A stretch of 64,000 nt of DNA from assembly GCA_017642695.1 (NCBI GenBank), contig JAEPQD010000001.1, positions 2,055,701-2,119,700 on the forward strand. Reading direction: 5' to 3'. Shown here in pieces: positions 1 to 64,000 of this stretch. This DNA is from Parvibaculum sp. (GTDB lineage: Bacteria > Pseudomonadota > Alphaproteobacteria > Parvibaculales > Parvibaculaceae). Below the pieces are notes generated by a model. That model was not told the DNA's origin, did no database searches, and worked only from the letters and a program-made list of their open reading frames with translations. The position numbers and the translations under genes were made by a program. Numbering within the stretch: position 1 is the first letter of the stretch; every line of letters starts with the position of its first letter.

Positions 1-755
1 ATCCGGAACTGATGCCCGCGCTCGCCCTCGAAATAGATGACGGCATCGACCATGTGCTCGACGACGCGCGGCCCCGCGATCTGGCCTTCCTTGGTCACAT
101 GCCCGACGAGAATGATCGCCGTCCCGCTCTTCTTCGCGAAGCGCACCAGCTCCTGTGCCGAGGCGCGCACCTGCGCCACGGTCCCGGGCGCCGAGTCCAG
201 CGTGTCGGTCCACATCGTCTGGATCGAGTCGATCACGACGGCGTCCGGTGCCTTGCCGTTTTCGAGCGTGCCGATGATGTCCTTCAGGTTCGTCTCCGCG
301 CCGAGCTGCACCGGCGCTTCCGCGAGGCCGAGCCGGCGCGCGCGCATCCGCACCTGCGCGATCGCCTCTTCGCCCGAGATATAGACGACCGATTGTCCGC
401 GCGCCGCGAGTGCCGCCATCGCCTGCAAGAGCAGCGTCGACTTGCCGATCCCCGGATCGCCGCCGATCAGCAGCGCCGATCCCGGCACCAGCCCGCCGCC
501 CGTCACCCGGTCGAATTCGTTCATGCCCGTGACGAAGCGGGGCGGGTCCGCGCTCTCGCCGCTCATCGCGACGAGCTCGATCTGCCGGCCCTTGCCCTTC
601 AGCGCCTTCGCCGCGGGGCCCGCGCCCACGCCGCCCGCGGTTCCCGCTTCCTCGACGATGGTGTTCCACTCGCCGCAGCTCTCGCAGCGCCCCGCCCAGC
701 GGGGCGTCGCCGCGCCGCAGGACTGGCAGACGAAGGTGCGGGACTGACGGGCCAT
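1..755 (-). CDS. radA: DNA repair protein RadA, C-terminal part beyond left edge
   Basis: RadA is a RecA-like ATPase and branch-migration helicase acting in recombinational repair. The minus-strand reading starts at the ATG at 755 with MARQSRTFVCQSCG. It carries a four-cysteine zinc finger (CQSCG, then CESCGEW), a Walker A GGDPGIGKSTLL near residues 98-109, and a Walker B-like VVIDSIQTMW. About 251 of the usual roughly 455 residues are present; the reading frame is open at position 1, so the Lon-like C-terminal domain lies outside. It is the last gene of a minus-strand run alr-mlaE-mlaF-radA but is separated from mlaF by 101 nt containing a strong inverted repeat, so it may have its own promoter. 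Identification is firm from the zinc finger plus KaiC/RecA core. Confidence 0.96.
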   Translation of the reverse strand, partial: MARQSRTFVCQSCGAATPRWAGRCESCGEWNTIVEEAGTAGGVGAGPAAKALKGKGRQIELVAMSGESADPPRFVTGMNEFDRVTGGGLVPGSALLIGGDPGIGKSTLLLQAMAALAARGQSVVYISGEEAIAQVRMRARRLGLAEAPVQLGAETNLKDIIGTLENGKAPDAVVIDSIQTMWTDTLDSAPGTVAQVRASAQELVRFAKKSGTAIILVGHVTKEGQIAGPRVVEHMVDAVIYFEGERGHQFR

Positions 756-796
756 GGGGTCCTTTGCGGGTGATCTTTGAATTTGCCAAACAGACA

Positions 797-829
797 ATGT
801 CATCCCGGGATTTGCTCCCGGGATGACAT
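797..829. repeat. Perfect 14-bp inverted repeat, GTCATCCCGG-type
   Basis: Arms 797-810 (ATGTCATCCCGGGA) and 816-829 are exact reverse complements around a 5-nt loop. It lies between the mlaF stop and the radA start, so on the minus strand it would fold in the mRNA just after mlaF. The core TGTCATCCCGG recurs at 9301, which suggests a dispersed REP-like element. No T-run follows on the minus strand, so factor-independent termination is uncertain. Confidence 0.7.
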
Positions 830-856
830 CTGTATTTTACGCGAATGCCGTGCCTG

Positions 857-1630
857 CTAGGGCTTCAGCACTTCCATCTGGATCGGTCCTTCCGCGCGCC
901 CGTGGATGAACTGGTCGACATAATCGTTGCCGCTGTCGTCCACCTCCGCGCGCGAGCCCGCCCAGATGATCTTGCCCTTGTGGATCATCGCCACCTTGTC
1001 CGCGATCTTGCGCACGCTCGCCATGTCATGCGTGATCGACAGCGTCGTCGCGCCGAGATCCTTCACGCTGTCGACGATCAGATCGTTGATCACGTCCGCC
1101 ATGATCGGGTCGAGCCCCGTCGTCGGCTCGTCGAAGAAGATGATCTCCGGATCGGCCGCGATCGCGCGCGCAAGGCCGACGCGCTTCTGCATGCCGCCCG
1201 AAAGCTCTGCCGGGTAGAGCTCGCCCACTTCCGCCGCGAGCCCCACCTTGGCGAGCTTCTCGACGGCGATGTCCTTCGCCTGTTTGCGCTTCATCTTGCG
1301 GCCCTGGATGAGGCCGAAGGCGACATTCTCCCAGACGGGCAGGCTGTCGAACAGCGCCGCGCCCTGGAACAGCATGCCGAACTTCCTGAGAACCTTCTCG
1401 CGCTCGCCCGCATCCATCTTCAGCACGTTCTTGCCGTCGACGAAGATCTCGCCGCTGTCCGGCCGGATGATGCCGAGCACGCATTTGATCATCACCGACT
1501 TGCCGGTGCCCGAGCCGCCGATCACGACCAGCGACTCGCCCTTCGGCACGGTGAGGTTGATGCCGTCGAGCACGACCTTCTTGCCGAAGCGCTTGTGGAC
1601 GTTCCTGAGTTCGATTTTTGCGTCGCTCAT
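857..1630 (-). CDS. mlaF: ABC transporter ATP-binding protein, MlaF type
   Basis: This is the ATPase of an Mla-type system that moves phospholipid between the membranes. From MSDAKIEL (257 aa) the sequence shows Walker A GGSGTGKS (residues 38-45), the signature LSGGMQKR and Walker B IIFFDEPTTGLDP. LPVWENVAFGL and the C-terminal tail fit MlaF-like ATPases. I chose the ATG at 1630 because GAGGA sits about 6 nt upstream; a TTG at 1648 in the same frame would overlap mlaE. The permease gene mlaE ends 7 nt upstream, so the two are co-transcribed. No mlaD substrate-binding gene follows here (radA is next), so the MCE protein must be encoded elsewhere. The subfamily assignment is strong and the exact lipid substrate is inferred. 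Confidence 0.92.
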   Translation of the reverse strand: MSDAKIELRNVHKRFGKKVVLDGINLTVPKGESLVVIGGSGTGKSVMIKCVLGIIRPDSGEIFVDGKNVLKMDAGEREKVLRKFGMLFQGAALFDSLPVWENVAFGLIQGRKMKRKQAKDIAVEKLAKVGLAAEVGELYPAELSGGMQKRVGLARAIAADPEIIFFDEPTTGLDPIMADVINDLIVDSVKDLGATTLSITHDMASVRKIADKVAMIHKGKIIWAGSRAEVDDSGNDYVDQFIHGRAEGPIQMEVLKP

Positions 1631-1637
1631 CTCGTCC

Positions 1638-2411
1638 TCAATTCGCAAACAGCAGCGACGTCATGACGTAGTTCGCCGCGAGGATCAGGATCGAGGCGGT
1701 CACCACGGCGTTCGTCGTCGCGCGGCCCACGCCCTGCGCGCCGCCCTTCGAGTTGAAGCCGTGGAAGCAGCCCATGATCGCGATGATGAAACCGAAGACG
1801 CCCGCCTTGATGAGGCCGGAGATCACGTCGTCGGCGTCGAGGAAATCGACCGTGTTCTTGATATAGACGCCCGGGTTGAACTCGAGCGAGCCCGTGCCCA
1901 CCACGAAGCCGCCCATGATGCCGATGATGTCGGCGATGAAGACGAGCGCGGGCAGGGTGATGACGGCGGCGACCACGCGCGGCACCACCAGATATTTATG
2001 CGGGTTGGTCGACAGCGTCGTCAGCGCGTCGATCTGCTCGGTCACGCGCATCGTGCCGAGTTCCGCCGCGATGGCCGCCGAGACGCGCCCCGCGACCATC
2101 AGCCCGCCGAGCACGGGGCCGAGTTCGCGCGTGATGCCGAGCGCGACGATGGTCGCGACGATCGACTCCGAGTTGAACGTGTTGCCGCCGTAATAGATCT
2201 GCAGCGCCAGCGCGCCGCCGGTGAAGAAGGCGGTCAGCGCCACCACCGGCAGCGAGAAATAGCCGATCCGGAGCATCTGCTGTGCGATCAGCCGCCAGAA
2301 GAAGGGCGGCCGGAAGATATGCGTCACCGCGAGCCAGACGAAGCGCGTGAGCGCGCCGATCTCGGCGAGCGTGGAAAGCACCACCCGCCCGATAATCGCG
2401 AATACGTTCAC
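1638..2411 (-). CDS. mlaE: ABC transporter permease, MlaE type
   Basis: This inner-membrane permease partners the MlaF ATPase in retrograde phospholipid transport. The 257-aa product begins VNVFAIIGRVV at a GTG (2411) and has several hydrophobic segments. Its centre holds the family features YYGGNTFNSESIVATIV and ELGPVLGGLMVAGRVSAAIAAELG, followed by MRVTEQIDAL, which is diagnostic of MlaE. The GTG overlaps the alr stop as GTGA, indicating translational coupling with alr. An upstream in-frame extension to 2768 is antisense-like arginine/glycine-rich sequence inside alr and is not used. Confidence 0.92.
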   Translation of the reverse strand: MNVFAIIGRVVLSTLAEIGALTRFVWLAVTHIFRPPFFWRLIAQQMLRIGYFSLPVVALTAFFTGGALALQIYYGGNTFNSESIVATIVALGITRELGPVLGGLMVAGRVSAAIAAELGTMRVTEQIDALTTLSTNPHKYLVVPRVVAAVITLPALVFIADIIGIMGGFVVGTGSLEFNPGVYIKNTVDFLDADDVISGLIKAGVFGFIIAIMGCFHGFNSKGGAQGVGRATTNAVVTASILILAANYVMTSLLFAN

Positions 2412-3595
2412 GCCTTGCCCCCGCTGTCCTTCGCGCTGCCGGAAATGTATCGCCGCATGTACCGCCTGCCCAGTGCCGTCAATATCTCGTAACCGATGGT
2501 GCCGGCCCGCAGCCCCACCTCGTCCACGCTCATGTGCGGACCGATCAGTTCGGCCCAGTCGCCGCGCGAAACCGCCCCTTCGGGAAGCCCGCTCACATCC
2601 ACCATCGCCATGTCCATCGAGACGCGGCCGGCGACCGGCGCAGTGTATCCCGCAATGTAGACCTGTCCGCCCGATTCGGGGCTTTCTCCGGAAGAAAGCG
2701 CCCGGAAATAGCCGTCCGCATAGCCCGCCGCAAGCACCGCGATGCGCGCCGGCCGCTCCGCTTCCCATGTCGCCGCATAGCCGGCCGTCTCGCCGGGCGG
2801 AACGTCGCGCACCGCGAGCACCCGCGCCTGCACGGTCACGACGGGGCGGAACGGATTCGCCCGCCCGGTGAACGGGTTGCCGCCATAAAGCCCGACGCCC
2901 GGCCGCACCAGGTCGAAGCGGTAGCGCTCGCCGAGATGGATGCCGCCCGAATTGGCGAGGCTCGCCTTCGCCTCGGGAAAGCGCCGCTTCAGCACTGCCA
3001 GTATTTCATTGAAGCGCCCGAGCTGCCGCTCGTTCTGCGGATGCGCCGCCGTGTCGGAACAGGCGAGATGGCTCATCAGCAGCGCCACCTCGACGCCCTC
3101 CGCCAGTTTCCCGTCCGCCGCCAGCGCCGCCGCGTCCTCCGCGCTCATGCCGAGCCGGTTCATGCCGGTGTCGAAATGGAGCGCCGCCGGGAGCGGCGCC
3201 CCCGCCTCGCGCCATTCGGTCACTTCCGCCATCGATCCGAGGCAGGGCCGAAGCCCGTATTCGGCGTAGAGCGCGGTCGTGCCGGAAAACAGCCCGTTCA
3301 GCACATAGATGATGGCCTTGGGCAGCGCCGCCCGGAGCGCCGCCCCCTCGGTCGCATCGGCGACGAAGAAGGTCCGGCAGCCCTCCATCCAGAGCCGCTC
3401 GGCGGCCGGCACCATGCCGAGCCCATAGGCGTCCGCCTTCACCACGGCGGAAACCTCGGCCCCCCGCGCGTCCTCCTTCAGCAGGGCGTAATTCGCCGCC
3501 ACCGCGTCGAGATCGACGGTCAGCAGCGCGCCCGCCGCCTTCTCCGCGCTGTCCGCGCCGGAAAGAGGCTCGCCGGAAGAGAACTCGGGGGTCAT
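2408..3595 (-). CDS. alr: Alanine racemase
   Basis: Alanine racemase is the PLP enzyme that makes D-alanine for peptidoglycan. The 395-aa protein has the PLP-lysine motif VVKADAYGLG (K53), the substrate-site stretch LHFDTGMNRLGM, and the C-domain region with ETAGYAATWEAE carrying the expected second catalytic tyrosine, then GRVSMDMAMVDVS. The N-terminus is about 20 residues longer than in compact homologues. No convincing Shine-Dalgarno precedes the ATG at 3595, but no better in-frame start precedes LLTVDLDAV. It is the first gene of the alr-mlaE-mlaF run and is divergent from the MscS-type channel, with 185 nt between them for both promoters. In related genomes alr lies near dnaB; here about 8 kb intervenes. 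Confidence 0.95.
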   Translation of the reverse strand: MTPEFSSGEPLSGADSAEKAAGALLTVDLDAVAANYALLKEDARGAEVSAVVKADAYGLGMVPAAERLWMEGCRTFFVADATEGAALRAALPKAIIYVLNGLFSGTTALYAEYGLRPCLGSMAEVTEWREAGAPLPAALHFDTGMNRLGMSAEDAAALAADGKLAEGVEVALLMSHLACSDTAAHPQNERQLGRFNEILAVLKRRFPEAKASLANSGGIHLGERYRFDLVRPGVGLYGGNPFTGRANPFRPVVTVQARVLAVRDVPPGETAGYAATWEAERPARIAVLAAGYADGYFRALSSGESPESGGQVYIAGYTAPVAGRVSMDMAMVDVSGLPEGAVSRGDWAELIGPHMSVDEVGLRAGTIGYEILTALGRRYMRRYISGSAKDSGGKA

Positions 3596-3780
3596 GGGAG
3601 ACGTATCGGGCAGGGCTCGGCCCCTCCTGGTCGCGCGACATCTTGCTTGCGCGGATCATAGCGGATCGGCTGGCAAGCGAAAGTCGTTGTGGATTAAAGA
3701 GTTAATACCTCCCGCCCCGGTTGCCCCCGTGGCCCCGGTCGTCATAATCGGGGTTTGGCGATGCGCGAGCGGGAGGGCCC

Positions 3781-5166
3781 ATGCAGAGCGGCTGGATCGA
3801 CCTCGAGGAAGCGGCCGCGGCGGCGGAGGCCTGGGCGAACGCCCATCTCCTTTCCCCGCCGGCGGCGGTCCAGCTCGGCCTTCTTGTCCTCGCCGCTGTC
3901 GCCGCGCTGGCGGTCCGCCGCCTCCTCGTGCCCCGGCTCCAGCACTACATGGCCCAGGGCGGCGGCCGGCTCCGCCTGCGCGAGCCGCTGGCCGAGCCGC
4001 TCGCGCGGCTCCCGGTCCTCGTGCCCGTTCTCGTGGCGGCGCTCCTCGTCTGGACCGCCTATGGCCTGCGCGGGCCGCTGGGCCTTGACGGCGAGCTCCT
4101 GCGCATCGCCGCCAACCTGCTGACGGCCTGGGTCGTCATCCACCTCCTCACCAGCTTCATCCGCCAGCGCGGCTGGGCCTCCTTCATCGCCACGCTGGTC
4201 TGGCTCGTCACCGCGCTCGTCCTGCTCGGCTGGCTCGGCCCGCTCTATGCCGCGCTCGATTCCGTCGCCTTCACGGCGGGCGAGTTCCGCATCTCGCTCC
4301 TCGGCGTCATCGACAGCCTGCTGCTTTTCGGCCTCTTCCTCCTCGTCGCGAATTTCATCCTGCGTCTCGCCGATGCCCGCATGGCGCATCTCGAAGGGGT
4401 CTCGCCCGCCGCCCGCGTCCTCATCTTCAAGGTCCTGCGCATCGCGGTCATCGCCGCCGCCATCGTCGTCGCGCTCACCACCGTCGGCGTCGACCTCACC
4501 GCCATCGCCGTCTTCTCCGGCGCAGTCGGCGTCGGTGTCGGCTTCGGCCTGCAGAAGGTCGTCTCGAACCTGCTGAGCGGCATCCTTCTTCTCCTCGACC
4601 GCTCGCTGAAGCCCGGCGACGTCATCGAGGTGGGCGACGCCTATGGCTGGATCGAGAAGATGAGCGGGCGCTACGTCACGGTGGCGACGCGCGACGGCAA
4701 GGAAATCCTGATCCCCAACGAGGACATCATCACCCAGCAGGTGATCAACTGGTCCTATACCGACCGCGCCATCCGCCTGCGCATCGCGGTCGGCATTTCC
4801 TACCGCTCCAATGTCCGCAAGGCGATCGAGCTCATGACCGAGGCCGCCCTGGCGCAGCCTCGCGTCCTGTCGGACGAAACCCACAAGCCGGTGGTCCGCC
4901 TCGTGGGCTTCGGCGATTCCTCCGTCGACCTCGAACTGCGCATCTGGGTGACGGACCCCGAAAAGGGCGTCGTCAACATCGCCAGCGACATCCGCCTCGC
5001 CATCTGGGATGCCTTCCACGAAAACGGCGTCGAATTCCCGTTCCCACAGCGCGACCTCCATATCGTCTCCGCCGAAGGCCTCGAGACCCTCGCCGCGCGT
5101 TTCGCCGGAAAGCGCGAAGGCGAGGGGGAGGGCCCCGGCCCCGGTAACGGCCCCGGCAAAGGCTGA
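3781..5166 (+). CDS. MscS-family mechanosensitive ion channel
   Basis: This 461-aa protein has several N-terminal membrane helices and then the conserved MscS core. The pore-helix region is FSGAVGVGVGFGLQKVVSNLLSG, followed by the beta-domain landmarks LLDRSLKPGDVIEVGD, GRYVTVATRDGKEILIPNEDIITQ and VINWSYTDRAIRL. Channels of this family open under membrane tension and release solutes on osmotic downshift. The length exceeds E. coli MscS (286 aa), matching the larger MscS-like group with extra N-terminal helices. GGGAGG lies 5 nt before the ATG. The C-terminus ends in a low-complexity Gly/Pro/Glu tail. It stands alone on the plus strand. Confidence 0.92.
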   Translation: MQSGWIDLEEAAAAAEAWANAHLLSPPAAVQLGLLVLAAVAALAVRRLLVPRLQHYMAQGGGRLRLREPLAEPLARLPVLVPVLVAALLVWTAYGLRGPLGLDGELLRIAANLLTAWVVIHLLTSFIRQRGWASFIATLVWLVTALVLLGWLGPLYAALDSVAFTAGEFRISLLGVIDSLLLFGLFLLVANFILRLADARMAHLEGVSPAARVLIFKVLRIAVIAAAIVVALTTVGVDLTAIAVFSGAVGVGVGFGLQKVVSNLLSGILLLLDRSLKPGDVIEVGDAYGWIEKMSGRYVTVATRDGKEILIPNEDIITQQVINWSYTDRAIRLRIAVGISYRSNVRKAIELMTEAALAQPRVLSDETHKPVVRLVGFGDSSVDLELRIWVTDPEKGVVNIASDIRLAIWDAFHENGVEFPFPQRDLHIVSAEGLETLAARFAGKREGEGEGPGPGNGPGKG

Positions 5167-5285
5167 AATGTCCCGGTCTGTCACGGTTGGCGGCCGTTGG
5201 CTCTCTTGCCGCGCCGGAACGGGGCGCCCCACCAGAACTCCTTAACACTCTTCGCCGACACTCGTTGCAGGAGGAGCGTCCTGCG

Positions 5286-7400
5286 ATGGGTCCGAGACAG
5301 GGGAACTGGCGGCGGTGGGTGGTCATGGCCGCCTTGCTCGCGGTGGCGGTGGTGGCTTCGGCCCTCGGCGCGAACCCTGCTGCCGCACTTCAGGACAGGG
5401 CCGCGCGGGCGCTTGCCGGAGGAGAGAACTTTTCGCTCGCCGATGGCTGGACCGTCTATCGCGGCCAGCTCGTCGCCGAAACGCGCTTCGCCACCGGCTG
5501 CAGTCTCGATCTCCCGGGCCTTACCCCCGAGCGCATCTCGCTTCCCGACGTCTGGGGCCCCGCGCTCACGACCGACGTCTCGACCGGCCACGGCGTCGCC
5601 ACCTATTGTCTCGACCTCTCCCTCCCGCAGACCGTGCAGTTTCTTGCCCTTGCCATGGACACGACACGCTCGGTCTATGCAATCCGCACGATCTCGAAGG
5701 GCCGCTTCGGTGAGATGAAGGTTCGGCTCCTCCACCAGAACGGAGACCCCGCCCGCGCGGAACAACTCGTTGCGGTGAATCCCACAGCGCCTGTCATCGC
5801 GCTCCCGCACGATCTGCGCGAGTTCCGCCTCGTCCTCCATCTCGCCAACTACGTCCACAAGCAGGGCGGCGTCGTCGACGTGCCGGAGATCGGCTTCCTG
5901 CAGAAGATGGATTCGATGCAGCGCCGCGCCAGCGCCTTTCCGACCGCACTGACGCTGGTGCTTCTCATTGTTGCGGTCGCCGCCATTGCCGTCGGCCGCT
6001 CGGCCGGCAATTCGCGCGGTCATTTCATCTTCGCCGCGCTCTGCGCCGCCTCGGCGCTGCGTGTCTTCCTCGTCAGCAACCTCGTCTGGGACTATCTCCC
6101 CTCCTTTCCGCTGGCGCGCAAATACGACCTCGAATATTTCTCCCTCTTTCTCGTCGCGCCCGCCTATTACGCCTTCACCTGCTATCTCTTCCGCGACGGA
6201 AAGGTGATCTGGCTCGACAAGTTCATCTATGCCGTCTCCGCCGCCTTCTGCCTCTTCGCGCTTTTCGGCGCGCCCCTCTTCGCGCCCGGCACGATCACGC
6301 TGCTGCGCGAGCCGTTCCAGGCGCTGTGGGCCGTCATCATCCTCGCCGTTGGCGGCATGATCCTGCGCACGCTGCTCACCGAACGGGAAGCCCGCAAGGA
6401 TGCGCTCATCGTGCTCCTCGCCGCCACGGTCTATTTCGTCTACGAAATTCTCACCAGCATGAAGATCGTCGGCTCCTCGATGGAACTGTCGAACCTCGAC
6501 ATCCTCTTCGTCACCGCGCTGCACATCCGCGCCTTCGTGCTGAAGTTCCGCCGCGTCGAGGGCGAGCGCGACGTGCTCCACCAAAATCTTGTCGAGACGA
6601 ACGAGGCGCTGGAAGCGCGCGCCGCCGAACTGAGCCACGCGCTTGGCCTCGCCGAACAGGCCTCGCGCGCGAAGTCGGAATTCCTCGCCACGATGAGCCA
6701 CGAGCTGCGCACGCCCCTGAACGCCATCATCGGCTTTTCCGAGACCATGAAGCTCGAAATGTTCGGCCCCCTCGGTCACGGCAAATATGCCGACTACGCG
6801 AAGGACATCAACCAGTCGGGCACCCATCTTCTCGATCTCGTCAGCGACATTCTCGACATCTCGCGCGTCGAATCCGGCACCGATACGCTGAACGAGGAGA
6901 AAGTCCGTGTAGAGGCGCTCGCCCGCCAGGTGCTCGACGTGCTGCGCCTGAAAGCCGATGGTGCGAGCGTCGTCTGCCGCCTTGAGGCGCCTGCGGCGCT
7001 GCCGCCCGTCCGCGCCGACGAGCGCAAGCTCCGCCAGATCGTCACCAACCTTGTCGGCAACGCGATCAAGTTCAACAAGCCGGGCGGCACGGTCACGGTC
7101 TCGCTCGACGCCACACCGGAAGGCTACCGCATCGCCGTCGCCGACACCGGCATCGGCATCGCGGAAAAGGACATCCCGAAGGCGCTCGCGCGCTTCGGTC
7201 AACTCGAGAACCAGCTCAACCGGAAATATGAAGGTCTCGGTCTCGGCCTCGCCATCGTCCAGGCGCTCACCGCCCAGCACGATGGCCGCTTCGAGATCGA
7301 CAGCGAACCCGGCCGCGGCACCACCGTCACCGTGACGCTCCCGCCGGAGCGCTGCCTCGCCCCCGGCCCGGGCGAAGACCTCGCCTGCGCGGCGGGGTGA
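5286..7400 (+). CDS. Membrane sensor histidine kinase, 7TMR-DISM-like
   Basis: This 704-aa protein has an N-terminal signal/membrane segment, an extracytoplasmic region of about 180 residues, then seven or so hydrophobic segments (roughly residues 215-420), resembling 7TMR-DISM receptors. A coiled coil leads into a HisKA domain with SEFLATMSHELRTPLNAI (H472). HATPase motifs follow: N box NLVGNAIKFN, G1 DTGIGIAEKD and G2 GLGLGLAIV. I chose the ATG at 5286 because GGAGGAG lies about 9 nt upstream. The MscS-type gene ends 119 nt before it. No response regulator or receiver domain is adjacent, so this is an orphan kinase. The ligand is unknown. Confidence 0.88.
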   Translation: MGPRQGNWRRWVVMAALLAVAVVASALGANPAAALQDRAARALAGGENFSLADGWTVYRGQLVAETRFATGCSLDLPGLTPERISLPDVWGPALTTDVSTGHGVATYCLDLSLPQTVQFLALAMDTTRSVYAIRTISKGRFGEMKVRLLHQNGDPARAEQLVAVNPTAPVIALPHDLREFRLVLHLANYVHKQGGVVDVPEIGFLQKMDSMQRRASAFPTALTLVLLIVAVAAIAVGRSAGNSRGHFIFAALCAASALRVFLVSNLVWDYLPSFPLARKYDLEYFSLFLVAPAYYAFTCYLFRDGKVIWLDKFIYAVSAAFCLFALFGAPLFAPGTITLLREPFQALWAVIILAVGGMILRTLLTEREARKDALIVLLAATVYFVYEILTSMKIVGSSMELSNLDILFVTALHIRAFVLKFRRVEGERDVLHQNLVETNEALEARAAELSHALGLAEQASRAKSEFLATMSHELRTPLNAIIGFSETMKLEMFGPLGHGKYADYAKDINQSGTHLLDLVSDILDISRVESGTDTLNEEKVRVEALARQVLDVLRLKADGASVVCRLEAPAALPPVRADERKLRQIVTNLVGNAIKFNKPGGTVTVSLDATPEGYRIAVADTGIGIAEKDIPKALARFGQLENQLNRKYEGLGLGLAIVQALTAQHDGRFEIDSEPGRGTTVTVTLPPERCLAPGPGEDLACAAG

Positions 7401-7423
7401 GGAGTGTTTCGCGGAACGCGAAC

Positions 7424-7446
7424 AAAAAGGTCCAGTGGACCTTTTT
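7424..7446. repeat. Palindrome AAAAAGGTCCA/TGGACCTTTTT, copy 1
   Basis: Two perfect 11-nt arms (AAAAAGGTCCA and its reverse complement) surround a single central G at 7435. It lies 24 nt after the histidine-kinase stop, where its T-rich end could act as a transcription terminator. A second copy with the same core occurs at 9163-9187 after the MBL/rhodanese gene. Confidence 0.8.
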
Positions 7447-7712
7447 GAACTCCGAACGCTCGCGATTGCGCACCACCATCACCACACCCAAATTTGTCAT
7501 CCCCGTCTTTCTTCTTCGCGCCCTTCGCGCCGGAGCCTGCCCTCGGGCCGCGCGCATGCGCGGACCCGGGGGCGTGATCAATCTTCTTCTCTGCGTTCTC
7601 TGCGCCTCTGCGTGCAGAAAACCTTTCTCACGCAAACCCGCCATCCCGGCGTCACCGCGGAACGCTCTCCGCCGCCTTGCGTTTCTTCTGCACCCGTGAA
7701 GCAGGAGGTTCC
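7447..7712. other. Repeat-rich spacer before MBL/rhodanese gene
   Basis: No credible gene is seen in this 266-nt stretch. It holds CGCGATTGCGCAC near 7461, also found near 9098; a GTCATCCCC motif near 7497; a CCGCGC/GCGCGG hairpin at 7548-7563; and TTCTCTGCGCCTCTGCGT-like sequence typical of alphaproteobacterial intergenic repeats. AGGAGGT at 7703-7709 is the ribosome site of the next gene. Confidence 0.6.
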
Positions 7713-9089
7713 ATGTTTTTCCAGCGTATCGAAACGCCGGGCATTGCCCATTTCGCCTACATTCTCGGTGGGGGCGGCAGCGCTGCCATCATCGACCCCG
7801 CGCGCGATGTCGAGCGCTATCTCGATATTCTGCGAAGAAACGGGCTCACGCTGCGCTACGTGCTGGAAACGCACCGCCAGGAGGATTTCGAAATGGGCGG
7901 CGCGGCGCTGCGCGGCATCACCGGCGCAGAGATCGCCGCCTGCGATCACGAGATCATGGCTCATGCGGACAAGCGGCTGCGGAACGGCGAGACCTTCGCC
8001 CTTGGCGGCGGCATCTCCTTCCGCGCCCTCCACGTGCCGGGCCACACGCCGGAAAGCATGTGCTACGCCGTCACGCTGGATGAGGCGCCGGACACGGTCT
8101 GGGCCGTCTTCACCGGCGACGCGCTCTTCATGGGCGACACCGGCCGCACCGATCTCACCGATGCGGAGAAGACCGGCGAGCATGCGGGCGAGCTTTACGA
8201 CGGCCTGCACGAGAAGATCTTTCCCCTCGGCGATCAGGCGCTGGTGCTGCCCGCGCATGGGCCGGGTTCGGCTTGCGGCGGCAATGTCGCGGACCGCGAA
8301 TGGTCCACGCTCGGCATCGAGCGCAAGGCGAATGCCGCCGGCCGTCTCGACCGCGAGGGCTTCGTCCGCCACAAGCTGTCGGAGCGGATGGCGCGGCCGC
8401 CGTATTTCCGGCTGATGGAGGAGGTCAATCTCCATGCCGGCCGTCCGCTCGAGGACCGCCCGCTCGCCTGGCTCTCGCCGGAAGACTTCGCGGCGCGCTG
8501 CACCAACGGCGTCGTCATCGACACGCGCGATGTCGAGGCCTTCGCCGGCGGCCACATTCCCGGTTCCGTCAATGTCTGGCAGGGCGGCATGGCGATCTAT
8601 GGCGGCTGGATCGGCTGCGCGCACGATCCCGTCTGGCTCGTCGCCGATGATCCGCAAGCCGCGCTCGACGCCCGTCTCGCGCTTGCCCGCATCGGCCTCG
8701 ACCGCGTCGAGGGCGCGCTCGCGGGCGGCTTCCCCGCCTGGCGCAATGCGGGCCGCGAAGTCGCGACGCTTGCCACCGAGACGCCGCGCGGCCTCGCTGC
8801 CCGGCTCGACGCGGAGGACACCGCCGTCCTCGACGTGCGCGAGGAGAGCGCCTTCGCCGAAGGCCACATCCCCGGCGCCCGCCACGTCCATGCCGGCCGC
8901 ATCGAGGAAAAACTCGGCGATCTCGGCCTCGACCGCGACGCCCCCGTCGCCGTCACCTGCAGCGTCGGCCACCGCGGCGGCCTCGCCGCCAGCCTCCTCG
9001 CCCGCGCGGGCTACACCAACGTGTCGAACCTGCTGGGAGGCATGACCGCCTGGCAGAAACTCGATCTGCCCACGGAAAAAGCGGCGTGA
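7713..9089 (+). CDS. MBL-fold hydrolase with two rhodanese domains
   Basis: This 458-aa protein joins a metallo-beta-lactamase domain (residues 1 to about 240) to two rhodanese-like domains (about 255-345 and 355-450). The layout is that of persulfide dioxygenase/sulfurtransferase fusions of sulfide metabolism. The first metal motif is altered: ETHRQEDFEMGG keeps H54 and D58 of HxHxDH but has Q56 and F59. Later ligands HVPGHT (H111), FTGDALFMGD (D136) and LPAHGPG remain. The second rhodanese domain has a cysteine loop (VTCSVGHRGG). The first has no obvious catalytic cysteine at the matching place. AGGAGGT lies 3 nt before the ATG at 7713. It is monocistronic between repeat-rich spacers. Function in sulfur or thiol metabolism is inferred. 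Confidence 0.85.
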   Translation: MFFQRIETPGIAHFAYILGGGGSAAIIDPARDVERYLDILRRNGLTLRYVLETHRQEDFEMGGAALRGITGAEIAACDHEIMAHADKRLRNGETFALGGGISFRALHVPGHTPESMCYAVTLDEAPDTVWAVFTGDALFMGDTGRTDLTDAEKTGEHAGELYDGLHEKIFPLGDQALVLPAHGPGSACGGNVADREWSTLGIERKANAAGRLDREGFVRHKLSERMARPPYFRLMEEVNLHAGRPLEDRPLAWLSPEDFAARCTNGVVIDTRDVEAFAGGHIPGSVNVWQGGMAIYGGWIGCAHDPVWLVADDPQAALDARLALARIGLDRVEGALAGGFPAWRNAGREVATLATETPRGLAARLDAEDTAVLDVREESAFAEGHIPGARHVHAGRIEEKLGDLGLDRDAPVAVTCSVGHRGGLAASLLARAGYTNVSNLLGGMTAWQKLDLPTEKAA

Positions 9090-9162
9090 GGCGTACGCGA
9101 TTGCGCACAGCCATCAAACAAAAAAGTCATTGCCGGGGTGAAAGGCGGTCCGCGCGAGCGGG

Positions 9163-9187
9163 CGAAAAGGTCCAGTGGACCTTTTCG
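9163..9187. repeat. Palindrome CGAAAAGGTCCA/TGGACCTTTTCG, copy 2
   Basis: Two perfect 12-nt arms around a central G at 9175, sharing the AAAAGGTCCAGTGGACCTTTT core with 7424-7446. It lies 74 nt downstream of the MBL/rhodanese stop. Together the two copies bracket that gene. Confidence 0.8.
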
Positions 9188-9300
9188 AGCCTTGAACGCC
9201 CGAAGCGACAGCGAAGGGCAAATACGGCAATCCAGAAGCCGCGCCCCGCGCACCGTCTATCTTCACAAGACGTCTTCCTTCGCGCCAGCCACACCCAGGG

Positions 9301-9330
9301 ATGTCATCCCGGCGAAGGCCGGGCCCCATC
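9301..9330. repeat. REP-like TGTCATCCCGGCGAAGGCCGGG element
   Basis: TGTCATCCCGGC, GAAG loop, GCCGGG: a short hairpin with arms 9308-9313 and 9318-9323. It matches the extragenic repeat family common in alphaproteobacterial genomes and shares TGTCATCCCGG with 797-829. It sits at the edge of the AT-rich island that begins at 9360. The rest of 9090-9359 holds no credible gene. Confidence 0.65.
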
Positions 9331-9359
9331 GGTTCTCTCAGCAGGAGAAGTGTCGTGCC

Positions 9360-10040
9360 TCAGTCAGCTAGGGTCGGGCTGTATGAAAGCAGTGGTTTGA
9401 CCTTCTCTATGTCCCAATGACCGTCAATAAACGGACAGCCGTAATAGGGACCGAGGTTTTCTCTGCGCGCGTCCTCAAAAAAACTCTCAGCTACTGCATG
9501 AAGCGCTTCTGGAATGACAAGAAACGCTACGTCCTCTTCGTTGAAAATGAAGTTGCCAACCTTTCGCCATTCGCGCTCCCATTCGAAAAAATATGCGCCG
9601 CTCGGATAGACGCCCGGCGCATCAACAAAAGGTGCAATCTCCCAGATAGGATGCATCGCATCATTGCTGGCAGCCGAGACAAGTTTCCTAATGGATTTTG
9701 CAACTGCTCCGTCTTTGTACGCATACAAGATAGGATTCCCACCTTGCTGACGCACAGTATTTTTCTTGAATACAATCCCATACTCAGAGCGCGCTTCTAC
9801 TAATCGCCCAAGTAGGTGTAGAGGAACTTCACTAAAGCAAACTGCATTCTGGCTCTCCGGATTTGGAGCTTTCTGTCGACCAGCCCCAAAGGGGGTTCGA
9901 GCTTCGAGTCTGCGGTTGCTCAAGATGCTAATGATGTTGTCATATGCATTTTTGCCCCCGTATGACTTTGAAAAATGAACAAGATAGTTGGACATATCTG
10001 TCCAAGTGTCGGAATTTTCTCCAACTAGCTTATGGGGCAT
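9360..10040 (-). CDS. AbiGi/DUF2971-like protein, putative defence component
   Basis: This 226-aa cytoplasmic protein resembles the AbiGi/DUF2971 group tied to abortive infection. Supporting features are the N-terminal NYLVHFSK (H22), a following AYDNIISIL helix, AVCFSEVPLHLL (residues 67-77), EYGIVFKK and the charged EWEREWRKVGNF (153-164). Such H..S, CFSE and E-x-EWR layouts recall ADP-ribosyltransferase-like folds, but that is my inference. The ATG at 10040 has a weak ribosome site; MSNYLVHF at 9995 is an alternative start matching family N-termini. It follows the Shedu-like gene by 19 nt on the same strand, so the two are likely co-transcribed. The region is clearly AT-richer than its neighbours, which suggests transfer. 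Confidence 0.55.
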   Translation of the reverse strand: MPHKLVGENSDTWTDMSNYLVHFSKSYGGKNAYDNIISILSNRRLEARTPFGAGRQKAPNPESQNAVCFSEVPLHLLGRLVEARSEYGIVFKKNTVRQQGGNPILYAYKDGAVAKSIRKLVSAASNDAMHPIWEIAPFVDAPGVYPSGAYFFEWEREWRKVGNFIFNEEDVAFLVIPEALHAVAESFFEDARRENLGPYYGCPFIDGHWDIEKVKPLLSYSPTLAD

Positions 10041-10059
10041 CGTTTTTCTTTCGCTCTGG

Positions 10060-11061
10060 CTAAAATTCTGCGCCGTTTCCTGGGATCATAGGTGAGCGAC
10101 CAAGCATGCGTTCGGCACGTGCGAGTACATGATCGTAGGTCATGATCGTTAGGTTGTGATAACTAGAATTGAGGATTCGATAAGCGCGCTTCTCGTCGTC
10201 ATCCCAGTTGTTTGATCTGCCGAAAACTAGAACGCATCGTGGCTTCACTGCTTCGACGCCATCCATTCTCTTGGCGAATTTTACGCTATTCACTTCCCGC
10301 TCTACCTCATAAACATATGCATGAGCTTGGGTGACGGCTTTGATTAAATCTGACGACGGTACAATGTTGTTGTGATCTCTGTTAGACGACCAAAATTTTA
10401 TGTCCGGGTGGGGGCGCTTGATCTCGATGATGTCCAAAAAACCATCGTAGGCTTGCATCAGATAGTCGGCGATATTACCGGTGTCGATAGCGCGCTCGTC
10501 TAAAATTCGGACAAACTCGCTGCCAAGAACCCAGCTATTCTCGCTGAACCATTTTTGCCAGACTGACTCGGTTGCGGTGCTCTCAAGCTTTTTCTCAAAA
10601 TCCTTCACGGCCAGAAATTTTTTGTGTTGCTCTACTCCATGGAACACTTCCTCTGGAAGGATGTCGTGCTTGAGTATGAACTCGAGAAGGTCGCGTTTGC
10701 CGGACCTGAACAGAGTATGCAATTGATCCGCTATTTCGCCATCTAGAGGACCTTCCAAAGCTATGAACGCACGGGCACCAGTTCGCATGGGCTCGTAGTT
10801 TTCATTCAGAAACGCTAGGAGATTGGTTAGCTCTTCGCTATCCAGCGTGAGTTCGCTTTTGGGTGATGTGGCTTCCAATGTCTCGGAATTAAAGCCCGAC
10901 TTTTGATAACGCCCTAAGCGAAGATGTATTTCCTCGCGTCCGGATTTATGGGGGATTCGCCAGAACACGCTCCGGGTTACCACCGTTTTCCGTTCACGGA
11001 GAACCGCGGCCAAATAGGAAATTCCTCCGCGCGACCTCTGCACGACTTTGGGAGTGTTCAT
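10060..11061 (-). CDS. Shedu-like nuclease, DUF4263 family
   Basis: This 333-aa protein ends in a DUF4263 domain, the nuclease domain of the Shedu (SduA) anti-phage system. Visible motifs are ESVWQKWFSENSWVLGSEF (165-183), NIADYLMQAYDGFLDIIEIK with D210, E213 and K215 forming the PD-(D/E)xK-type site, and QAHAYVYEVE (Q245). The roughly 150-residue N-terminal part is the variable region thought to control nuclease activity in Shedu proteins. GGAG lies 9 nt before the ATG. It sits between an unknown 222-aa gene (70 nt upstream) and the AbiGi-like gene (19 nt downstream) in an AT-rich island. Shedu usually works as one gene, so the neighbours may be independent or may be partners. Confidence 0.85.
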   Translation of the reverse strand: MNTPKVVQRSRGGISYLAAVLRERKTVVTRSVFWRIPHKSGREEIHLRLGRYQKSGFNSETLEATSPKSELTLDSEELTNLLAFLNENYEPMRTGARAFIALEGPLDGEIADQLHTLFRSGKRDLLEFILKHDILPEEVFHGVEQHKKFLAVKDFEKKLESTATESVWQKWFSENSWVLGSEFVRILDERAIDTGNIADYLMQAYDGFLDIIEIKRPHPDIKFWSSNRDHNNIVPSSDLIKAVTQAHAYVYEVEREVNSVKFAKRMDGVEAVKPRCVLVFGRSNNWDDDEKRAYRILNSSYHNLTIMTYDHVLARAERMLGRSPMIPGNGAEF

Positions 11062-11131
11062 TTAGGAAACTCCAATTGAGTGCTTCGTGAAGGCGCGGGT
11101 CTGCAAGACAACATGCCCGAAATCTTTCGCT

Positions 11132-11800
11132 CTAATCATATTCTTTCCACAATGCGTGCCACTCGTTGAGTATCTGACCGTATCGCCGAAGAAACAGATT
11201 CTGCTCGTCTCCTTGAAATGGAACGTCGGCAATGCCGAACGAAGCGCCACGGATGACATCTAGGACGCGCATTTCCTCTATGGCGCGATGGGGAAGCGCC
11301 TCGCTCATGAGCCACAGTCCCAAGCGAGCGGCTTCCGCTGAAAGTCGTGGTTCCTCCGAGAAATAGGGATAAATCAGGCGGTTTGAGTGGTCACCACCTT
11401 CTAGTGAAAGCAGGTTTTCTACTTTTACGGTTGCTGCTGGCTCTTCGAACGTTAAGCGTCCGTGGGGGCTCGGGAGTATCGCCTCGAACGGTTCGTTCCT
11501 CCATCGACGTTTTTCATCCCACCACAGAAGAAATCCGTCTCTCAGTAGCGGGTATAGGCGTTTTCGCTGAGGGCTTCGCTCGATATAAACTTCCGTGAGA
11601 GCGCGCAAATCTGCCGCTCCAAGAGCGTGCCGTTTCGCACCGCTCCAGAACGCAGTGTGGAAGTCTCCTCCGTCCCCGCTAAGGCCTGTGCCTTTTGAGA
11701 TTTCTTGCCGTATGTCTGCCCGTAGGATGCTTATGCGCTTGTTGTTCGGGGCGTAGAAAATCTGCAGAAGTTTTCTGAGGTGAATTTTCTCTAAGGACAT
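11132..11800 (-). CDS. Hypothetical protein in defence-like island
   Basis: I do not recognise this 222-aa protein. It is soluble, with no signal peptide or membrane helix. It is rich in Trp/Arg/Leu, with GDGGDFHTAFWSGAKRH near residues 42-58, FLLWWDEKRRWRNEPFEAIL near 90-109, and EWHALWKEYD at the end. The ATG at 11800 has a GAGAGAAC sequence shortly upstream. It is the first gene of the AT-rich minus-strand island and precedes the Shedu-like gene by 70 nt, so a shared transcript is plausible. By position it could be a regulator, inhibitor or sensor of the nuclease, or an unrelated cargo gene. Confidence 0.6.
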   Translation of the reverse strand: MSLEKIHLRKLLQIFYAPNNKRISILRADIRQEISKGTGLSGDGGDFHTAFWSGAKRHALGAADLRALTEVYIERSPQRKRLYPLLRDGFLLWWDEKRRWRNEPFEAILPSPHGRLTFEEPAATVKVENLLSLEGGDHSNRLIYPYFSEEPRLSAEAARLGLWLMSEALPHRAIEEMRVLDVIRGASFGIADVPFQGDEQNLFLRRYGQILNEWHALWKEYD

Positions 11801-11835
11801 TCAGTTCTCTCAAGATGAAGCTTTCGACCGACGCG

Positions 11836-11861
11836 CAAGCAACAAACTCAAGCAACAAACT
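11836..11861. repeat. Tandem 13-bp repeat CAAGCAACAAACT x2
   Basis: Two exact adjacent copies, 11836-11848 and 11849-11861, lie between the dnaB stop and the first gene of the AT-rich island, in the island's upstream region. They could mark the insertion edge or a regulator site; the sequence alone does not decide. Confidence 0.6.
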
Positions 11862-11886
11862 GAACTACTGACGCAACTAAAATTAC

Positions 11887-13380
11887 CTACTCAAACCCCT
11901 CCGTATGCACCTGATCGAGATCCGAGAACCGCGTCACATCCGCCTGGAACTGCAGCTTGACCGTGCCCGTCGGGCCGTGGCGCTGCTTGCCGATGATGCA
12001 TTCGGCAAGCCCGTGCACCTTGTTCATATCCTCCTGCCACTGAAGATGTTCCGGCGTGCCCTCGGTCGGCTCGCGCCGCGAGACGTAATATTCCTCGCGG
12101 AAGACGAACATGACGACGTCGGCGTCCTGCTCGATGGAGCCCGACTCGCGCAAATCCGATAGCTGCGGCCGCTTGTCGTCGCGCGCCTCCACCTGGCGCG
12201 AGAGCTGCGACAGCGCCAGCACCGGCACGTTCAGTTCCTTCGCCAGCGCCTTGAGGCCCGTCGTGATCTGCGTCACTTCCTGCACGCGGTTCTCGCCGAA
12301 CTTGCCGGAGCCCGCGAGCAATTGCAGATAGTCGATGACGAGAAGCCCGAGGCCGCGCTGCCGCTTCAGCCGCCGCGCCCGCGCGGCGAGCGTCGCGATG
12401 GTGAGGCCGCCCGTGTCGTCGATGTAAAGCGGAATGCTCTGCAGCTCGCGCGACGCGTCGACGAGCTGGTGAAACTCGTCCTCATGGATGTTGCCGCGCC
12501 GGATGCGCTCCGACGGCACGCCGGATTGTTCGGCGAGCAATCGCGTCGCGAGCTGCTCCGCCGACATTTCGAGCGAGAAGAAGCCGACGATCGCGCCGTC
12601 TATCGCCTCGACGCTGCCGTCGGCGTGGTGCTCGGCCTTGTAGGCTTTCGCCGCCGAGAAGGCGATGTTGGTCGCGAGCGCCGTCTTGCCCATCGACGGG
12701 CGTCCCGCAAGGATCACGAGGTCGGACGGCTGCAAGCCGCCGAGGCGCTGGTCGAGATCGCGCAGGCCCGTCGAGATGCCGGAAAGCCCGCCGTCGCGCT
12801 TGTAGGCCTCGGCCGCCATGTCGATCGCGACCTTCAGCGACTCGTGGAAGCTCTGGAAGCCGCCCTCGTACTTGCCGCTTTCGGCGAGCTGGTAGAGCGC
12901 CTGTTCCGCATCGAGGATCTGCGCCCCCGGCGTGTCGTCCACCGGCGCGTCATAGGCGCGGTTGTGAATGTCGGTGCCGACATTGATGAGTTCGCGGCGG
13001 ATCGCGAGGTCGTAGATCGTGCGCCCGTATTCTTCCGTGTTGATGATCGTCGTCGCCGCGCCCGCGAGCCGCGCCAGATATTGCGGGCCGCCGATCTCGG
13101 CGAGCGCCGCGTCGCGCTCGAAGAAGTTCTTCAGCGTCACCGGCGAGGCGAGGTGGCCCTGCGTGATGAGCTTCGCCGCCGCCTCGTAAATTCGTCCGTG
13201 TACGGCATCGAAGAAATGCGTGGCTTCCAGGAAGCTCGCCACCCGGTCGTAGCTCTCGTTGTTGACGAGGATGGCGCCCAAGAGCGCCTGCTCCGCGTCG
13301 ATGTTGTGCGGCTGCACCCGGTAGGCGTTGTCCGTGCCCTCGCCGGGCTCTGTAGAATAGGCGTGCGTTGCGTTTTCCAT
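11887..13380 (-). CDS. dnaB: Replicative DNA helicase DnaB
   Basis: DnaB is the hexameric 5'-3' helicase of the replication fork. The 497-aa protein has the N-terminal domain (PHNIDAEQALLGAILVNNESYD, about residues 24-45), a linker, and a RecA-type motor with Walker A GRPSMGKTALATN. Further motifs are FFSLEMSAEQLATRLL, Walker B LLVIDYLQLL, and the QLSRQVEARDDKRPQLSDLRESGSIEQDAD stretch seen in helicase motif H4. No intein interrupts it. The stop is TAG at 11887-11889. It lies downstream of the rpsF-rpsR-rplI and cfa genes on the same strand, divergent from doxX. The AT-rich island separates it from alr. Confidence 0.97.
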   Translation of the reverse strand: MENATHAYSTEPGEGTDNAYRVQPHNIDAEQALLGAILVNNESYDRVASFLEATHFFDAVHGRIYEAAAKLITQGHLASPVTLKNFFERDAALAEIGGPQYLARLAGAATTIINTEEYGRTIYDLAIRRELINVGTDIHNRAYDAPVDDTPGAQILDAEQALYQLAESGKYEGGFQSFHESLKVAIDMAAEAYKRDGGLSGISTGLRDLDQRLGGLQPSDLVILAGRPSMGKTALATNIAFSAAKAYKAEHHADGSVEAIDGAIVGFFSLEMSAEQLATRLLAEQSGVPSERIRRGNIHEDEFHQLVDASRELQSIPLYIDDTGGLTIATLAARARRLKRQRGLGLLVIDYLQLLAGSGKFGENRVQEVTQITTGLKALAKELNVPVLALSQLSRQVEARDDKRPQLSDLRESGSIEQDADVVMFVFREEYYVSRREPTEGTPEHLQWQEDMNKVHGLAECIIGKQRHGPTGTVKLQFQADVTRFSDLDQVHTEGFE

Positions 13381-13759
13381 GGCTCACTTCTAGCGGATGG
13401 CGCGGCGCGCTTCGCGGGCGAATCCGGTGCGCCGCGCGCTTATCCCCGGCTTTCTTCTCCAGAGCCTGTGCACAACCCGGCGGAATTCGGCCAAGCCCCT
13501 GAAATTGCAGGCCTTTGCGCGGGAGTAGGCTGTGGATGGCTTCGATTTTACCGTGAGTCGCGGGCCGCCAGGTGGATAGCGGACGGGCAGGGCAGTTCTC
13601 CCCGCTTTTGCTGACGGGCCGTCACGCTTCGGCTGCGCGGGGTGGGCCGGAAGTCATTTGTGACGTTTCGATGACAGTTCGGTGACGGTCGGGCCGCTTG
13701 TATTCGGCCTTGCCGCGCATAATGTCTTTCATCTCAACACCTTGGGGGGAGGATAACCC
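13381..13759. other. Divergent spacer dnaB/doxX with DnaA-box-like motifs
   Basis: No gene is seen in these 379 nt. Three loose matches to the DnaA box TTATCCACA occur: TTATCCCCG at 13440, TGTGGATGG at 13531 (reverse strand) and GGTGGATAG at 13571 (reverse strand), each with two mismatches. GGGGGAGGAT at 13745-13754 is the ribosome site of doxX. Confidence 0.35.
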
Positions 13760-14152
13760 GTGAGTGGCACTTTCGGCGTGGCGACCGCCATCGGTCGCGT
13801 GTTTCTGAGCGTTCTTTTCATCCTTGCCGGCATCGGCAAGGCGGCGGCCCCCGCGGGGACCATTTCCTACATTGAATCCAAGGGCTTGCCGCTCGCGCCG
13901 GTGGCCTATGTCGGCACCGTCGCGCTCGAACTGGGCGGCGGTTTGCTGCTGCTTGTCGGCTTCCAGGCGCGGCTGGTGGCGCTCGCTTTCGCTGTGTTCT
14001 GCGTGGTTTCCGCGCTCATCTTCCACCTCGACTTCAGCGATCCCGTGCAGCAGGCGATGTTCCTTAAGAATTTGGCGATTGCCGGCGGCATGCTCTTCGT
14101 CTTCGCCCATGGCGCGGGCGGCTTCAGCATCGACGGGCGCCGCGGCGCTTGA
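13760..14152 (+). CDS. DoxX family membrane protein
   Basis: This is a 130-aa protein with four predicted membrane helices: about residues 8-28, 45-65, 70-90 and 98-118. The N-terminal GRVFLSVLFILAGIGKAA is typical of DoxX/DoxD-like proteins, a small integral membrane family linked in some bacteria to redox or thiosulfate handling but mostly uncharacterised. It starts at a GTG (13760) with a strong GGGGGAGG about 7 nt upstream. It is monocistronic, followed by a hairpin terminator at 14177-14203, and convergent with cfa. Confidence 0.85.
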   Translation: MSGTFGVATAIGRVFLSVLFILAGIGKAAAPAGTISYIESKGLPLAPVAYVGTVALELGGGLLLLVGFQARLVALAFAVFCVVSALIFHLDFSDPVQQAMFLKNLAIAGGMLFVFAHGAGGFSIDGRRGA

Positions 14153-14176
14153 GCGCTTTGCGCGTAACGCATTGAA

Positions 14177-14203
14177 AAGGGCGGGTCTTTCGGGCCCGCC
14201 CTT
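14177..14203 (+). terminator. Rho-independent terminator after doxX
   Basis: Arms AAGGGCGGG (14177-14185) and CCCGCCCTT (14195-14203) with a 9-nt loop, followed after three bases by TTTT. It lies between the convergent doxX and cfa ends and may serve both strands. Confidence 0.75.
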
Positions 14204-14227
14204 CGCTTTTCCGCCGGTGCGTTGTGC

Positions 14228-15478
14228 TCAGTCGCCTGCGAGCAGCCGTTGCTGCGGTTGCTCCGCGCCCGCGTTCAGCCGGCGCTCCTCGTCCACCATG
14301 TAGTCCCTGCTAAGCGGCAGGGATTGCAGGCTTTTCGCGATCTGCATCTGGAAGACGACCATGCCCTCGTTGCGGAACGAGGTCTCGGAGCCCGCGAGAT
14401 AGAACTCCCACATCCGGCAGAACCGCTCGTCATAGATCCGCGCCGCCGTCTCGCGCCTCTCCATGAAGCGTTTCCGCCATTCCCGGAGCGTCTGCGCATA
14501 ATGCAGCCTGAGCACCTCGATGTCGGTCATCAGCAGCCCGCTGCGCTCCACCGCGCCGGCCATCTCGCTCAGCGCCGGGATGTAGCCGCCCGGGAAAATA
14601 TACTTTGCAATCCATGGGTTGGTGGATCCCGGCGGGTCCAGCCGCCCGATCGTATGGATCAGCGCGACGCCGTCCGGCGCGAGCAGATGCTGCACCCCGC
14701 CGAAGTACTCGCCATAGTGGCCGACGCCGACATGCTCGAACATGCCGACCGAGACAACGCGGTCGAAATTCTCCTTGATCGTGCGGTAGTCCTGGAGCCG
14801 GAACTCCACCTTTTCCGCCAGTCCGCGTTCTTCCGCGCGGCGCTGCGCGACCTTGAGTTGCTCGCGGCTCAGCGTCACGCCGGTGACCTCCGCGCCCGTT
14901 TCCTCCGCCAGCGTCAGCGCCATGCCGCCCCAGCCGCAGCCGATATCGAGCACGCGCATGCCCGGTTCGATCCGCAATTTGGCGGCGATGTGCCGTTTTT
15001 TCGCGAGCTGCGCTTCCTCCAGCGTCATCTCCGGCTCGCGGAAATAGGCGCAGGAATACTGCTTGTCCTTGTCGAGGAAGAGGTCGTAGATGCCGCCGTC
15101 GAGGTCGTAGTGATGCGCGACGTTCTTCTCCGCCTTGCCCACGGGATTGTGCTGGTCGAGCCGCCGTTTCATGCGCCGCAATGCGCCGTAGACCTCGAAG
15201 AACGGCCCCGCGAACTGGTTGCCGAGATTGCCTGTCAGCAGGTCCAGGAGCTCGTAGATGGTCGCCGGCGGCTCGATCGTCAGCCGCCCATCCATATAGG
15301 CTTCGCCGAGCTTCAGATAGGGATTGAGCGCCAGTTCGTAAGGCACGGTGGCGTCGTGCAATCGGATCGTGACGGGCGGCCCCGACCCGTCGCCGAAATC
15401 CCGCCGTCTGCCGTTCGCACTCACCACCGTCAGCGAACCGCGCTTGACGATCTTCTGCAGAAGCGCACTGAAAAGCAT
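14228..15478 (-). CDS. cfa: Cyclopropane-fatty-acyl-phospholipid synthase
   Basis: This SAM-dependent enzyme adds a methylene bridge to unsaturated acyl chains of membrane lipids. The 416-aa protein from MLFSALLQK has an N-terminal lipid-binding region, then NVAHHYDLDGGIYDLFLDKDKQYSCAYF, the SAM motif VLDIGCGWGGMAL and VTLSREQLKVAQRR. SVGMFEHVGVGHYGEYF supplies the conserved active-site glutamate and histidine. YIFPGGYIPALSEM follows. The ATG at 15478 has GGGAGGG about 5 nt upstream and is preferred over an upstream in-frame codon at 15547. It lies between rplI and dnaB on the same strand but behind the rplI terminator, so it probably has its own promoter. Confidence 0.95.
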   Translation of the reverse strand: MLFSALLQKIVKRGSLTVVSANGRRRDFGDGSGPPVTIRLHDATVPYELALNPYLKLGEAYMDGRLTIEPPATIYELLDLLTGNLGNQFAGPFFEVYGALRRMKRRLDQHNPVGKAEKNVAHHYDLDGGIYDLFLDKDKQYSCAYFREPEMTLEEAQLAKKRHIAAKLRIEPGMRVLDIGCGWGGMALTLAEETGAEVTGVTLSREQLKVAQRRAEERGLAEKVEFRLQDYRTIKENFDRVVSVGMFEHVGVGHYGEYFGGVQHLLAPDGVALIHTIGRLDPPGSTNPWIAKYIFPGGYIPALSEMAGAVERSGLLMTDIEVLRLHYAQTLREWRKRFMERRETAARIYDERFCRMWEFYLAGSETSFRNEGMVVFQMQIAKSLQSLPLSRDYMVDEERRLNAGAEQPQQRLLAGD

Positions 15479-15631
15479 CGAACCCTCCCGTACCGAGGAT
15501 TGAAGTTCAGATCTCCGCGTCCGGGATCCCGTTGGCGGGGAGGACACGAACAGGCTTTCTGGAATTTATCTAAAGTTAATCTCCCGCCCGTTGCAAGGGG
15601 GAACGCGCAGGCTTCGCGCGGGGTTCCAGCA

Positions 15632-15659
15632 AAAAGGGGTGCCGCGAGGCACCCCTTTT
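15632..15659 (-). terminator. Terminator of the rpsF-rpsR-rplI operon
   Basis: Perfect 12-bp arms AAAAGGGGTGCC (15632-15643) and GGCACCCCTTTT (15648-15659) around GCGA. Read on the minus strand it ends in TTTTT, 36 nt past the rplI stop. This is a classic intrinsic terminator. Confidence 0.9.
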
Positions 15660-15694
15660 CATCTCGGTCACATGCCGGCCGGAGCCGGAACGGC

Positions 15695-16309
15695 TCAGTC
15701 CTTTGCCGCGTCCTCGTCGGCGGGCGCTTCTTCCGCGCCTTCCTCGTCGTCCGAGGGGACAAGCTCTTCGGATTCGAAGAATTCGGCCGCTTCATGGGCC
15801 TCATCCTCAGCCTCGTCGCGGCGCTGGGTCAGGTCCTCGCCGGCCGCCTGACGCTGCGCTTCCTCTTCGGTCCGCGCCACATTGATCGAAATCGTGGCGG
15901 AAACCTCGGGGTGCAGCATGACGCGAATGTCATGCAGGCCGATGGTCTTGATCGGCTTGTCGAGGACGACCTGATTGCGGGCCGTGGAAAAGCCGCCGCT
16001 CGTCATCGCATCCGCGATATCGCGCGTGCTGACCGAACCGTAGAGAATGCCGGTTTCGCCGGCCTGACGCAGGACGATGAAGGCCTGACCGTTCACCTTG
16101 GCGTGAACCTGCTCGGCTTCCTTCCTGAGTTCCAGATTGCGGGCTTCAAGCTGCGCGCGCTGGCTCTCGAACTGCTCGATATTCGCCTTGGTGGCGCGGA
16201 GCGCCTTTTTCCGCGGCAGCAGAAAATTCCGTGCGAAGCCGTCCTTTACTTTGACGACATCGCCCATTTGGCCGAGTTTTTCCACCCGTTCCAGAAGTAC
16301 GACTTGCAT
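15695..16309 (-). CDS. rplI: 50S ribosomal protein L9
   Basis: L9 is a two-domain protein of the large ribosomal subunit near the L1 stalk. The 204-aa sequence starts [32 protein letters not shown], the signature of the N-terminal RNA-binding domain. It continues with the connecting helix and the C-domain ([36 protein letters not shown]). Residues after about 150 form a strongly acidic tail ([12 protein letters not shown] to PADEDAAKD) not found in the roughly 149-aa E. coli protein; longer acidic tails are known in alphaproteobacteria. It is the last gene of rpsF-rpsR-rplI, 22 nt after rpsR. Confidence 0.97.
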
Positions 16310-16331
16310 CGCTCAGTCTCCTTTCCGGGCC

Positions 16332-16574
16332 TTAGCTGATGACGTAGGGAAGAAGCGACAGGAACCGCGCGCGCTTGATGGCGCGGGCGAGTTCACGCTG
16401 CTTCTTGGCCGAAACGGCCGTGATGCGCGAGGGGACGATCTTGCCGCGCTCGGAAACGTAGCGCTGCAGGAGCTTCACGTCCTTGTAGTCGATCTTCGGA
16501 GCGTTGGCGCCGGAGAACGGGCAGGTCTTGCGGCGGCGGAAGAACGGCCGGCGTGCGGGTTGCGAGGTGCCCAT
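16332..16574 (-). CDS. rpsR: 30S ribosomal protein S18
   Basis: S18 binds 16S rRNA as a dimer with S6 on the platform of the small subunit. The 80-aa protein has [17 protein letters not shown] at the start, [18 protein letters not shown] in the middle and [20 protein letters not shown], the conserved S18 helix. Its ATG overlaps the rpsF stop by one base (TAATG), giving tight translational coupling that keeps S6 and S18 equal. Confidence 0.97.
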
Positions 16575-17041
16575 TATTCATTGCCTCCATCGGTGCTTTC
16601 TTCACGGTCCCGGCGCGGCGGACGGTCGCCGAAGCGGCTGCTGCGGTCGCCTCCGCGGTCTCCGCGATCGCCACGGTCGCCGAAGCGGTTGCCGCGATCG
16701 CCCCGGTCGCCACGATCGCCGCGGCTTTGCATCATCGCCGACTGGTCCGTCTCGTGTTCGTCCACGCGGATCGTGAGGAACCGGATCACGTCGTCGCTGA
16801 TGCCCATCTGGCGTTCCATCTCCGCGACCGCAGTGTGCGGCGCGTCGATATTCATCAGCGTGTAATGACCTTTGCGGTTCTTCTTCACCTTGAACGCAAG
16901 GTTGCGAAGACCCCAGTATTCGGTCTTGCCGACAGAACCGCCCTGTTCCTTGATAAGGGTCGAGTATTGCTCGGTGAGCGCCTCGACCTGCTGCTGCGAC
17001 ACGTCCTGTCGCGCAATGAATACGTGCTCGTAGAGAGCCAT
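16574..17041 (-). CDS. rpsF: 30S ribosomal protein S6 with GDR-repeat tail
   Basis: S6 partners S18 in the 30S platform. Residues 1 to about 100 are the canonical fold ([53 protein letters not shown]). The remaining 50 or so residues are low-complexity repeats of GDR ([15 protein letters not shown], then [17 protein letters not shown], then DRPPRRDRE), giving a long Arg/Asp/Gly tail. Total length is 155 aa against about 131 in E. coli, whose S6 has a glutamate-modified tail instead. It is the first gene of the operon, with a candidate promoter at 17215-17242. Confidence 0.97.
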
Positions 17042-17154
17042 TGAGCCTTTTCCTTTTTTGTCCAGCCTTGGCGCAAAGCCCCCTTTGAGCCCTCAAAAAG
17101 GCTCGAAAGGACCACCAAAGAAGCGGAGACACCGGAACCCGGACTTTCATCCTG

Positions 17155-17173
17155 CCATGCCGGAAAGGCATGG
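17155..17173 (-). promoter_or_regulatory. Hairpin in rpsF leader, possible S6:S18 site
   Basis: Arms CCATGCC (17155-17161) and GGCATGG (17167-17173) with a 5-nt loop form a stable stem in the rpsF leader RNA; read on the minus strand the loop is TTTCC followed by GG. Bacterial rpsF leaders often carry a stem with a CCG element bound by S6:S18 for feedback. The match here rests on position and the CCG only. Confidence 0.35.
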
Positions 17174-17214
17174 TGTTCCGTTCAGCCTCCAACCAAGGCC
17201 TTCAGAAGGGCGGC

Positions 17215-17242
17215 AATATACGGAAAATGCGAGGCAAGGCAA
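17215..17242 (-). promoter_or_regulatory. Candidate promoter of rpsF operon
   Basis: On the minus strand TTGCCT (17242-17237), a 16-bp spacer and TATATT (17220-17215) fit a sigma-70-type promoter, about 174 nt upstream of the rpsF ATG. The intergenic stretch 17042-17380 holds no credible gene. It must also contain the divergent fabD promoter. Confidence 0.45.
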
Positions 17243-17380
17243 GGGATTTAACGCCACGGGCTCGGCTTGACTCGAGCCGGTCAGAGAGTATCACTTGGCG
17301 CACGAAACGGGCCTCGGCCTGACCACAAAAAAGCCGGGAACCTGCGGTCTTTGCGGGTTAACGGTAAGCAGGGAGCGAGG

Positions 17381-18322
17381 ATGACGAGGGCCTTCACCTT
17401 TCCGGGACAGGGATCGCAGGCGGTCGGAATGGGCCGCGAGCTGGCGGAGGCGTTCGCCTCGGCGCGCGAAGTCTTCGGCGAGGTGGACGACGCGCTGGGC
17501 CAGAACCTCTCGAAATTGATGTGGGAAGGTCCGCAGGAGGATCTGACACTCACCGAGAACGCGCAGCCCGCGATCATGGCCGTCAGTCTCGCAGTTATCC
17601 GCACCCTCGAAAAGGAAGGTAGCTTCGTTCTCTCGGACAAGGCGGCCTTCGTCGCCGGTCACTCGCTCGGCGAATATTCGGCGCTTGCCGCGGCGGGCTC
17701 GTTCACCATCGCCGATACGGCGCGTCTCCTGAAGCGTCGCGGCCAGGCAATGCAGCGCGCTGTCCCGGTGGGTGAGGGTGCCATGGCAGCGCTCCTCGGT
17801 CTCGAGTTCGACCAGGCGGCGGAAGTCGCGAGCGAGGCCGCGCAAGGAGAAGTCTGCGCGGCGGCGAACGACAACGGCGGCGGCCAGGTCGTCGTTTCCG
17901 GTGCCAGGAAGGCCGTCGAACGGGCTATCGAGATTGCGAAGACGAAGGGCGCAAAGCGGAGCATGCTGCTGCCTGTGAGCGCACCGTTCCATTGTTCGTT
18001 GATGCAGCCGGCTGCGGATGAGATGGCGGAAGCTCTCGGCGGCGTCGATCTCAAGTCGCCCTCGGTGCCGCTGGTCGCGAACGTCACCGCGTCGCGCGTC
18101 GCCGATCCGGCGACGATCCGTGATCTGCTGGTGAAGCAGGTGACAGGCATGGTGCGCTGGCGCGAGAGCGTGCTTTATATGGAAGCTGAAGGCGTATCGA
18201 GCTTCGTGGAAGTCGGTGCAGGCAAAGCGCTTTCCGGCATGGTCAAGCGCATTGCGAAGGAACCCGAAATCCTGTCGGTCGGTACGCCGGGCGATGTTGA
18301 AGCATTTTTGAAGACGATCTGA
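17381..18322 (+). CDS. fabD: Malonyl-CoA:ACP transacylase
   Basis: FabD moves malonyl from CoA to acyl carrier protein to feed fatty-acid elongation. The 313-aa protein begins MTRAFTFPGQGSQAVGMG and has the nucleophile elbow GHSLGEYSALAA (S95). NGGGQVVVSG, VSAPFHCSLM (catalytic His) and VEVGAGKALSGMVKRI follow. I chose the ATG at 17381, preceded by GGGAGCGAGG, over an in-frame extension to 17267 that is unlike the family. It leads a plus-strand run fabD-fabG-acpP-fabF, with fabG 13 nt downstream. Confidence 0.97.
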   Translation: MTRAFTFPGQGSQAVGMGRELAEAFASAREVFGEVDDALGQNLSKLMWEGPQEDLTLTENAQPAIMAVSLAVIRTLEKEGSFVLSDKAAFVAGHSLGEYSALAAAGSFTIADTARLLKRRGQAMQRAVPVGEGAMAALLGLEFDQAAEVASEAAQGEVCAAANDNGGGQVVVSGARKAVERAIEIAKTKGAKRSMLLPVSAPFHCSLMQPAADEMAEALGGVDLKSPSVPLVANVTASRVADPATIRDLLVKQVTGMVRWRESVLYMEAEGVSSFVEVGAGKALSGMVKRIAKEPEILSVGTPGDVEAFLKTI

Positions 18323-18335
18323 CAAAGGAGCCCGC

Positions 18336-19073
18336 ATGTTCGACCTCACAGGCAAATGCGCGCTGGTGACCGGGGCTTCCGGCGGCATCGGCTCGGACAT
18401 TGCTCGGGCACTTCACGCGCAGGGGGCCGTCGTTGCGCTCTCGGGTACGCGGAAGGAGGCCTTGGACAAGCTCGCGGGCGAACTGGGCGAGCGCACGCAC
18501 GTCGTTCCTTGCAACCTTTCCGATGCGGAAGCCGTGGATGCGCTGCCGAAGCAGGCTGAAGAGGCCATGGGAAGCCTCGATGTTCTGATCAACAATGCAG
18601 GCCTGACGCGCGACAACCTCTTCATGCGCATGAAGGACGAGGAGTGGGACGAGGTTATCCGCGTCAATCTCACGGCTGCCTTCCGTTTGTCGCGCGGTGT
18701 GCTGCGCGGGATGATGAAACGCCGCTGGGGCCGCATCGTCGGAATCACCTCGGTTGTCGGTGTGACCGGTAATCCGGGGCAGGGAAACTATGCTGCGTCC
18801 AAGGCAGGCATGATCGGCATGACCAAATCGCTGGCGCAGGAAGTGGCGAGCCGCAACATCACGGCGAACTGCATTGCGCCGGGTTTCATCCGTAGCGCCA
18901 TGACCGACGCGTTGAATGAGGATCAGCAATCCCGGATCATGTCGACGATTCCCGCCGGACGACTCGGCGAGGCAAGCGAGATTGCGGCGGCTGCCGTCTA
19001 TCTGGCGAGCGAGGAAGCCGCGTATGTGACAGGCCAGACGCTGCACGTGAACGGCGGTATGGCAATGATCTAG
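18336..19073 (+). CDS. fabG: 3-oxoacyl-ACP reductase
   Basis: FabG reduces 3-oxoacyl-ACP with NADPH in each fatty-acid elongation round. The 245-aa short-chain dehydrogenase has the cofactor motif VTGASGGIG (residues 11-19), NNAGLTRDNLFMRM typical of FabG, the catalytic ITSVVG serine and the YAASKAG Tyr/Lys pair. The C-terminus is TGQTLHVNGGMAM. AAGGAG precedes the ATG. It is co-directional with fabD (13-nt gap). A 258-nt gap to acpP suggests acpP has an added promoter. Confidence 0.97.
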   Translation: MFDLTGKCALVTGASGGIGSDIARALHAQGAVVALSGTRKEALDKLAGELGERTHVVPCNLSDAEAVDALPKQAEEAMGSLDVLINNAGLTRDNLFMRMKDEEWDEVIRVNLTAAFRLSRGVLRGMMKRRWGRIVGITSVVGVTGNPGQGNYAASKAGMIGMTKSLAQEVASRNITANCIAPGFIRSAMTDALNEDQQSRIMSTIPAGRLGEASEIAAAAVYLASEEAAYVTGQTLHVNGGMAMI

Positions 19074-19331
19074 CCCGACGGTCCTGACGGGACGCCGGAA
19101 AGATCAACGAATTCAGGAGTATAGTGTGCGTTGCGGCCCTTCTGCGTTTGCTGGTGCAGGGCCGAAAAGTGTGTTACCTAAGCCCTCGATTTGGCTTGCG
19201 GTCCTGCCTTGAAATGGGCCAGAAGAGGGGCAACCTTTCCGCCGTATTCGATCACATCCAGTCCTCGATTGCCTAAAGCGAGCAGCGGGATGTGCGAGGC
19301 CGGTTAAAACCAAGAGATCTGAGGACTTGAA

Positions 19332-19571
19332 ATGAGTGATATCGCTGAACGCTTGAAGAAGATCGTCGTCGAGCATCTGGGCGTCGACGCCGACAAGGTC
19401 ACCGAGAACGCAAGCTTTATCGATGATCTGGGCGCGGACAGTCTCGACAACGTCGAGCTGGTGATGGCGTTCGAGGAAGAATTCGGCGTGGAAATCCCTG
19501 ATGATGCCGCCGAAAAGATCCTGACGGTGAAGGACGCGATCGAGTTCGTTAAGGCGAACGCGAAGTCCTGA
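19332..19571 (+). CDS. acpP: Acyl carrier protein
   Basis: ACP carries growing acyl chains on a phosphopantetheine arm. The 79-aa acidic protein has the attachment motif [18 protein letters not shown] with S37 as the modified serine. The length and sequence are those of housekeeping AcpP. GAGGAC lies just upstream of the ATG. The 258-nt spacer before it (19074-19331) holds no credible gene and probably carries a strong promoter, since AcpP is needed in excess. Confidence 0.98.
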
Positions 19572-19672
19572 TCTTCGGTTTCTGACGATATGTCCGGGAG
19601 TACGAGTGCTCCCGGACTGTCGTTCCTGTAAGTCGTTCCGGCCTTCGGATCGAGGTGGGAGTGTTCATCGGC

Positions 19673-20929
19673 ATGAGACGGGTCGTCGTCACTGGATTGG
19701 GAATGGTGTCGCCGCTCGGTTGCGGCGTTGAGACCACCTGGAGCCGGATTCTCAAGGGTGAATCCGGTGCGCGGAAGATCGAGAAGTTCGACGTCTCGGA
19801 CCTTCCCTGCAAGATTGCTATGCCCGTTCCCCGCGAAGGCGAGGGGGCGTTCACTCCCGATGACTGGATGGATCCGAAGGAATCGAAGCGCGTCGACGAT
19901 TTCATCGTCTATGCGATGTCGGCCGCGACTCAGGCGCTGAACGATGCCGGATGGAAGCCTTCCACCGAGGAAGAAAAGTGCCGCACCGGTACCATGATCG
20001 GTTCGGGTATCGGCGGCCTTGAGGGCATTGCTGAAACAGCGATCACCCTGCAGGAAAAAGGCCCTCGGCGGGTCAGCCCTTTCTTTATCACCGGCCGTCT
20101 CATCAATCTTACATCTGGTTATGTCTCGATCGAGCATGGCCTCAAGGGGCCTAACCACTCCGTCGTGACCGCCTGCTCGACAGGCGCACATGCAATTGGT
20201 GATGCGGCGCGCCTGATTGCGCTCGACGATGCCGACGTGATGGTTGCGGGCGGCGCGGAGTCCGCAATCTGCCGTATCGGCATAGCCGGTTTCGCGGCCT
20301 GCCGGGCCCTCTCGACCGGTTACAATGACACGCCAGAAAAGGCCTCGCGGCCCTATGATGCCGATCGCGACGGTTTCGTGATGGGCGAGGGGGCGGGCAT
20401 CGTCGTTCTTGAGGAATACGAGCACGCCAAGGCGCGCGGCGCGAAGATGTATGGCGAAGTCGTCGGCTACGGCCTGTCGGGCGACGCCTATCACGTGACG
20501 GCGCCGCCGGAAGATGGCGAAGGTGGTTTCCGCTCCATGCAGGCAGCGTTGAAGCGGGCGGGGATATCTCCTTCCGATCTCGACTATGTGAACGCCCACG
20601 GCACATCCACCATGGCCGATACGATCGAACTCGGTGCCGTGACGCGGCTCCTCGGCAATGCGGTCGAGAAGGTTTCGATGTCGTCGACCAAATCTTCCAT
20701 CGGACATTTGCTCGGCGCAGCCGGTGCCGTGGAAGCGATCTTCTGCCTGCTCGCCATGCGCGACAGCAAGCTGCCGCCCACGATCAACCTCGACAACCCT
20801 GCGGTTGAAACGTTGATCGACCTCGTGCCGAACAAGACGCGGGACAAGGAAGTGAATTACGCGCTCAGCAATTCCTTTGGCTTCGGCGGTACCAACGCAT
20901 CGCTGGTGATGAAAAAGGTCGATGGTTGA
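19673..20929 (+). CDS. fabF: 3-oxoacyl-ACP synthase II
   Basis: FabF condenses malonyl-ACP with acyl-ACP. The 418-aa protein starts MRRVVVTGLGMVSPLG and has the active-site cysteine in VVTACSTGAHAI (C168). The histidines are in NAHGTSTMADTIE and SSIGHLLGAAGAVEA, and the C-terminal NSFGFGGTNASLV is present. The ATG at 19673 matches the family N-terminus; GTG codons at 19655 and 19661 in the same frame are alternatives closer to the GAGGTGGGAG sequence. Its stop overlaps the proposed TTG start of mltG. Confidence 0.97.
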   Translation: MRRVVVTGLGMVSPLGCGVETTWSRILKGESGARKIEKFDVSDLPCKIAMPVPREGEGAFTPDDWMDPKESKRVDDFIVYAMSAATQALNDAGWKPSTEEEKCRTGTMIGSGIGGLEGIAETAITLQEKGPRRVSPFFITGRLINLTSGYVSIEHGLKGPNHSVVTACSTGAHAIGDAARLIALDDADVMVAGGAESAICRIGIAGFAACRALSTGYNDTPEKASRPYDADRDGFVMGEGAGIVVLEEYEHAKARGAKMYGEVVGYGLSGDAYHVTAPPEDGEGGFRSMQAALKRAGISPSDLDYVNAHGTSTMADTIELGAVTRLLGNAVEKVSMSSTKSSIGHLLGAAGAVEAIFCLLAMRDSKLPPTINLDNPAVETLIDLVPNKTRDKEVNYALSNSFGFGGTNASLVMKKVDG

Positions 20930-21999
20930 CGGGCGACGATAACACGCCTGACGCGTCTGAAACCGGCAGCGCCGAAGCCGCGACGGCGGCATCCCCCAAA
21001 CGGCGCGGGCGCCTCGCACGCTTTGTCCTCGCTCTTTTGATTGCCTTGCCTTTAGGAGCGCTGCTTGCGGCCGGAGGAGCTTTTCTCTACGGCAAATATC
21101 TCTTCGAGGCAGATGGTTCCCATGACGAGGCGGAAATCGTCATGCTGGAGCCCGGCATGGGCGTGCGCGCCATTGCGAACCGGCTGGAGAGAGAGGGCGT
21201 CATCTCCAACGCCCGTATCTTTCTCGTTGGCGTCCGTCTCAATCGCGCCGATGGCAGCCTGAAGGCGGGGGAATACGAAATCCCCGCCCATGCGAGCATG
21301 GCGACCATCATGGGCATCCTGCGCGAGGGGCGTTCCATCCTGCATCGGATCACGATACCGGAAGGCCTGACCAGCGAGCAGGCCATGCAGCTGGTGGAAG
21401 CACACCCCGTCCTTGTTGGCGAAATGCCAGAAACCCCGCCCGAGGGTACGCTGCTGCCCGAGACCTACAGCTTCACGCGCGGCGAAACCCGCAAGGAAAT
21501 CGTGGCGGAGATGAAGGCCGCAGCGGCGCAGCTTATCGACGAGGCGTGGGAGAACCGCGCCGAAGGCCTGCCTTTCGATACCAGGGAGGAGGCAATTATT
21601 CTCGCCTCAATCGTGGAGAAGGAGACGGGTGTGGCCTCGGAGCGGCCGCGCGTTGCCGCGGTCTTCGTCAATCGACTCAAGACGCCGATGCGCCTTCAGT
21701 CCGACCCCACGATCATCTACGGCCTGGTCGGCGGGAGAGGCGCTCTTGGTCGCCCGATCCGGCGCAGCGAACTTGACCGGTTGACGCCTTACAACACCTA
21801 CCTCGTGGACGGCCTGCCACCGACGCCGATCTGCAATCCGGGCCGCGCTTCCATCGAAGCTGTGCTCAATCCTCCCGAGACGGACGAGCTCTATTTTGTC
21901 GCGGACGGTACCGGCGGGCATGCCTTTTCACGCACCCTGAAGGAGCATCAGGAGCGTGTGCGTGAATGGCGGCGGATCGAAAGCGAGCGGGCCGAATAG
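20926..21999 (+). CDS. mltG: Endolytic murein transglycosylase MltG
   Basis: MltG (YceG-like) cleaves nascent glycan strands and sets peptidoglycan chain length. The 357-aa protein has a cytoplasmic N-terminus, one membrane helix (about residues 28-52), a LysM-like region (EPGMGVRAIANRLEREGVI) and the catalytic core with ASIVEKETG (active-site Glu), LQSDPTIIYG and PTPICNPGRASIEA. It appears to start at a TTG overlapping the fabF stop (TTGA), which implies coupling with fabF. The fabF-mltG-yicC-gmk order is widely conserved in alphaproteobacteria. Confidence 0.94.
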   Translation: MTGDDNTPDASETGSAEAATAASPKRRGRLARFVLALLIALPLGALLAAGGAFLYGKYLFEADGSHDEAEIVMLEPGMGVRAIANRLEREGVISNARIFLVGVRLNRADGSLKAGEYEIPAHASMATIMGILREGRSILHRITIPEGLTSEQAMQLVEAHPVLVGEMPETPPEGTLLPETYSFTRGETRKEIVAEMKAAAAQLIDEAWENRAEGLPFDTREEAIILASIVEKETGVASERPRVAAVFVNRLKTPMRLQSDPTIIYGLVGGRGALGRPIRRSELDRLTPYNTYLVDGLPPTPICNPGRASIEAVLNPPETDELYFVADGTGGHAFSRTLKEHQERVREWRRIESERAE

Positions 22000-22067
22000 G
22001 CGTGCAGAAAGAACCCCCTGGCCTGCTATAGTCGCGCGACGCAAGAATATGATTCCGGAGAGACCCG

Positions 22068-22958
22068 ATGCCGCTTAACAGCATGACAGGCTTTGCCCGC
22101 GTCGAAGGCACGCTGGGCGCCGCGCGCTGGCACTGGGAATTGCGGAGCGTCAACGGCAAAGGACTGGACGCGCGCTTGCGTCTCCCTCAGGGCATGGACA
22201 CGCTTGAGCCCCGGCTGCGGACAGAACTTGCCAAGCATCTGCGCCGGGGCAACTGTCAGGTTACCTTGACGCTCGACCGGACGACAGAGACCGCCCCCCT
22301 GAGAGTGAACCGGCAGGCGCTTCGCGTGGTTCTGGAAGCGATCGGCGAACTGCAACGCGAGATGGAGGTGATGCCTCCTCGGCCGGAAGGCATACTTGCG
22401 CTGAAGGGTGTTCTCGAGAATTCGGAAGAGGCGGAAGAAAACGAGGAGAGCCGGGCAGCGTTCGACGATGCTCTCGTGGCGTCCTTCGCCGACGCCGCTA
22501 CGGCCCTCGCGGCCGCCCGCGCGCAGGAAGGTGCAAAGCTCGAAGGCGTACTGCGTGCTCATGTTGATGAAATCGAACGGCTGACCGGTGAAGCGGCCTC
22601 GAGCCCCGGTGCAATGCCTCAGGCCGTGCAAAGCCGCCTCTCGGATCAACTCAAGGAATTGCTTGGAGCGTCACCTGCGCTTTCCGACGAACGCCTCGCG
22701 CAGGAAGTGGCGCTTCTTGCAACGAAGGCCGATGTGCGAGAAGAACTCGACAGGTTGGCTGCGCATGTTGCGCAGGCCCGCGAACTGATGGACAGCGCAG
22801 AGCCGGTCGGCCGCCGCTTGGATTTTCTGACCCAGGAACTTAACCGCGAGGCGAACACGCTATGCTCCAAGGCGGCCGATGTCAGTCTGACGCGGATCGG
22901 TCTCGGTTTGAAGGCGGTGATCGATCAATTTCGCGAACAGATTCAGAACGTGGAGTGA
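22068..22958 (+). CDS. YicC/YloC family endoribonuclease
   Basis: This 296-aa cytoplasmic protein begins MPLNSMTGFARVEG with the YicC N-terminal domain (WELRSVNGKGLDARLRLPQG). It ends with the DUF1732 domain (RRLDFLTQELNREANTLCSKAADVSLTRIGLGLKAVIDQFREQIQNVE). YicC proteins are endoribonucleases acting on some small RNAs. GGAGAG lies upstream of the ATG. gmk starts 8 nt after its stop, matching the conserved yicC-gmk pair. Confidence 0.95.
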   Translation: MPLNSMTGFARVEGTLGAARWHWELRSVNGKGLDARLRLPQGMDTLEPRLRTELAKHLRRGNCQVTLTLDRTTETAPLRVNRQALRVVLEAIGELQREMEVMPPRPEGILALKGVLENSEEAEENEESRAAFDDALVASFADAATALAAARAQEGAKLEGVLRAHVDEIERLTGEAASSPGAMPQAVQSRLSDQLKELLGASPALSDERLAQEVALLATKADVREELDRLAAHVAQARELMDSAEPVGRRLDFLTQELNREANTLCSKAADVSLTRIGLGLKAVIDQFREQIQNVE

Positions 22959-22966
22959 TCGAGGAA

Positions 22967-23605
22967 ATGACCGGGATCGCCATACACCGCCGCGGTCTGA
23001 TGCTCGTGCTGTCCTCACCTTCTGGCGCCGGCAAGACGACACTTTCGCGTCGGCTTCTCGAGAGTGACCACGAGATCGATATGTCCGTGTCGGCTACGAC
23101 ACGGAAGCCACGGCCGGGCGAGGTGGAAGGTGAGGACTACTTCTTCCTCACCACGGAAGACTTCGGCATCATGCGCAACAGAGGCGACTTCCTCGAAAGC
23201 GCAAAGGTTTTCGACAACTACTATGGGACGCCGCGCAAACCGGTCGAAGAGGCGTTGGCTCAAGGCCATGACGTTCTCTTTGATATCGATTGGCAGGGGA
23301 CGCAGCAGCTTGACGAAACAGCGCCCGAAGACTTGGTGAAGGTGTTCATTCTGCCTCCTTCCGTGCAGGAACTTGAGCGCCGTCTTGAGAAGCGCGCACA
23401 GGACCCGGCCGACGTTGTGGCGGCGCGCATGGCTAAAGCATCTGATGAGATTAGTCACTATCAAGAGTATGACTACATCATCATCAATGAAAACATGGAC
23501 AATGCTTTCGCCGAATTACAGGCGATACTTCGCGCGGAGCGGTTGCGGCGGCGTCGACTTACAGGTCTGTCGAATTTCGTGAAGCAGCTTCGCGAAGCAT
23601 TGTGA
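22967..23605 (+). CDS. gmk: Guanylate kinase
   Basis: Guanylate kinase phosphorylates GMP to GDP. The 212-aa protein has the P-loop LSSPSGAGKTTLSRRL. SVSATTRKPRPGEVEGEDYFF and DFLESAKVFDNYYGTPRKPVE bind GMP, and VLFDIDWQGTQQL follows. I chose the ATG at 22967, preceded by GAGGAA and 8 nt after the yicC stop; an in-frame reading from 22862 lies inside yicC. It ends the conserved fab-mltG-yicC-gmk run. In many relatives rsmA follows convergently, but here a 12-kb sugar island intervenes. Confidence 0.97.
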   Translation: MTGIAIHRRGLMLVLSSPSGAGKTTLSRRLLESDHEIDMSVSATTRKPRPGEVEGEDYFFLTTEDFGIMRNRGDFLESAKVFDNYYGTPRKPVEEALAQGHDVLFDIDWQGTQQLDETAPEDLVKVFILPPSVQELERRLEKRAQDPADVVAARMAKASDEISHYQEYDYIIINENMDNAFAELQAILRAERLRRRRLTGLSNFVKQLREAL

Positions 23606-23621
23606 GGCCGGGGAAACACGA

Positions 23622-24401
23622 ATGACGAAAGTGGTGATACTGGCTGGTGGTCTCGGAACGAGAATATCCGAGGAGAGTCAGCTGCGACCCAAGCCGATGA
23701 TCGAGATCGGAGGCCGTCCGATCCTCTGGCACATCATGAAAATCTACACGCAATTCGGGCACACCGACTTTGTGATCTGCCTCGGATATCGCGGCTATAT
23801 GATCAAGGAATATTTTGCGAACTATGTGCTGCACTCGTCGGACGTGACAATCGATGCTGCAACTGGAGAGGTCATCTTTCATCAAAAGGCGAGCGAGCCC
23901 TGGCGGGTGACGCTGGTCGATACGGGCGCCGACACACTTACCGGTGGGCGCGTGAAACGTGTGAAGGATTATCTCGACCCCAACGAGACCTTTTTCATGA
24001 CCTATGGCGACGGAGTCGCCGATGTCGACATCAATGCTCTTCTTGCTTTCCACAAGAAGAATGGCAAGGAAGCCACGTTGACCAGGGTAGTGCCGCCAGG
24101 ACGCTACGGCGCTCTGGAACTCAGCGGCGACAAAGTAGCCCGCTTCATTGAAAAGCCGCCGGGTGACAATGCCTGGATAAATGGAGGATTCTTCGCGCTT
24201 GAACCCTCTGTGCTTGACCGGATCGAGGGCGACCGGAGTTCGTTTGAAGGTGAACCTCTTATGAGGCTTGCAAGCGATGGCGAACTGATGAGCTTTCCCC
24301 ACACCGGATTCTGGCAGCCTATGGATACGCTGCGCGACAAAAATCACCTGGAAGATCTGTGGGCGCGCGGAGATGCGCCCTGGAAGACCTGGAAGGACTG
24401 A
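23622..24401 (+). CDS. rfbF: Glucose-1-phosphate cytidylyltransferase
   Basis: This enzyme makes CDP-glucose from CTP and glucose-1-phosphate, the first step to CDP-deoxysugars. The 259-aa protein has VVILAGGLGTRISEESQLRPKPMIEIGG at the start, with the nucleotide-binding loop and catalytic lysine. FFMTYGDGVADVDI (metal-binding Asp), GRYGALEL and FIEKPPGDNAWINGGFF follow. It begins 16 nt after gmk, so it may read from the upstream operon. It is the first gene of the plus-strand CDP-sugar set. Confidence 0.95.
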   Translation: MTKVVILAGGLGTRISEESQLRPKPMIEIGGRPILWHIMKIYTQFGHTDFVICLGYRGYMIKEYFANYVLHSSDVTIDAATGEVIFHQKASEPWRVTLVDTGADTLTGGRVKRVKDYLDPNETFFMTYGDGVADVDINALLAFHKKNGKEATLTRVVPPGRYGALELSGDKVARFIEKPPGDNAWINGGFFALEPSVLDRIEGDRSSFEGEPLMRLASDGELMSFPHTGFWQPMDTLRDKNHLEDLWARGDAPWKTWKD

Positions 24402-24403
24402 TC

Positions 24404-25486
24404 TTGCGGCTGGACGGCCTTGACAGGGAATTCTGGAGCGGCAAGCGCGTTCTCCTGACGGGGCATACGGGCTTCAAGGGATCGTGGGCTTCGCTCTGGC
24501 TGTCGCGGCTTGGCGCAAACGTAACGGGCTATGCGCTCGCTCCGGATACGGAGCCCAATCTCTTTTCCCTCGCCCGAGTGGAAAGTGTCGTGCGTTCGAT
24601 TAGAGGCGATTTGCGCGACGAAGAAGCCTTGAGGCAGGCCGTTGCCGAAGCAGATCCTCAAATCGTGATCCATATGGCGGCACAACCTCTCGTGAGACGC
24701 TCCTATGCGGATCCGATCGGTACGTTCGACATCAACGTGATGGGGACGGCGAGGCTGCTGGACGCCTTGCGTGGCAGAGAGGGGCTCGAGTCTGTTCTGG
24801 TCGTTACGACCGACAAGGTATACGAGAATGATGAAACAGGCGCCGCTTTCCGCGAGGACGACGCTCTGGGTGGACACGATCCCTACGCGGCTTCCAAGGC
24901 AGCTGCAGAAATCGTGACCTCGTCCTACGCGCGATCTTTTCTCGAAGAACAGGGTGTGCGTGTCGCGACGGCACGCGGCGGCAATGTGATCGGCGGTGGT
25001 GATTTCTCGGAAGATCGCCTCGTGCCCGACATCTGGCGGGCACTCAAGGCAGGCGAGCCCCTAATGCTTCGCAAACCGAAGGCCGCGCGCCCATGGCAAC
25101 ATGTGCTTGATTGCCTGTGCGGGTACTTCACTTTTGCACGCGGCCTCACGGAAGGAGCGGTCGTTCCAGCAGCGTTGAACTTCGGTCCCGCGTCCGAAGC
25201 GCCTGCCATAACGGTGGCTGAACTCGCGGAAGCCGTGCAAGCAGCACTTGGTGGAGCGGGCTGGCATCCTGCAAACGATTCCGGTCCGCTCGAGATGATG
25301 GCGCTGAGTATCGACAGCACGAAAGCGCGAGAATGTCTTGGCTGGCGCGATCAACTCGCAGGAGACCGCTGTGTTTCATGGTTGTCGGACTGGTATCGTG
25401 CCCTGAATGCCGGGGCGGATATGCGTGAAAGAACATTGGCGCAGATTGAAGCCTTCGAGATCCTTCATAGGGGAACGATGGCGTGA
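24404..25486 (+). CDS. rfbG: CDP-glucose 4,6-dehydratase
   Basis: RfbG converts CDP-glucose to CDP-4-keto-6-deoxyglucose. The 360-aa extended SDR has VLLTGHTGFKGSWASLWL as the NAD motif. VIHMAAQPLVRRSYADPIGTFDINVMGT, TTDKVYEN, and DPYAASKAAAEIV with the catalytic Tyr/Lys follow. GGNVIGGGDFSEDRLVPD is characteristic of this enzyme. I chose the TTG at 24404, with AAGGAC about 6 nt upstream and 2 nt after the rfbF stop; no ATG fits better. Its stop overlaps the next gene as GTGA. Confidence 0.93.
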   Translation: MRLDGLDREFWSGKRVLLTGHTGFKGSWASLWLSRLGANVTGYALAPDTEPNLFSLARVESVVRSIRGDLRDEEALRQAVAEADPQIVIHMAAQPLVRRSYADPIGTFDINVMGTARLLDALRGREGLESVLVVTTDKVYENDETGAAFREDDALGGHDPYAASKAAAEIVTSSYARSFLEEQGVRVATARGGNVIGGGDFSEDRLVPDIWRALKAGEPLMLRKPKAARPWQHVLDCLCGYFTFARGLTEGAVVPAALNFGPASEAPAITVAELAEAVQAALGGAGWHPANDSGPLEMMALSIDSTKARECLGWRDQLAGDRCVSWLSDWYRALNAGADMRERTLAQIEAFEILHRGTMA

Positions 25487-26040
25487 GCGCGCGGTTTGAT
25501 ATCAAGGGAACACCGCTAGAGGGACTCTTCGTTGTTCGCCGCAAACGAATGGGTGACGCGCGAGGCTGGCTTGAAAGATTGTTCTGTTCTGAAGAACTGG
25601 AAGCAGCAGGCTGGATTTGGCCGGTTGCACAGTTGAACCGGACGCTGACGACAAGGAGGGGTACCGTTCGCGGGATGCATTTCCAGCATTCGCCTCACGA
25701 AGAGGCGAAGCTCGTAACATGCTTGCGGGGGGAGGTTTTCGATGTCGCTGTGGATCTCCGTTCGAGCTCGCCGACCTATGGTCGCTGGTACGGTGAACGC
25801 CTGTCGCATGACAACGCGTCAAGCCTTCTAGTTCCTCCCGGATTTGCGCATGGCTTCCAGACGCTTACGGACGATGTGGAAATGTTCTATGTCCACTCAG
25901 CGATCTACACCCCGGAGGCTGAAGGCGGCGTAAGGGCCGATGACCCGGCACTGCGAATAGATTGGCCGCTGGAAATTGCGGAAAGATCGGAGCGGGACGC
26001 GAATTTTCCCAATCTCAGATCATTGCAGGAAGGAAGCTAG
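25483..26040 (+). CDS. dTDP-4-dehydrorhamnose 3,5-epimerase-like protein
   Basis: This 185-aa cupin belongs to the RmlC family of keto-sugar epimerases. The key features are GTVRGMHFQ (catalytic His region), VTCLRGEVFDVAVDLR (catalytic Asp), and VPPGFAHGFQTL. The partner tyrosine region is present in EMFYVHSAIYTPEAEGG. It starts at a GTG overlapping the rfbG stop. Next to CDP-glucose genes rather than rmlA/B/D, it probably epimerises CDP-4-keto-6-deoxyglucose (inferred). No CDP-4-keto-6-deoxyglucose-3-dehydrase (rfbH type) is present, so a 3,6-dideoxyhexose route is not supported. Confidence 0.88.
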   Translation: MSARFDIKGTPLEGLFVVRRKRMGDARGWLERLFCSEELEAAGWIWPVAQLNRTLTTRRGTVRGMHFQHSPHEEAKLVTCLRGEVFDVAVDLRSSSPTYGRWYGERLSHDNASSLLVPPGFAHGFQTLTDDVEMFYVHSAIYTPEAEGGVRADDPALRIDWPLEIAERSERDANFPNLRSLQEGS

Positions 26041-26042
26041 AC

Positions 26043-27272
26043 GTGAAGTGCCGCCATTGTGGTTCGTCGCTGAATCTCGTTTTTGTCGACCTCGGATCGG
26101 CGCCGCCTTCGAACGCTTATCTGTCTGCTGAAATGTTGAACGCGCCCGAGACATGGTACCCGCTGAGAGTGCTCGTCTGCGAAACCTGCTGGTTGGTGCA
26201 GACCGAAGATCATGCCGGGCGTGAAGAACTATTCGCTGATGACTACGCCTATTTCAGTTCAACGTCTGCGAGCTGGCTTTCCCATTCGAAGTCTTATGTC
26301 GAACGAATGACCGCGCGCCTTGGCCTCGGACCAGAAAGCATGATCGTCGAAGTTGCGGCGAACGACGGTTATCTCCTGCAATATGTGAAGGCGGCGGGCA
26401 TTCCCTGCTATGGGATCGAGCCGACGGCGAGCACGGCGGCGGCGGCGCGCGAGAAGGGGATCGAGATCGAGGAAAAATTCTTCGGTGTCGAACTCGCTCT
26501 CTCTCTCGTCGCGGAAGAACGGCAGGCGGATTTGATAGCTGCAAACAATGTGCTTGCGCATGTGCCGGATATCAACGATTTCGTTTCGGGTTTTGCTGTC
26601 TTGTTGAAATCAGACGGTGTTGCGACGTTCGAGTTTCCGCATCTTCTGAAACTCGTCGCGGAGAACCAGTTCGACACGATTTATCACGAGCATTACTCGT
26701 ACCTCTCATTGACCGCTGTTGCGCGTATCTTTGCCGCGAACGGACTTGACGTATTTGATGTCGAGGAACTGCCGACGCATGGCGGAAGTTTGCGGGTGTT
26801 TGCGCAGAAGGTCGAAACGGGCAGGCGCGAACGCACCGAACGGTTAGCCAAAACGCTGAATGCGGAAAAAGAGGCGGGCGTTGAGGATGCTGGGTTTTAC
26901 TCGGGATTTCAGGCACGTGCAGAGAATGTGAAGAATGATTTTCTCGCTTTCCTGATCGACATCAGACGCAAGGGACTAAAGCTCGGCGCTTATGGTGCGG
27001 CTGCCAAGGGTAACACCCTCATGAATTTTGCCGGCATACGCCCCGATCTTATTCCCTACGTTGTAGACAGGGCAGCCGCGAAACAGGGAAAATTCATGCC
27101 AGGTAGCCGGATTCCGATCGTTACTGAAGCGCATATGGAAGCTGATCAGCCGGACCTCGTCGTTATTCTGCCCTGGAATATCAAGGAAGAGGTGATGAAG
27201 CAGTTGTCAGATTTGAGGAGCCGAGGGACGCGTTTTGTAACAGCTGTTCCACAACTGGCAGTGTCGGACTAG
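26043..27272 (+). CDS. Sugar C-methyltransferase, TylC3/NovU type
   Basis: This 409-aa protein has the three-part layout of sugar C-methyltransferases. It has an N-terminal zinc-binding domain (CRHCGSSL at residues 3-10 and CETCWLVQ), a central SAM domain (IVEVAANDGYLLQYV) with IYHEHYSYLSL, and a C-terminal domain (LGAYGAAAKGNTLMNF). Such enzymes add a methyl branch to a nucleotide keto-sugar carbon, often C3. It starts at a GTG (26043) with AGGAAGG upstream, 2 nt after the epimerase stop. It ends the plus-strand CDP-sugar set and shares a CTAG with the convergent glycosyltransferase stop. Confidence 0.9.
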   Translation: MKCRHCGSSLNLVFVDLGSAPPSNAYLSAEMLNAPETWYPLRVLVCETCWLVQTEDHAGREELFADDYAYFSSTSASWLSHSKSYVERMTARLGLGPESMIVEVAANDGYLLQYVKAAGIPCYGIEPTASTAAAAREKGIEIEEKFFGVELALSLVAEERQADLIAANNVLAHVPDINDFVSGFAVLLKSDGVATFEFPHLLKLVAENQFDTIYHEHYSYLSLTAVARIFAANGLDVFDVEELPTHGGSLRVFAQKVETGRRERTERLAKTLNAEKEAGVEDAGFYSGFQARAENVKNDFLAFLIDIRRKGLKLGAYGAAAKGNTLMNFAGIRPDLIPYVVDRAAAKQGKFMPGSRIPIVTEAHMEADQPDLVVILPWNIKEEVMKQLSDLRSRGTRFVTAVPQLAVSD

Positions 27273-28438
27273 CGAAGTTTCTTCTTTCGGAGCAATGCAT
27301 CTGCTGCGAGGCTTGCCTCATAGACGTTTTCCAGAGTCTGCGTTGGCGAACCCAAAGTACGGCGTTTTATCCGGCGAGCAAAATTAATCGGCAGTTCCTC
27401 AAGTTTTCGTAGCAGGCGTCGGCCCCGAGATTTGCGGCGGGCGAGCTCGTAGTCGAGGCCGTGCAGCGCGGCGAATTTGCGAGCCCAATTGGTGATATCC
27501 CGGTCGTCTGGACCTGTCGCAGAAAGTATCACTTCAAGTTGTTGATCGAAGAGCGCAGGAGGATCGTCGTTCCGCAGCGGAGCGCTCTGCAGATAAGCTT
27601 CCAGCGCAGTTACCTGAAGCGAAGGTGGATAACCGCCATCGTCCATCAGGGGGATATCTTTATGAAAAGGAATATTCTCTTCCGCCGCAAATTTCTGCGA
27701 TGGCGAGGTTTGTACTTTTTCCCGCTTCCGAAAATGATCTACGCCGATGCTGTGTTTGGAAATTCCGGCAATCGCAAGGGGTGAGCGTGAAAATCCATAC
27801 CGTGGCAGCAGAGAGGCAATGGCAAAGCCGGAATAAACATCGGGAACACAAGAGCGGTAGAATGCACCCATTCGTCTCTTTAGGTCGCTCAGAACCGCCA
27901 TGTTTGCAAATCCGCCTGTATAGAGCATCGGCAATTCGGCATAGACAACCCGGCCCTGAAGAACCCGGTTCATCCACGTTTCGCTCGGGCGGACTTCTTC
28001 ACCACGCGTCAGCGGAACTCGAATGCGACCATATTGGCGCCCCTTATTTCCGGGCCACCGGTACCGGCATATGGTGGATTGAAAGGCGAGAACATCCATC
28101 TCTCGAATAAATTCAGAGGCGCGATCCAATGCGTCGGGCAGCAAGCCGTCGTCGTCGCCGATGATCGTTACCCAATCGCCCGTTGCGTGCGAAAGTGCAA
28201 ACTCCCAGTTGCCCGACATGCTCAGGCGTTTTCCGGTATTCAAGTACCGGACTCGCGGATCAGCGACGCGCGTCACAACTTCGCGCGTGTCATCTGTGCT
28301 GAAGTTGTCACTGACGAGAATTTCCAGGTTGTCGTAGTCTTGCACGACAACGGTATGGAGTGCGGAAGCAAAGACGTCGCAGCGCTCCCGAGTGGGAATG
28401 ATGACAGTGATTTTGGGTGTGCCCGAACGGCTCGTCAT
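27269..28438 (-). CDS. Glycosyltransferase family 2
   Basis: This 389-aa protein has the GT2 fold: KITVIIPTRERCDVFASALHTVVVQDYDNLEILVSDNFSTDDT at the N-terminus, then WVTIIGDDDGLLPDAL with the metal-binding acidic motif. No membrane helix is evident. It is the last gene of the minus-strand operon, 4 nt after the CmcI-like gene. Its stop (TAG on the minus strand) shares CTAG with the stop of the convergent C-methyltransferase. Donor and acceptor sugars are not readable from the sequence. Confidence 0.88.
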   Translation of the reverse strand: MTSRSGTPKITVIIPTRERCDVFASALHTVVVQDYDNLEILVSDNFSTDDTREVVTRVADPRVRYLNTGKRLSMSGNWEFALSHATGDWVTIIGDDDGLLPDALDRASEFIREMDVLAFQSTICRYRWPGNKGRQYGRIRVPLTRGEEVRPSETWMNRVLQGRVVYAELPMLYTGGFANMAVLSDLKRRMGAFYRSCVPDVYSGFAIASLLPRYGFSRSPLAIAGISKHSIGVDHFRKREKVQTSPSQKFAAEENIPFHKDIPLMDDGGYPPSLQVTALEAYLQSAPLRNDDPPALFDQQLEVILSATGPDDRDITNWARKFAALHGLDYELARRKSRGRRLLRKLEELPINFARRIKRRTLGSPTQTLENVYEASLAADALLRKKKLR

Positions 28439-28442
28439 CTGA

Positions 28443-29192
28443 TCAACGGATGCGCTTAAGATATCCGTCAGGCCCGACTGTTATCAGAAGCTTGTGGGGA
28501 ATCGATTCATCGATTTCGAATTCCGAGTGCGACTTGAGGTACTCCCATACTGCCGTTTTGGGATTGTTGCCAGGACCCCATGGGCGGTCCGGAAAGAGCT
28601 CTGCAGGCATGTCCTCGATCAGTGTGTCGTATACGAGGCAGTAACTGCCTACAGTGACGAGCGGGGCGTAAGCCTCAAGTTCTGCAAGGACATGTTCATG
28701 CGTATGGTTGGAGTCGAGAATGACCAGTACACTTTCCTTGCCGCGCGCGGCTTCTTTCACCCTGACCGTCACATCGTCCGATATGCTGGATCCTTGAATC
28801 ATGTCGATGCGCCGCGCAAGCGGGTGTGCTTCTATCGCTTCGCGGTTATGCGGGCGAATGTCGATGTCGATACCCAGGACGCGCGCATCCTTCTTGCCGC
28901 CGCATGCTGCATTGAGCTCCAGCATCGAGGCAGAAAAGATCAGAGAGCCGCCATGAGCAATCCCGGTTTCCACGATCAGGTCCGGTTGCGTCGACCAGAT
29001 AATCTCCTGCATGGCCACAATATCTTGCGGATATTGAATTATGGGCCGCCCCAGCCATGAAAAATTGTAGGTATAGCCGTTTCGGTTTGTCTCTTTCGAC
29101 CAGACGCGCGACAGATTTTGCACTTCCTTGTCGTTGCCAAGGCGCTTGATGTTCTCGCTGACCTGTTTACGGAATGACTCGACCGGATCCAT
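28443..29192 (-). CDS. CmcI-like cephalosporin hydroxylase family protein
   Basis: This 249-aa protein (from MDPVESFRKQVSENIKRLG) belongs to the CmcI/rhamnosyl O-methyltransferase family. Despite the family name, members are SAM-dependent methyltransferases. It has GRPIIQYPQDIVAMQEIIW, LIVETGIAHGGSLIF, VLGIDIDIRPHN, VILDSNHTHEHVLAELEAYAPLV, and GPGNNPKTAVWEYLKSH. An in-frame extension to 29327 would overlap the preceding gene; the ATG at 29192 fits the family start but has a weak ribosome site. In an LPS-type operon an O-methylation of a sugar is the likely role (inferred). Confidence 0.85.
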   Translation of the reverse strand: MDPVESFRKQVSENIKRLGNDKEVQNLSRVWSKETNRNGYTYNFSWLGRPIIQYPQDIVAMQEIIWSTQPDLIVETGIAHGGSLIFSASMLELNAACGGKKDARVLGIDIDIRPHNREAIEAHPLARRIDMIQGSSISDDVTVRVKEAARGKESVLVILDSNHTHEHVLAELEAYAPLVTVGSYCLVYDTLIEDMPAELFPDRPWGPGNNPKTAVWEYLKSHSEFEIDESIPHKLLITVGPDGYLKRIR

Positions 29193-29236
29193 TGGCAATC
29201 GCTCTTCAAGTTGAATGGCTCTCCCGAGACGTCGGG

Positions 29237-30022
29237 CTACCGCGTTACGCAAGCGTAGATGATGTTGCAGTCTTCGGGATGCTGTTTTCCAAGCTCGAAA
29301 GATGCGCGGCAGAAAGCTTCTTTCCAATCACGCGTTCCTTCCGCGCCGACTCGCCCCCAGCCGAAGCCACCTTCTTCCCAAAGACCATTCTTCAGAAACC
29401 AGTCCATTTGCGGCGTAGAAAGAATTTTGTAGAAGATTCCTCCGGTCGACGCGCATTTTAGTCCGGCGGCCTCGATGTCTTTCTTCAACGTCGGGAGCGA
29501 ATAGGAGCGCCTATGACCCGCGACCTGAATATCGAAAGGGGAGAGCTCCTCGCAGCTTTCCAGCGTACCCATCAGCACGGCAAGACGCCTGTTGATCGCC
29601 TGCGCATTGGGGACGTGAATAATCAGAACGCCATCGTCATTCAGGAAGCTGGCTGCCTTCTTTAGCAGGGCAATTGGGTCGACCACATGCTCGAGCAGGT
29701 CAAGCATGGTGACGGTGTCAAACTTCTCGTTGATATCGAGGTCTTCGACCAGGCCTTCATGAAACTCCACATCGGGCAGTCGCTTTTTCGCTTCAGCGAG
29801 AATTTTCCCGTTTGCATCGACGCCGACGACACGGGACATCCGTTGAGCGAACATCTCGGTCATCAGGCCGTCGCCGCATGCGAGGTCGAGTAGCGAAGTA
29901 CCACGAATGTTTTCCAGACAGGACTCGACCTTGAACTGCGCCAGATAGCGATTGTACTCGCTGTGAAATGTGGTTCGAGACCACATGAACGTTTCTTGCC
30001 GTGCTTTCTCTTCGGTATTCAT
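29237..30022 (-). CDS. Class I SAM-dependent methyltransferase
   Basis: This 261-aa protein has a UbiG-like methyltransferase fold. SLLDLACGDGLMTEMFA is motif I, VVGVDANGKIL binds the SAM ribose, FDTVTMLDLLEHVVDP is motif II/post-I, and GVLIIHVPNAQAINRR follows. The C-terminal part differs from UbiG and contains GHRRSYSLPTLKKDIEAAGL. The ATG at 30022 overlaps the stop of the upstream fusion gene (TGATG); a GTG one codon earlier is possible. The substrate is unknown; context suggests a sugar or sugar-linked group. Confidence 0.85.
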   Translation of the reverse strand: MNTEEKARQETFMWSRTTFHSEYNRYLAQFKVESCLENIRGTSLLDLACGDGLMTEMFAQRMSRVVGVDANGKILAEAKKRLPDVEFHEGLVEDLDINEKFDTVTMLDLLEHVVDPIALLKKAASFLNDDGVLIIHVPNAQAINRRLAVLMGTLESCEELSPFDIQVAGHRRSYSLPTLKKDIEAAGLKCASTGGIFYKILSTPQMDWFLKNGLWEEGGFGWGRVGAEGTRDWKEAFCRASFELGKQHPEDCNIIYACVTR

Positions 30023-31281
30023 CACCGACCCTTCTCAGCGTATGTCCGATCATCGCACGCCCGACTCAGAAAATCGGCTAGAAGATCGACCGCCGGCCGG
30101 GAAGGCCGCCAGCCGACCGCTTCTTCCAATTTGCCGAAGCCCAGTCTGACGTTGGCTGCCTTGCCTTCTACATGAAGTTCCGAGATTTGGCACCCCTGGC
30201 CGGCGGCGGCCGCGGCCATCGCCGCGATCTGCCGGGTGCCGGTCAGGGCGCCTCCGCCGGCCTGAAAAAGGCCCGTTTCTCCTGACCGGACCAAAGCCCA
30301 GAACGCCGAAGCCCAATCCTCTGCCGTCATCAAGTCGAGCAGCGGCTCGCCATTATCATAAACATGGGTGATGATTGTTTCGCCTATGCAAGCTTTGCGG
30401 ACAAAGGCGCGCATGAAGTTGGGAGCGATGTCATCGCCGAAGACCAGGCCGCTTCGCAGAATCGTGACGTTTGCCTGCTGTTGAGCGGTCCAGGTGAGGG
30501 CCAAGGTTTCCAGCAGGTGCTTGGTGTCTCCGAGGGCGCCTGCGGGCCGGGATGGCGTCTCTTCGGTAGCCTCCATTGTTTCGCCTCGATAGCCACCGAA
30601 GACTTCCCATCGCGACGGCATGACGACAGGCAATCGCTGAATTGATGCAACTTCGAGAACGTTGCGTAGCATGGTTAATGCTTCGCCGACGGCCGTGTTG
30701 GTGTTGCTGATACGGGGCGCGGCAAAGTGGAGAATGCGTGAAACGCCGGCCTCTGCCGCGTAGAGTCCCACGGGCACGGCTCCATGCAGCAGATCGAGTT
30801 CTTGCCTGCTTGGATACAGTATTTCGATGTCTCCAGGAGCGGTGGCTGCTATGAGGCCGCCAAGGGCGCCACTCCCTCCCGTCAGCAACCACCGTTCTCG
30901 ATCAAGTACCGGAAGGTCCTTATCTGCCGTCGAGGGAAGTGATCGGCGAACCGCTTCGACGACCTCCGGACGCATCTCGCTCTCACCGGTTGCCGCTATT
31001 ACTCTTCTGATTGCGGATTCGAACGAAATTCCTTCCGTTTGCGACAGAACGCCTGCCGCGACTGCATTGCTCCTCGAGATTCCGTGATCGCAGCAAATGA
31101 CCGTCTTGCGTCCATCGCCGAGAGAGGCCGCAGCGGCGGTAATCTTGTCGCGCAATATATTTGTGGCGTTGCCGGCACGATCCACGAGCTCGCGTACGTC
31201 GATCACAGTCATGTCGGAAGCCGGCTCGATTTGAGATGCCGATGTTGTGCCGAGCAGAGGCGTGATCCAGCGAACCATCAT
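30022..31281 (-). CDS. Phosphatase-like domain fused to NAD-dependent epimerase/dehydratase
   Basis: This 419-aa protein joins two unrelated domains. Residues about 1-115 resemble a dual-specificity phosphatase: VIDVRELVDRAG, then the C-x5-R loop TVICCDHGISRSNAVAAG (C64, R70) and ISFESAIRRVI. Residues about 128-419 are an extended SDR with RWLLTGGSGALGG (dinucleotide loop 135-141), ILHFAAPRISNTNT, and RPAGALGDTKHLLETL. There L250 stands where the catalytic Tyr of YxxxK should be; K254 is kept. The ATG at 31281 overlaps the stop of the ATP-grasp gene as ATGA, so the coupling supports this start and shows the fusion is not an annotation artefact. The reaction is unknown. Confidence 0.8.
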   Translation of the reverse strand: MMVRWITPLLGTTSASQIEPASDMTVIDVRELVDRAGNATNILRDKITAAAASLGDGRKTVICCDHGISRSNAVAAGVLSQTEGISFESAIRRVIAATGESEMRPEVVEAVRRSLPSTADKDLPVLDRERWLLTGGSGALGGLIAATAPGDIEILYPSRQELDLLHGAVPVGLYAAEAGVSRILHFAAPRISNTNTAVGEALTMLRNVLEVASIQRLPVVMPSRWEVFGGYRGETMEATEETPSRPAGALGDTKHLLETLALTWTAQQQANVTILRSGLVFGDDIAPNFMRAFVRKACIGETIITHVYDNGEPLLDLMTAEDWASAFWALVRSGETGLFQAGGGALTGTRQIAAMAAAAAGQGCQISELHVEGKAANVRLGFGKLEEAVGWRPSRPAVDLLADFLSRACDDRTYAEKGR

Positions 31282-32312
31282 TTGACTTGATCGTCCGGCA
31301 CGTATGTTTCGGTCAAACTGCGAAGATACCAGCCTGGCCTTATCGACATCGGGCCAGGTTGCTCCTCGAACGCCATGAAGCGCAGCAGGATATCGATCTC
31401 GTTGAAGCCCGCGAGTGCACGCAGGTAGGTCGAGGCAGAGAAGCGTGGATTGATTTCGAAGGGGATAAGGACCCCGTTCTTTACACGGCCTTGAATATTG
31501 ATGGGACCGCAACTGTCGATCGCTTCTGCGATATGTTCCGCTTGTGAACGAAGAGAAGCGTAGTCATCAATGTGGCCTTGCGAATAGCCGCTCGATACAA
31601 GACCGCCCCGACCGCGATATGACACAGACAGTTTGGCATCCAGTGCGCGTTTAAGCGCAATCGAACCGGCGATGCTACCGTTCGGCAGAGACAGGACACC
31701 AATCGTGAACTCTCCTTCATGCTCGGAGATATATTCCTGAGCGATCGGCACATTGCCGCTACGGCGAATAAAATCGGCATATATCATCGCCTCATCACTC
31801 GTGACGGCGAAGAAAACAGAGACGCTCCCTCCCGACCCCGTCGCGGGCTTCACGATACATGGCAGGCCGACAGCCGAGATATCGAGCTCGCCCGATATGA
31901 CCTTTGTACGGGGAACTGCAATTCCGGCATGGGAAAGTCTCTCGAATGTGATTGCCTTGTCGGAAAACACCTGAACGATGTCCGAAGTATTTGCGACAAG
32001 TTGGATGCCGTGTTCTGCAAGTTCTGTTGCGGCGCTACTCAGCAGCGTCATGGGTTGCTCGCCACCAGCAACGAGCCATTCGGCTCCTGCCTCTGAACAG
32101 GCGGCGGTTACGCTCTCAATGTAGTTGTTGCGATCCACCCGATATGTCGCAGAGAAGTGTTCGTCATAAAGGCCATAGGCCGTGGGGGATATGTCACAGC
32201 CGAATATCTTGTACCCCCCGGCCAACGCAAGACACTTGCCAATTTCCGTGCCAAGTGATGCACCGCCGACGCCCGCGATCATTACCGACAACGGCGAGTC
32301 AGATTTGCTCAT
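31278..32312 (-). CDS. ATP-grasp domain protein
   Basis: This 344-aa protein has the ATP-grasp layout. It has an N-terminal Rossmann-like pre-ATP domain (SVMIAGVGGASLGTEIGKCLALAG) and the ATP-binding stretch PCIVKPATGSGGSVSVFF. IAQEYISEHEGEFTIGVL and the metal-binding C-terminal INIQGRVKNGVLIPFEINPRFSAST follow. It is related to the carbamoyl-phosphate synthase large-chain-type group. Such enzymes join a carboxylate to an amine through an acyl phosphate. Lying after a DegT aminotransferase, it could add an acyl or amino-acid group to an amino sugar (inferred). Its stop overlaps the next gene as ATGA. Confidence 0.85.
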   Translation of the reverse strand: MSKSDSPLSVMIAGVGGASLGTEIGKCLALAGGYKIFGCDISPTAYGLYDEHFSATYRVDRNNYIESVTAACSEAGAEWLVAGGEQPMTLLSSAATELAEHGIQLVANTSDIVQVFSDKAITFERLSHAGIAVPRTKVISGELDISAVGLPCIVKPATGSGGSVSVFFAVTSDEAMIYADFIRRSGNVPIAQEYISEHEGEFTIGVLSLPNGSIAGSIALKRALDAKLSVSYRGRGGLVSSGYSQGHIDDYASLRSQAEHIAEAIDSCGPINIQGRVKNGVLIPFEINPRFSASTYLRALAGFNEIDILLRFMAFEEQPGPMSIRPGWYLRSLTETYVPDDQVK

Positions 32313-32394
32313 TGTTTTGTCGCCAATGAAACCGCCCGGTGCATCCTCTCCATTCCGGGAGTGGTTTGCGATGAGGGTGTAACCAAAGTGCGGA

Positions 32395-33537
32395 TCATCT
32401 TGCTTCAGCCAGTATTTCTTTCAGGGCGCCAGCGACGATTTCGACTGTTTCTCTATCTACGTGATAGCCTGAAGGGAGATTTACGCCGTATTTCGAAATT
32501 TCGATACCCACAGGCCTTTCGGGCATGTGAGCTGATGAATGGGGGTAGTCGGAAAATGCAGGTAGGGTAGACAGGGGTGAGAAAAACGGTCGCGTGTCGA
32601 TGTTTCTTTTGCCAAGGGCGTCCATCAAAGAAAATTTATCCATGCCGATCAGCGGATCAACAATGATCGTGACCATCCAGTAAGAGTTTCGCGTACCTTG
32701 AGGCTCGGCATTGAGAGAAATTCCATCAACATTCTCGAGTTCTTCTTTGTACCAACGAAATATTTCGCGCTTTCGGAATATAAGCTCGTCTGCTCGTTCA
32801 ATCTGGGCGAGGCCAAAGGCTGCCTGCAGCGCACTCATCTTGTATTTGAAGCCTATCTCCGTGTTGAGAAAGAGCTTGTCGCCAGGTGGCCGTCCATGAT
32901 CTCGAAGTGCCATGACGCGCTGGTGAAGATGATCGTCGTTGGTGACAAGCATTCCTCCTTCACCCGTGGTTACGGTTTTCGATCCGTGGAAGGAAAAGAC
33001 GCCCGTGTCGCCGAGTGCACCGGCCTTCTTCCCAGCATATTCTGACCCGAGGGCTTCTGCCGAGTCTTCGACAAGGAGAAGACCGTGTTGGTCTGCAATG
33101 CGCCGTAGTTCGACCCAGTCCGCCATCGATCCATATAGGTCGACGCCGATGATAGCCTTGGTTCGGTCTGTGATTGCGGCTTTGACCGAGGAGGGATCAA
33201 TGCACCACGTATCCTTCTTAATGTCGGCGAATATCGGCGTTGCTCCGACATAGACTACAGGGGCGACCGACGCGATCCATGTAACGTCTGGGACGATTAC
33301 TTCGTCTCCGGGGCCAATGCCGCCGGCTGCAAGTGAAAGATGAATAGCGGCTGTGCAATGAGGCAGAGAAACGGCGGGCTTCACCCCCACATACTCGGAA
33401 AACGCTTTCTCGAAGCGGGCATTGAAGGTGTAGTGATCCTTGAACCAGGCGGTCCGTGCGGCTTCCGAGACATACTCGATTTCCCGTTCGGTGATCCATG
33501 GACCAGCGACAGGAATAGGGGTATTTGCTCGAATCAC
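32395..33537 (-). CDS. DegT/DnrJ/EryC1/StrS aminotransferase
   Basis: This 380-aa PLP enzyme aminates keto-sugars. It has IPVAGPWITEREIEYVSEAART at the N-terminus and AVSLPHCTAAIHLSLAAGGIGPGDEVIVPDVTW. LLVEDSAEALGSEYAGKKAG has the PLP-ring Asp. SFHGSKTVTTGEGGMLVTND carries the PLP lysine, and IGFKYKMSALQAAFGLAQ follows. Length and motifs are close to GDP-perosamine synthase types. I placed the start at the GTG at 33537; an in-frame reading continues to 33630 without a family match. It is the first gene of the minus-strand operon. An 82-nt gap precedes the ATP-grasp gene. The sugar substrate is unknown. Confidence 0.9.
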   Translation of the reverse strand: MIRANTPIPVAGPWITEREIEYVSEAARTAWFKDHYTFNARFEKAFSEYVGVKPAVSLPHCTAAIHLSLAAGGIGPGDEVIVPDVTWIASVAPVVYVGATPIFADIKKDTWCIDPSSVKAAITDRTKAIIGVDLYGSMADWVELRRIADQHGLLLVEDSAEALGSEYAGKKAGALGDTGVFSFHGSKTVTTGEGGMLVTNDDHLHQRVMALRDHGRPPGDKLFLNTEIGFKYKMSALQAAFGLAQIERADELIFRKREIFRWYKEELENVDGISLNAEPQGTRNSYWMVTIIVDPLIGMDKFSLMDALGKRNIDTRPFFSPLSTLPAFSDYPHSSAHMPERPVGIEISKYGVNLPSGYHVDRETVEIVAGALKEILAEAR

Positions 33538-33697
33538 GATTTGTCTGCCCGCGTATAAGGTTACAGCCAGTCGACCTTTGTTATGTCGGCGGGGCCGGAG
33601 TATACAAGGAATTATTACTATCAAAAACAAGGCGCGCTGAATACGGATTCAGGGTGCCTTGAGCACGGATTTGAGGCTCGACGAACGCGGATATGGT

Positions 33698-34528
33698 ATG
33701 GGATTGCTAAGGCAAACGAGAAAGACGCTCCGCCGCACCGGGTACAGGTTGTCATGTGCCCGGAAAGTGCTCACGACCGGAGAACGGCCCCCGCGTATCG
33801 CCTTCATACATACGCCGAAGACAGGTGGAACATCGATCAACAGCTATTTTAAAGAGTATGTTGGTTCGAAACGCAGCGGGCGAATTGTGTTCTACGATGA
33901 CTTTTCACAGTTGCCGTTGAATATATTCGTGGAACAGGCCCGCAAGGCGAGGTTTGTTACTGGTCATATGCCATGGACAGCCTTCGAGAGTTTCCGGGAC
34001 GAAACCACCTATTCCCTGACTTTCCTGAGAGATCCATACGATCGATTGAGATCGCTTTATCAGTACGTGGCCAATCTGCCACCGAGCGTCAGAGACGATG
34101 ACGACGTCAGACTCGTAAAGACGATGTCCTTGAAAGATTTTCTGGTCTCCAGACATCCTGTCGTCGTATCCGGAGCGAATAACTTTGTCGCACGGCAGTT
34201 TGCAGGCTCTCTGGGATACATCCCAAGATCCCGAGAGGAAAGATTGAGCCTCGCAGAGGCGGCGATTCATAACCTTTCGACGATTGATCTGATCGGATTC
34301 AACGACAGCTTCGACTCTGCTTTCATGAAGGTAGCAGAGATCGCGGGTCTCCCTCCGCCCCCTGCGGGCAGGAAAATGAACGTCACGGCATCGTTCATAA
34401 GCTCGACGGAAAAAAAGACCGAAGCGACGCGCTCACTCGACGAGGAAATGAGGGAGCTTGCCAGACCGCTGGTCGAAGCCGATTTGATCGTCTACGAACA
34501 TTTCAGGAGACTGAGCAATCTTCCTTAG
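33698..34528 (+). CDS. Sulfotransferase family 2 protein
   Basis: This 276-aa protein has the two PAPS-binding motifs of the sulfotransferase family: PPRIAFIHTPKTGGTSINSYF (5'-phosphosulfate loop) and SLTFLRDPYDRLRSLYQY (3'-phosphate motif). Such enzymes move sulfate from PAPS to a carbohydrate hydroxyl. I chose the only nearby ATG (33698); a TTG at 33659 would add 13 residues. It is divergent from the DegT operon. A sulfated surface glycan is possible, but no PAPS-synthesis gene is here. Confidence 0.82.
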   Translation: MGLLRQTRKTLRRTGYRLSCARKVLTTGERPPRIAFIHTPKTGGTSINSYFKEYVGSKRSGRIVFYDDFSQLPLNIFVEQARKARFVTGHMPWTAFESFRDETTYSLTFLRDPYDRLRSLYQYVANLPPSVRDDDDVRLVKTMSLKDFLVSRHPVVVSGANNFVARQFAGSLGYIPRSREERLSLAEAAIHNLSTIDLIGFNDSFDSAFMKVAEIAGLPPPPAGRKMNVTASFISSTEKKTEATRSLDEEMRELARPLVEADLIVYEHFRRLSNLP

Positions 34529-34621
34529 GCTTGGTAGGATGCGTGCGTCGGAAGCGGCGTCCGTGCACCAGCAGGTGGTCTCACTGTCCTATGTTTCCGC
34601 CAGATGGAAAGATGGGCGATG

Positions 34622-35671
34622 TCACGGCTTCAGTACTACCCGTCCCATCACCGAACCGCTGCGTAGATCGTCCAGTGATTTGGAACCTTCCCCGAGCGGC
34701 CGCTCACTGACCGGGATAGGGTCGATTTTTCCTGCTTTCACCAGATCCATCATTTCTTTTGTTTCGTCTAGAGACCCAACATAAGAACCACCGATGGAAA
34801 TAGCGCGCATCGGGAATAACGGGATCGGCATCGAGAAGCCGCCGCCGAAGAGCCCGACCACGATGACCTTCCCCCCCTTTCGTACGATACTTGATGCGAA
34901 CTTGAGAGAGGCTTCGGAGCCGACGAAATCGACAGCGGCGGGCACGCCACCATTCGTATCGGCGAGAACCTTCTTGATCGCCTCGGGGTCCTTCGGATTA
35001 TAGACCTCGTGAGCTCCGGCGCCCCGAGCGGACTGCAGTTTGTTTTCGTCGACATCGGCACCCAGAGGCGCCGAAGGAAAGAGGGCCTTTGCGAACTGCA
35101 AGCCCATCATGCCAACACCGCCGAGGCCTACCACCATGACGCGTTCTTCCGCGCTGATATCGCCAAGTTTCTTCATCGCGCTGTAAGCGGTGAGGCCAGA
35201 GCACATATAGGTCGCCGCCAAGCCCTCCGCGACGCCACTGTAGTCAAGCAGGTAGCGTGGATGGGGCACCAGCACGTGGGTCGCGTATCCGCCTGCCACC
35301 TGAATACCCAACGCACGCGGCTTGTTGCAGAGATGTTCGTCGCCACGATTGCAGGTAGGGCAGTCGCCACAGCCGATCCATGGATAAGCCACTTTTTGGG
35401 CTCCGATTTCGACCTCACCAGCATCGGGACCTGCTGCGATCACTTCACCCTCGATTTCGTGACCGAGTGTAAACGGCAGTTTCCGCCCCGCTCGAACATC
35501 CAGTTTGTTGCCGCCGCCCATGTCGAAATGACCATCATGGATATGAACGTCGGAATGGCAGACACCACAATGAGTGACCCTCAGGAGCACTTCGGTGCCC
35601 TGAGGTTGCGGCGTTTCGCTATCCACGAGCTGCAATGGGGCGCCGTATTCGACGATCGCTTCGGACTTCAT
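34622..35671 (-). CDS. Zinc-dependent alcohol dehydrogenase
   Basis: This 349-aa medium-chain dehydrogenase has the catalytic zinc ligands in VTHCGVCHSDVHIHDGHF and LPFTLGHEIEGEV. The structural zinc cysteines are in CGDCPTCNRGDEHLC. The cofactor loop is VMVVGLGGVGMMGLQFAKAL. FDMGGGNKLDVRAGRKLP resembles NAD-linked aldehyde/alcohol dehydrogenases of alphaproteobacteria. The ATG at 35671 has GGAGG about 8 nt upstream. It follows rsmA by 99 nt on the same strand and is at the edge of the inserted island. Its substrate is not evident and it is probably unrelated to sugar synthesis. Confidence 0.9.
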   Translation of the reverse strand: MKSEAIVEYGAPLQLVDSETPQPQGTEVLLRVTHCGVCHSDVHIHDGHFDMGGGNKLDVRAGRKLPFTLGHEIEGEVIAAGPDAGEVEIGAQKVAYPWIGCGDCPTCNRGDEHLCNKPRALGIQVAGGYATHVLVPHPRYLLDYSGVAEGLAATYMCSGLTAYSAMKKLGDISAEERVMVVGLGGVGMMGLQFAKALFPSAPLGADVDENKLQSARGAGAHEVYNPKDPEAIKKVLADTNGGVPAAVDFVGSEASLKFASSIVRKGGKVIVVGLFGGGFSMPIPLFPMRAISIGGSYVGSLDETKEMMDLVKAGKIDPIPVSERPLGEGSKSLDDLRSGSVMGRVVLKP

Positions 35672-35770
35672 GATAGCTGCCTCCGGGACGTGATGTTTTC
35701 GGCTTGGGACCGCCGATTTGGATGCCAATGTGGCATGCAGAGCGGTTCCTAACAACCTCGCAAGTGGAGA

Positions 35771-36622
35771 TCATGTACGATCTGCAAAGGCCCGAGCGAG
35801 CGAACAAAACTCCTCGACCGTCAATTCTTCCGCCCGCCGGGTAGGGGCGATGGCGGCCGCTTCAAGAAGGGAGGTGGGGTCGCCTCTCCCCAATGTTTTC
35901 AGGCTCGCTCTGAGCATCTTGCGTCGCTGTCCAAAGGCTGCAGCAACGACCCGTTCGAGGGTCGAGGGATCGGCCGCCGCCAGTGGCTTGTCACGTGGGA
36001 CGAGTTCAACAATCGTTGAGGTGATAGAGGGGGGCGGTGTGAATGCTCTGCGGTCCACGTCGAAAAGGATGCGCGGCTTTGTCCGCCATTGGGTGAGCAC
36101 GGACAAGCGGCCATAAGCTTTCGTGCCTGGTCGTGCCGTAATCCTTTCAGCAACCTCCCGTTGAAACATGAGGGTCAGGCTTTCAAACCAGGGAGGCCAA
36201 GGGTCCGTCTGCATCCATCCGACTAGAAGGGGGGTTGCGATATTGTAGGGCAGGTTCGCCACAACGCGCGCCGGAGTGCTCACCAAGCCTCGCATGTCCG
36301 TTGTGAGAGCGTCACCCTCCACAATTACGAGCCTGCCGGGGTAGGCTAGGGCGATTTCCTGAAGTGCTGCAATGCATCGCCGGTCGCGTTCGATCGCAAC
36401 TACGCGACGGGCACCTGCCGCCAGCAAGGCACGGGTCAGGCCGCCAGGCCCCGGACCCACTTCAAGAACGTCGTGCTCAACAAGTTGTCCGGCAGCGCGG
36501 GCAATTCGGCCCGTCAGATTGAGATCGAGCAGGAAATTCTGGCCGAGCGATTTCTGAGCGGTAAGACCATGCTTGGCGATCACCTCGCGCAATGGCGGAA
36601 GCCCGGATGGATGCGCCGTCAT
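35771..36622 (-). CDS. rsmA: 16S rRNA dimethyladenosine transferase
   Basis: RsmA (KsgA) dimethylates two adjacent adenines near the 3' end of 16S rRNA during 30S assembly. The 283-aa protein has [17 protein letters not shown], the SAM motif [25 protein letters not shown], and the catalytic [39 protein letters not shown] and [12 protein letters not shown] follow. Its ATG overlaps the pdxA stop as ATGA, so pdxA and rsmA are coupled, as in many proteobacteria. Confidence 0.97.
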
Positions 36623-37638
36623 GCATTCTTCCGATGATACGATATCTGGCTTGCAGTACGGATTGCGGCAATGAGGCTGCCGGGATGGGCCACGCCTTTA
36701 CCGGCTATGTCGAATGCGGTGCCGTGGTCTGGTGAGCTGCGAATGATTGGAAGACCCAGTGTGGTGTTGACACCATTCTCGAAGTCGATCGTTTTCAGCG
36801 GGATCAATGCTTGATCGTGATACATGCAGAGCACAGCATCATAACGAGTCCGTGCGGCTGCATGAAAGAGTGTGTCTGCCGGGCTTGGCCCTATGAAAGT
36901 TGCTGCCGGGCACAAATCTCTCAGTGCTTCGACGGCAGGGGCTATAATCTCGATTTCCTCGTGACCTAGATGACCTTCCTCGCCCGCGTGGGGGTTGAGC
37001 GCGGCGACTGCGATCCGCGGGCGTTCAACACCGAAATCCTGCTTCAGCGCCTCCGCCAAAATCTGGCCTTGCTCAATGATTGCCTCTGGTCGCAGAGACT
37101 CCACGGCTTTTCCAAGGGAGAGGTGGACAGTGACAGGAACAACGCGAAGGCCTGGGCAGGATAGCATCATGAGAGGCGTCGCGCCGCCGCATCGCTCGGC
37201 AAGATATTCGGTATGTCCCGGGACGCGAAGGCCACCCTCATACAGCGTGCGTTTGTGTATTGGGTTCGTAACCAAGCCGGCGGCACTACCATCAAGGGCA
37301 AAGTCGCAGGCCGTGTCGATCGACGCAAGGACGGAGACAGCGTTGGATGCCGAGGGAATTCCCGGTGTGGCTGGTTCGACCAGATCAATAGGCAGAACTG
37401 GCAGTGCGTCAGGAAACACCTGCCCAGCCTGGCCAGGTGATGATATCTCCTGAATACCTATATCCAGTTTCAGAAGCCGCGCCGTTTCCTTGTATAGATT
37501 GACGTTCCCCACCGCAAAGAAGACGGCAAGGTTCTCACGTTCCCGTTCCGCCCAGGACTTGATTGTAATCTCCGGCCCGATACCGGCCGGATCTCCCATG
37601 CTGATCGCGAGAGGCAATGCGGAAGCTGTATCTGCCAT
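36619..37638 (-). CDS. pdxA: 4-hydroxythreonine-4-phosphate dehydrogenase
   Basis: PdxA oxidises 4-phosphohydroxy-L-threonine in vitamin B6 synthesis. The 339-aa protein has [15 protein letters not shown] near the N-terminus. [26 protein letters not shown] (metal-binding His) and [14 protein letters not shown] follow. [44 protein letters not shown] is diagnostic. I chose the ATG at 37638; a TTG at 37656 would add six residues. It sits 41 nt after surA and is coupled to rsmA, the classical surA-pdxA-rsmA order. Confidence 0.96.
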
Positions 37639-37679
37639 ATCGGCCGTACTGCCCAAGCTGCCAAGGGGCTGTTGCGAAA

Positions 37680-39032
37680 CTATCTGTAAACGACTACTGC
37701 ATCTCGGCGCAGATCGCGCAGGTGGCGACGCCCCATCATCGAAAGTTGCTGTTCATAGAGCGTATCGTCGATTTGTTTCCGCGTCGGCAATTCGCCTTGT
37801 GCAGCCTTGTGCGCGCAGACAACTATCATCTCGACACCGCGCTCGGATCGTATGGGCTCGGTTGTGCCGCCCACCTCCGTATTCGCCAGAGCCTGTCGAA
37901 GCCTGGGCTCCAATTGTCCGGCAATAACCTGTCTCTTTGGACCCGCGCTACCGCTGATGTATTTTTCAATCAGTCGCGGTGCATCGTCGCAAGAAGTGAC
38001 CTGGGAACGGAATTCGTTGACTTCGCGAGCTCGTCTGCTGACCGCTTGCGGGTCTGCGTTCTGTGCCAGAGGCAGAAATACTTGCATAAGCTCGTACTGA
38101 TCCCGCATCGGATCCGCACCCGTTCCAGTCTGCATTGCTCTAAGTTGAATGATGTAGAAACCGTTCAACGTGCGGATGGGGTCCGACACCATGTCGGGCT
38201 GCATCTGTTTAACCACCTCGCCAACCTCTTCGGGCAACTGGCTTGCATGAACCCAGCCGATGTCACCGCCACTCGCTGCCGACGCTGACTGACTGAATTG
38301 CCTGGCGACGGCCTCGAAAGGCGCGCCCTCACGAATCTGTCTCACCAGCCGTTCGGTGCCTGCGGCAATTTCTTCGGCGTGGGTGGGGTTGTCGAAGGTG
38401 ATTAGAATCTCAGACACGAGATATCGGGGTTGCCCGGCATCCTCCTGCAGACGGCGCATTACCTCTTCGATCTCGGTCTCGCCGACGGTAATAAGCGGGC
38501 CGAATTGTTGCTGGACAACGCGGGTCCACGCAATGTCCGCCATGATCTGACGCTCGAGCGTTTCTCGTGCGACGCCACCTTCCTTCAGAAACTCGTCAAT
38601 CTGTTCGACGTTCATGTTGGAACGTTGCGCGATACGCTCAAAAGCGCTCTCGATATTTTCCTCTGTCACCTCGACGTTGAGCCGTTGCGCCTCTTCCATC
38701 TGCAGATACTCGTCTACGAGGGAACGGAGAACCTGCCCACGAATACGGGAGATGTTTTCTGGGGTGTTCGGGATTCCGGAACTCAGGAGTACCAGTTTCA
38801 CCCGCTGATCGAGATCATATGAGGATATCACGCGGTCGTTAACGATCGCCGCAATACCCTGAGTGTCTGAACCGGAGCCAAACGTACTGGAAGTAGTTTC
38901 CTGCGCGATGGCTGACTCGGCAGGCAACAACGTAAGGCCTACCAGAAGCGCGACAATGATACCCGGTACGGTATTGAGAGCCCGGAGTCGGCGCGGCATA
39001 AGACTGCGCGCGTACTTGTCTTTTGGGGTCAT
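37680..39032 (-). CDS. surA: Periplasmic chaperone/peptidyl-prolyl isomerase SurA
   Basis: SurA escorts outer-membrane proteins such as LptD through the periplasm. The 450-aa protein has a signal peptide (hydrophobic core about 24-37, ending near AIAQE). The SurA N-domain includes IAAIVNDRVISSYDLDQRVKLVLLSSGI, and parvulin-like domains include RYLVSEILITFDNPTHAEE and FEAVARQFSQSASAASGGDIGWVHASQLP. Length is close to E. coli SurA (428 aa). It lies between lptD (139 nt upstream) and pdxA. Confidence 0.93.
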   Translation of the reverse strand: MTPKDKYARSLMPRRLRALNTVPGIIVALLVGLTLLPAESAIAQETTSSTFGSGSDTQGIAAIVNDRVISSYDLDQRVKLVLLSSGIPNTPENISRIRGQVLRSLVDEYLQMEEAQRLNVEVTEENIESAFERIAQRSNMNVEQIDEFLKEGGVARETLERQIMADIAWTRVVQQQFGPLITVGETEIEEVMRRLQEDAGQPRYLVSEILITFDNPTHAEEIAAGTERLVRQIREGAPFEAVARQFSQSASAASGGDIGWVHASQLPEEVGEVVKQMQPDMVSDPIRTLNGFYIIQLRAMQTGTGADPMRDQYELMQVFLPLAQNADPQAVSRRAREVNEFRSQVTSCDDAPRLIEKYISGSAGPKRQVIAGQLEPRLRQALANTEVGGTTEPIRSERGVEMIVVCAHKAAQGELPTRKQIDDTLYEQQLSMMGRRHLRDLRRDAVVVYR

Positions 39033-39171
39033 TGCGTCTTTCTTCTGAGCCTTCGGCCCGCTGTCAGCTTGATCTCACGGGCCGACAGAATACTTGAATC
39101 AAGGCCCCAATCAACCGATCAGAATCGCGAAAACAAGCTATTTTCAGGGGCTTGCACGCGAAGCTCGCAGT

Positions 39172-41376
39172 TTATTCTGAATCGGTCGATCCCGCGACCC
39201 GGGCGGTCCCCAGCGTTTTGAAGGTGATACGCAGGACGACTGATTTGTCAGGCTCGATGTCGCGGTCGCGATAGAAGGATTGGGAGAATCCGATGGAGAA
39301 ATCGATACATTCGTCTTCGTAACCGATGCCCACCCTGTTGGCGACGGTCCGACTGTTAGCGAGATCCCGTCTCGTTTGCCCGAACAGGCGCCAGTATTCG
39401 TCGAGCCTCAATACCGACCCAGCATAAATTTCTTCGCGAGGGGTAAATGCGACGGACTGATCTGCGGCAAAATAGGCATATCCAAGTTCGCCGGTCACAG
39501 GTCCACGACGGCCGAGCAGGCTTACCTCGTTGCGCCGAATTTTAAGCTTCTGATCGTCAAGTCTGAAGCGGTAAACGGCGAGCAGGTCTTTGTTGGGCGA
39601 AACCATGACGCGCCCGACATAGTCGGAAGATTCGTCCCTCAAGCCAGTACCGGCGGCCAGACTGTTGTTGTCGTCTACCCGGAAACTTTGTCCGAACAGG
39701 GCGTTCGCCTGACCACCTCCCGCCGTGTAAATTGAGTAGCGCAAACCAACATTGGCGCGTGCGCCGGTTTCCCAGCGATCGAGGCCCGCAAATCTGTCCT
39801 CGGAAAAGAGATTCGTGTCATCGAATTCGAAGCTCTGAGAATCCTCGTCGGGAATTTCGACCGTGTTGCCTACATTGGGGGAGTAGATGATCTGGGCGAT
39901 CGGCTCGAGCACGTGCCTCACGTCTCCATCCACCCGCATAAGGGGGTATCCCCATTCGACACCGATGGTCGGCAAGGCGCGAGCAATGGTCGTATCGTCG
40001 AAGGTCGCTCCCGGTATTGCCGGGTTAGGTACATCTTCGACCGAATACAGGTCCCCGCGAAGGCTGGCAAAGAGACGGTAGACGAAGCCTGAACGGGTTG
40101 TTTCTCGGTGCTCCCAGCGTACCGAACTCGACATACGCCTGGATTTCGCGCCCTGTTGCCTTTCGAGAACCATTGCGTTGGCAGAAAATCCGACGCGACC
40201 GCCGAGAATCTGATCGGGGTAGGAGTAATCGTACTGAAGGATGGGCGCCACCCACGGCGTGGTCGCCGTGCTGTCCGTTGAAAGCAGACCTCTGAAATAA
40301 TACGCGTCTGCGGTGAAGCTGTTGCGTCCGTTTGCATAGGTCGCATTGAGGTTGCTGACCAAGTCCGTAGCGTCCGATAGATCGTACTTGCGCAAATAAG
40401 TGTCGTCGGAAGTCAACTCAGAACGAAAGCCCCAGCTCCAGTTTTCATCGATGTTGAAATTGCCATTGCCGAAGAGGCTGCCCCTGAAATCGTCATCCGC
40501 TGGTGTGCCTGCCTGCTGGGTTCTGGGCCAGGTTGCGGTGCCAAACATCTGCATGCTTCCGCCTTCGAACCGTTGCCGGTATTCGCCTTGGTAAACCGTG
40601 CCTTCTTTTGTGGTGAATCTCGGTATGAGCGTCACGTCTTTGTCAGGGCTGATAGCCCAGTAGTAGGGAATCTCGGCTTGCTGACCGAGCTCCGTTGAAC
40701 TCATCAGAGTAGGAGTTAAGAAGCCGGACTGACGCTTTACCGTGGGATCCGGCTGAGAGAAATAAGGGATGTAGAGTACCGGAACGCCATAAAACTCCAT
40801 GAAGGCGTCTTCGTAGATGATCCGCTTTTCATCCTTGTTGTGAATGACTCGGAAGGCCTTGATCTGCCAGAGCGGAGTCGTCTGGCCTTTCTTCTCGCAG
40901 ACGTCGCAAGGGCTATAGACACCCCTGTGAAGCGTGGTCATGTTCCCGCCGCTTCTTACGACGCTGCTGCCGGCAAGTCGCGAGTTGTCACTAAGCAAGA
41001 CCTGCAATGTCTGGATTACCCCATCGCGCATTTCATTGCGCAGAACGATGTGATCCGCGAATGCAACATCGCCTTGAGGGTCGAGAAGAGAAACATTGCC
41101 GTCCGCCGTCACGACACCTGTCGTTTCGTTGTAGGTAACGCGATCTGCCAGCAGAATTCTTTCGCCATAAGCAAGTTCGACATGACCGGTCGCCGTCACG
41201 ACGCGCGCTTCGCGGTCATAGGTCAGTTCGTCGGCTTGCATGAGAATTTCACCGGAGTCGGCAAATCCGGCTTCCCTGCGAGGTTCCTCCTGAGCATTCG
41301 ATGGTGATGCGAGTGCCATGGCCGCGGCCAGCGTCATCGCAAGCAGAACGGCGCCGCGCCGACCGGCTGAACTCAT
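39172..41376 (-). CDS. lptD: LPS assembly protein LptD
   Basis: LptD is the outer-membrane beta-barrel that inserts LPS into the outer leaflet. The 734-aa protein has a signal peptide (MSSAGRRGAVLLAMTLAAAMALASPSNA is in two parts: a basic start and a hydrophobic core). It has an N-terminal OstA/LptA-like domain (ILMQADELTYDREARVVTATGHVELAYGERILLADRVTYN, split repeats) and a long barrel with many aromatic beta-strands. GVYSPCDVCEKKGQTTPLWQIKA, with its two cysteines, is conserved. The ATG at 41376 has GAGGGGG upstream; an in-frame extension to 41490 overlaps lptG. Neighbouring lptG, lptF and surA support the role. Confidence 0.96.
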   Translation of the reverse strand: MSSAGRRGAVLLAMTLAAAMALASPSNAQEEPRREAGFADSGEILMQADELTYDREARVVTATGHVELAYGERILLADRVTYNETTGVVTADGNVSLLDPQGDVAFADHIVLRNEMRDGVIQTLQVLLSDNSRLAGSSVVRSGGNMTTLHRGVYSPCDVCEKKGQTTPLWQIKAFRVIHNKDEKRIIYEDAFMEFYGVPVLYIPYFSQPDPTVKRQSGFLTPTLMSSTELGQQAEIPYYWAISPDKDVTLIPRFTTKEGTVYQGEYRQRFEGGSMQMFGTATWPRTQQAGTPADDDFRGSLFGNGNFNIDENWSWGFRSELTSDDTYLRKYDLSDATDLVSNLNATYANGRNSFTADAYYFRGLLSTDSTATTPWVAPILQYDYSYPDQILGGRVGFSANAMVLERQQGAKSRRMSSSVRWEHRETTRSGFVYRLFASLRGDLYSVEDVPNPAIPGATFDDTTIARALPTIGVEWGYPLMRVDGDVRHVLEPIAQIIYSPNVGNTVEIPDEDSQSFEFDDTNLFSEDRFAGLDRWETGARANVGLRYSIYTAGGGQANALFGQSFRVDDNNSLAAGTGLRDESSDYVGRVMVSPNKDLLAVYRFRLDDQKLKIRRNEVSLLGRRGPVTGELGYAYFAADQSVAFTPREEIYAGSVLRLDEYWRLFGQTRRDLANSRTVANRVGIGYEDECIDFSIGFSQSFYRDRDIEPDKSVVLRITFKTLGTARVAGSTDSE

Positions 41377-41458
41377 CGATACCCCCTCGGTCACCTTGAA
41401 AGCCCGCCCCCGGCTTGTCTGTTGGAATCGCTCAGTAACGCGAGCCTCACACTGATTT

Positions 41459-42553
41459 CTAACCGTCTTCGAGGTGAAATAGAACCGCAAGCCCTAATAG
41501 CATAACCACAATAGAAGGAGCCCAAGCCGCCAGAGCGGCCGGCAAGATGCCGGAAAGACCGAGCGCAATCGATAGGTTGCCCAGAAAATAAACCAGAAAA
41601 CCGGCCATTATCCCGCCCAGAACCATCTGCAGCATGCCCCCCATTCGGGATACTCGCATGGAAAATACCGCGGCCACTAGCACCATGGTGCAGAGCATGG
41701 CCGGGGTGGCCAGCAATTGGTGAAAGTAGATCTGGTACCGACGTGCCGAAAATCCTGCGGCTTCAGCCGTACTGATGAAATGTGGCAGCTCCCAGAAAGA
41801 GATCGTTTCCTCGCGGGCAAAGCTCTCCTCAATCTGCTTCTCGGTAAGAGAGGTTTCCTGCTGGAAGGTTTCGTATTTGCGCGGCTGATCGTCGACCATG
41901 AGCACCCAGACATCATGGAGTTCCCAGTGCCCGGGCCGAAGAGCGGCCGACTCGGCGTCGATCCGCCCCAGAAAACGATTGCCCTCACCGTAAAGATAAA
42001 TCGTTACCTCTTCGAGCGTCAGCCCCTGGCCGTCCATCCTGAGAGCATGAACGACCGATTGCCCCGTCGAATCCGCCTGTCTTAGCCAAAGACCGTTGGA
42101 CGACACCGCTACGAAACTCGTCCTCTGTTCCAGATACTTCGACTCAAGCTGGCCGAAGCGTGTTGTCAGCGTGGACGACACGGGATTGTATACCGTGACG
42201 ACGAAAGCTCCGACAATGAAGGATACTACCAGGGCGGGAGTGATGAACTGCCAGACCGAAACTCCGGCCGCGCGCGCTATGACCAGTTCGTTGTTTCGAC
42301 TTAGGCGCAGAAAAGCAGCCATGCCGCCGAACAGTACCGCGAAGGGCAATGTTTTGCCCCCGAGCCGCGGGACTTCCATGAGTGCCATGGAAATCAGCAA
42401 TCCAAAGGATATGTCCGGTTTGTCGCTGCTGCGGCGCAGCAGCTCGACAAGTTCGATCATGAATATGAGCGCTAGAAATACGCCGAAAGTTATCATCACC
42501 ACGAAAAGAAACTGACGGCCGAGATAACGCGAGAGGGTCCAGGAAAGGTTCAC
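41459..42553 (-). CDS. lptG: LPS export permease LptG
   Basis: LptG is one of two permeases of the LptB2FG transporter that extracts LPS from the inner membrane. The 364-aa protein has N-terminal helices (FLFVVMITFGVFLALIFMIELVELLRR), a periplasmic beta-jellyroll domain in the middle, and C-terminal helices. Conserved features are LPFAVLFGGMAAFLRLSRNNELVIARAAGVS. It starts at a GTG overlapping the lptF stop as GTGA. Confidence 0.95.
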   Translation of the reverse strand: MNLSWTLSRYLGRQFLFVVMITFGVFLALIFMIELVELLRRSSDKPDISFGLLISMALMEVPRLGGKTLPFAVLFGGMAAFLRLSRNNELVIARAAGVSVWQFITPALVVSFIVGAFVVTVYNPVSSTLTTRFGQLESKYLEQRTSFVAVSSNGLWLRQADSTGQSVVHALRMDGQGLTLEEVTIYLYGEGNRFLGRIDAESAALRPGHWELHDVWVLMVDDQPRKYETFQQETSLTEKQIEESFAREETISFWELPHFISTAEAAGFSARRYQIYFHQLLATPAMLCTMVLVAAVFSMRVSRMGGMLQMVLGGIMAGFLVYFLGNLSIALGLSGILPAALAAWAPSIVVMLLGLAVLFHLEDG

Positions 42554-43728
42554 GGCGCTGGTCCTTCATCCTTAGTGGCTCCGGTTCGGTTGGTAAGAGC
42601 CCAGCGTGCCCTTTGCCACAGGAAGTCGAAGCGAACGCCGCTGATGATGGCGACGCAGATGCCACATACCGACAGCGGTAAGAAATACATCAGCGGCGCA
42701 AGATAGAGGTCGCGGCTTGCAGCATTGGCCAATGCAAATCCAAGTATCCTGATCAGGAGAGCTGCCGCAGCGGCAATAGCCATGCGTGACGCATAGCCGC
42801 GCCGATTGAAGGGGGCTGGAAGAAGCGCCGCTAGTGCAATAAGAGCGAGCATTGCGGGATAGAAACCTTCGACTATGCGTTCATGCGCGTCAGCCAACAG
42901 TTTCGATCTGTTTTGTCTCGCATAGAGGTCGTCCGGCGCCGGGTTCACAAGTTCATGGAAGTAACGCTCCCGGCCTTCGTATGAAAAAGTTGGGCGGTCG
43001 TCGACGTACTGTGAAAGGTCGTAGGTGTACTTGTCGAAATAGAGGAGGGTGGCGGCTCCCGCCGCATTCGCGTCTTTCTCACGCGAGACGCGCTGGATAT
43101 TGCCATTGAACATGACGAGTAGGGGGCCGTTTGGACCCTCAACCAGACTTCCTGTTTCGGCCATATAGGTGATTGGCTCGTCCGGATTGCGTCCATCGTG
43201 AACTAGTATCCCGTAGGTCGTGCCGTCAGCATCCCGTTCCCGGACATATACGGTAAGACCGGAAGCAGGATTGCTGAAGGTTCCCTCTCGAATTACCGAG
43301 GTCGCGACATCGCTCCGGATTTCATAGAGGCGGTTCTTGAGTGCGCGCATCCCGGATGGGGCTATGTGAATGGAAAACATCAGAACGACTATTGACGTCG
43401 CGACTGCCACGGTCAGAAGGGGGGTCGCGACAACCCATCGGCTGACGCCAGCCGAAAACATGACGACTATTTCACTGTCACCGATCAGCTTGTGAAGCGT
43501 GTAGAGGATCGCGCAAAAGAGCGAAATCGGGAGCACGATGATGAGTGTGCTGGGCAGGGCCAAGGCTGTCAGCTCGAAGAACGTAAGCAGCGTTTGCCCT
43601 TGCGTGATGAGTACATCAAGCATGCGCAAGGCCTGAGTGAGCCATATGATACCCGTGAGCACGAAGCTCGCTACGAGAAACGGCCCAAGCGTCTGCAGAA
43701 AGAGATATCTCGACAGGCTGGTGGGCAT
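42550..43728 (-). CDS. lptF: LPS export permease LptF
   Basis: LptF pairs with LptG and the ATPase LptB (not in this window) to drive LPS export. The 392-aa protein starts LSRYLFLQTLGPFLVASFVLTGIIWLTQALR. It has ILYTLHKLIGDSEIVVMFSAGVSRW, a periplasmic domain with TLLYFDKYTYDLSQY, and C-terminal helices near FNRRGYASRMAIAAAAALLIRI. It is first in lptF-lptG-lptD-surA-pdxA-rsmA, divergent from pepA across 250 nt that carry both promoters. Confidence 0.95.
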   Translation of the reverse strand: MPTSLSRYLFLQTLGPFLVASFVLTGIIWLTQALRMLDVLITQGQTLLTFFELTALALPSTLIIVLPISLFCAILYTLHKLIGDSEIVVMFSAGVSRWVVATPLLTVAVATSIVVLMFSIHIAPSGMRALKNRLYEIRSDVATSVIREGTFSNPASGLTVYVRERDADGTTYGILVHDGRNPDEPITYMAETGSLVEGPNGPLLVMFNGNIQRVSREKDANAAGAATLLYFDKYTYDLSQYVDDRPTFSYEGRERYFHELVNPAPDDLYARQNRSKLLADAHERIVEGFYPAMLALIALAALLPAPFNRRGYASRMAIAAAAALLIRILGFALANAASRDLYLAPLMYFLPLSVCGICVAIISGVRFDFLWQRARWALTNRTGATKDEGPAP

Positions 43729-43978
43729 GAAACCGAGTTCCTCACCGGCATCCAGGTTGTCAGGCCGCTCTGCCTGATTGCCGCCTCGACGACGGCGACT
43801 TTCCCTTGGCGGCGATTCGGTTAGGATACGCGCCGGATTGCCGAGCTTCGCTATGAGAAATGGTTATCCCATTTTGAAGCCCGGGAAAAGGCGGGAAGGC
43901 GAGCACCCTCGCCACAGTATGTATAGCAACGTTTGTTCTTCGGTGTCGGCACCGGAGAGAATCAGGAAAGAGACCCCA

Positions 43979-45472
43979 ATGAATATTACTTTCGCCGACA
44001 TATCGCTCGCGAAGCCGGGGGCGCTGGTTGTGCTGGTAACCGAAGGCGCCACATTGCAGGGGGTTGCGGCCGATCTCGACAGGAAGCTTGGAGGAGCTCT
44101 CAAGCGAGCGGTGAAGGCGGCGGGATTTACCGGCAAGTCGGGAACATATGTCGATCTGGTGGGGCCGCAGGGTATCAGCGCAAGCCGGGTAATTCTGGCA
44201 GGGTTGGGTAAATCGGCGGCCGTTTCCTCTGCCGGTCTTGAAAAGGTCGGAGGCGAACTCGTTGGCCGGCTTGGCAAGACGAAGGATACGGCTCTTGCAA
44301 TTGTTCTGGACGGTATTGCAGCACCAAAACTTCCGGCCGCCGACGCGGCGGCGCGGGTAGCCTTTGGCGCCAAACTTCGTTCCTACAGCTTCGAAAAATA
44401 CAAGACGAAGAAGAAGGACGATGACGCAAAAAAGGAATTGAAGTCGCTGACCGTCATGACGCGCGCCGCAGCATCTGCGCGTAAGGAGTATGCGGTACTT
44501 TCAAAAGTTGCCGAAGGCATGTTCCTTACGAGAGATCTGGTCAATGAACCCGCCAACATTCTCTTTCCCGCCGAGTTCGCAAAGCGCGCGAAGGCGCTCA
44601 CGAAGCTCGGCGTGAAGGTTGAGGTTCTTGGCGAAGCCCAGATGAAGAAGCTTGGCATGGGGTCGCTTCTGGGCGTCGGCCATGGAAGCCAGCATCAGAG
44701 TCAGCTTGTCGTCATGCGCTGGACGGGCGGCAAGGCGGGCGACAAGCCCGTCGCCTTTGTCGGCAAGGGCGTCTGTTTTGATACGGGCGGCATCTCGCTG
44801 AAGCCGGCCGCCAGCATGGAAGACATGAAGGGCGATATGGGTGGCGCAGCTTGCGTCACGGGCCTGATGCACACGCTCGCGGCGCGAAAGGCGAAGGTGA
44901 ATGCCATCGGCGTGATTGGCCTTGTCGAGAACATGCCGGACGGAAAGGCACAGCGGCCGGGCGACATCGTGACCTCCATGTCGGGCCAGACGATCGAGGT
45001 CATCAACACCGACGCGGAAGGTCGCCTCGTACTTGCTGATGCGCTTTGGTACACGCAGAACCGCTTCAAGCCGAAGTTCATGATCGACCTCGCGACGCTG
45101 ACGGGCGCCATCATGGTGGCGCTCGGCAAGGAATATGCGGGTCTTTTCTCCAACGACGATAAGCTCTCAAAACAACTTGCATCTGCTGGTGAGGAAGAAG
45201 GCGAGAAGGTCTGGCGGATGCCGATGGGTGCCGCTTACGACAAGATGATCGATTCCCGTTTCGCCGACATGAAGAATGTTGGAGGGCGCGACGGCGGTTC
45301 TATCACCGCAGCCCAGTTCCTGCAGCGTTTCGTGAACAAGGTGCCTTGGGCGCATCTCGATATCGCGGGGACCGCAATGGCTTCGCCACAGACGGCGACC
45401 AATCAGAGCTGGGGGTCCGGCTGGGGTGTGCGTCTCCTCAACCGTCTGGTGACGGACAATTACGAACGTTGA
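43979..45472 (+). CDS. pepA: Leucyl aminopeptidase
   Basis: PepA is a two-metal M17 aminopeptidase trimming N-terminal residues from peptides. The 497-aa protein has the metal/active-site stretches [32 protein letters not shown] and, diagnostic of M17, [27 protein letters not shown] is at the C-terminus. I chose the ATG at 43979 with AGGAAAG upstream; the in-frame extension to 43778 overlaps the divergent promoter. The pepA-holC pair is conserved in many proteobacteria. Confidence 0.96.
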
Positions 45473-45481
45473 AGGTGAACG

Positions 45482-45931
45482 GTGACGGAGGTTCTGTTCT
45501 ATCACCTGCAGAATGCTCCACTCGAGAAGGTGCTGCCGCAGCTTCTTGAGAAGTCGCTGGAGCGGGGATGGCGTGCGATCGTCCGAGTCGGCGGGGCGGA
45601 GCGTCTCGACGCCATCAACAATCTTCTCTGGACCTACCGCGAGGACAGCTTCCTGCCGCACGGAACCAAAGACGACGGACCGGTCACGCTCGAGCCCGTT
45701 CTGCTGACGACCGAGGACGAAAACCCGAACGGTGCAAATGTGCTCTTCCTTGTCGACGGAGCCGAACCCGGCGCCGTCGACGGGTATGAGCGCTGCGTTC
45801 TGATGTTCGACGGTCGAGACGAGACAGCGGTCGAAGGCGCCCGGGAGCACTGGAAAAGGCTCAAGGCCGAAGGCCACGACGCGACCTACTGGCAGCAGGG
45901 CGCGGAGGGGCGTTGGGAGAAAAGGGCCTGA
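45482..45931 (+). CDS. holC: DNA polymerase III chi subunit
   Basis: HolC links the clamp loader to single-strand binding protein. The 149-aa protein begins MTEVLFYHLQNAPLEKVLPQLLEKSLERGWRAIV and has NNLLWTYREDSFLPHG with VLLTTEDENPNGANVLFLVDG, all typical of chi. It starts at a GTG (45482) 9 nt after the pepA stop. The adjacency to pepA matches other genomes. Confidence 0.95.
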   Translation: MTEVLFYHLQNAPLEKVLPQLLEKSLERGWRAIVRVGGAERLDAINNLLWTYREDSFLPHGTKDDGPVTLEPVLLTTEDENPNGANVLFLVDGAEPGAVDGYERCVLMFDGRDETAVEGAREHWKRLKAEGHDATYWQQGAEGRWEKRA

Positions 45932-46009
45932 TCCGGAGTCCGCAGGCATATAATTGATTGGCCGCCGCATCTGGCTCATGATGCCCGCCGATCCGCAAGG
46001 GGGGATAAC

Positions 46010-46957
46010 ATGCCTAAATGGCTTCGCGCGGTGTTCACAGCGCTTGTGGTTCTGCTGGTCGTGCTGGGCGCCGGCTATTACTGGTTCGTCGTCGAAAGCA
46101 GCATGCCCGATGATGCGAACTACGCCTTCGACATAAGGGAAGTCCGCCGCATGGTGGCCGCCGTACCGGGCGACAAGCCGGAGAAGGTCGAGGTCGAACG
46201 CATCGGTTCCTTCAGTTTTCCAGCGACGGCGATCGTCGCTGGCGATGGCTGGGCGCAGCGCGATATGCCAGTTTTCAGCTACCGGCTCGTCTATCCTGAC
46301 CAGACCGTCATCGTCGATACGGCACTCAGCGAAGAACTCGGCGGCGGCAATCTCGTCTCCTTCGACGAAGAAGCCTATGCGCGGATGAACAAGGCGATGT
46401 CGGAAGCGTCGCTCATCGTCATCACGCACGAACATATGGATCACATCGGCGGCATCACAACGCACCCTGATCTTCCGGCCGTCCTGCAGAGTACCCGTTT
46501 GACGGTCGAACAACTTGCGGAACCGGATCGTCGTGGCCCCGCCGTTTTTCCCGATGGCGCCCTTGATGGTTATGAACCGCTCGACTATGAGAAATACATG
46601 GTGATCGCGCCGGGCATCGTCCTCATTGAAGCCCCTGGACATTCGCCCGGAAGCCAGATGATCTATGTGCAGGAAGCCGACGGTTCGGAGCTCCTTTTCA
46701 TCGGCGATGTCGCTTGGCAATACCGTAACATAGTGACGCAGCGTGAGCGGGCGCGCCTTGTCACGCAGTTCTTCCTCAAGGAGGACCGGGCGGCGGTGTT
46801 CGGGCAGCTGGCGGCTCTCAAGGAACTGAGCGAAGCGGAACCAGAAATCTCTATTGTTCCGGGCCACGACGGCGAGATCGTCGGCAGTCTCGTTGAGGCA
46901 GGGATTCTGATCGAAGGTTTCGGGGATATCACCGACGAGGAATCCGGAGAGGAATGA
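46010..46957 (+). CDS. MBL-fold metallohydrolase, membrane-anchored
   Basis: This 315-aa protein has an N-terminal membrane helix (about residues 9-27) and a metallo-beta-lactamase domain outside or facing the periplasm. The complete zinc motif VITHEHMDHIGG (H140, H142, D144, H145) is present. EAPGHSPGSQMIYVQ, FIGDVAWQ and IVPGHDGEIV supply the other ligands. The substrate is unknown. Its stop overlaps the next gene as ATGA, so the two are coupled and may act in one periplasmic pathway. Confidence 0.87.
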   Translation: MPKWLRAVFTALVVLLVVLGAGYYWFVVESSMPDDANYAFDIREVRRMVAAVPGDKPEKVEVERIGSFSFPATAIVAGDGWAQRDMPVFSYRLVYPDQTVIVDTALSEELGGGNLVSFDEEAYARMNKAMSEASLIVITHEHMDHIGGITTHPDLPAVLQSTRLTVEQLAEPDRRGPAVFPDGALDGYEPLDYEKYMVIAPGIVLIEAPGHSPGSQMIYVQEADGSELLFIGDVAWQYRNIVTQRERARLVTQFFLKEDRAAVFGQLAALKELSEAEPEISIVPGHDGEIVGSLVEAGILIEGFGDITDEESGEE

Positions 46958-48270
46958 GAGCCCAGGGGAAGAGTACGCGTGGTCTCCGGTGTCCTTGCAT
47001 CGGTTGGCTACTCGCTCTTCCGCTTTTCCTTGGGTCCATCGTTTGGTCCGAAGCCGCATCCGCAGCCGATCGGACCGTTGTCGTCGTGCTTTTCGACGGG
47101 TTCGCGCCTGCCATGATGGAGGTCGCGCGGACGCCCAATTTCGACAGGATCAGAAAAGAGGGTGTTTGGTCGGACCATCTCGTCCCCGCCTTTCCGACCG
47201 TGTCCTTCCCAAACCACACGACTTTCGCCACGGGCTGCTGGCCGGAACATCACGGTATCGTCGGCAATGTGTTTTACGATCCTAAGCGCGGAAAGTATCT
47301 CTACTCCCGGGATGCGGACTGGCTGACGGGTTGCGAACCCATGTGGCAGGCAGCCGAACGGCAGGGCGCGCGGTCGGCCGTCTTCGGGTTCATGGCACGC
47401 AAGTCGAAGACGAAGGGGGCGCTTGCTTCGAAGATCGACGGCCAGCCGCGCTGGGAGAAGTGGGGCAGCGACATGGCGCGCGCGCGCCACGCCATGGACC
47501 TGCTGAACCGGCCGGCAAAGAAGCGCCCTGCGCTGATTGCCCTCTATCTGAAGGGCCCCGACCATGCCGCGCATGACCACGGGACACTTTCGCCGGAAGC
47601 GATCGCGGCAGCGGAGGACAGCGATGCCGTCGTCGGCATGATGATGGAGACGATCTTGGCGCTGCCAAAGGGTCAAGAAGCGGCGCTCATCATCGGCACC
47701 GATCACGGGATGAGGGATGTCGGTCCGTTGATCAATATCGGCCGGATCGCGAACGAGCACGAGATAAAGGGGCAGATAGCGGCTTTCGGCGCGAGCGCTT
47801 ATTTCTATCTCGACCGGCACGAAAGCGTGGATCGTGTCGCCGCCGCGCTCGCCGGTTACGGGGACATGTTCGCCGTGTACCGGAAGGGGGAATACCCGGC
47901 TTTCGCCCGCATCGGGAAGGGACCACGTTCCGGGGACATCTTGCTCGTCGCGAAGCCGCCCTACTGGATAGAGGGGTCGGAAGCTTTTCCTGCCTATGCT
48001 GATATACTCGGCATCTCGACCTTCTGGCCGCGCGCCTTCACGCCGCTCATCGGCGGTATCGCGGCGACTCATGGCTACGATCCTGACGTTCCTGGCATGC
48101 ACGGCATTTTCTATGCATGGGGGACGGGCGTGGCGTCCGGTCGCGAAATCGAGCAGCTCGACATGACCGATGTCCACCCGACCGTATTGGCGCTGCTCGG
48201 CCTCGAGCCGGGCGAGCCGGTGGACGGGAAGATCGTGAAAGAGGTGTTGGCGAAAGAGGCCGACGACTAG
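46954..48270 (+). CDS. Nucleotide pyrophosphatase/phosphodiesterase-like protein
   Basis: This 438-aa secreted protein belongs to the alkaline phosphatase/NPP superfamily. A signal peptide ends near ASAADR (about residue 38). Metal ligands are visible in VVVLFDGFAPAMM (D48), YLKGPDHAAHDHG, and IIGTDHGMRDVG. The nucleophile region reads FPTVSFPNHTTFATGCWPEHHGI; here Ser84 stands where NPP enzymes usually have Thr. It likely cleaves phosphodiester or pyrophosphate bonds in the periplasm. It is translationally coupled to the MBL gene (ATGA) and ends 1 nt from the convergent ABC-F gene. Confidence 0.88.
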   Translation: MRAQGKSTRGLRCPCIGWLLALPLFLGSIVWSEAASAADRTVVVVLFDGFAPAMMEVARTPNFDRIRKEGVWSDHLVPAFPTVSFPNHTTFATGCWPEHHGIVGNVFYDPKRGKYLYSRDADWLTGCEPMWQAAERQGARSAVFGFMARKSKTKGALASKIDGQPRWEKWGSDMARARHAMDLLNRPAKKRPALIALYLKGPDHAAHDHGTLSPEAIAAAEDSDAVVGMMMETILALPKGQEAALIIGTDHGMRDVGPLINIGRIANEHEIKGQIAAFGASAYFYLDRHESVDRVAAALAGYGDMFAVYRKGEYPAFARIGKGPRSGDILLVAKPPYWIEGSEAFPAYADILGISTFWPRAFTPLIGGIAATHGYDPDVPGMHGIFYAWGTGVASGREIEQLDMTDVHPTVLALLGLEPGEPVDGKIVKEVLAKEADD

Positions 48271-48271
48271 G

Positions 48272-50188
48272 CTAACTCGCCGCCATCGCCTCCTCATAGG
48301 TGGTGCTTGCCTCGAGCCAGACTTCTTCTGCGGCGGCGAGCGCCTTCAGCGCATCGGCGCGCTCCTTCGCCGTCGCCGCCATGGCGACGGCATCGCCTGA
48401 AACCTTCGGATCGGCAAGCTTCGCGTCCAGTGCCTCGACCGCCTTTTGGAGACGCGCAATCTCCTGTTCGGCCGCCTGCGCCTTCTTCCGGAGCGGCGCC
48501 ATCTGCTCGCGTTTCTGTGCGGCGAGGCGCCGCGCCTCGCGCTTGTCGTTCGATGGACGCGGCGCCGGCGCTTCCTCCGGCGTACCCTCTCCCTCTTCCG
48601 CGACGAGCGGTATGACGCGGCGCGCCGGATCGAGTAGCCACTTCCGGTAGTCGTTGAGATCGCCCTCATACGTCGAGACTCCGCCATCCGCGACCAGCCA
48701 AAGGCGGTCAGCGCAGGTTTCGACAAGATGACGGTCGTGGCTGATCAGAATAAAGGCGCCGTCATACTCGTTGATCGCCATGACGAGCGCCTCGCGGCTA
48801 TCGACGTCGAGATGGTTTGTCGGCTCGTCGAGGATGATCATGTGTGGCTTGTGAAAGGTCGCGATGGCGAAGAGGAGGCGCGCTTTCTCGCCACCCGAGA
48901 GCTTCTCGACCTTCGTGTCCGCCTTGTCGGCGCCGAAACCGTAGGAACCCGCGCGGGCGCGCACCTGCGCTATTGTTGCATCGGGCATCAACTCGCGGAA
49001 ATGCTCGTAGGGTGTCTCCCCCATGTTGAGTTCGTCGAGTTGGTGCTGGGCGAAGTAGGCAATGCGCAGCTTTTTCGACGCATATTTGTGGCCCGAGGAG
49101 ACACTCAGCCGGTCGCAAAGGAGCTTCGCGAAGGTCGACTTGCCGTTGCCGTTGGCACCGAGTAGCGCGATGCGGTCATCATGATCGATCCGCAAATCGA
49201 GGTTGCTGAGTACCGGCTTGTCCGGCTCGTAGCCGACGCTCGCATGTTCGAGCCGAATGATCGGCGAAGCGAGGGACTTTTCGGGCGCCGGAAAGTGAAA
49301 TGGCAGAACGCGCTCCTGCAGCACATCCGCGATCGGCTCCATCTTCGCTAGCGCCTTCATGCGGCTCTGGGCCTGACGCGCTTTCGAGGCCTTGGCCTTG
49401 AAGCGCTCAATGAAGCTTTCCATATGGCGCCGGGCGTCATCCTGCTTCTTCTTCATCGACAGCTGCAGCATCAGCTTTTCGCGCCGCGTCTTGTCGAAGC
49501 GATCATAATTGCCCGAATAGACGCTGAGCTTCTTGTGCTCGAGATGCAGGATGTTCTGCGCGACGTTGTTCAGAAGATCGCGGTCGTGGCTGACGATGAG
49601 CACCGTGTAGGGGTAGCTCCGGAGATAATCCTCAAGCCAGATCGTACCCTCGAGATCGAGATAGTTTGTCGGCTCGTCGAGAAGCAGCAGGTCGGGTTCA
49701 GAAAAGAGAACAGCCGCAAGTGCGACGCGCATGCGCCAGCCGCCCGAGAAGTCCGCGCAGGGGCGCGCCTGCGCCGCCTCGTCGAAGCCGAGGCCGGACA
49801 GGATCGTTGCCGCCTTGGCGGGCGCAGCATGGGCACCCATATCGGCGAGCCGCGTGTGGATTTCAGCGATCCGGTGGGGGTCGGTCGCCGTCTCGGCCTC
49901 GGCGAGGAGCGCCGTGCGTTCCACGTCGGCGGCGAGCACCGTATCGATCAGTGGGGTCGGGCCCGCCAGAACCTCCTGCCGGACCATGCCCACCCGCCAG
50001 CTCTTGGGATAGGAAATCCCGCCCGTTTCCGGCCCGTATTCGCCCGTGATGAGCTTCAGAAGCGTGGATTTGCCGGTACCGTTCCGCCCGACAAAGCCCG
50101 TTCGCTGCCCCGGGGGGATGGCGGCGGTAACATGGTCGAGGAGCAGGCGCCCCTCCATACGGAAAGTCAGATCGTTGATATGCAACAT
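48272..50188 (-). CDS. ABC-F family ATP-binding protein
   Basis: ABC-F proteins are soluble twin-ATPase factors acting on the ribosome. The 638-aa protein has two nucleotide-binding domains. The first has GRNGTGKSTLLKLITGEYG, DFSGGWRMRVALA and LLLLDEPTNYLDLEG. The second has GANGNGKSTFAKLL, KLSGGEKARLLFAI and IILDEPTNHLDVDS. An arginine/lysine-rich linker lies between them (SMKKKQDDARRHMESFIERF). The C-terminus has a charged coiled coil. There are no membrane helices. I used the ATG at 50188 (MLHINDLTFRMEGR), matching the family start. It is divergent from ndk. Confidence 0.93.
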   Translation of the reverse strand: MLHINDLTFRMEGRLLLDHVTAAIPPGQRTGFVGRNGTGKSTLLKLITGEYGPETGGISYPKSWRVGMVRQEVLAGPTPLIDTVLAADVERTALLAEAETATDPHRIAEIHTRLADMGAHAAPAKAATILSGLGFDEAAQARPCADFSGGWRMRVALAAVLFSEPDLLLLDEPTNYLDLEGTIWLEDYLRSYPYTVLIVSHDRDLLNNVAQNILHLEHKKLSVYSGNYDRFDKTRREKLMLQLSMKKKQDDARRHMESFIERFKAKASKARQAQSRMKALAKMEPIADVLQERVLPFHFPAPEKSLASPIIRLEHASVGYEPDKPVLSNLDLRIDHDDRIALLGANGNGKSTFAKLLCDRLSVSSGHKYASKKLRIAYFAQHQLDELNMGETPYEHFRELMPDATIAQVRARAGSYGFGADKADTKVEKLSGGEKARLLFAIATFHKPHMIILDEPTNHLDVDSREALVMAINEYDGAFILISHDRHLVETCADRLWLVADGGVSTYEGDLNDYRKWLLDPARRVIPLVAEEGEGTPEEAPAPRPSNDKREARRLAAQKREQMAPLRKKAQAAEQEIARLQKAVEALDAKLADPKVSGDAVAMAATAKERADALKALAAAEEVWLEASTTYEEAMAAS

Positions 50189-50284
50189 GATGGTCGGGCT
50201 TTTAGCACCGCCGGTTGCCCCCGTCATCAGGCCCGGCTATAAACCGCGCCAAATCCTCCACCTGCAGAATTGGGAAAGCTGAGC

Positions 50285-50707
50285 ATGGCCCTCGAACGGA
50301 CCTTCTCGATCATCAAGCCGGACGCGACCCGGCGCAATCTTACCGGCAAGATCATCGACCGCTTCGAAAGCGCGGGACTGCGCGTCGTCGCCTCGAAGCG
50401 CATCCACATGACGAAGGCGCAGGCCGAAGGCTTCTATGCCGTTCACAAGGAACGCCCCTTCTTCAACGACCTCGTGGCCTTCATGACCTCGGGTCCCGTC
50501 GTGGTGCAGGTTCTCGAAGGCGAGAACGCCATCGCGAAGAATCGCGAAGTGATGGGCGCCACCAACCCGGCCAATGCCGCCGAAGGTACGATCCGCAAGG
50601 ATTTCGCCGAGTCGATCGAGGCGAATTCGGTCCACGGCTCGGACGCCCCGGAGACGGCTGCCGAGGAAATCAAGTATTTCTTCAAGGACGAAGAGATCGT
50701 CGGCTGA
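50285..50707 (+). CDS. ndk: Nucleoside diphosphate kinase
   Basis: Ndk transfers the gamma phosphate of ATP to NDPs through a phosphohistidine. The 140-aa protein starts [21 protein letters not shown] and has the active-site motif [12 protein letters not shown] with H117. Its length is standard. The ATG at 50285 has GGGAAAG upstream. It is monocistronic, ending at a clear terminator (50731-50755). Confidence 0.98.
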
Positions 50708-50730
50708 CAACGCCGGACGCTGAAATTCGG

Positions 50731-50755
50731 AAGCCCCGCCCTCTCGGCGGGGCTT
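50731..50755 (+). terminator. Rho-independent terminator after ndk
   Basis: Perfect 10-bp arms AAGCCCCGCC (50731-50740) and GGCGGGGCTT (50746-50755) with a CTCTC loop, 24 nt past the ndk stop, followed by a short T-run. Confidence 0.88.
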
Positions 50756-50812
50756 TCTGCATTATAGGCACCGGTATAGGGTCTCTTCCTGCGACGCCCC
50801 GAAAGGAAGGAA

Positions 50813-51589
50813 ATGAAGCGCTCCCGCCTGGTCGACCGTCTCAGGGAACATTACGAAGGCACTTCCGAAGAGGCAGAGCATTTCCGCTACGGCCTGCTGA
50901 TCTTCGACGTCGTGACGATCCTCTTCATCGTGGTGACCTCCTTCACGCCGCGCCCGATCTATGTGGAGATCGCGGATGCGGTGATCGGCGTCCTGATCCT
51001 CGCGGATTTCATCGCTCGCTTCCTGATCGACCGGAACCGGATGAGAAGTCTTCTTCATCCGGTCAATATCGCGGACATGGTGGCGGTGATCTCGTTCCTC
51101 GCGCCGGTGGTAGGCGAGGGGCTCGGCTTCCTCCGCGTGCTGCGTACGGTCCGGCTGCTCCGGACATACAGGACGCTCCAGATCCTCCGGCAAGACTTCA
51201 AATTCTTCCGCGCGAACGAGGAAGTGATCATCGCCGCCGTGAACCTCTGCGTCTTCATCTTCGTGATGACGGGCCTCGTCTACGAGACGCAGCACTACAC
51301 CAACAAGGACATCGACAACTATGCCGATGCGGTCTACTTCACGGTGACGGCCCTCACGACCACCGGCTTCGGCGACATCACGTTGCCGGGCACATCCGGG
51401 CGGCTTCTCTCCGTGATCATCATGATCTTCGGCGTGACGCTCTTTCTACGCCTCGCGCAGGTGCTCTTCCGGCCCAACAAGGTCACGTTCGAATGCCCCG
51501 AATGTGGACTTCTGCGGCATGAGCCGGACGCAGTGCATTGCAAGCATTGCGGCACCACCATCCACATCACGACCGAAGGTCACGGCTAG
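50813..51589 (+). CDS. Voltage-gated-type potassium channel with zinc ribbon
   Basis: This 258-aa inner-membrane protein has six predicted membrane segments. The fourth is an arginine ladder (RVLRTVRLLRTYRTLQILRQ, residues 108-127). The pore has a selectivity filter TTTGFGDI (182-189), with GFG in place of the more common GYG. After the last helix a C-terminal tail carries two cysteine pairs, CPECG (228-232) and CKHCG (243-247), forming a probable zinc ribbon rather than an RCK/TrkA gating domain. It stands alone after the ndk terminator and ends 3 nt from the convergent purN. Confidence 0.9.
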   Translation: MKRSRLVDRLREHYEGTSEEAEHFRYGLLIFDVVTILFIVVTSFTPRPIYVEIADAVIGVLILADFIARFLIDRNRMRSLLHPVNIADMVAVISFLAPVVGEGLGFLRVLRTVRLLRTYRTLQILRQDFKFFRANEEVIIAAVNLCVFIFVMTGLVYETQHYTNKDIDNYADAVYFTVTALTTTGFGDITLPGTSGRLLSVIIMIFGVTLFLRLAQVLFRPNKVTFECPECGLLRHEPDAVHCKHCGTTIHITTEGHG

Positions 51590-51592
51590 GGT

Positions 51593-52237
51593 TCAGCCCG
51601 CAGGCACGAAGAGCGGTCCGCCGACCGTAGCGCCGTCGTAGTCGATTCTGACATTTTCGTCGACGACCCGGGCGCGTTCCTCCACGACGAGTTTGAGTGC
51701 CAGCGGATAGAGCTTGTGCTCCGCTTCCAGCACGCGCTGGCTGAGCGTCTCCGCCGTGTCACCCGGCAGCACCGGCACGGCGGCCTGCGCGACGATGGGG
51801 CCTTCGTCCATTTCAGGCCGCACGAAATGCACCGTGCAGCCGGTAATCTTCACGCCCGCATCGAGCGCCCGCTGATGCACATGGAGCCCCTTGAAGGCGG
51901 GAAGCAGGGAAGGGTGGATGTTGAGCTGCCGGTCGCGCCACTTCTCGACGAACCCGTCGCTCAGAATGCGCATGAAGCCGGCATTGCAGACGAGCTCGAC
52001 ACCCGCCTTGGTGAGTGCACGGTGGAGCTCGGCGTCGAAGGTCTCGCGTGTCGAGAATTCCTTGTGGTCGATGACGGCGGTCGGAATGCCCGCCGCTTCG
52101 GCGACGGCAAGTCCGGCCGCGCCCGGGCGGTTCGAGATCACCAGCGCGATCCGGCCGCGGAAGCCCGGCTCCTCGCAGGCATCGATCAATGCCTTGAGGT
52201 TCGACCCGCGGCCCGAGATGAGAACGCCGATTCTCAC
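51593..52237 (-). CDS. purN: Phosphoribosylglycinamide formyltransferase
   Basis: PurN formylates GAR in purine synthesis. The 214-aa protein begins [21 protein letters not shown]. It contains [36 protein letters not shown] (catalytic Asn/His region) and [26 protein letters not shown] (catalytic Asp). It starts at a GTG (52237) overlapping the purM stop as GTGA. A longer in-frame reading to 52918 is an out-of-frame shadow of purM. purM-purN coupling is usual in alphaproteobacteria. Confidence 0.96.
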
Positions 52238-53325
52238 GTCTTGCTGCCCAGCGCGCCCTTCACTCGGACGCGGGGTTCGCCCGCCGCCGCTTCCGTGAGG
52301 CGGCCGATGTAATGAACCGTCTCTCCGGCCTCGGAAAGCGCGTCCGCCACCTCGTGCGACTGGTCTTCGCGCACGACGACGACCATGCCGATCCCGCAAT
52401 TGAATGTGCGCCCCATTTCCGTTTCGTCGATCCCGCCAAGCTCCATGAGCCAGCGGAAGACGGGCGGCATGGCCCATGAGGTGCCGTCGATTTCGACCGC
52501 AATGCCTTCCGGCAATACGCGCGGAATGTTCTCCACGAAGCCGCCACCGGTGATGTGAGCCATCGCCTTCACGGCACCCGTCTCGCGGATCGCCTTCAGC
52601 ATTGCCTTCACATAAATGCGGGTCGGTGCGAGTAGCACTTCGCCAATGCTCGCGCCGTCTCCGCTGGGGAACGGAGCGGAGTAGGAGAGGCGGTTGTCCT
52701 CGACGATCCGGCGCACCAGCGAGTAGCCGTTCGAATGGAAGCCGGACGATTCGAGGCCGAGCAGCACATCGCCCGGCGCGACATCGCCGCGCGGCAGGAT
52801 ACCGTCGCGTTCGACCGCGCCGACTGCAAAACCTGCAAGGTCGTAGTCGCCCTTGGCGTACATGCCGGGCATTTCGGCTGTCTCGCCGCCGATCAGCGCG
52901 CAACCTGCCTGACGGCAACCTTCTGCGATCCCGGCCACGACGTCGCGCGCGACATCAACGTGGAGCTTGCCGGTGGCATAGTAGTCGAGGAAGAAAAGAG
53001 GTTCCGCCCCCTGGACCACGAGGTCGTTGACCGACATCGCGACGAGATCGATCCCCACCGTGTCGTGAATGTTGGCCTCGATCGCGACTTTGAGCTTGGT
53101 ACCGACGCCGTCATTTGCTGCGACGAGTACGGGATCCTTGAAGCCGCAAGCGGCGAGATCGAACAGCCCGCCAAAACCGCCAAGAGCAGCGTCGGACCCC
53201 ACGCGTTTCGTGGAAGCAGCCAATGGGCTGATCGCCCGGACAAGTTCGTTTCCGGCGTCGATGTCGACACCCGCCGCCGCATAGGTGTAGCGGTTGGGGC
53301 GATCCTTCGGTGGGGTGGGGGCCAT
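52234..53325 (-). CDS. purM: Phosphoribosylformylglycinamidine cyclo-ligase
   Basis: PurM closes the imidazole ring to make AIR. The 363-aa protein starts [26 protein letters not shown]. It has [33 protein letters not shown], the ATP-binding stretch, and [26 protein letters not shown], the family signature. [11 protein letters not shown] follows. I chose the ATG at 53325 with AGAGAG upstream. It is first in purM-purN and divergent from the DUF2066 gene, with 180 nt between. Confidence 0.97.
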
Positions 53326-53505
53326 GTCGCTCTCTGGGGGACTCGATGGGCTGGGAGGGCACAAATCACCCGAAATCGGGCTCATGCGCAAGAGAAAGAC
53401 GAAAAACCTCTGCCCGCTGCCTTCGCCCGCGCGTTGCGGTGCTATAGTGTGCGCCACGGCGATCATGCTCATCGCCAAATATCAAGACGGATCAAGGGCC
53501 TATCC

Positions 53506-54657
53506 ATGATTTCTGCCTTCAGGCTTCTGCGTGTGTCGCTCACGGCCGTGGTGCTTGCCGTGACCTTTGCCGCGTCGGCGGCTGCGGCTGACGTGTTCAC
53601 GGTGCGTGGCATACACGTCGACAAATCGGCTGATAGCGCGACCGCTGCGCGCGCTGCGGCACAAGCCGAGGGGCAACGCCTTGCGCTTACCGCCATGATG
53701 AAGAAGCTGACCCTACCCGAAGACTGGACGTCGCTCCCGGAGGTGGACGAATCGACGGCGCAGAACGCCGTGAGGGGGTTCCAGGTTGCAAGCGAGAAGA
53801 CGAGTTCCACGCGCTATATCGCGGAAATGATCGTGAGTTTCCAACCCGAAGCCGTGCGCCGCTTGTTGCGGAACGCAGGTGTACCTTTCGGCGAAACCCA
53901 GGCGCGTCCAGCCGTGCTGCTGCCGGTTCTTCGCCGCGATGGCGAACTTCTGCTCTGGGAAGAAGCCAATCCCTGGCGTTCTGCATGGACCGCCCTCGAA
54001 CCGGGGGACGAACTGACGCCGCTTGTTCTGCCCATTGGCGAGATCATGGAAATGAACACGGTCCCAGCCGAAACCGCTGTCTCGACCGATGAAGCGGCTA
54101 AGGCCGCGCTTTCGAACCTTGCCGCAAACTACGGAACTTCCGAAGTCGTCGTTGCGGAGGCCTCTGTGACGGGCGACGGCCTTCAGGTAATCGTTACACG
54201 CCGTGGCGGTCCTGTCGCGTCGGAGTCTCTGCGCGGCACCTATCAGAGACAGGATCGAGACGACGCCGAACTGATGAAGGCCGCCGCTGCAGACATGTTG
54301 AGTTCCCTTGCCGTACAGTGGAAACGTCAGATCATTGTACGCGACGGTACGCTCTCGACCCTTACGGCGCAGGCTGATTTCGTCAATCTCTCCGATTGGG
54401 AAACGATCCGCAAAGGGCTTACCTCAATCCCGCTGGTTCAGGGCATGGAAGTGTCGGGCATTTCTTCCCGCGCGGCCGAAATCCGCATTTCCCACAAGGG
54501 AACTGCCGAGATGCTTGCTCTCTCGCTCGCGCAGCAGAATGTGGACCTCTCGGCGGATGAGGCCCAGGTTCCTTCTGCGGATACGGCTGCGCCGGTCGAT
54601 CCTTTTGCCTTGCCGACTTCGCGCGCGCCTCGCTGGCACCTGAGCGTCCTGCGATAG
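53506..54657 (+). CDS. DUF2066 domain-containing secreted protein
   Basis: This 383-aa protein has a signal peptide (MISAFRLLRVSLTAVVLAVT, cut near ASAAAAD). It carries the DUF2066 domain, recognised from FTVRGIHVDKSADSATAARAAAQAEGQRLAL, MMKKLTLPEDW and PAVLLPVLRRDGELLLWEEANPW. The function of DUF2066 is unknown; it is periplasmic. It lies between purM (divergent) and a PerM-like permease (20 nt downstream), an arrangement conserved in alphaproteobacteria together with hdaA. Confidence 0.88.
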   Translation: MISAFRLLRVSLTAVVLAVTFAASAAAADVFTVRGIHVDKSADSATAARAAAQAEGQRLALTAMMKKLTLPEDWTSLPEVDESTAQNAVRGFQVASEKTSSTRYIAEMIVSFQPEAVRRLLRNAGVPFGETQARPAVLLPVLRRDGELLLWEEANPWRSAWTALEPGDELTPLVLPIGEIMEMNTVPAETAVSTDEAAKAALSNLAANYGTSEVVVAEASVTGDGLQVIVTRRGGPVASESLRGTYQRQDRDDAELMKAAAADMLSSLAVQWKRQIIVRDGTLSTLTAQADFVNLSDWETIRKGLTSIPLVQGMEVSGISSRAAEIRISHKGTAEMLALSLAQQNVDLSADEAQVPSADTAAPVDPFALPTSRAPRWHLSVLR

Positions 54658-54677
54658 CTCGAGGAAGGGAGGGAGGC

Positions 54678-55775
54678 ATGAGCATCCAGCGTCAGGCGAT
54701 CATCTGGGCGGCCGTCATCGGGATATTCATCCTCATGCTGTGGCTGCTGAAGGGCATCCTCTTGCCCTTTGTGGCCGGCATGGCGATTGCCTATTTTCTG
54801 GACCCGCTTGCGGACAAGCTTGAGGAGTACGGCCTCTCTCGTATTGCTGCGACCGGCATGATCACGGTGGCCTTTCTTCTTGTGGCTGTGATTCTCGCGA
54901 TCGTGCTGATTCCCGTCCTCTACAATCAGTTGATAGCGTTGATAGAGGTGTTCCCGTCACTCATTCAGCGAGGACAGGATTGGCTGTTGACCGTCGGTGA
55001 CGGGCGCCTCGGCCGGTTACTCGGCGTGCACGGCCCCGACGTGGAAAAAGCCATTTCAGAAAGCCTTGTCGGATCGCTCGACTGGGTTGTCAATCTGATG
55101 ACCTCGCTCGGCCTTCAGGGCCTGCAGCTTGTCGGGCTGATCTCGCTAATCGTCGTCACGCCCGTTGTCGCCTTCTACCTGCTGCTCGACTGGGATCGCA
55201 TGGTGGAGAAGGTTGACGCACTCCTGCCGCGTGACCACCGTGACACGATCCGGAGCCTTACGCGGGATATCAATACCGTGCTGGCCGGCTTCATTCGCGG
55301 CCAGGTCATTGTCTGTCTCGTACTCGGTGTGATCTACGCCGTCGGCCTTACCATCGTTGGTCTCAAGTTCGGTCTTATTGTTGGCATCCTCGCCGGTATT
55401 ATCAGTTTCATTCCCTATCTCGGCACCATTCTCGGGTTTGTCGTCGGCGTAGCTCTGGCCCTTTTCCAGTTTGCACCGGATTACATTCAGGTTGGTTTCG
55501 TCGTGGCGGTATTCGCCGTCGGCCAGTTTATCGAAGGTAACTTTCTGTCGCCGAAACTTGTCGGCGACAGGGTTGGACTTCACCCCGTCTGGGTCATGTT
55601 CGCGATCTTTGCTTTTGCCGCTCTGTTCGGCTTCGTGGGTGCGCTGCTCGCGCTGCCCATCGCGGCCGCACTGGGGGTTCTTGCGCGCTTCGGCGTTGCG
55701 CAATACCGCAAGAGTCAGCTCTATCTGGGGTCGGCCGCTGATTCCGCCGTGCCGTCCCGCGACACCGACAGCTGA
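54678..55775 (+). CDS. AI-2E family (PerM-like) permease
   Basis: This 365-aa integral membrane protein has about eight hydrophobic segments. It has the family features FVAGMAIAYFLDPLADKLEEYGLSR, LIEVFPSLIQRGQ, and GIISFIPYLGTILGFVVG, with IEGNFLSPKLVGDRVGLHPVWVMF near the C-terminus. The family includes TqsA-like exporters, but most members have no known substrate. GGAAGGGAGGG lies just upstream of the ATG. hdaA starts 3 nt after its stop. Confidence 0.92.
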   Translation: MSIQRQAIIWAAVIGIFILMLWLLKGILLPFVAGMAIAYFLDPLADKLEEYGLSRIAATGMITVAFLLVAVILAIVLIPVLYNQLIALIEVFPSLIQRGQDWLLTVGDGRLGRLLGVHGPDVEKAISESLVGSLDWVVNLMTSLGLQGLQLVGLISLIVVTPVVAFYLLLDWDRMVEKVDALLPRDHRDTIRSLTRDINTVLAGFIRGQVIVCLVLGVIYAVGLTIVGLKFGLIVGILAGIISFIPYLGTILGFVVGVALALFQFAPDYIQVGFVVAVFAVGQFIEGNFLSPKLVGDRVGLHPVWVMFAIFAFAALFGFVGALLALPIAAALGVLARFGVAQYRKSQLYLGSAADSAVPSRDTDS

Positions 55776-55778
55776 ATC

Positions 55779-56450
55779 ATGGCGCGCCAGCTCGTTCTGG
55801 AACTCGGTCACCGTCCGGCATCGGGTCGCGAGGATTTTCTCGTCGCGCCGCCCAATGAGACGGCCGTCGCCACCATCGATGCATGGCCAGACTGGCCGGA
55901 CAGGATTCTTTCCCTGTCGGGACCGGAAGGCAGCGGAAAGACCCATCTTGCCGAAGTCTGGCGGGCAACCGCTAAGGCTCGCGTCATCGCACCGGGAGAC
56001 CTCGCTGCGGCCGATCTGCCGGCCTTTGTCGCGCATCAAGCGCTCATACTTGAGGATCTCGCCTCGCTCGACGCAGCGGGAGAAAGGGCGCTCTTCCATT
56101 TGATCAATCTGGTGCGGGCGGAAGAGGCCCATCTCCTCGTTACGTCCCGCGAGCCGGTTTCGCGGCTCTCCTTTGCATTGCCGGACCTTGTGTCGCGGCT
56201 ACGCGCATTGCCCCATGTCGAACTCGGCCCCCCCGACGACGCGCTGCTTGCCGGCATTCTCGTCAAGCTCTTCGACGACAGGCAGCTCCGCGTGACGCCT
56301 GCGGTCGTGGCTTATCTCTCAAGCCGCATCGAGCGTTCGGTTGCGGCCGCGCATATTGCTGTCCAGGCGCTCGACAAGGCATCGCTTTCAGGCAAACGGC
56401 CGGTCACTATTCCGCTTGCAGCGGAAGTTCTTTCGGAGATTTCCGAGTAG
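55779..56450 (+). CDS. hdaA: DnaA regulatory inactivator HdaA
   Basis: HdaA stimulates ATP hydrolysis by DnaA after initiation, preventing re-firing of the origin. The 223-aa AAA+ protein is DnaA-like but lacks the DNA-binding domain. It shows PDWPDRILSLSGPEGSGKTHLAEVW (Walker A), ALILEDLASLDAAGERALFHLINL (Walker B region), LLVTSREPVSRLSFALPDLVSRLRA, and SRIERSVAAAHIAVQALDKASL at the end. The N-terminal QLVLELGHRP contains a likely clamp-binding motif. It follows the permease by 3 nt. Confidence 0.94.
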   Translation: MARQLVLELGHRPASGREDFLVAPPNETAVATIDAWPDWPDRILSLSGPEGSGKTHLAEVWRATAKARVIAPGDLAAADLPAFVAHQALILEDLASLDAAGERALFHLINLVRAEEAHLLVTSREPVSRLSFALPDLVSRLRALPHVELGPPDDALLAGILVKLFDDRQLRVTPAVVAYLSSRIERSVAAAHIAVQALDKASLSGKRPVTIPLAAEVLSEISE

Positions 56451-56461
56451 ATCGCGACCTA

Positions 56462-57256
56462 TCAGGCCGTCGCGCCTCCGTCGATGACGAGTTCGGAGCC
56501 CGTCACATATCGTGCCTCATCGGAAGCGAGATAGACCACGCCCCAGGCTATGTCGTCCGGGGTTCCAGCCCTGCCGACCGGAGCCATTGCGGACGCAAGC
56601 ACAGCAGGGTCGACTGCGTTACCCGTCGCTGCGGCACCAAAAGCGGCCCTGGTTTCGGGTGTCACCTTTGTCCAGATCGGCGTATCGATAACGCCCGGGT
56701 GCACGGAGTTGACGCGAATGTTGTCTCCAAGCTGCGCCATTTCGAGTGCAACGGCTTTCGCGAAGAGGCGAACGGCGCCCTTGGTTGCACAATACCCTGA
56801 CATACCAGGTGCGCCCGAAAGACCCGCACCTGAGGACATGATGACGATAGAGCCGCTGCCGGCAGCGCGCATCGCCGGTATGGCGTGCTTGGTACCGAGA
56901 AAGACGCCGTCGATGTTGATGGCCGTCTGGCGGTGCCAGTCTTCCAGCGAAAAATGTTCGCAAAGTCCGCCAACTCCGATACCGGCATTGTTCACCAGAA
57001 CGTGAAGCCCGCCGAACGCGGAGGCCGTTTCGGCAACGATTTCCTGCCAGCGGGACTCGGAAGTAACATCGTGTTCGAGGAAGCAGGCCTTGCCGCCGGC
57101 TTCCTCGATTTCCTTAGCGACGCGCGCGCCGCCACTTCGGTCGATATCCGAAACGACGACCGTCGCGCCTTCCTGAGCTAGCAGCTTTGCGCAAGCCTCA
57201 CCGATTCCAGACGCGCCCCCAGTTACGATGGCGGTCTTGCCTTCTACCCGTCCCAT
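56462..57256 (-). CDS. Short-chain dehydrogenase/reductase
   Basis: This 264-aa classical SDR has the cofactor loop AIVTGGASGIGEACAKLL, VVVSDIDRSGG suggesting NAD preference, and VLVNNAGIGVGG. The catalytic serine is in IVIMSSGAGLSGAPGMSGYCATKGAV, with the YxxxK pair. WGVVYLASDEARYVTGSELVIDGGATA is the C-terminus. The substrate is unknown. I chose the ATG at 57256; an in-frame extension to 57460 overlaps the LLM gene. It is 17 nt downstream of the LLM oxidoreductase, so they are co-transcribed. Together they suggest a lipid, terpene or xenobiotic oxidation step. Confidence 0.9.
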   Translation of the reverse strand: MGRVEGKTAIVTGGASGIGEACAKLLAQEGATVVVSDIDRSGGARVAKEIEEAGGKACFLEHDVTSESRWQEIVAETASAFGGLHVLVNNAGIGVGGLCEHFSLEDWHRQTAINIDGVFLGTKHAIPAMRAAGSGSIVIMSSGAGLSGAPGMSGYCATKGAVRLFAKAVALEMAQLGDNIRVNSVHPGVIDTPIWTKVTPETRAAFGAAATGNAVDPAVLASAMAPVGRAGTPDDIAWGVVYLASDEARYVTGSELVIDGGATA

Positions 57257-57273
57257 GCGCGTATCGTTCCGCT

Positions 57274-58371
57274 CTATTCGGCCGCAGCCTGAATGCGTTC
57301 TTCGACCGGGGGCAGTTTCTTCAGCCGCGGCATTACCTTGTCGGCGAAGAGCTTCATGTTCCGTTCGGCATCTTCGTAAGGCATGCCCGCGAAAGAGAAA
57401 ACGCCTGTGAAGTGATCCGAGCGAATGCGCGCGGAAATGTCCGCAATCTTCTGATAGCACTGCTCCGGCGTACCCCAGATCTGCAGGTCGAGGAAGAACT
57501 TGATCGCGGCGTCTTCGCCGGCCTCGCGAATCCCTTCCTGCATTTTGGCGTAGTACTCGTAGCCCTTGAGGCTTTTCATGTGGTCGGCACGCAACTCGTA
57601 GTGCTTCAGCACCGAGTTGTAGTACCCGCCGATATATTTGACGGCGCCTTCATAGGCCGCCTGTTCGTCCTCGTGGCAATAGACCCAGCCGAATTGCAGC
57701 GTGGGTGGGGCTTCCGTACCGGTGAACTGCCGATACTTGGTGCGGTAACTGTCAAGTTCCGGAATCAGCTCCTCCCAAGGCTTCTGCGGTATGACGAGAA
57801 TGCCCACGCCAAGCTTCGCCATGATCTCGACCGACTCCGGGCTCACCGCGGCGGCGTAGGTCCGTCCACGGAAGGACTTGAAGGGGGCAGGGCGGATATC
57901 GCGGCGCGGCTGCTTGATGTGCTCGCCGTCAAACTCACAATATCCGCGCTCAAGACCTTCAAGCAGCATTTGCGCATATTCGACGAAGGAGCCGCGGCTC
58001 TTGTTCATGTCGAGGCGGAAGCCTTCGAACTCAATCCGCCCGAGCCCGCGTCCGATACCGAGAATGGTGCGGCCATTGTTCATGTGGTCGAGCATCGAGA
58101 CTTCCTCGGCTACCCGCATGGGGTCATGCCAGGGCAGAACCACAACTGCCGAACCGAGTTCGATGTCTTTCGTCCGCCCCGAGAAATAGGCGAGGAACTG
58201 CGTGACATCGGGGCACATCGTGTAGTCGGTGAAGTGATGTTCAACGCTCCACAGCGACTGGAAGCCGAGCGCTTCTGCCTGATCGCCGAGCGCCAGCTCT
58301 TTCGTATAGACCTCCCGGTCCTCCCGTTCGTTCTCCGCGTTCTGGAAGATGAGTGCCATCCCGGTCTTCAT
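57274..58371 (-). CDS. LLM class flavin-dependent oxidoreductase
   Basis: This 365-aa protein is a bacterial luciferase-like monooxygenase. Features are GDQAEALGFQSLWSVEHHFTDYTMCPDVTQFLAYFSGRTKDIELGSAVVVLPWHDPMRVAEEVSMLDHMNNGRTILGIGRGL (two stretches), then WGTPEQCYQKI near the C-terminus. Such enzymes use reduced flavin to insert oxygen into varied substrates. The ATG at 58371 has GGGAGGA upstream. It is 25 nt after the membrane-protein gene and precedes the SDR, forming a three-gene minus-strand unit divergent from a TetR regulator. Confidence 0.9.
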   Translation of the reverse strand: MKTGMALIFQNAENEREDREVYTKELALGDQAEALGFQSLWSVEHHFTDYTMCPDVTQFLAYFSGRTKDIELGSAVVVLPWHDPMRVAEEVSMLDHMNNGRTILGIGRGLGRIEFEGFRLDMNKSRGSFVEYAQMLLEGLERGYCEFDGEHIKQPRRDIRPAPFKSFRGRTYAAAVSPESVEIMAKLGVGILVIPQKPWEELIPELDSYRTKYRQFTGTEAPPTLQFGWVYCHEDEQAAYEGAVKYIGGYYNSVLKHYELRADHMKSLKGYEYYAKMQEGIREAGEDAAIKFFLDLQIWGTPEQCYQKIADISARIRSDHFTGVFSFAGMPYEDAERNMKLFADKVMPRLKKLPPVEERIQAAAE

Positions 58372-58396
58372 GATGTGTCCTCCCTCTTTGGTTGAT

Positions 58397-58828
58397 TTAT
58401 AGGGGCGATCCGGCAGGCCCTCCCGTGCCGCCGAATACCGCCTGCGCATGCGCTGAGCGGAACAGATAGAAGCCTATGCCCAGATAGGCTGCGTATTCGA
58501 GTCCCATGGACAGCCACCGCCCGTCGTGAACGAGGTATTGGGTTGTTTCGATGAGGCAGACGGTGGCCATGGCCGCATATCCCACTGCAACGGCGAGGGG
58601 CGTCCCCGGCCAGCGAAATGCATAGCCGGCCAGGAAGACAGAGGCCGTCAAAACCACCGAAAGCCAGTGCGCCAGAAGCATCGGTCGCGGGAAAAGTGGA
58701 TTGGCGACGGCTGGCCAGGGCACCGCACCAAAAATCCATTCCGCGAGCCCCATCAGGGCCCAGACGAGCAGGGCGACGTGAAGGACCAGAAGTCCCATCA
58801 TGAACAGCCTGGAAAGCGTCTCGCTCAT
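58397..58828 (-). CDS. Small membrane protein, unknown function
   Basis: This 143-aa protein (from MSETLSRLFMMGLL) has four predicted membrane helices: roughly residues 9-30, 46-70, 74-95 and 105-125. I do not recognise a family. The ATG at 58828 is preferred because the in-frame reading beyond it runs through the palindromic operators and into tetR on the other strand. It leads the unit with the LLM oxidoreductase and SDR, and the tandem palindromes at 58843-58876 lie just upstream, so it should be under TetR control. Confidence 0.65.
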   Translation of the reverse strand: MSETLSRLFMMGLLVLHVALLVWALMGLAEWIFGAVPWPAVANPLFPRPMLLAHWLSVVLTASVFLAGYAFRWPGTPLAVAVGYAAMATVCLIETTQYLVHDGRWLSMGLEYAAYLGIGFYLFRSAHAQAVFGGTGGPAGSPL

Positions 58829-58842
58829 CTTGCCCCATTTGT

Positions 58843-58876
58843 CAGTAATGATCATTACTGTAATAATGATCATTAT
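58843..58876. promoter_or_regulatory. Tandem palindromic operators for TetR regulator
   Basis: CAGTAATGATCATTACTG (58843-58860) is a perfect 18-bp palindrome and ATAATGATCATTAT (58863-58876) a perfect 14-bp palindrome. Both contain TAATGATCATTA, and their centres are 18 bp apart. They fill the 83-nt divergent spacer between the membrane-protein gene and tetR, the usual position for a TetR-family operator controlling both directions. Confidence 0.78.
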
Positions 58877-58911
58877 CGTTTCGTCCTCCTCTGTCAACAG
58901 GCCATTAGCCC

Positions 58912-59508
58912 ATGCTGAAAGAAGCGCCCACACGCGCTCCGCGTCCCGATCCGGCAGAACGCATTCTCGCTGCCGCGATAGAGCTCTTCGCGGCCGAAGG
59001 CTATGCGAGCGTTGCCGTGCCAGAGATTGCGGCGCGCGCGGGCGTCGGGCTCGGCACGCTCTATCAACGCTTCTCCAGCAAGGAGGCACTGGGCAATGCC
59101 GTTTTCCGTCACTGCAAGCGTGCTTGGGCGGAAGCCACGCTCGATGTCTGGCCAGACAACGAGCCGCCTGAAGCTCAATTCCGTATTTACTGGCAGCGGA
59201 TTTGCGACTTCGCGGAGCGCCATCGCGATATGGCGCTCTACAACGAACGGAATCCCATCGGCCACGCCTTCGACGCGGAGAGTCTGGCGCTCCGGGAAGA
59301 ACTTGACCGGCGCTCCCGCTCGGTGCTCAGGGAGTGGGCTGAGGCAGGGGCCATCGCCGATCTGCCCTTCGAGGTTATGGCCGCCATGATTCACGGGCCT
59401 TTCCAGCGTATTCTTGAGCTTCAGATTACCCCCGGGGACAGGAAGGCTCTGTTGAAGGACATGGGAGACGCCGTCTGGCACTCACTCGCCGTCTCGCGGT
59501 TGCAATGA
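58912..59508 (+). CDS. TetR family transcriptional regulator
   Basis: This 198-aa repressor has the TetR helix-turn-helix near its N-terminus: PAERILAAAIELFAAEGYASVAVPEIAARAGVGLGTLYQRFSSKEAL (about residues 14-60, two stretches). A helical ligand-binding domain follows. It is divergent from the membrane-protein/LLM/SDR unit, with tandem palindromes in between that it probably binds. The ligand is unknown; it may be the substrate of the LLM/SDR enzymes. It ends just before the ppk promoter. Confidence 0.93.
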   Translation: MLKEAPTRAPRPDPAERILAAAIELFAAEGYASVAVPEIAARAGVGLGTLYQRFSSKEALGNAVFRHCKRAWAEATLDVWPDNEPPEAQFRIYWQRICDFAERHRDMALYNERNPIGHAFDAESLALREELDRRSRSVLREWAEAGAIADLPFEVMAAMIHGPFQRILELQITPGDRKALLKDMGDAVWHSLAVSRLQ

Positions 59509-59510
59509 CT

Positions 59511-59544
59511 CAGTCATATGTTTGTCATAAACTTGAGCGATAGC
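59511..59544 (+). promoter_or_regulatory. PHO box and promoter of ppk
   Basis: CAGTCAT (59511-59517), four bases, TTGTCAT (59522-59528) reproduces the PHO box CTGTCAT-N4-CTGTCAT, each half with one mismatch and exact 11-bp spacing. GATAGC (59539-59544), 10 bp further on, is a plausible -10. The ppk ATG lies 50 nt after the box. Confidence 0.68.
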
Positions 59545-59578
59545 AGAGACTTACTCCCTCTTTTGCAGAAGTGATCTC

Positions 59579-61783
59579 ATGACCACTGCCCCGCAGAGCC
59601 CTGCCGTCGAGCCTGCTGAACCGGACCTGCCGCTGTCGGTTTCCGAGGTGCCGGCTATCGGCATGGATAACCCCGACCGGTTCATAAACCGCGAGGCCTC
59701 CTGGCTTGCGTTCAACATGCGGGTGTTGGAAGAGGCGCAGAACACGAATCATCCTCTGCTGGAACGTCTCCGCTTTCTCTCGATCTCCGCCTCGAACCTC
59801 GATGAATTCTTCATGGTGCGCGTCGCCGGCCTTCGCGGTCAGGTCAGCGCGGGCGTCACCACGCTCAGTCAGGACGGCTGTACGCCGGCTCAGCAGCTCG
59901 ATCTCGTGATCGCGATGGCAAATGACCTCATGCGTGAGCAGCAGCGCCAGTGGGTCGCGCTTCGCGGGGAGATGCGCGATGCCGGCATCGTCGTTCTTGA
60001 GCCAGAGGAAGTCACGCCGGAGGAGTTCTCGTGGCTCGAGACGCGCTTTCTGGAGCAGGTCTTCCCCGTTCTGACTCCGCTTGCCATCGACCCGGCGCAT
60101 CCGTTTCCCTTCATCCCAAATCTTGGCTTTGCCCTCGCGCTGCAACTCCGCCGGACGTCGGACGGCAAGCTGATGGATGCGCTGCTGCCCGTTCCGACGC
60201 AGGTCGAACGCTTCATCAGGCTGCCTGCCCGCGAGGCAGATGCAGGAATCCGCTTCGTCAGTCTGGAAAACATGATTGGCCTGTTCCTGGACCGGTTGTT
60301 CCCCGGTTATACGGTGATCGGGCAGGGCGCTTTCCGCCTGCTGCGCGACAGCGATATCGAAATCGAGGAAGAAGCCGAAGACCTCGTTCGTTATTTCGAA
60401 AGTGCGCTCAAGCGCCGCCGCCGCGGTAGCGTCATCCGGCTGAAAATCGAGGCGCGAACACCCGCATCGTTGCGCCAGTTCGTCGTTCACGAACTTGGCG
60501 TTACGGAACGTGAACTCGTGGAAGTGGAGGGCCTTCTCGGTCTTGCGCAGACAAACCAGCTTATCGTGGACGATCGTCCCGACCTGAAGTTCACACCCTA
60601 CAACGCGCGCTTTCCCGAACGCATCCGTGACCATGGCGGCGACTGCTTCGCGGCGATCCGCTCCAAGGACATTATCGTCCATCATCCCTACGAGTCGTTT
60701 GACGTCGTCGTGCAATTCATCCGGCAGGCTGCCGCCGATCCGGATGTGGTAGCGATCAAGCAGACGCTCTACCGCACCTCGAAGGACAGCCCTATCGTAG
60801 GTGCGCTCATCGAGGCGGCGGAGGCGGGCAAATCGGTTACGGCGCTGGTTGAGCTGAAGGCGCGCTTCGACGAGGCCGCAAACATCGTCTGGGCGCGAAA
60901 CCTTGAACGCGCTGGCGTGCAGGTGGTCTTCGGTTTCATCGAACTCAAGACCCATGCCAAGATTTCTCTGGTCGTGCGCCGCGAGGGAGGGCAGTTGCGG
61001 TCCTACGTCCATTTCGGGACCGGCAACTACCACGCCGTCACCGCCAAGATCTATACCGATTGCTCCATGTTCACTTGCGATCCGCGCCTTGCCCATGACG
61101 CATCGCAGGTATTCAACTACATCACGGGATATGCCGAGCCGAAGGATCTGGAGCTTCTGGCGGTCTCGCCGGTCAACATGCGTTCACGACTCATTGCCGA
61201 TATTCACGCGGAAATAGAGCACGCGAAGGCAGGGCGTCCCGCAGCCATCTGGGCAAAAATGAACTCGCTTGTCGACGCACAGATCATCGACACGCTCTAC
61301 AAGGCAAGTCAGGCTGGCGTTCATATCCACCTTGTGATCCGCGGCATCTGCTGTCTGCGGCCAGGCGTGCCGGGCCTTTCGGATAACATCCGTGTAAAGA
61401 GCATAATAGGTCGTTTTCTGGAACATTCCCGTATCGTCTGTTTCGGCAACGGTCACGGGTTGCCGAACGACAAGGCAAAGGTCTATATCGCCTCTGCGGA
61501 CTGGATGCCGCGTAATCTCGACCGCCGGGTCGAGGTCCTAGTGCCCATCCTGAACCCCACCGTCCACGATCAGGTGCTCGATCAGATCATGGTTGCCAAT
61601 CTGAAGGACAACCAGCAGAGTTACGAACTCCAGTCCGATGGCACTTATCGGCGAATCGCGGTGCGGAGTGGCGACGAGCCATTCAACGCCCATACCTATT
61701 TCATGAACAATGCGAGCCTTTCCGGGCGTGGCACCTCCCTCAAGAAAAACCTTCCTCCCAAGTTCGACATCGAGACGGCATAA
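59579..61783 (+). CDS. ppk: Polyphosphate kinase 1
   Basis: PPK1 polymerises the gamma phosphate of ATP into polyphosphate. The 734-aa protein has the N-domain [22 protein letters not shown] and [19 protein letters not shown]. The core has [48 protein letters not shown] carries the autophosphorylated histidine, and [19 protein letters not shown] and [19 protein letters not shown] follow. Length matches the family. The PHO box at 59511 suggests PhoB induction under phosphate limitation. ppx follows 33 nt downstream. Confidence 0.97.
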
Positions 61784-61816
61784 CTCTATCTTGCGGCAAA
61801 CGGCAGAGGTCGCGCT

Positions 61817-63313
61817 GTGAACCGCGGAAAATCTGGTGGCAGGTTCGGCATCGTCGATGTCGGCTCCAATTCGGTGCGTCTTGTAGTGTACGAGGCGGCC
61901 GAACGAAACCCCGTGCTTGTCTTCAACGAGAAGGTGATGGCGGGGCTTGGCCGGTCGCTGGCATCGACAGGCCGTCTCGATCCCAAGGGCATCAACCGGG
62001 CGTTGGAAGCACTACGGCGTTTCATGGCGTTGCGCGAGCAGATCGGCGTGCCACAGCTCGTTGTGGCGGCGACGGCGGCGGTTCGCGATGCCGAGGACGG
62101 AGCCGAGTTCCTCGCCAGGGCAGAGGACATCTGTGGCTTCAAGATCGAATTGCTCTCCGGTATTGACGAGGCTCGCCTCTCTGCACAAGGCGTGCTTTCC
62201 GGTATTCCCGAGGCAGATGGGCTCGTCGGCGATCTCGGTGGTGGCAGCCTGGAACTGGTGCCTGTTTCATCGGGCAAACCGGGTCCCGGCGCCACGCTGC
62301 CACTCGGGCCGCTCCGTCTGATCGATCTTGCGCATGGCAGCCTTGCCGAAGCTGAATCTGTGGTCGACAGGACGCTCGCGGAACAGGACTGGCTCAAGGA
62401 TTTCCAGGGCAAGCGCTTCTATGCCGTGGGTGGCGTCTGGCGAAACCTCGCCCGGATCCATATGGCGCAGCGCAATTATCCGATCCACGTCCTCCATCAA
62501 TATGTAATTCCGGCACGCGACGCCTCGGACATTTCCCGTGTAATCGAGCGGCTCGGCCCGAAATCACTGGCGCAGATTCCCGACGTTTCGGAGCGCCGGG
62601 TAGAGGCGCTTCCGTTCGGGGCGCTGGTGCTGGATAAGCTCATCGCTGCGCTGAAGGCAAAGGAAGTCGTTATTTCGGCTTATGGTTTGCGTGAAGGCAT
62701 CCTGTTCGACCGGCTCGACAAGAAGGAACAGGCCAAGGACCCGCTTATCGCCGGTTGCCGTGATCTGGCCGGTCGCCTCGCCCGTTTTCCGCAGCACGGT
62801 GACGAGTTCTTCAGTTGGACGGCGCCGATCTTCGCAGAGGGCATTCTCGGCGAGACGGCCGGAGAAGAGCGGCTGCGCCATGCGGGGTGTATCCTCGCCG
62901 ATATCGGGTGGTATGTGCATCCCGACTACCGGGCACATCACGCAATGACGCAGATTCTGCTCGCGCCCTTTTCCGGTATTGACCATCCCGGACGCCTTTA
63001 TCTAGCCCGGGTCGGTTATCACCGGCACGAGGGCAGGGGAGAGCCGGAGCTTCTGGGTAATCTCTCTGGCTATCTCACCGAGCGGGAGCATGACCGGGCG
63101 CTCGTCCTCGGCCTTGCACTGCGCCTCGCTTTCACGCTGTCGGGAGCCACCATGGGTATGCTTCCCAAGACGCGCTTCGACATCGGCAAGAACAGCGTCA
63201 CGCTGGTTGTACCGAAGAAATATGAGCCGCTGGTTGGCGAAATCGTTGCAAAACGGCTTTCAGCTCTTGCGCGGGCGCTCGGCCGGAAGAGCAATATCAA
63301 GGTCGGCAAGTAG
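61817..63313 (+). CDS. ppx: Exopolyphosphatase, Ppx/GppA family
   Basis: Ppx removes terminal phosphates from polyphosphate (some homologues hydrolyse pppGpp). The 498-aa protein has the actin-like phosphate loops GIVDVGSNSVRLVVYE and GLVGDLGGGSLELVPV. VVAATAAVRDAEDGAEFL and ISAYGLREGILFDRL follow. A C-terminal HD-like region contains a run of conserved His and Asp (HPDYRAHHAMTQILLAPFSG). It starts at a GTG (61817) with AGAGG upstream, co-transcribed with ppk. Confidence 0.95.
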   Translation: MNRGKSGGRFGIVDVGSNSVRLVVYEAAERNPVLVFNEKVMAGLGRSLASTGRLDPKGINRALEALRRFMALREQIGVPQLVVAATAAVRDAEDGAEFLARAEDICGFKIELLSGIDEARLSAQGVLSGIPEADGLVGDLGGGSLELVPVSSGKPGPGATLPLGPLRLIDLAHGSLAEAESVVDRTLAEQDWLKDFQGKRFYAVGGVWRNLARIHMAQRNYPIHVLHQYVIPARDASDISRVIERLGPKSLAQIPDVSERRVEALPFGALVLDKLIAALKAKEVVISAYGLREGILFDRLDKKEQAKDPLIAGCRDLAGRLARFPQHGDEFFSWTAPIFAEGILGETAGEERLRHAGCILADIGWYVHPDYRAHHAMTQILLAPFSGIDHPGRLYLARVGYHRHEGRGEPELLGNLSGYLTEREHDRALVLGLALRLAFTLSGATMGMLPKTRFDIGKNSVTLVVPKKYEPLVGEIVAKRLSALARALGRKSNIKVGK

Positions 63314-63316
63314 AGC

Positions 63317-64000
63317 TTATCTGCGCCCCGTCTCGATCAGCACGATCCGCTTGCCCTTCGCACCGATCGCAAGTTCACCTCGCTTCAATCTCAGTGCATC
63401 TTCACCGAAGAGTTCGCGCCGCCAGCCTTTCATGGCAGGGACATCGGCCTCGGTATGGGCGGCGATGAGCTCGAGATCGCTCACATTGGCGACAAGCTTC
63501 TGCGCGACGTCGTGCTCCTCACACTTCTGCTTGAGCAATACCTTCAGGAGTTCGACCAGGGGCCCGATCCCGGCGGGAAGCGGCTCCGGTCCTTCCACGA
63601 CCGGAATGTCCTCTTCCTTCATCGCAAGACCGCGTTCGACGGCTTCCATCAGGCTCGCCGCGGCGCGGCTGTTCGAGAAGCCTTTGGGTACGGCTCGGAG
63701 CTGGTCGAGGTCGGAGATGCTCTTCGGAAGCTGCGTTGCGATCTCGTACAACGCGTCGTCTTTCATGATACGCGAACGCGGCATGTCACGCTCCTGCGCC
63801 TGCCGCTCTCGCCAGGCAGCAATCTCGACCAGAACCGCAAGGCCCCGCTGCCCGCGGAAGCGCATCTTGAGCCGCTTCCATGCATTCTCGGGCCGCATCG
63901 CGTAGGTCTCCGGGTCCTGCAGCACCGACATCTCCTCGGCCACCCAATGAGCCCGCTTCGTATGCATGAGCCGCTTCGCCAGCACTTCGTAGACAGTGCG
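63317..64000 (-). CDS. rnd: Ribonuclease D, C-terminal part
   Basis: RNase D is a 3'-5' exoribonuclease trimming tRNA precursors. The visible 227 or so residues, open at the right edge, contain the HRDC-type regions: [72 protein letters not shown] (split) and a C-terminal HRDC-like half. The DEDD exonuclease domain lies outside. It is convergent with ppx, 3 nt apart. The hdaA/ppk/ppx/rnd neighbourhood is conserved in alphaproteobacteria, supporting the call. Confidence 0.93.

Follow-up and report, generated by a model that had tools for sequence, protein, structure and literature searches.

Related Systems

In C. jejuni HS:2, the ATP-grasp ligase Cj1438C amidates glucuronic acid with serinol phosphate or ethanolamine phosphate, and the phosphoryl group is subsequently hydrolysed by Cj1435, according to the available part of the source (PMC11800379). 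The locus described here bears a likeness to this system and is not assigned to it. Both would combine, in a polysaccharide pathway, an ATP-grasp ligase that uses a phosphorylated small molecule with a dedicated phosphatase. The parts themselves differ. Cj1438C is a TupA-like ATP-grasp fused to a glycosyltransferase, whereas the ATP-grasp of the present locus is of the PRK12767 type. Cj1435 is a HAD phosphatase for which the available part of the source names no SDR partner, whereas the phosphatase here is a dual-specificity phosphatase (DSP) domain fused to an SDR domain.

The CA_C2195 surface-sugar cluster contains an ATP-grasp aminoacyl ligase, an NDP-sugar epimerase, and an acetyltransferase with a HAD phosphatase, as described in the accessible portion of a paper that deals with another protein (PMC4000134). 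As in the present locus, the cluster includes an epimerase and a phosphatase domain besides its ATP-grasp, and enzymes of these kinds have thus been met in each other's company before. Unlike in the present locus, the genes are spread out and the HAD phosphatase is fused to the acetyltransferase. Among the matches listed from the open-licence literature, no description of a DSP-SDR fusion or of a tight ATP-grasp/SDR/phosphatase module was found.

The Fusion Gene

The stretch of DNA analysed here, called the window, is 64,000 nucleotides long and comes from an alphaproteobacterium. It encodes a protein of two domains, whose features are as follows.

30022..31281, minus strand: DSP-SDR fusion gene, 419 amino acids (translation and orthologs)
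30928..31281, minus strand: DSP/PTP-type phosphatase domain, about residues 1-118 (DSPc profile, model, PDB fold matches)
31180..31182, minus strand: D34, candidate general acid, 30 residues N-terminal of C64 (alignment, invariance)
31072..31092, minus strand: phosphate-binding loop C64-D-H-G-I-S-R70 (sequence, orthologs, models)
30025..30900, minus strand: extended-SDR (Epimerase) domain, residues 128-419 (PF01370, PDB fold matches)
30859..30882, minus strand: TGGSGALG nucleotide-binding motif, residues 134-141 (translation, orthologs)
30610..30612, minus strand: R224 at the position of the SDR catalytic Ser/Thr (alignments)
30532..30534, minus strand: L250 at the position of the SDR catalytic Tyr (alignments)
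30520..30522, minus strand: K254, the kept Lys of YxxxK (alignments)

The plus-strand frame over 30022..31281 is full of stops; the coding strand is the minus strand (31281..30022), a detail missing from the preliminary description. A preliminary description of the locus, made from the sequence, had reported a phosphatase-like loop and an SDR lacking its Tyr in a single reading frame, and this observation is confirmed. The 419-residue translation has C64DHGISR70, TGGSGALG at 134-141, L250 and K254 as reported. Both gene overlaps also hold. The start codon of the fusion gene and the stop codon of the ATP-grasp gene at 31278..32312 overlap in the sequence ATGA. At the other end, the stop of the fusion gene overlaps the ATG of the adjoining methyltransferase gene in the sequence TGATG. 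The same uninterrupted frame is present in the window gene and in four orthologs. This agrees with the earlier view that the fusion is genuine, and a frameshift or an assembly artefact is rejected. The TGA in the stretch from G304 follows residue 416 of that stretch and is the normal stop of the gene there.

The Phosphatase Domain

The preliminary description had proposed that the first domain is phosphatase-like and that it should be searched separately from the SDR. In such a search, the first 119 residues matched the DSPc profile (PF00782) with E=1.1e-4 and 22.4 bits; the whole protein scored 19.0 bits, and both scores are below the gathering cut-off of 33.5 bits. With phmmer against PDB, the top match of this domain was ShufPTP (E=0.0064), followed by a mouse DSP (0.038). 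Lower matches were further PTP/DSPs amid designed "Pizza" proteins and solute-binding proteins, and the latter two kinds are taken as chance matches.

With the profile from the five orthologous domains, 398 phylum genomes yielded six non-self matches at E <= 0.01. Three of them are PAP2-DSP-like fusions (L015, L017, and L020), in which the DSPc part was recognised by profile and the PAP2 label is our assumption. One is a DSP-PTP protein (L016). The remaining two were dropped. L019 reads as rhodanese-like, and L018 is an open frame opposite an apparent cysteinyl-tRNA synthetase, so this match is considered to be due to chance.

The model of the domain from nine aligned sequences has pLDDT 74.1 and pTM 0.71, and the four recognised DSPs in its alignment (L015, L016, L017, and L020) may bias it toward the DSP fold. 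The whole-protein model, built from the five orthologs only, has nearly identical secondary elements in this domain. In the models, the C-x5-R loop C64-R70 lies between a predicted strand (59-63) and a predicted helix (68-83). In the domain model, C64 directly follows the strand and R70 is in the first turns of the helix, the predicted placement of a phosphate loop, for which the preliminary description had suggested looking. Of the 50 PDB matches listed in the fold search, 48 are PTP/DSP-type and two are axoneme cryo-EM chains; their E-values range from 5.7e-4 to 0.02, with one at E <= 0.001, and their query TM scores from 0.39 to 0.59.

D34 is aligned opposite Asp in three of the four DSP relatives and opposite Glu in the fourth, although pLDDT is low at 33-38. 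It is invariant in all five fusion genes. The domain shares with known DSPs (DSPc, PF00782; the PAP2-DSP-like fusions; ShufPTP) the C-x5-R loop, a candidate acid Asp and the model fold. It differs from them in being compact, in scoring below the cut-off and in being fused to an SDR. The residue before the nucleophile C64 is Cys instead of His; this and the short length count against DSP identity. A chance C-x5-R motif is rejected by the orthologs, the profile and the fold search. Judged from its sequence, the first domain is a compact DSP/PTP-type domain with an intact catalytic loop. The proposed phosphatase-like nature is thus upheld by sub-threshold profile, alignment, model and fold search.

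The SDR Domain

Residues 128-419, also searched separately, matched Epimerase (PF01370) with E=3.2e-12 and 46.8 bits, above the cut-off of 20.9. The score against the dTDP-glucose 4,6-dehydratase equivalog TIGR01181 was 26.4 bits, whereas 365.1 bits are required. The listed PDB fold matches of this half, obtained with a poor model, are SDRs, such as GDP-4-keto-6-deoxymannose reductase, GalE, RmlD, and RmlB. The mean pLDDT of the whole-protein model is 57.4, and it falls below 50 at 225-244, 279-318, and 342-419.

The YxxxK motif is absent; all five genes have L250xxxK254 instead, and the catalytic Ser/Thr is replaced by R224. The Tyr loss noticed in the window gene is therefore fixed across the five fusion genes. 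In TGGSGALG, every position except A139 and L140 is invariant among the five. Y231 of this domain is also invariant. The SDR half has the Epimerase profile, fold matches, TGxxGxxG and the Lys in common with extended sugar-nucleotide SDRs (RmlD, RmlB, and MoeE5), but differs from them in having Leu for Tyr and Arg for Ser/Thr.

As a control, Epimerase-family matches in the window's own genome were inspected. Thirteen of the 15 have Tyr at the aligned place. The two exceptions are the fusion protein and L072, which also lacks the Lys.

The Gene Cassette

The genes surrounding the fusion gene are as follows.

23622..27272, plus strand: convergent arm of glucose-1-phosphate cytidylyltransferase, CDP-glucose 4,6-dehydratase, RmlC-like epimerase, and C-methyltransferase (profiles)
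27269..28438, minus strand: GT2 glycosyltransferase (profile)
28443..29327, minus strand: CmcI/rhamnosyl O-methyltransferase family protein (PF04989, E=1.7e-95)
29237..30025, minus strand: SAM methyltransferase, its ATG overlapping the stop of the fusion gene (profile)
31278..32312, minus strand: ATP-grasp ligase (NCBIfam PRK12767.1-1; 4-base overlap with the fusion gene)
32395..33630, minus strand: DegT/DnrJ aminotransferase (profile)

This is a sugar-coat or cell-surface glycan gene cluster. The RmlC-like epimerase of the convergent arm scores slightly under its equivalog cut-off. Four other genomes have the same cassette, flanked by adh-rsmA-pdxA and, where the contig reaches, by gmk on the other side. 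In these genomes, the cytidylyltransferase, the CDP-glucose dehydratase, the RmlC-like epimerase and the C-methyltransferase face a second arm composed of CmcI, the methyltransferase, the fusion, the ATP-grasp and DegT; the place of GT2 varies. The short contig L013 breaks off inside the dehydratase gene, and therefore gmk and the cytidylyltransferase are not visible in it.

ATP-grasp ligases form acyl-phosphates and then ligate these to a nucleophile. The ATP-grasp of the window scores 309.3 bits against PRK12767.1-1, above the equivalog cut-off of 218. It carries KPATGSGGS and EINPRF, which we take to be the motifs expected for catalysis. At E<=1e-30, it is found in the five fusion-bearing genomes of the 40 in the family sample and in no other, and in all five its gene overlaps the fusion gene.

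Distribution and Conservation

The preliminary description had suggested a search for the same two-domain architecture. The full fusion was found in five of 40 family genomes, always fused and at one site. All five belong to the genus of the window, for which 27 genomes are listed. One record from the GTDB contig scan (L001) is apparently the same as L010, as both contigs have a length of 36676 and their proteins are identical. The ortholog domains are 52-84% identical to those of the window. CCDHGISRSN, D34, R224, L250, and K254 are invariant in the five fusion genes. Pairwise dN/dS is 0.10-0.23 in 13 of the 20 domain-by-pair comparisons (six of ten for DSP and seven of ten for SDR), but these values are rough because many dS exceed 1 and the other seven comparisons are saturated.

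Beyond the own genome, no fusion was found in the class sample of 289 genomes (domain search, E <= 0.001), in 385 class genomes (whole profile, E <= 1e-18) or in 398 phylum genomes (E <= 0.01). The class and phylum samples overlap, and the first class scan scored some candidates per genome only. The two non-self matches in the 289 class genomes, L004 and L005, are unrelated on reading. Two plasmid records match, both to the SDR half alone. There was no phage match, and no relative is among the 24 matches of a pattern search in viral contigs. A viral or plasmid origin is thus unsupported by these searches. Anti-phage defence is likewise unsupported: neither the fusion nor the ATP-grasp has a PADLOC match at E<=0.01.

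Phosphatases at Related ATP-Grasp Loci

The ATP-grasp partner and the exchange of phosphatases beside it are points that go beyond what the preliminary description discussed. Thirteen comparison loci outside the genus were collected, 11 from genomes and two from plasmid records. The class sample contributed all five non-own matches of the ATP-grasp family model NF009402 in 289 genomes (E <= 1e-60). The phylum sample contributed six further matches in 398 genomes (E <= 1e-50), and a seventh, G066, was already included. The plasmid loci are two of the 76 records that match the ATP-grasp of the window; 73 of the 76 are from Sinorhizobium. Six of the 11 genome loci are above the curated family cut-off and five are below (G118, G073, G680, G369, and G332, corresponding to L039, L040, L052, L053, and L054). 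ATP-grasp identity between the window and the other loci is 20-33%.

In 12 of the 13 loci, a phosphatase gene adjoins the ATP-grasp gene or is one gene off. Ten of these phosphatases are calcineurin-like (Metallophos/Metallophos_2; L036, L038, L039, L040, L041, L050, L051, L052, L053, and L054). The other two are PHP phosphatases (L042 and L049), and these two loci resemble each other as relatives and are not independent. The exception is L037, which has no neighbouring phosphatase; if only the genome loci above the cut-off are counted, five of six have one. The own genome has only one PF12850 match, so adjacency of such phosphatases by chance is estimated to be rare.

An SDR other than RfbG is present in the same gene run in ten of the 13 loci, and absent from L037, L038, and L051. 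In L041, the SDR is separated from the ATP-grasp by two genes. The SDR of the window is only weakly similar to these SDRs, the best match over the 13 loci being 25% identity to that of L041 (E=6.5e-6). YxxxK is present in all ten SDRs of the related gene runs. The runs at L036, L039, L040, L041, L050, L052, L053, and L054, and their PHP versions at L042 and L049, resemble the window in having a related ATP-grasp with SDR and phosphatase neighbours. They differ from it in that the phosphatase, which is of another fold, has its own gene and the SDR keeps YxxxK.

Three loci, L051, L052, and L053, share most of the cassette with the window. The identities are 65-68% for RfbF, 46-48% for RfbG, 45-50% for RfbC, 55-58% for the C-methyltransferase, 45-49% for DegT, 52-66% for CmcI, and 25-26% for the ATP-grasp. 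L052 and L053 additionally have a methyltransferase homolog. No GT2 homolog was matched in the three loci at E <= 1e-6. A calcineurin-like phosphatase occupies the place of the fusion in all three, accompanied there by an SDR in L052 and L053. The calcineurin-like phosphatase of L053 reads with full metal-binding motifs. The simplest reading of a shared cassette with a phosphatase of another fold in the fusion's place is that a DSP assumed the phosphatase's position in this gene set and became joined to the SDR. Judged by the gene comparison, the phosphatase of an ATP-grasp/SDR/phosphatase set has probably been exchanged here for the DSP domain.

Proposed Role and Alternatives

It is likely, with a probability of about 0.6 judging from sequence comparison, that the fusion protein provides the phosphatase and SDR components of a three-part set (ATP-grasp, SDR, and phosphatase) for the synthesis or attachment of an unusual surface-glycan group. 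The ATP-grasp would couple an acid or amine in phosphorylated form with a sugar intermediate, presumably NDP-linked, on which DegT is perhaps the source of an amino group. In the DSP domain, C64 would accept the phosphoryl group to give a cysteinyl-phosphate, with D34 as the acid and with the phosphate bound by R70; water would then release it. The SDR domain may still hold a dinucleotide and/or a sugar nucleotide without the classical Tyr-driven chemistry, and may position the substrate or catalyse a step through another residue. The logic would be similar to that in C. jejuni but with other parts: a phosphorylated unit is ligated to a sugar and then dephosphorylated via Cys64. By this analogy, we infer that dephosphorylation follows ligation.

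The preliminary description had supposed that the fusion may dephosphorylate a phosphorylated sugar intermediate and bind or isomerise it, or that the SDR may have become a binding or structural domain. The proposed action on a small molecule of a sugar pathway gains support from outside the window, where related ATP-grasps have neighbouring phosphatases of other folds. As for the SDR, isomerisation by the standard SDR route is unlikely because the Tyr and the Ser/Thr are missing. An alternative acid/base, such as the invariant Y231, is conceivable, and the model is poor in that region.

The SDR could have remained active, as an oxidoreductase or epimerase, through another residue such as Y231; this is rather unlikely, and would be compatible with the three-part set. 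The invariance of TGxxGxxG, K254 and Y231 and the low dN/dS over the SDR in the seven of ten pairs that could be computed speak for it. Against it, the usual Tyr is kept in all ten SDRs of the related sets, which thus offer no precedent for an SDR without Tyr, and in 13 of the 15 Epimerase-family matches of the own genome. The timing of the phosphatase step could also be different, with the DSP domain acting earlier, on a sugar phosphate or phospho-acid in its free form, to give the substrate of the ATP-grasp. In favour of this, phosphatase genes are found before, after or beyond the SDR across the loci. This early action is nevertheless unlikely, given that the precedent in C. jejuni acts after ligation and that the fusion partner, a sugar-nucleotide SDR fold, points to a larger substrate.

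Proteins are the classical substrates of DSPs, and CpsB (PHP) and Wzb are phosphatases that regulate glycan export or a tyrosine kinase elsewhere. A protein phosphatase of such a regulatory type would fit the PHP-domain protein found in this place in two of the 13 loci, and Php1 is a PHP-family tyrosine phosphatase according to the available part of its source (PMC6759763). In the window, however, the partner gene encodes a ligase rather than a kinase, and the fused fold is metabolic. Calcineurin-like enzymes, which to our knowledge are not known as tyrosine phosphatases, hold the place in ten of the 13 loci, and regulation of this kind is considered quite improbable. Very improbable is an alteration of both catalytic domains, in which the DSP is reduced to phosphate binding and the SDR to a structural role. 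It would account for the missing Tyr and Ser/Thr of the SDR and for the sub-threshold DSPc score, but C64, R70 and D34 are invariant, and the domain occupies the place that phosphatases hold in other loci, one of them (L053) with full metal-binding motifs.

The reading of the fusion as the phosphatase and SDR of a three-part set can be extended, tentatively and at somewhat less than even odds. There may be a widespread glycan unit of PRK12767-type ATP-grasp, SDR and phosphatase, in which calcineurin-like, PHP and DSP enzymes are interchangeable. In this genus, the merged enzyme would channel a phosphorylated sugar adduct, with the SDR, freed of its Tyr, as a substrate holder. Related ATP-grasps accompanied by phosphatases of three folds suggest that dephosphorylation is an obligatory step of an unassigned glycan pathway, and this narrows its candidate chemistry. 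The fusion protein also represents a natural case in which a conserved SDR fold without the catalytic Tyr and Ser/Thr is coupled to a phosphatase.

Relationships of the ATP-Grasp Ligases

In an unrooted tree of 18 ATP-grasps, the DSP-linked ones form one clade with a support of 1.0. This clade is placed beside L037, L038, and L041, and the union has a support of 0.88. L037, which is thus grouped near the DSP-linked ATP-grasps, is the locus without a phosphatase.

Gene content of the sugar cassettes

The GT2 gene is located at different positions among the cassettes of the window, L011, and L012, the latter two being loci of same-genus orthologs of the fusion gene, as are L010 and L013.

window 27269-28438: GT2, between C-methyltransferase and CmcI
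L011:11727-12887: GT2, between ATP-grasp and DegT
L012:5815-6972: GT2, between ATP-grasp and DegT
L013:4056-4940: GT2, between ATP-grasp and DegT, without a match to the window GT2
window 33659-34528: sulfotransferase-family gene, flanked by DegT and adh

The sulfotransferase-family gene is also observed in L010, the closest relative. No counterpart was detected in L011, L012, or L013.

Related domains and loci

Among the nearest relatives found for the DSP domain of the window are the DSP parts of three phylum-sample matches, L015, L017, and L020. Their open frames contain a membrane part, presumably PAP2-like, followed by a DSPc domain whose loop is of the [VS]CCALGY or SCALGY type. The window's own genome has a second weak DSPc match (L056, G000:C1:1579869-1579964; 20 bits) in a 191-aa open frame, located outside the fusion-gene cluster. 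This genome also encodes a further Epimerase-family protein (L072, G000:C1:1667680-1668327) in which neither the Tyr nor the Lys of YxxxK is present.

PHP, ATP-grasp, and SDR genes form a run in two loci elsewhere (L042:1581-7934 and L049:4084-10614). Because these runs directly follow cysD/nodQ(cysN)/cysQ-type sulfate-activation genes, labeled from annotation in L042 and by reading in L049, a link with sulfated glycans is suggested. In L040, which has a calcineurin-like phosphatase, a second SDR adjoins an ATP-grasp-like gene, with a TPP-enzyme-like gene alongside (14333-16326; labels by reading); the first ATP-grasp/SDR/phosphatase set of this locus lies a few kb away.
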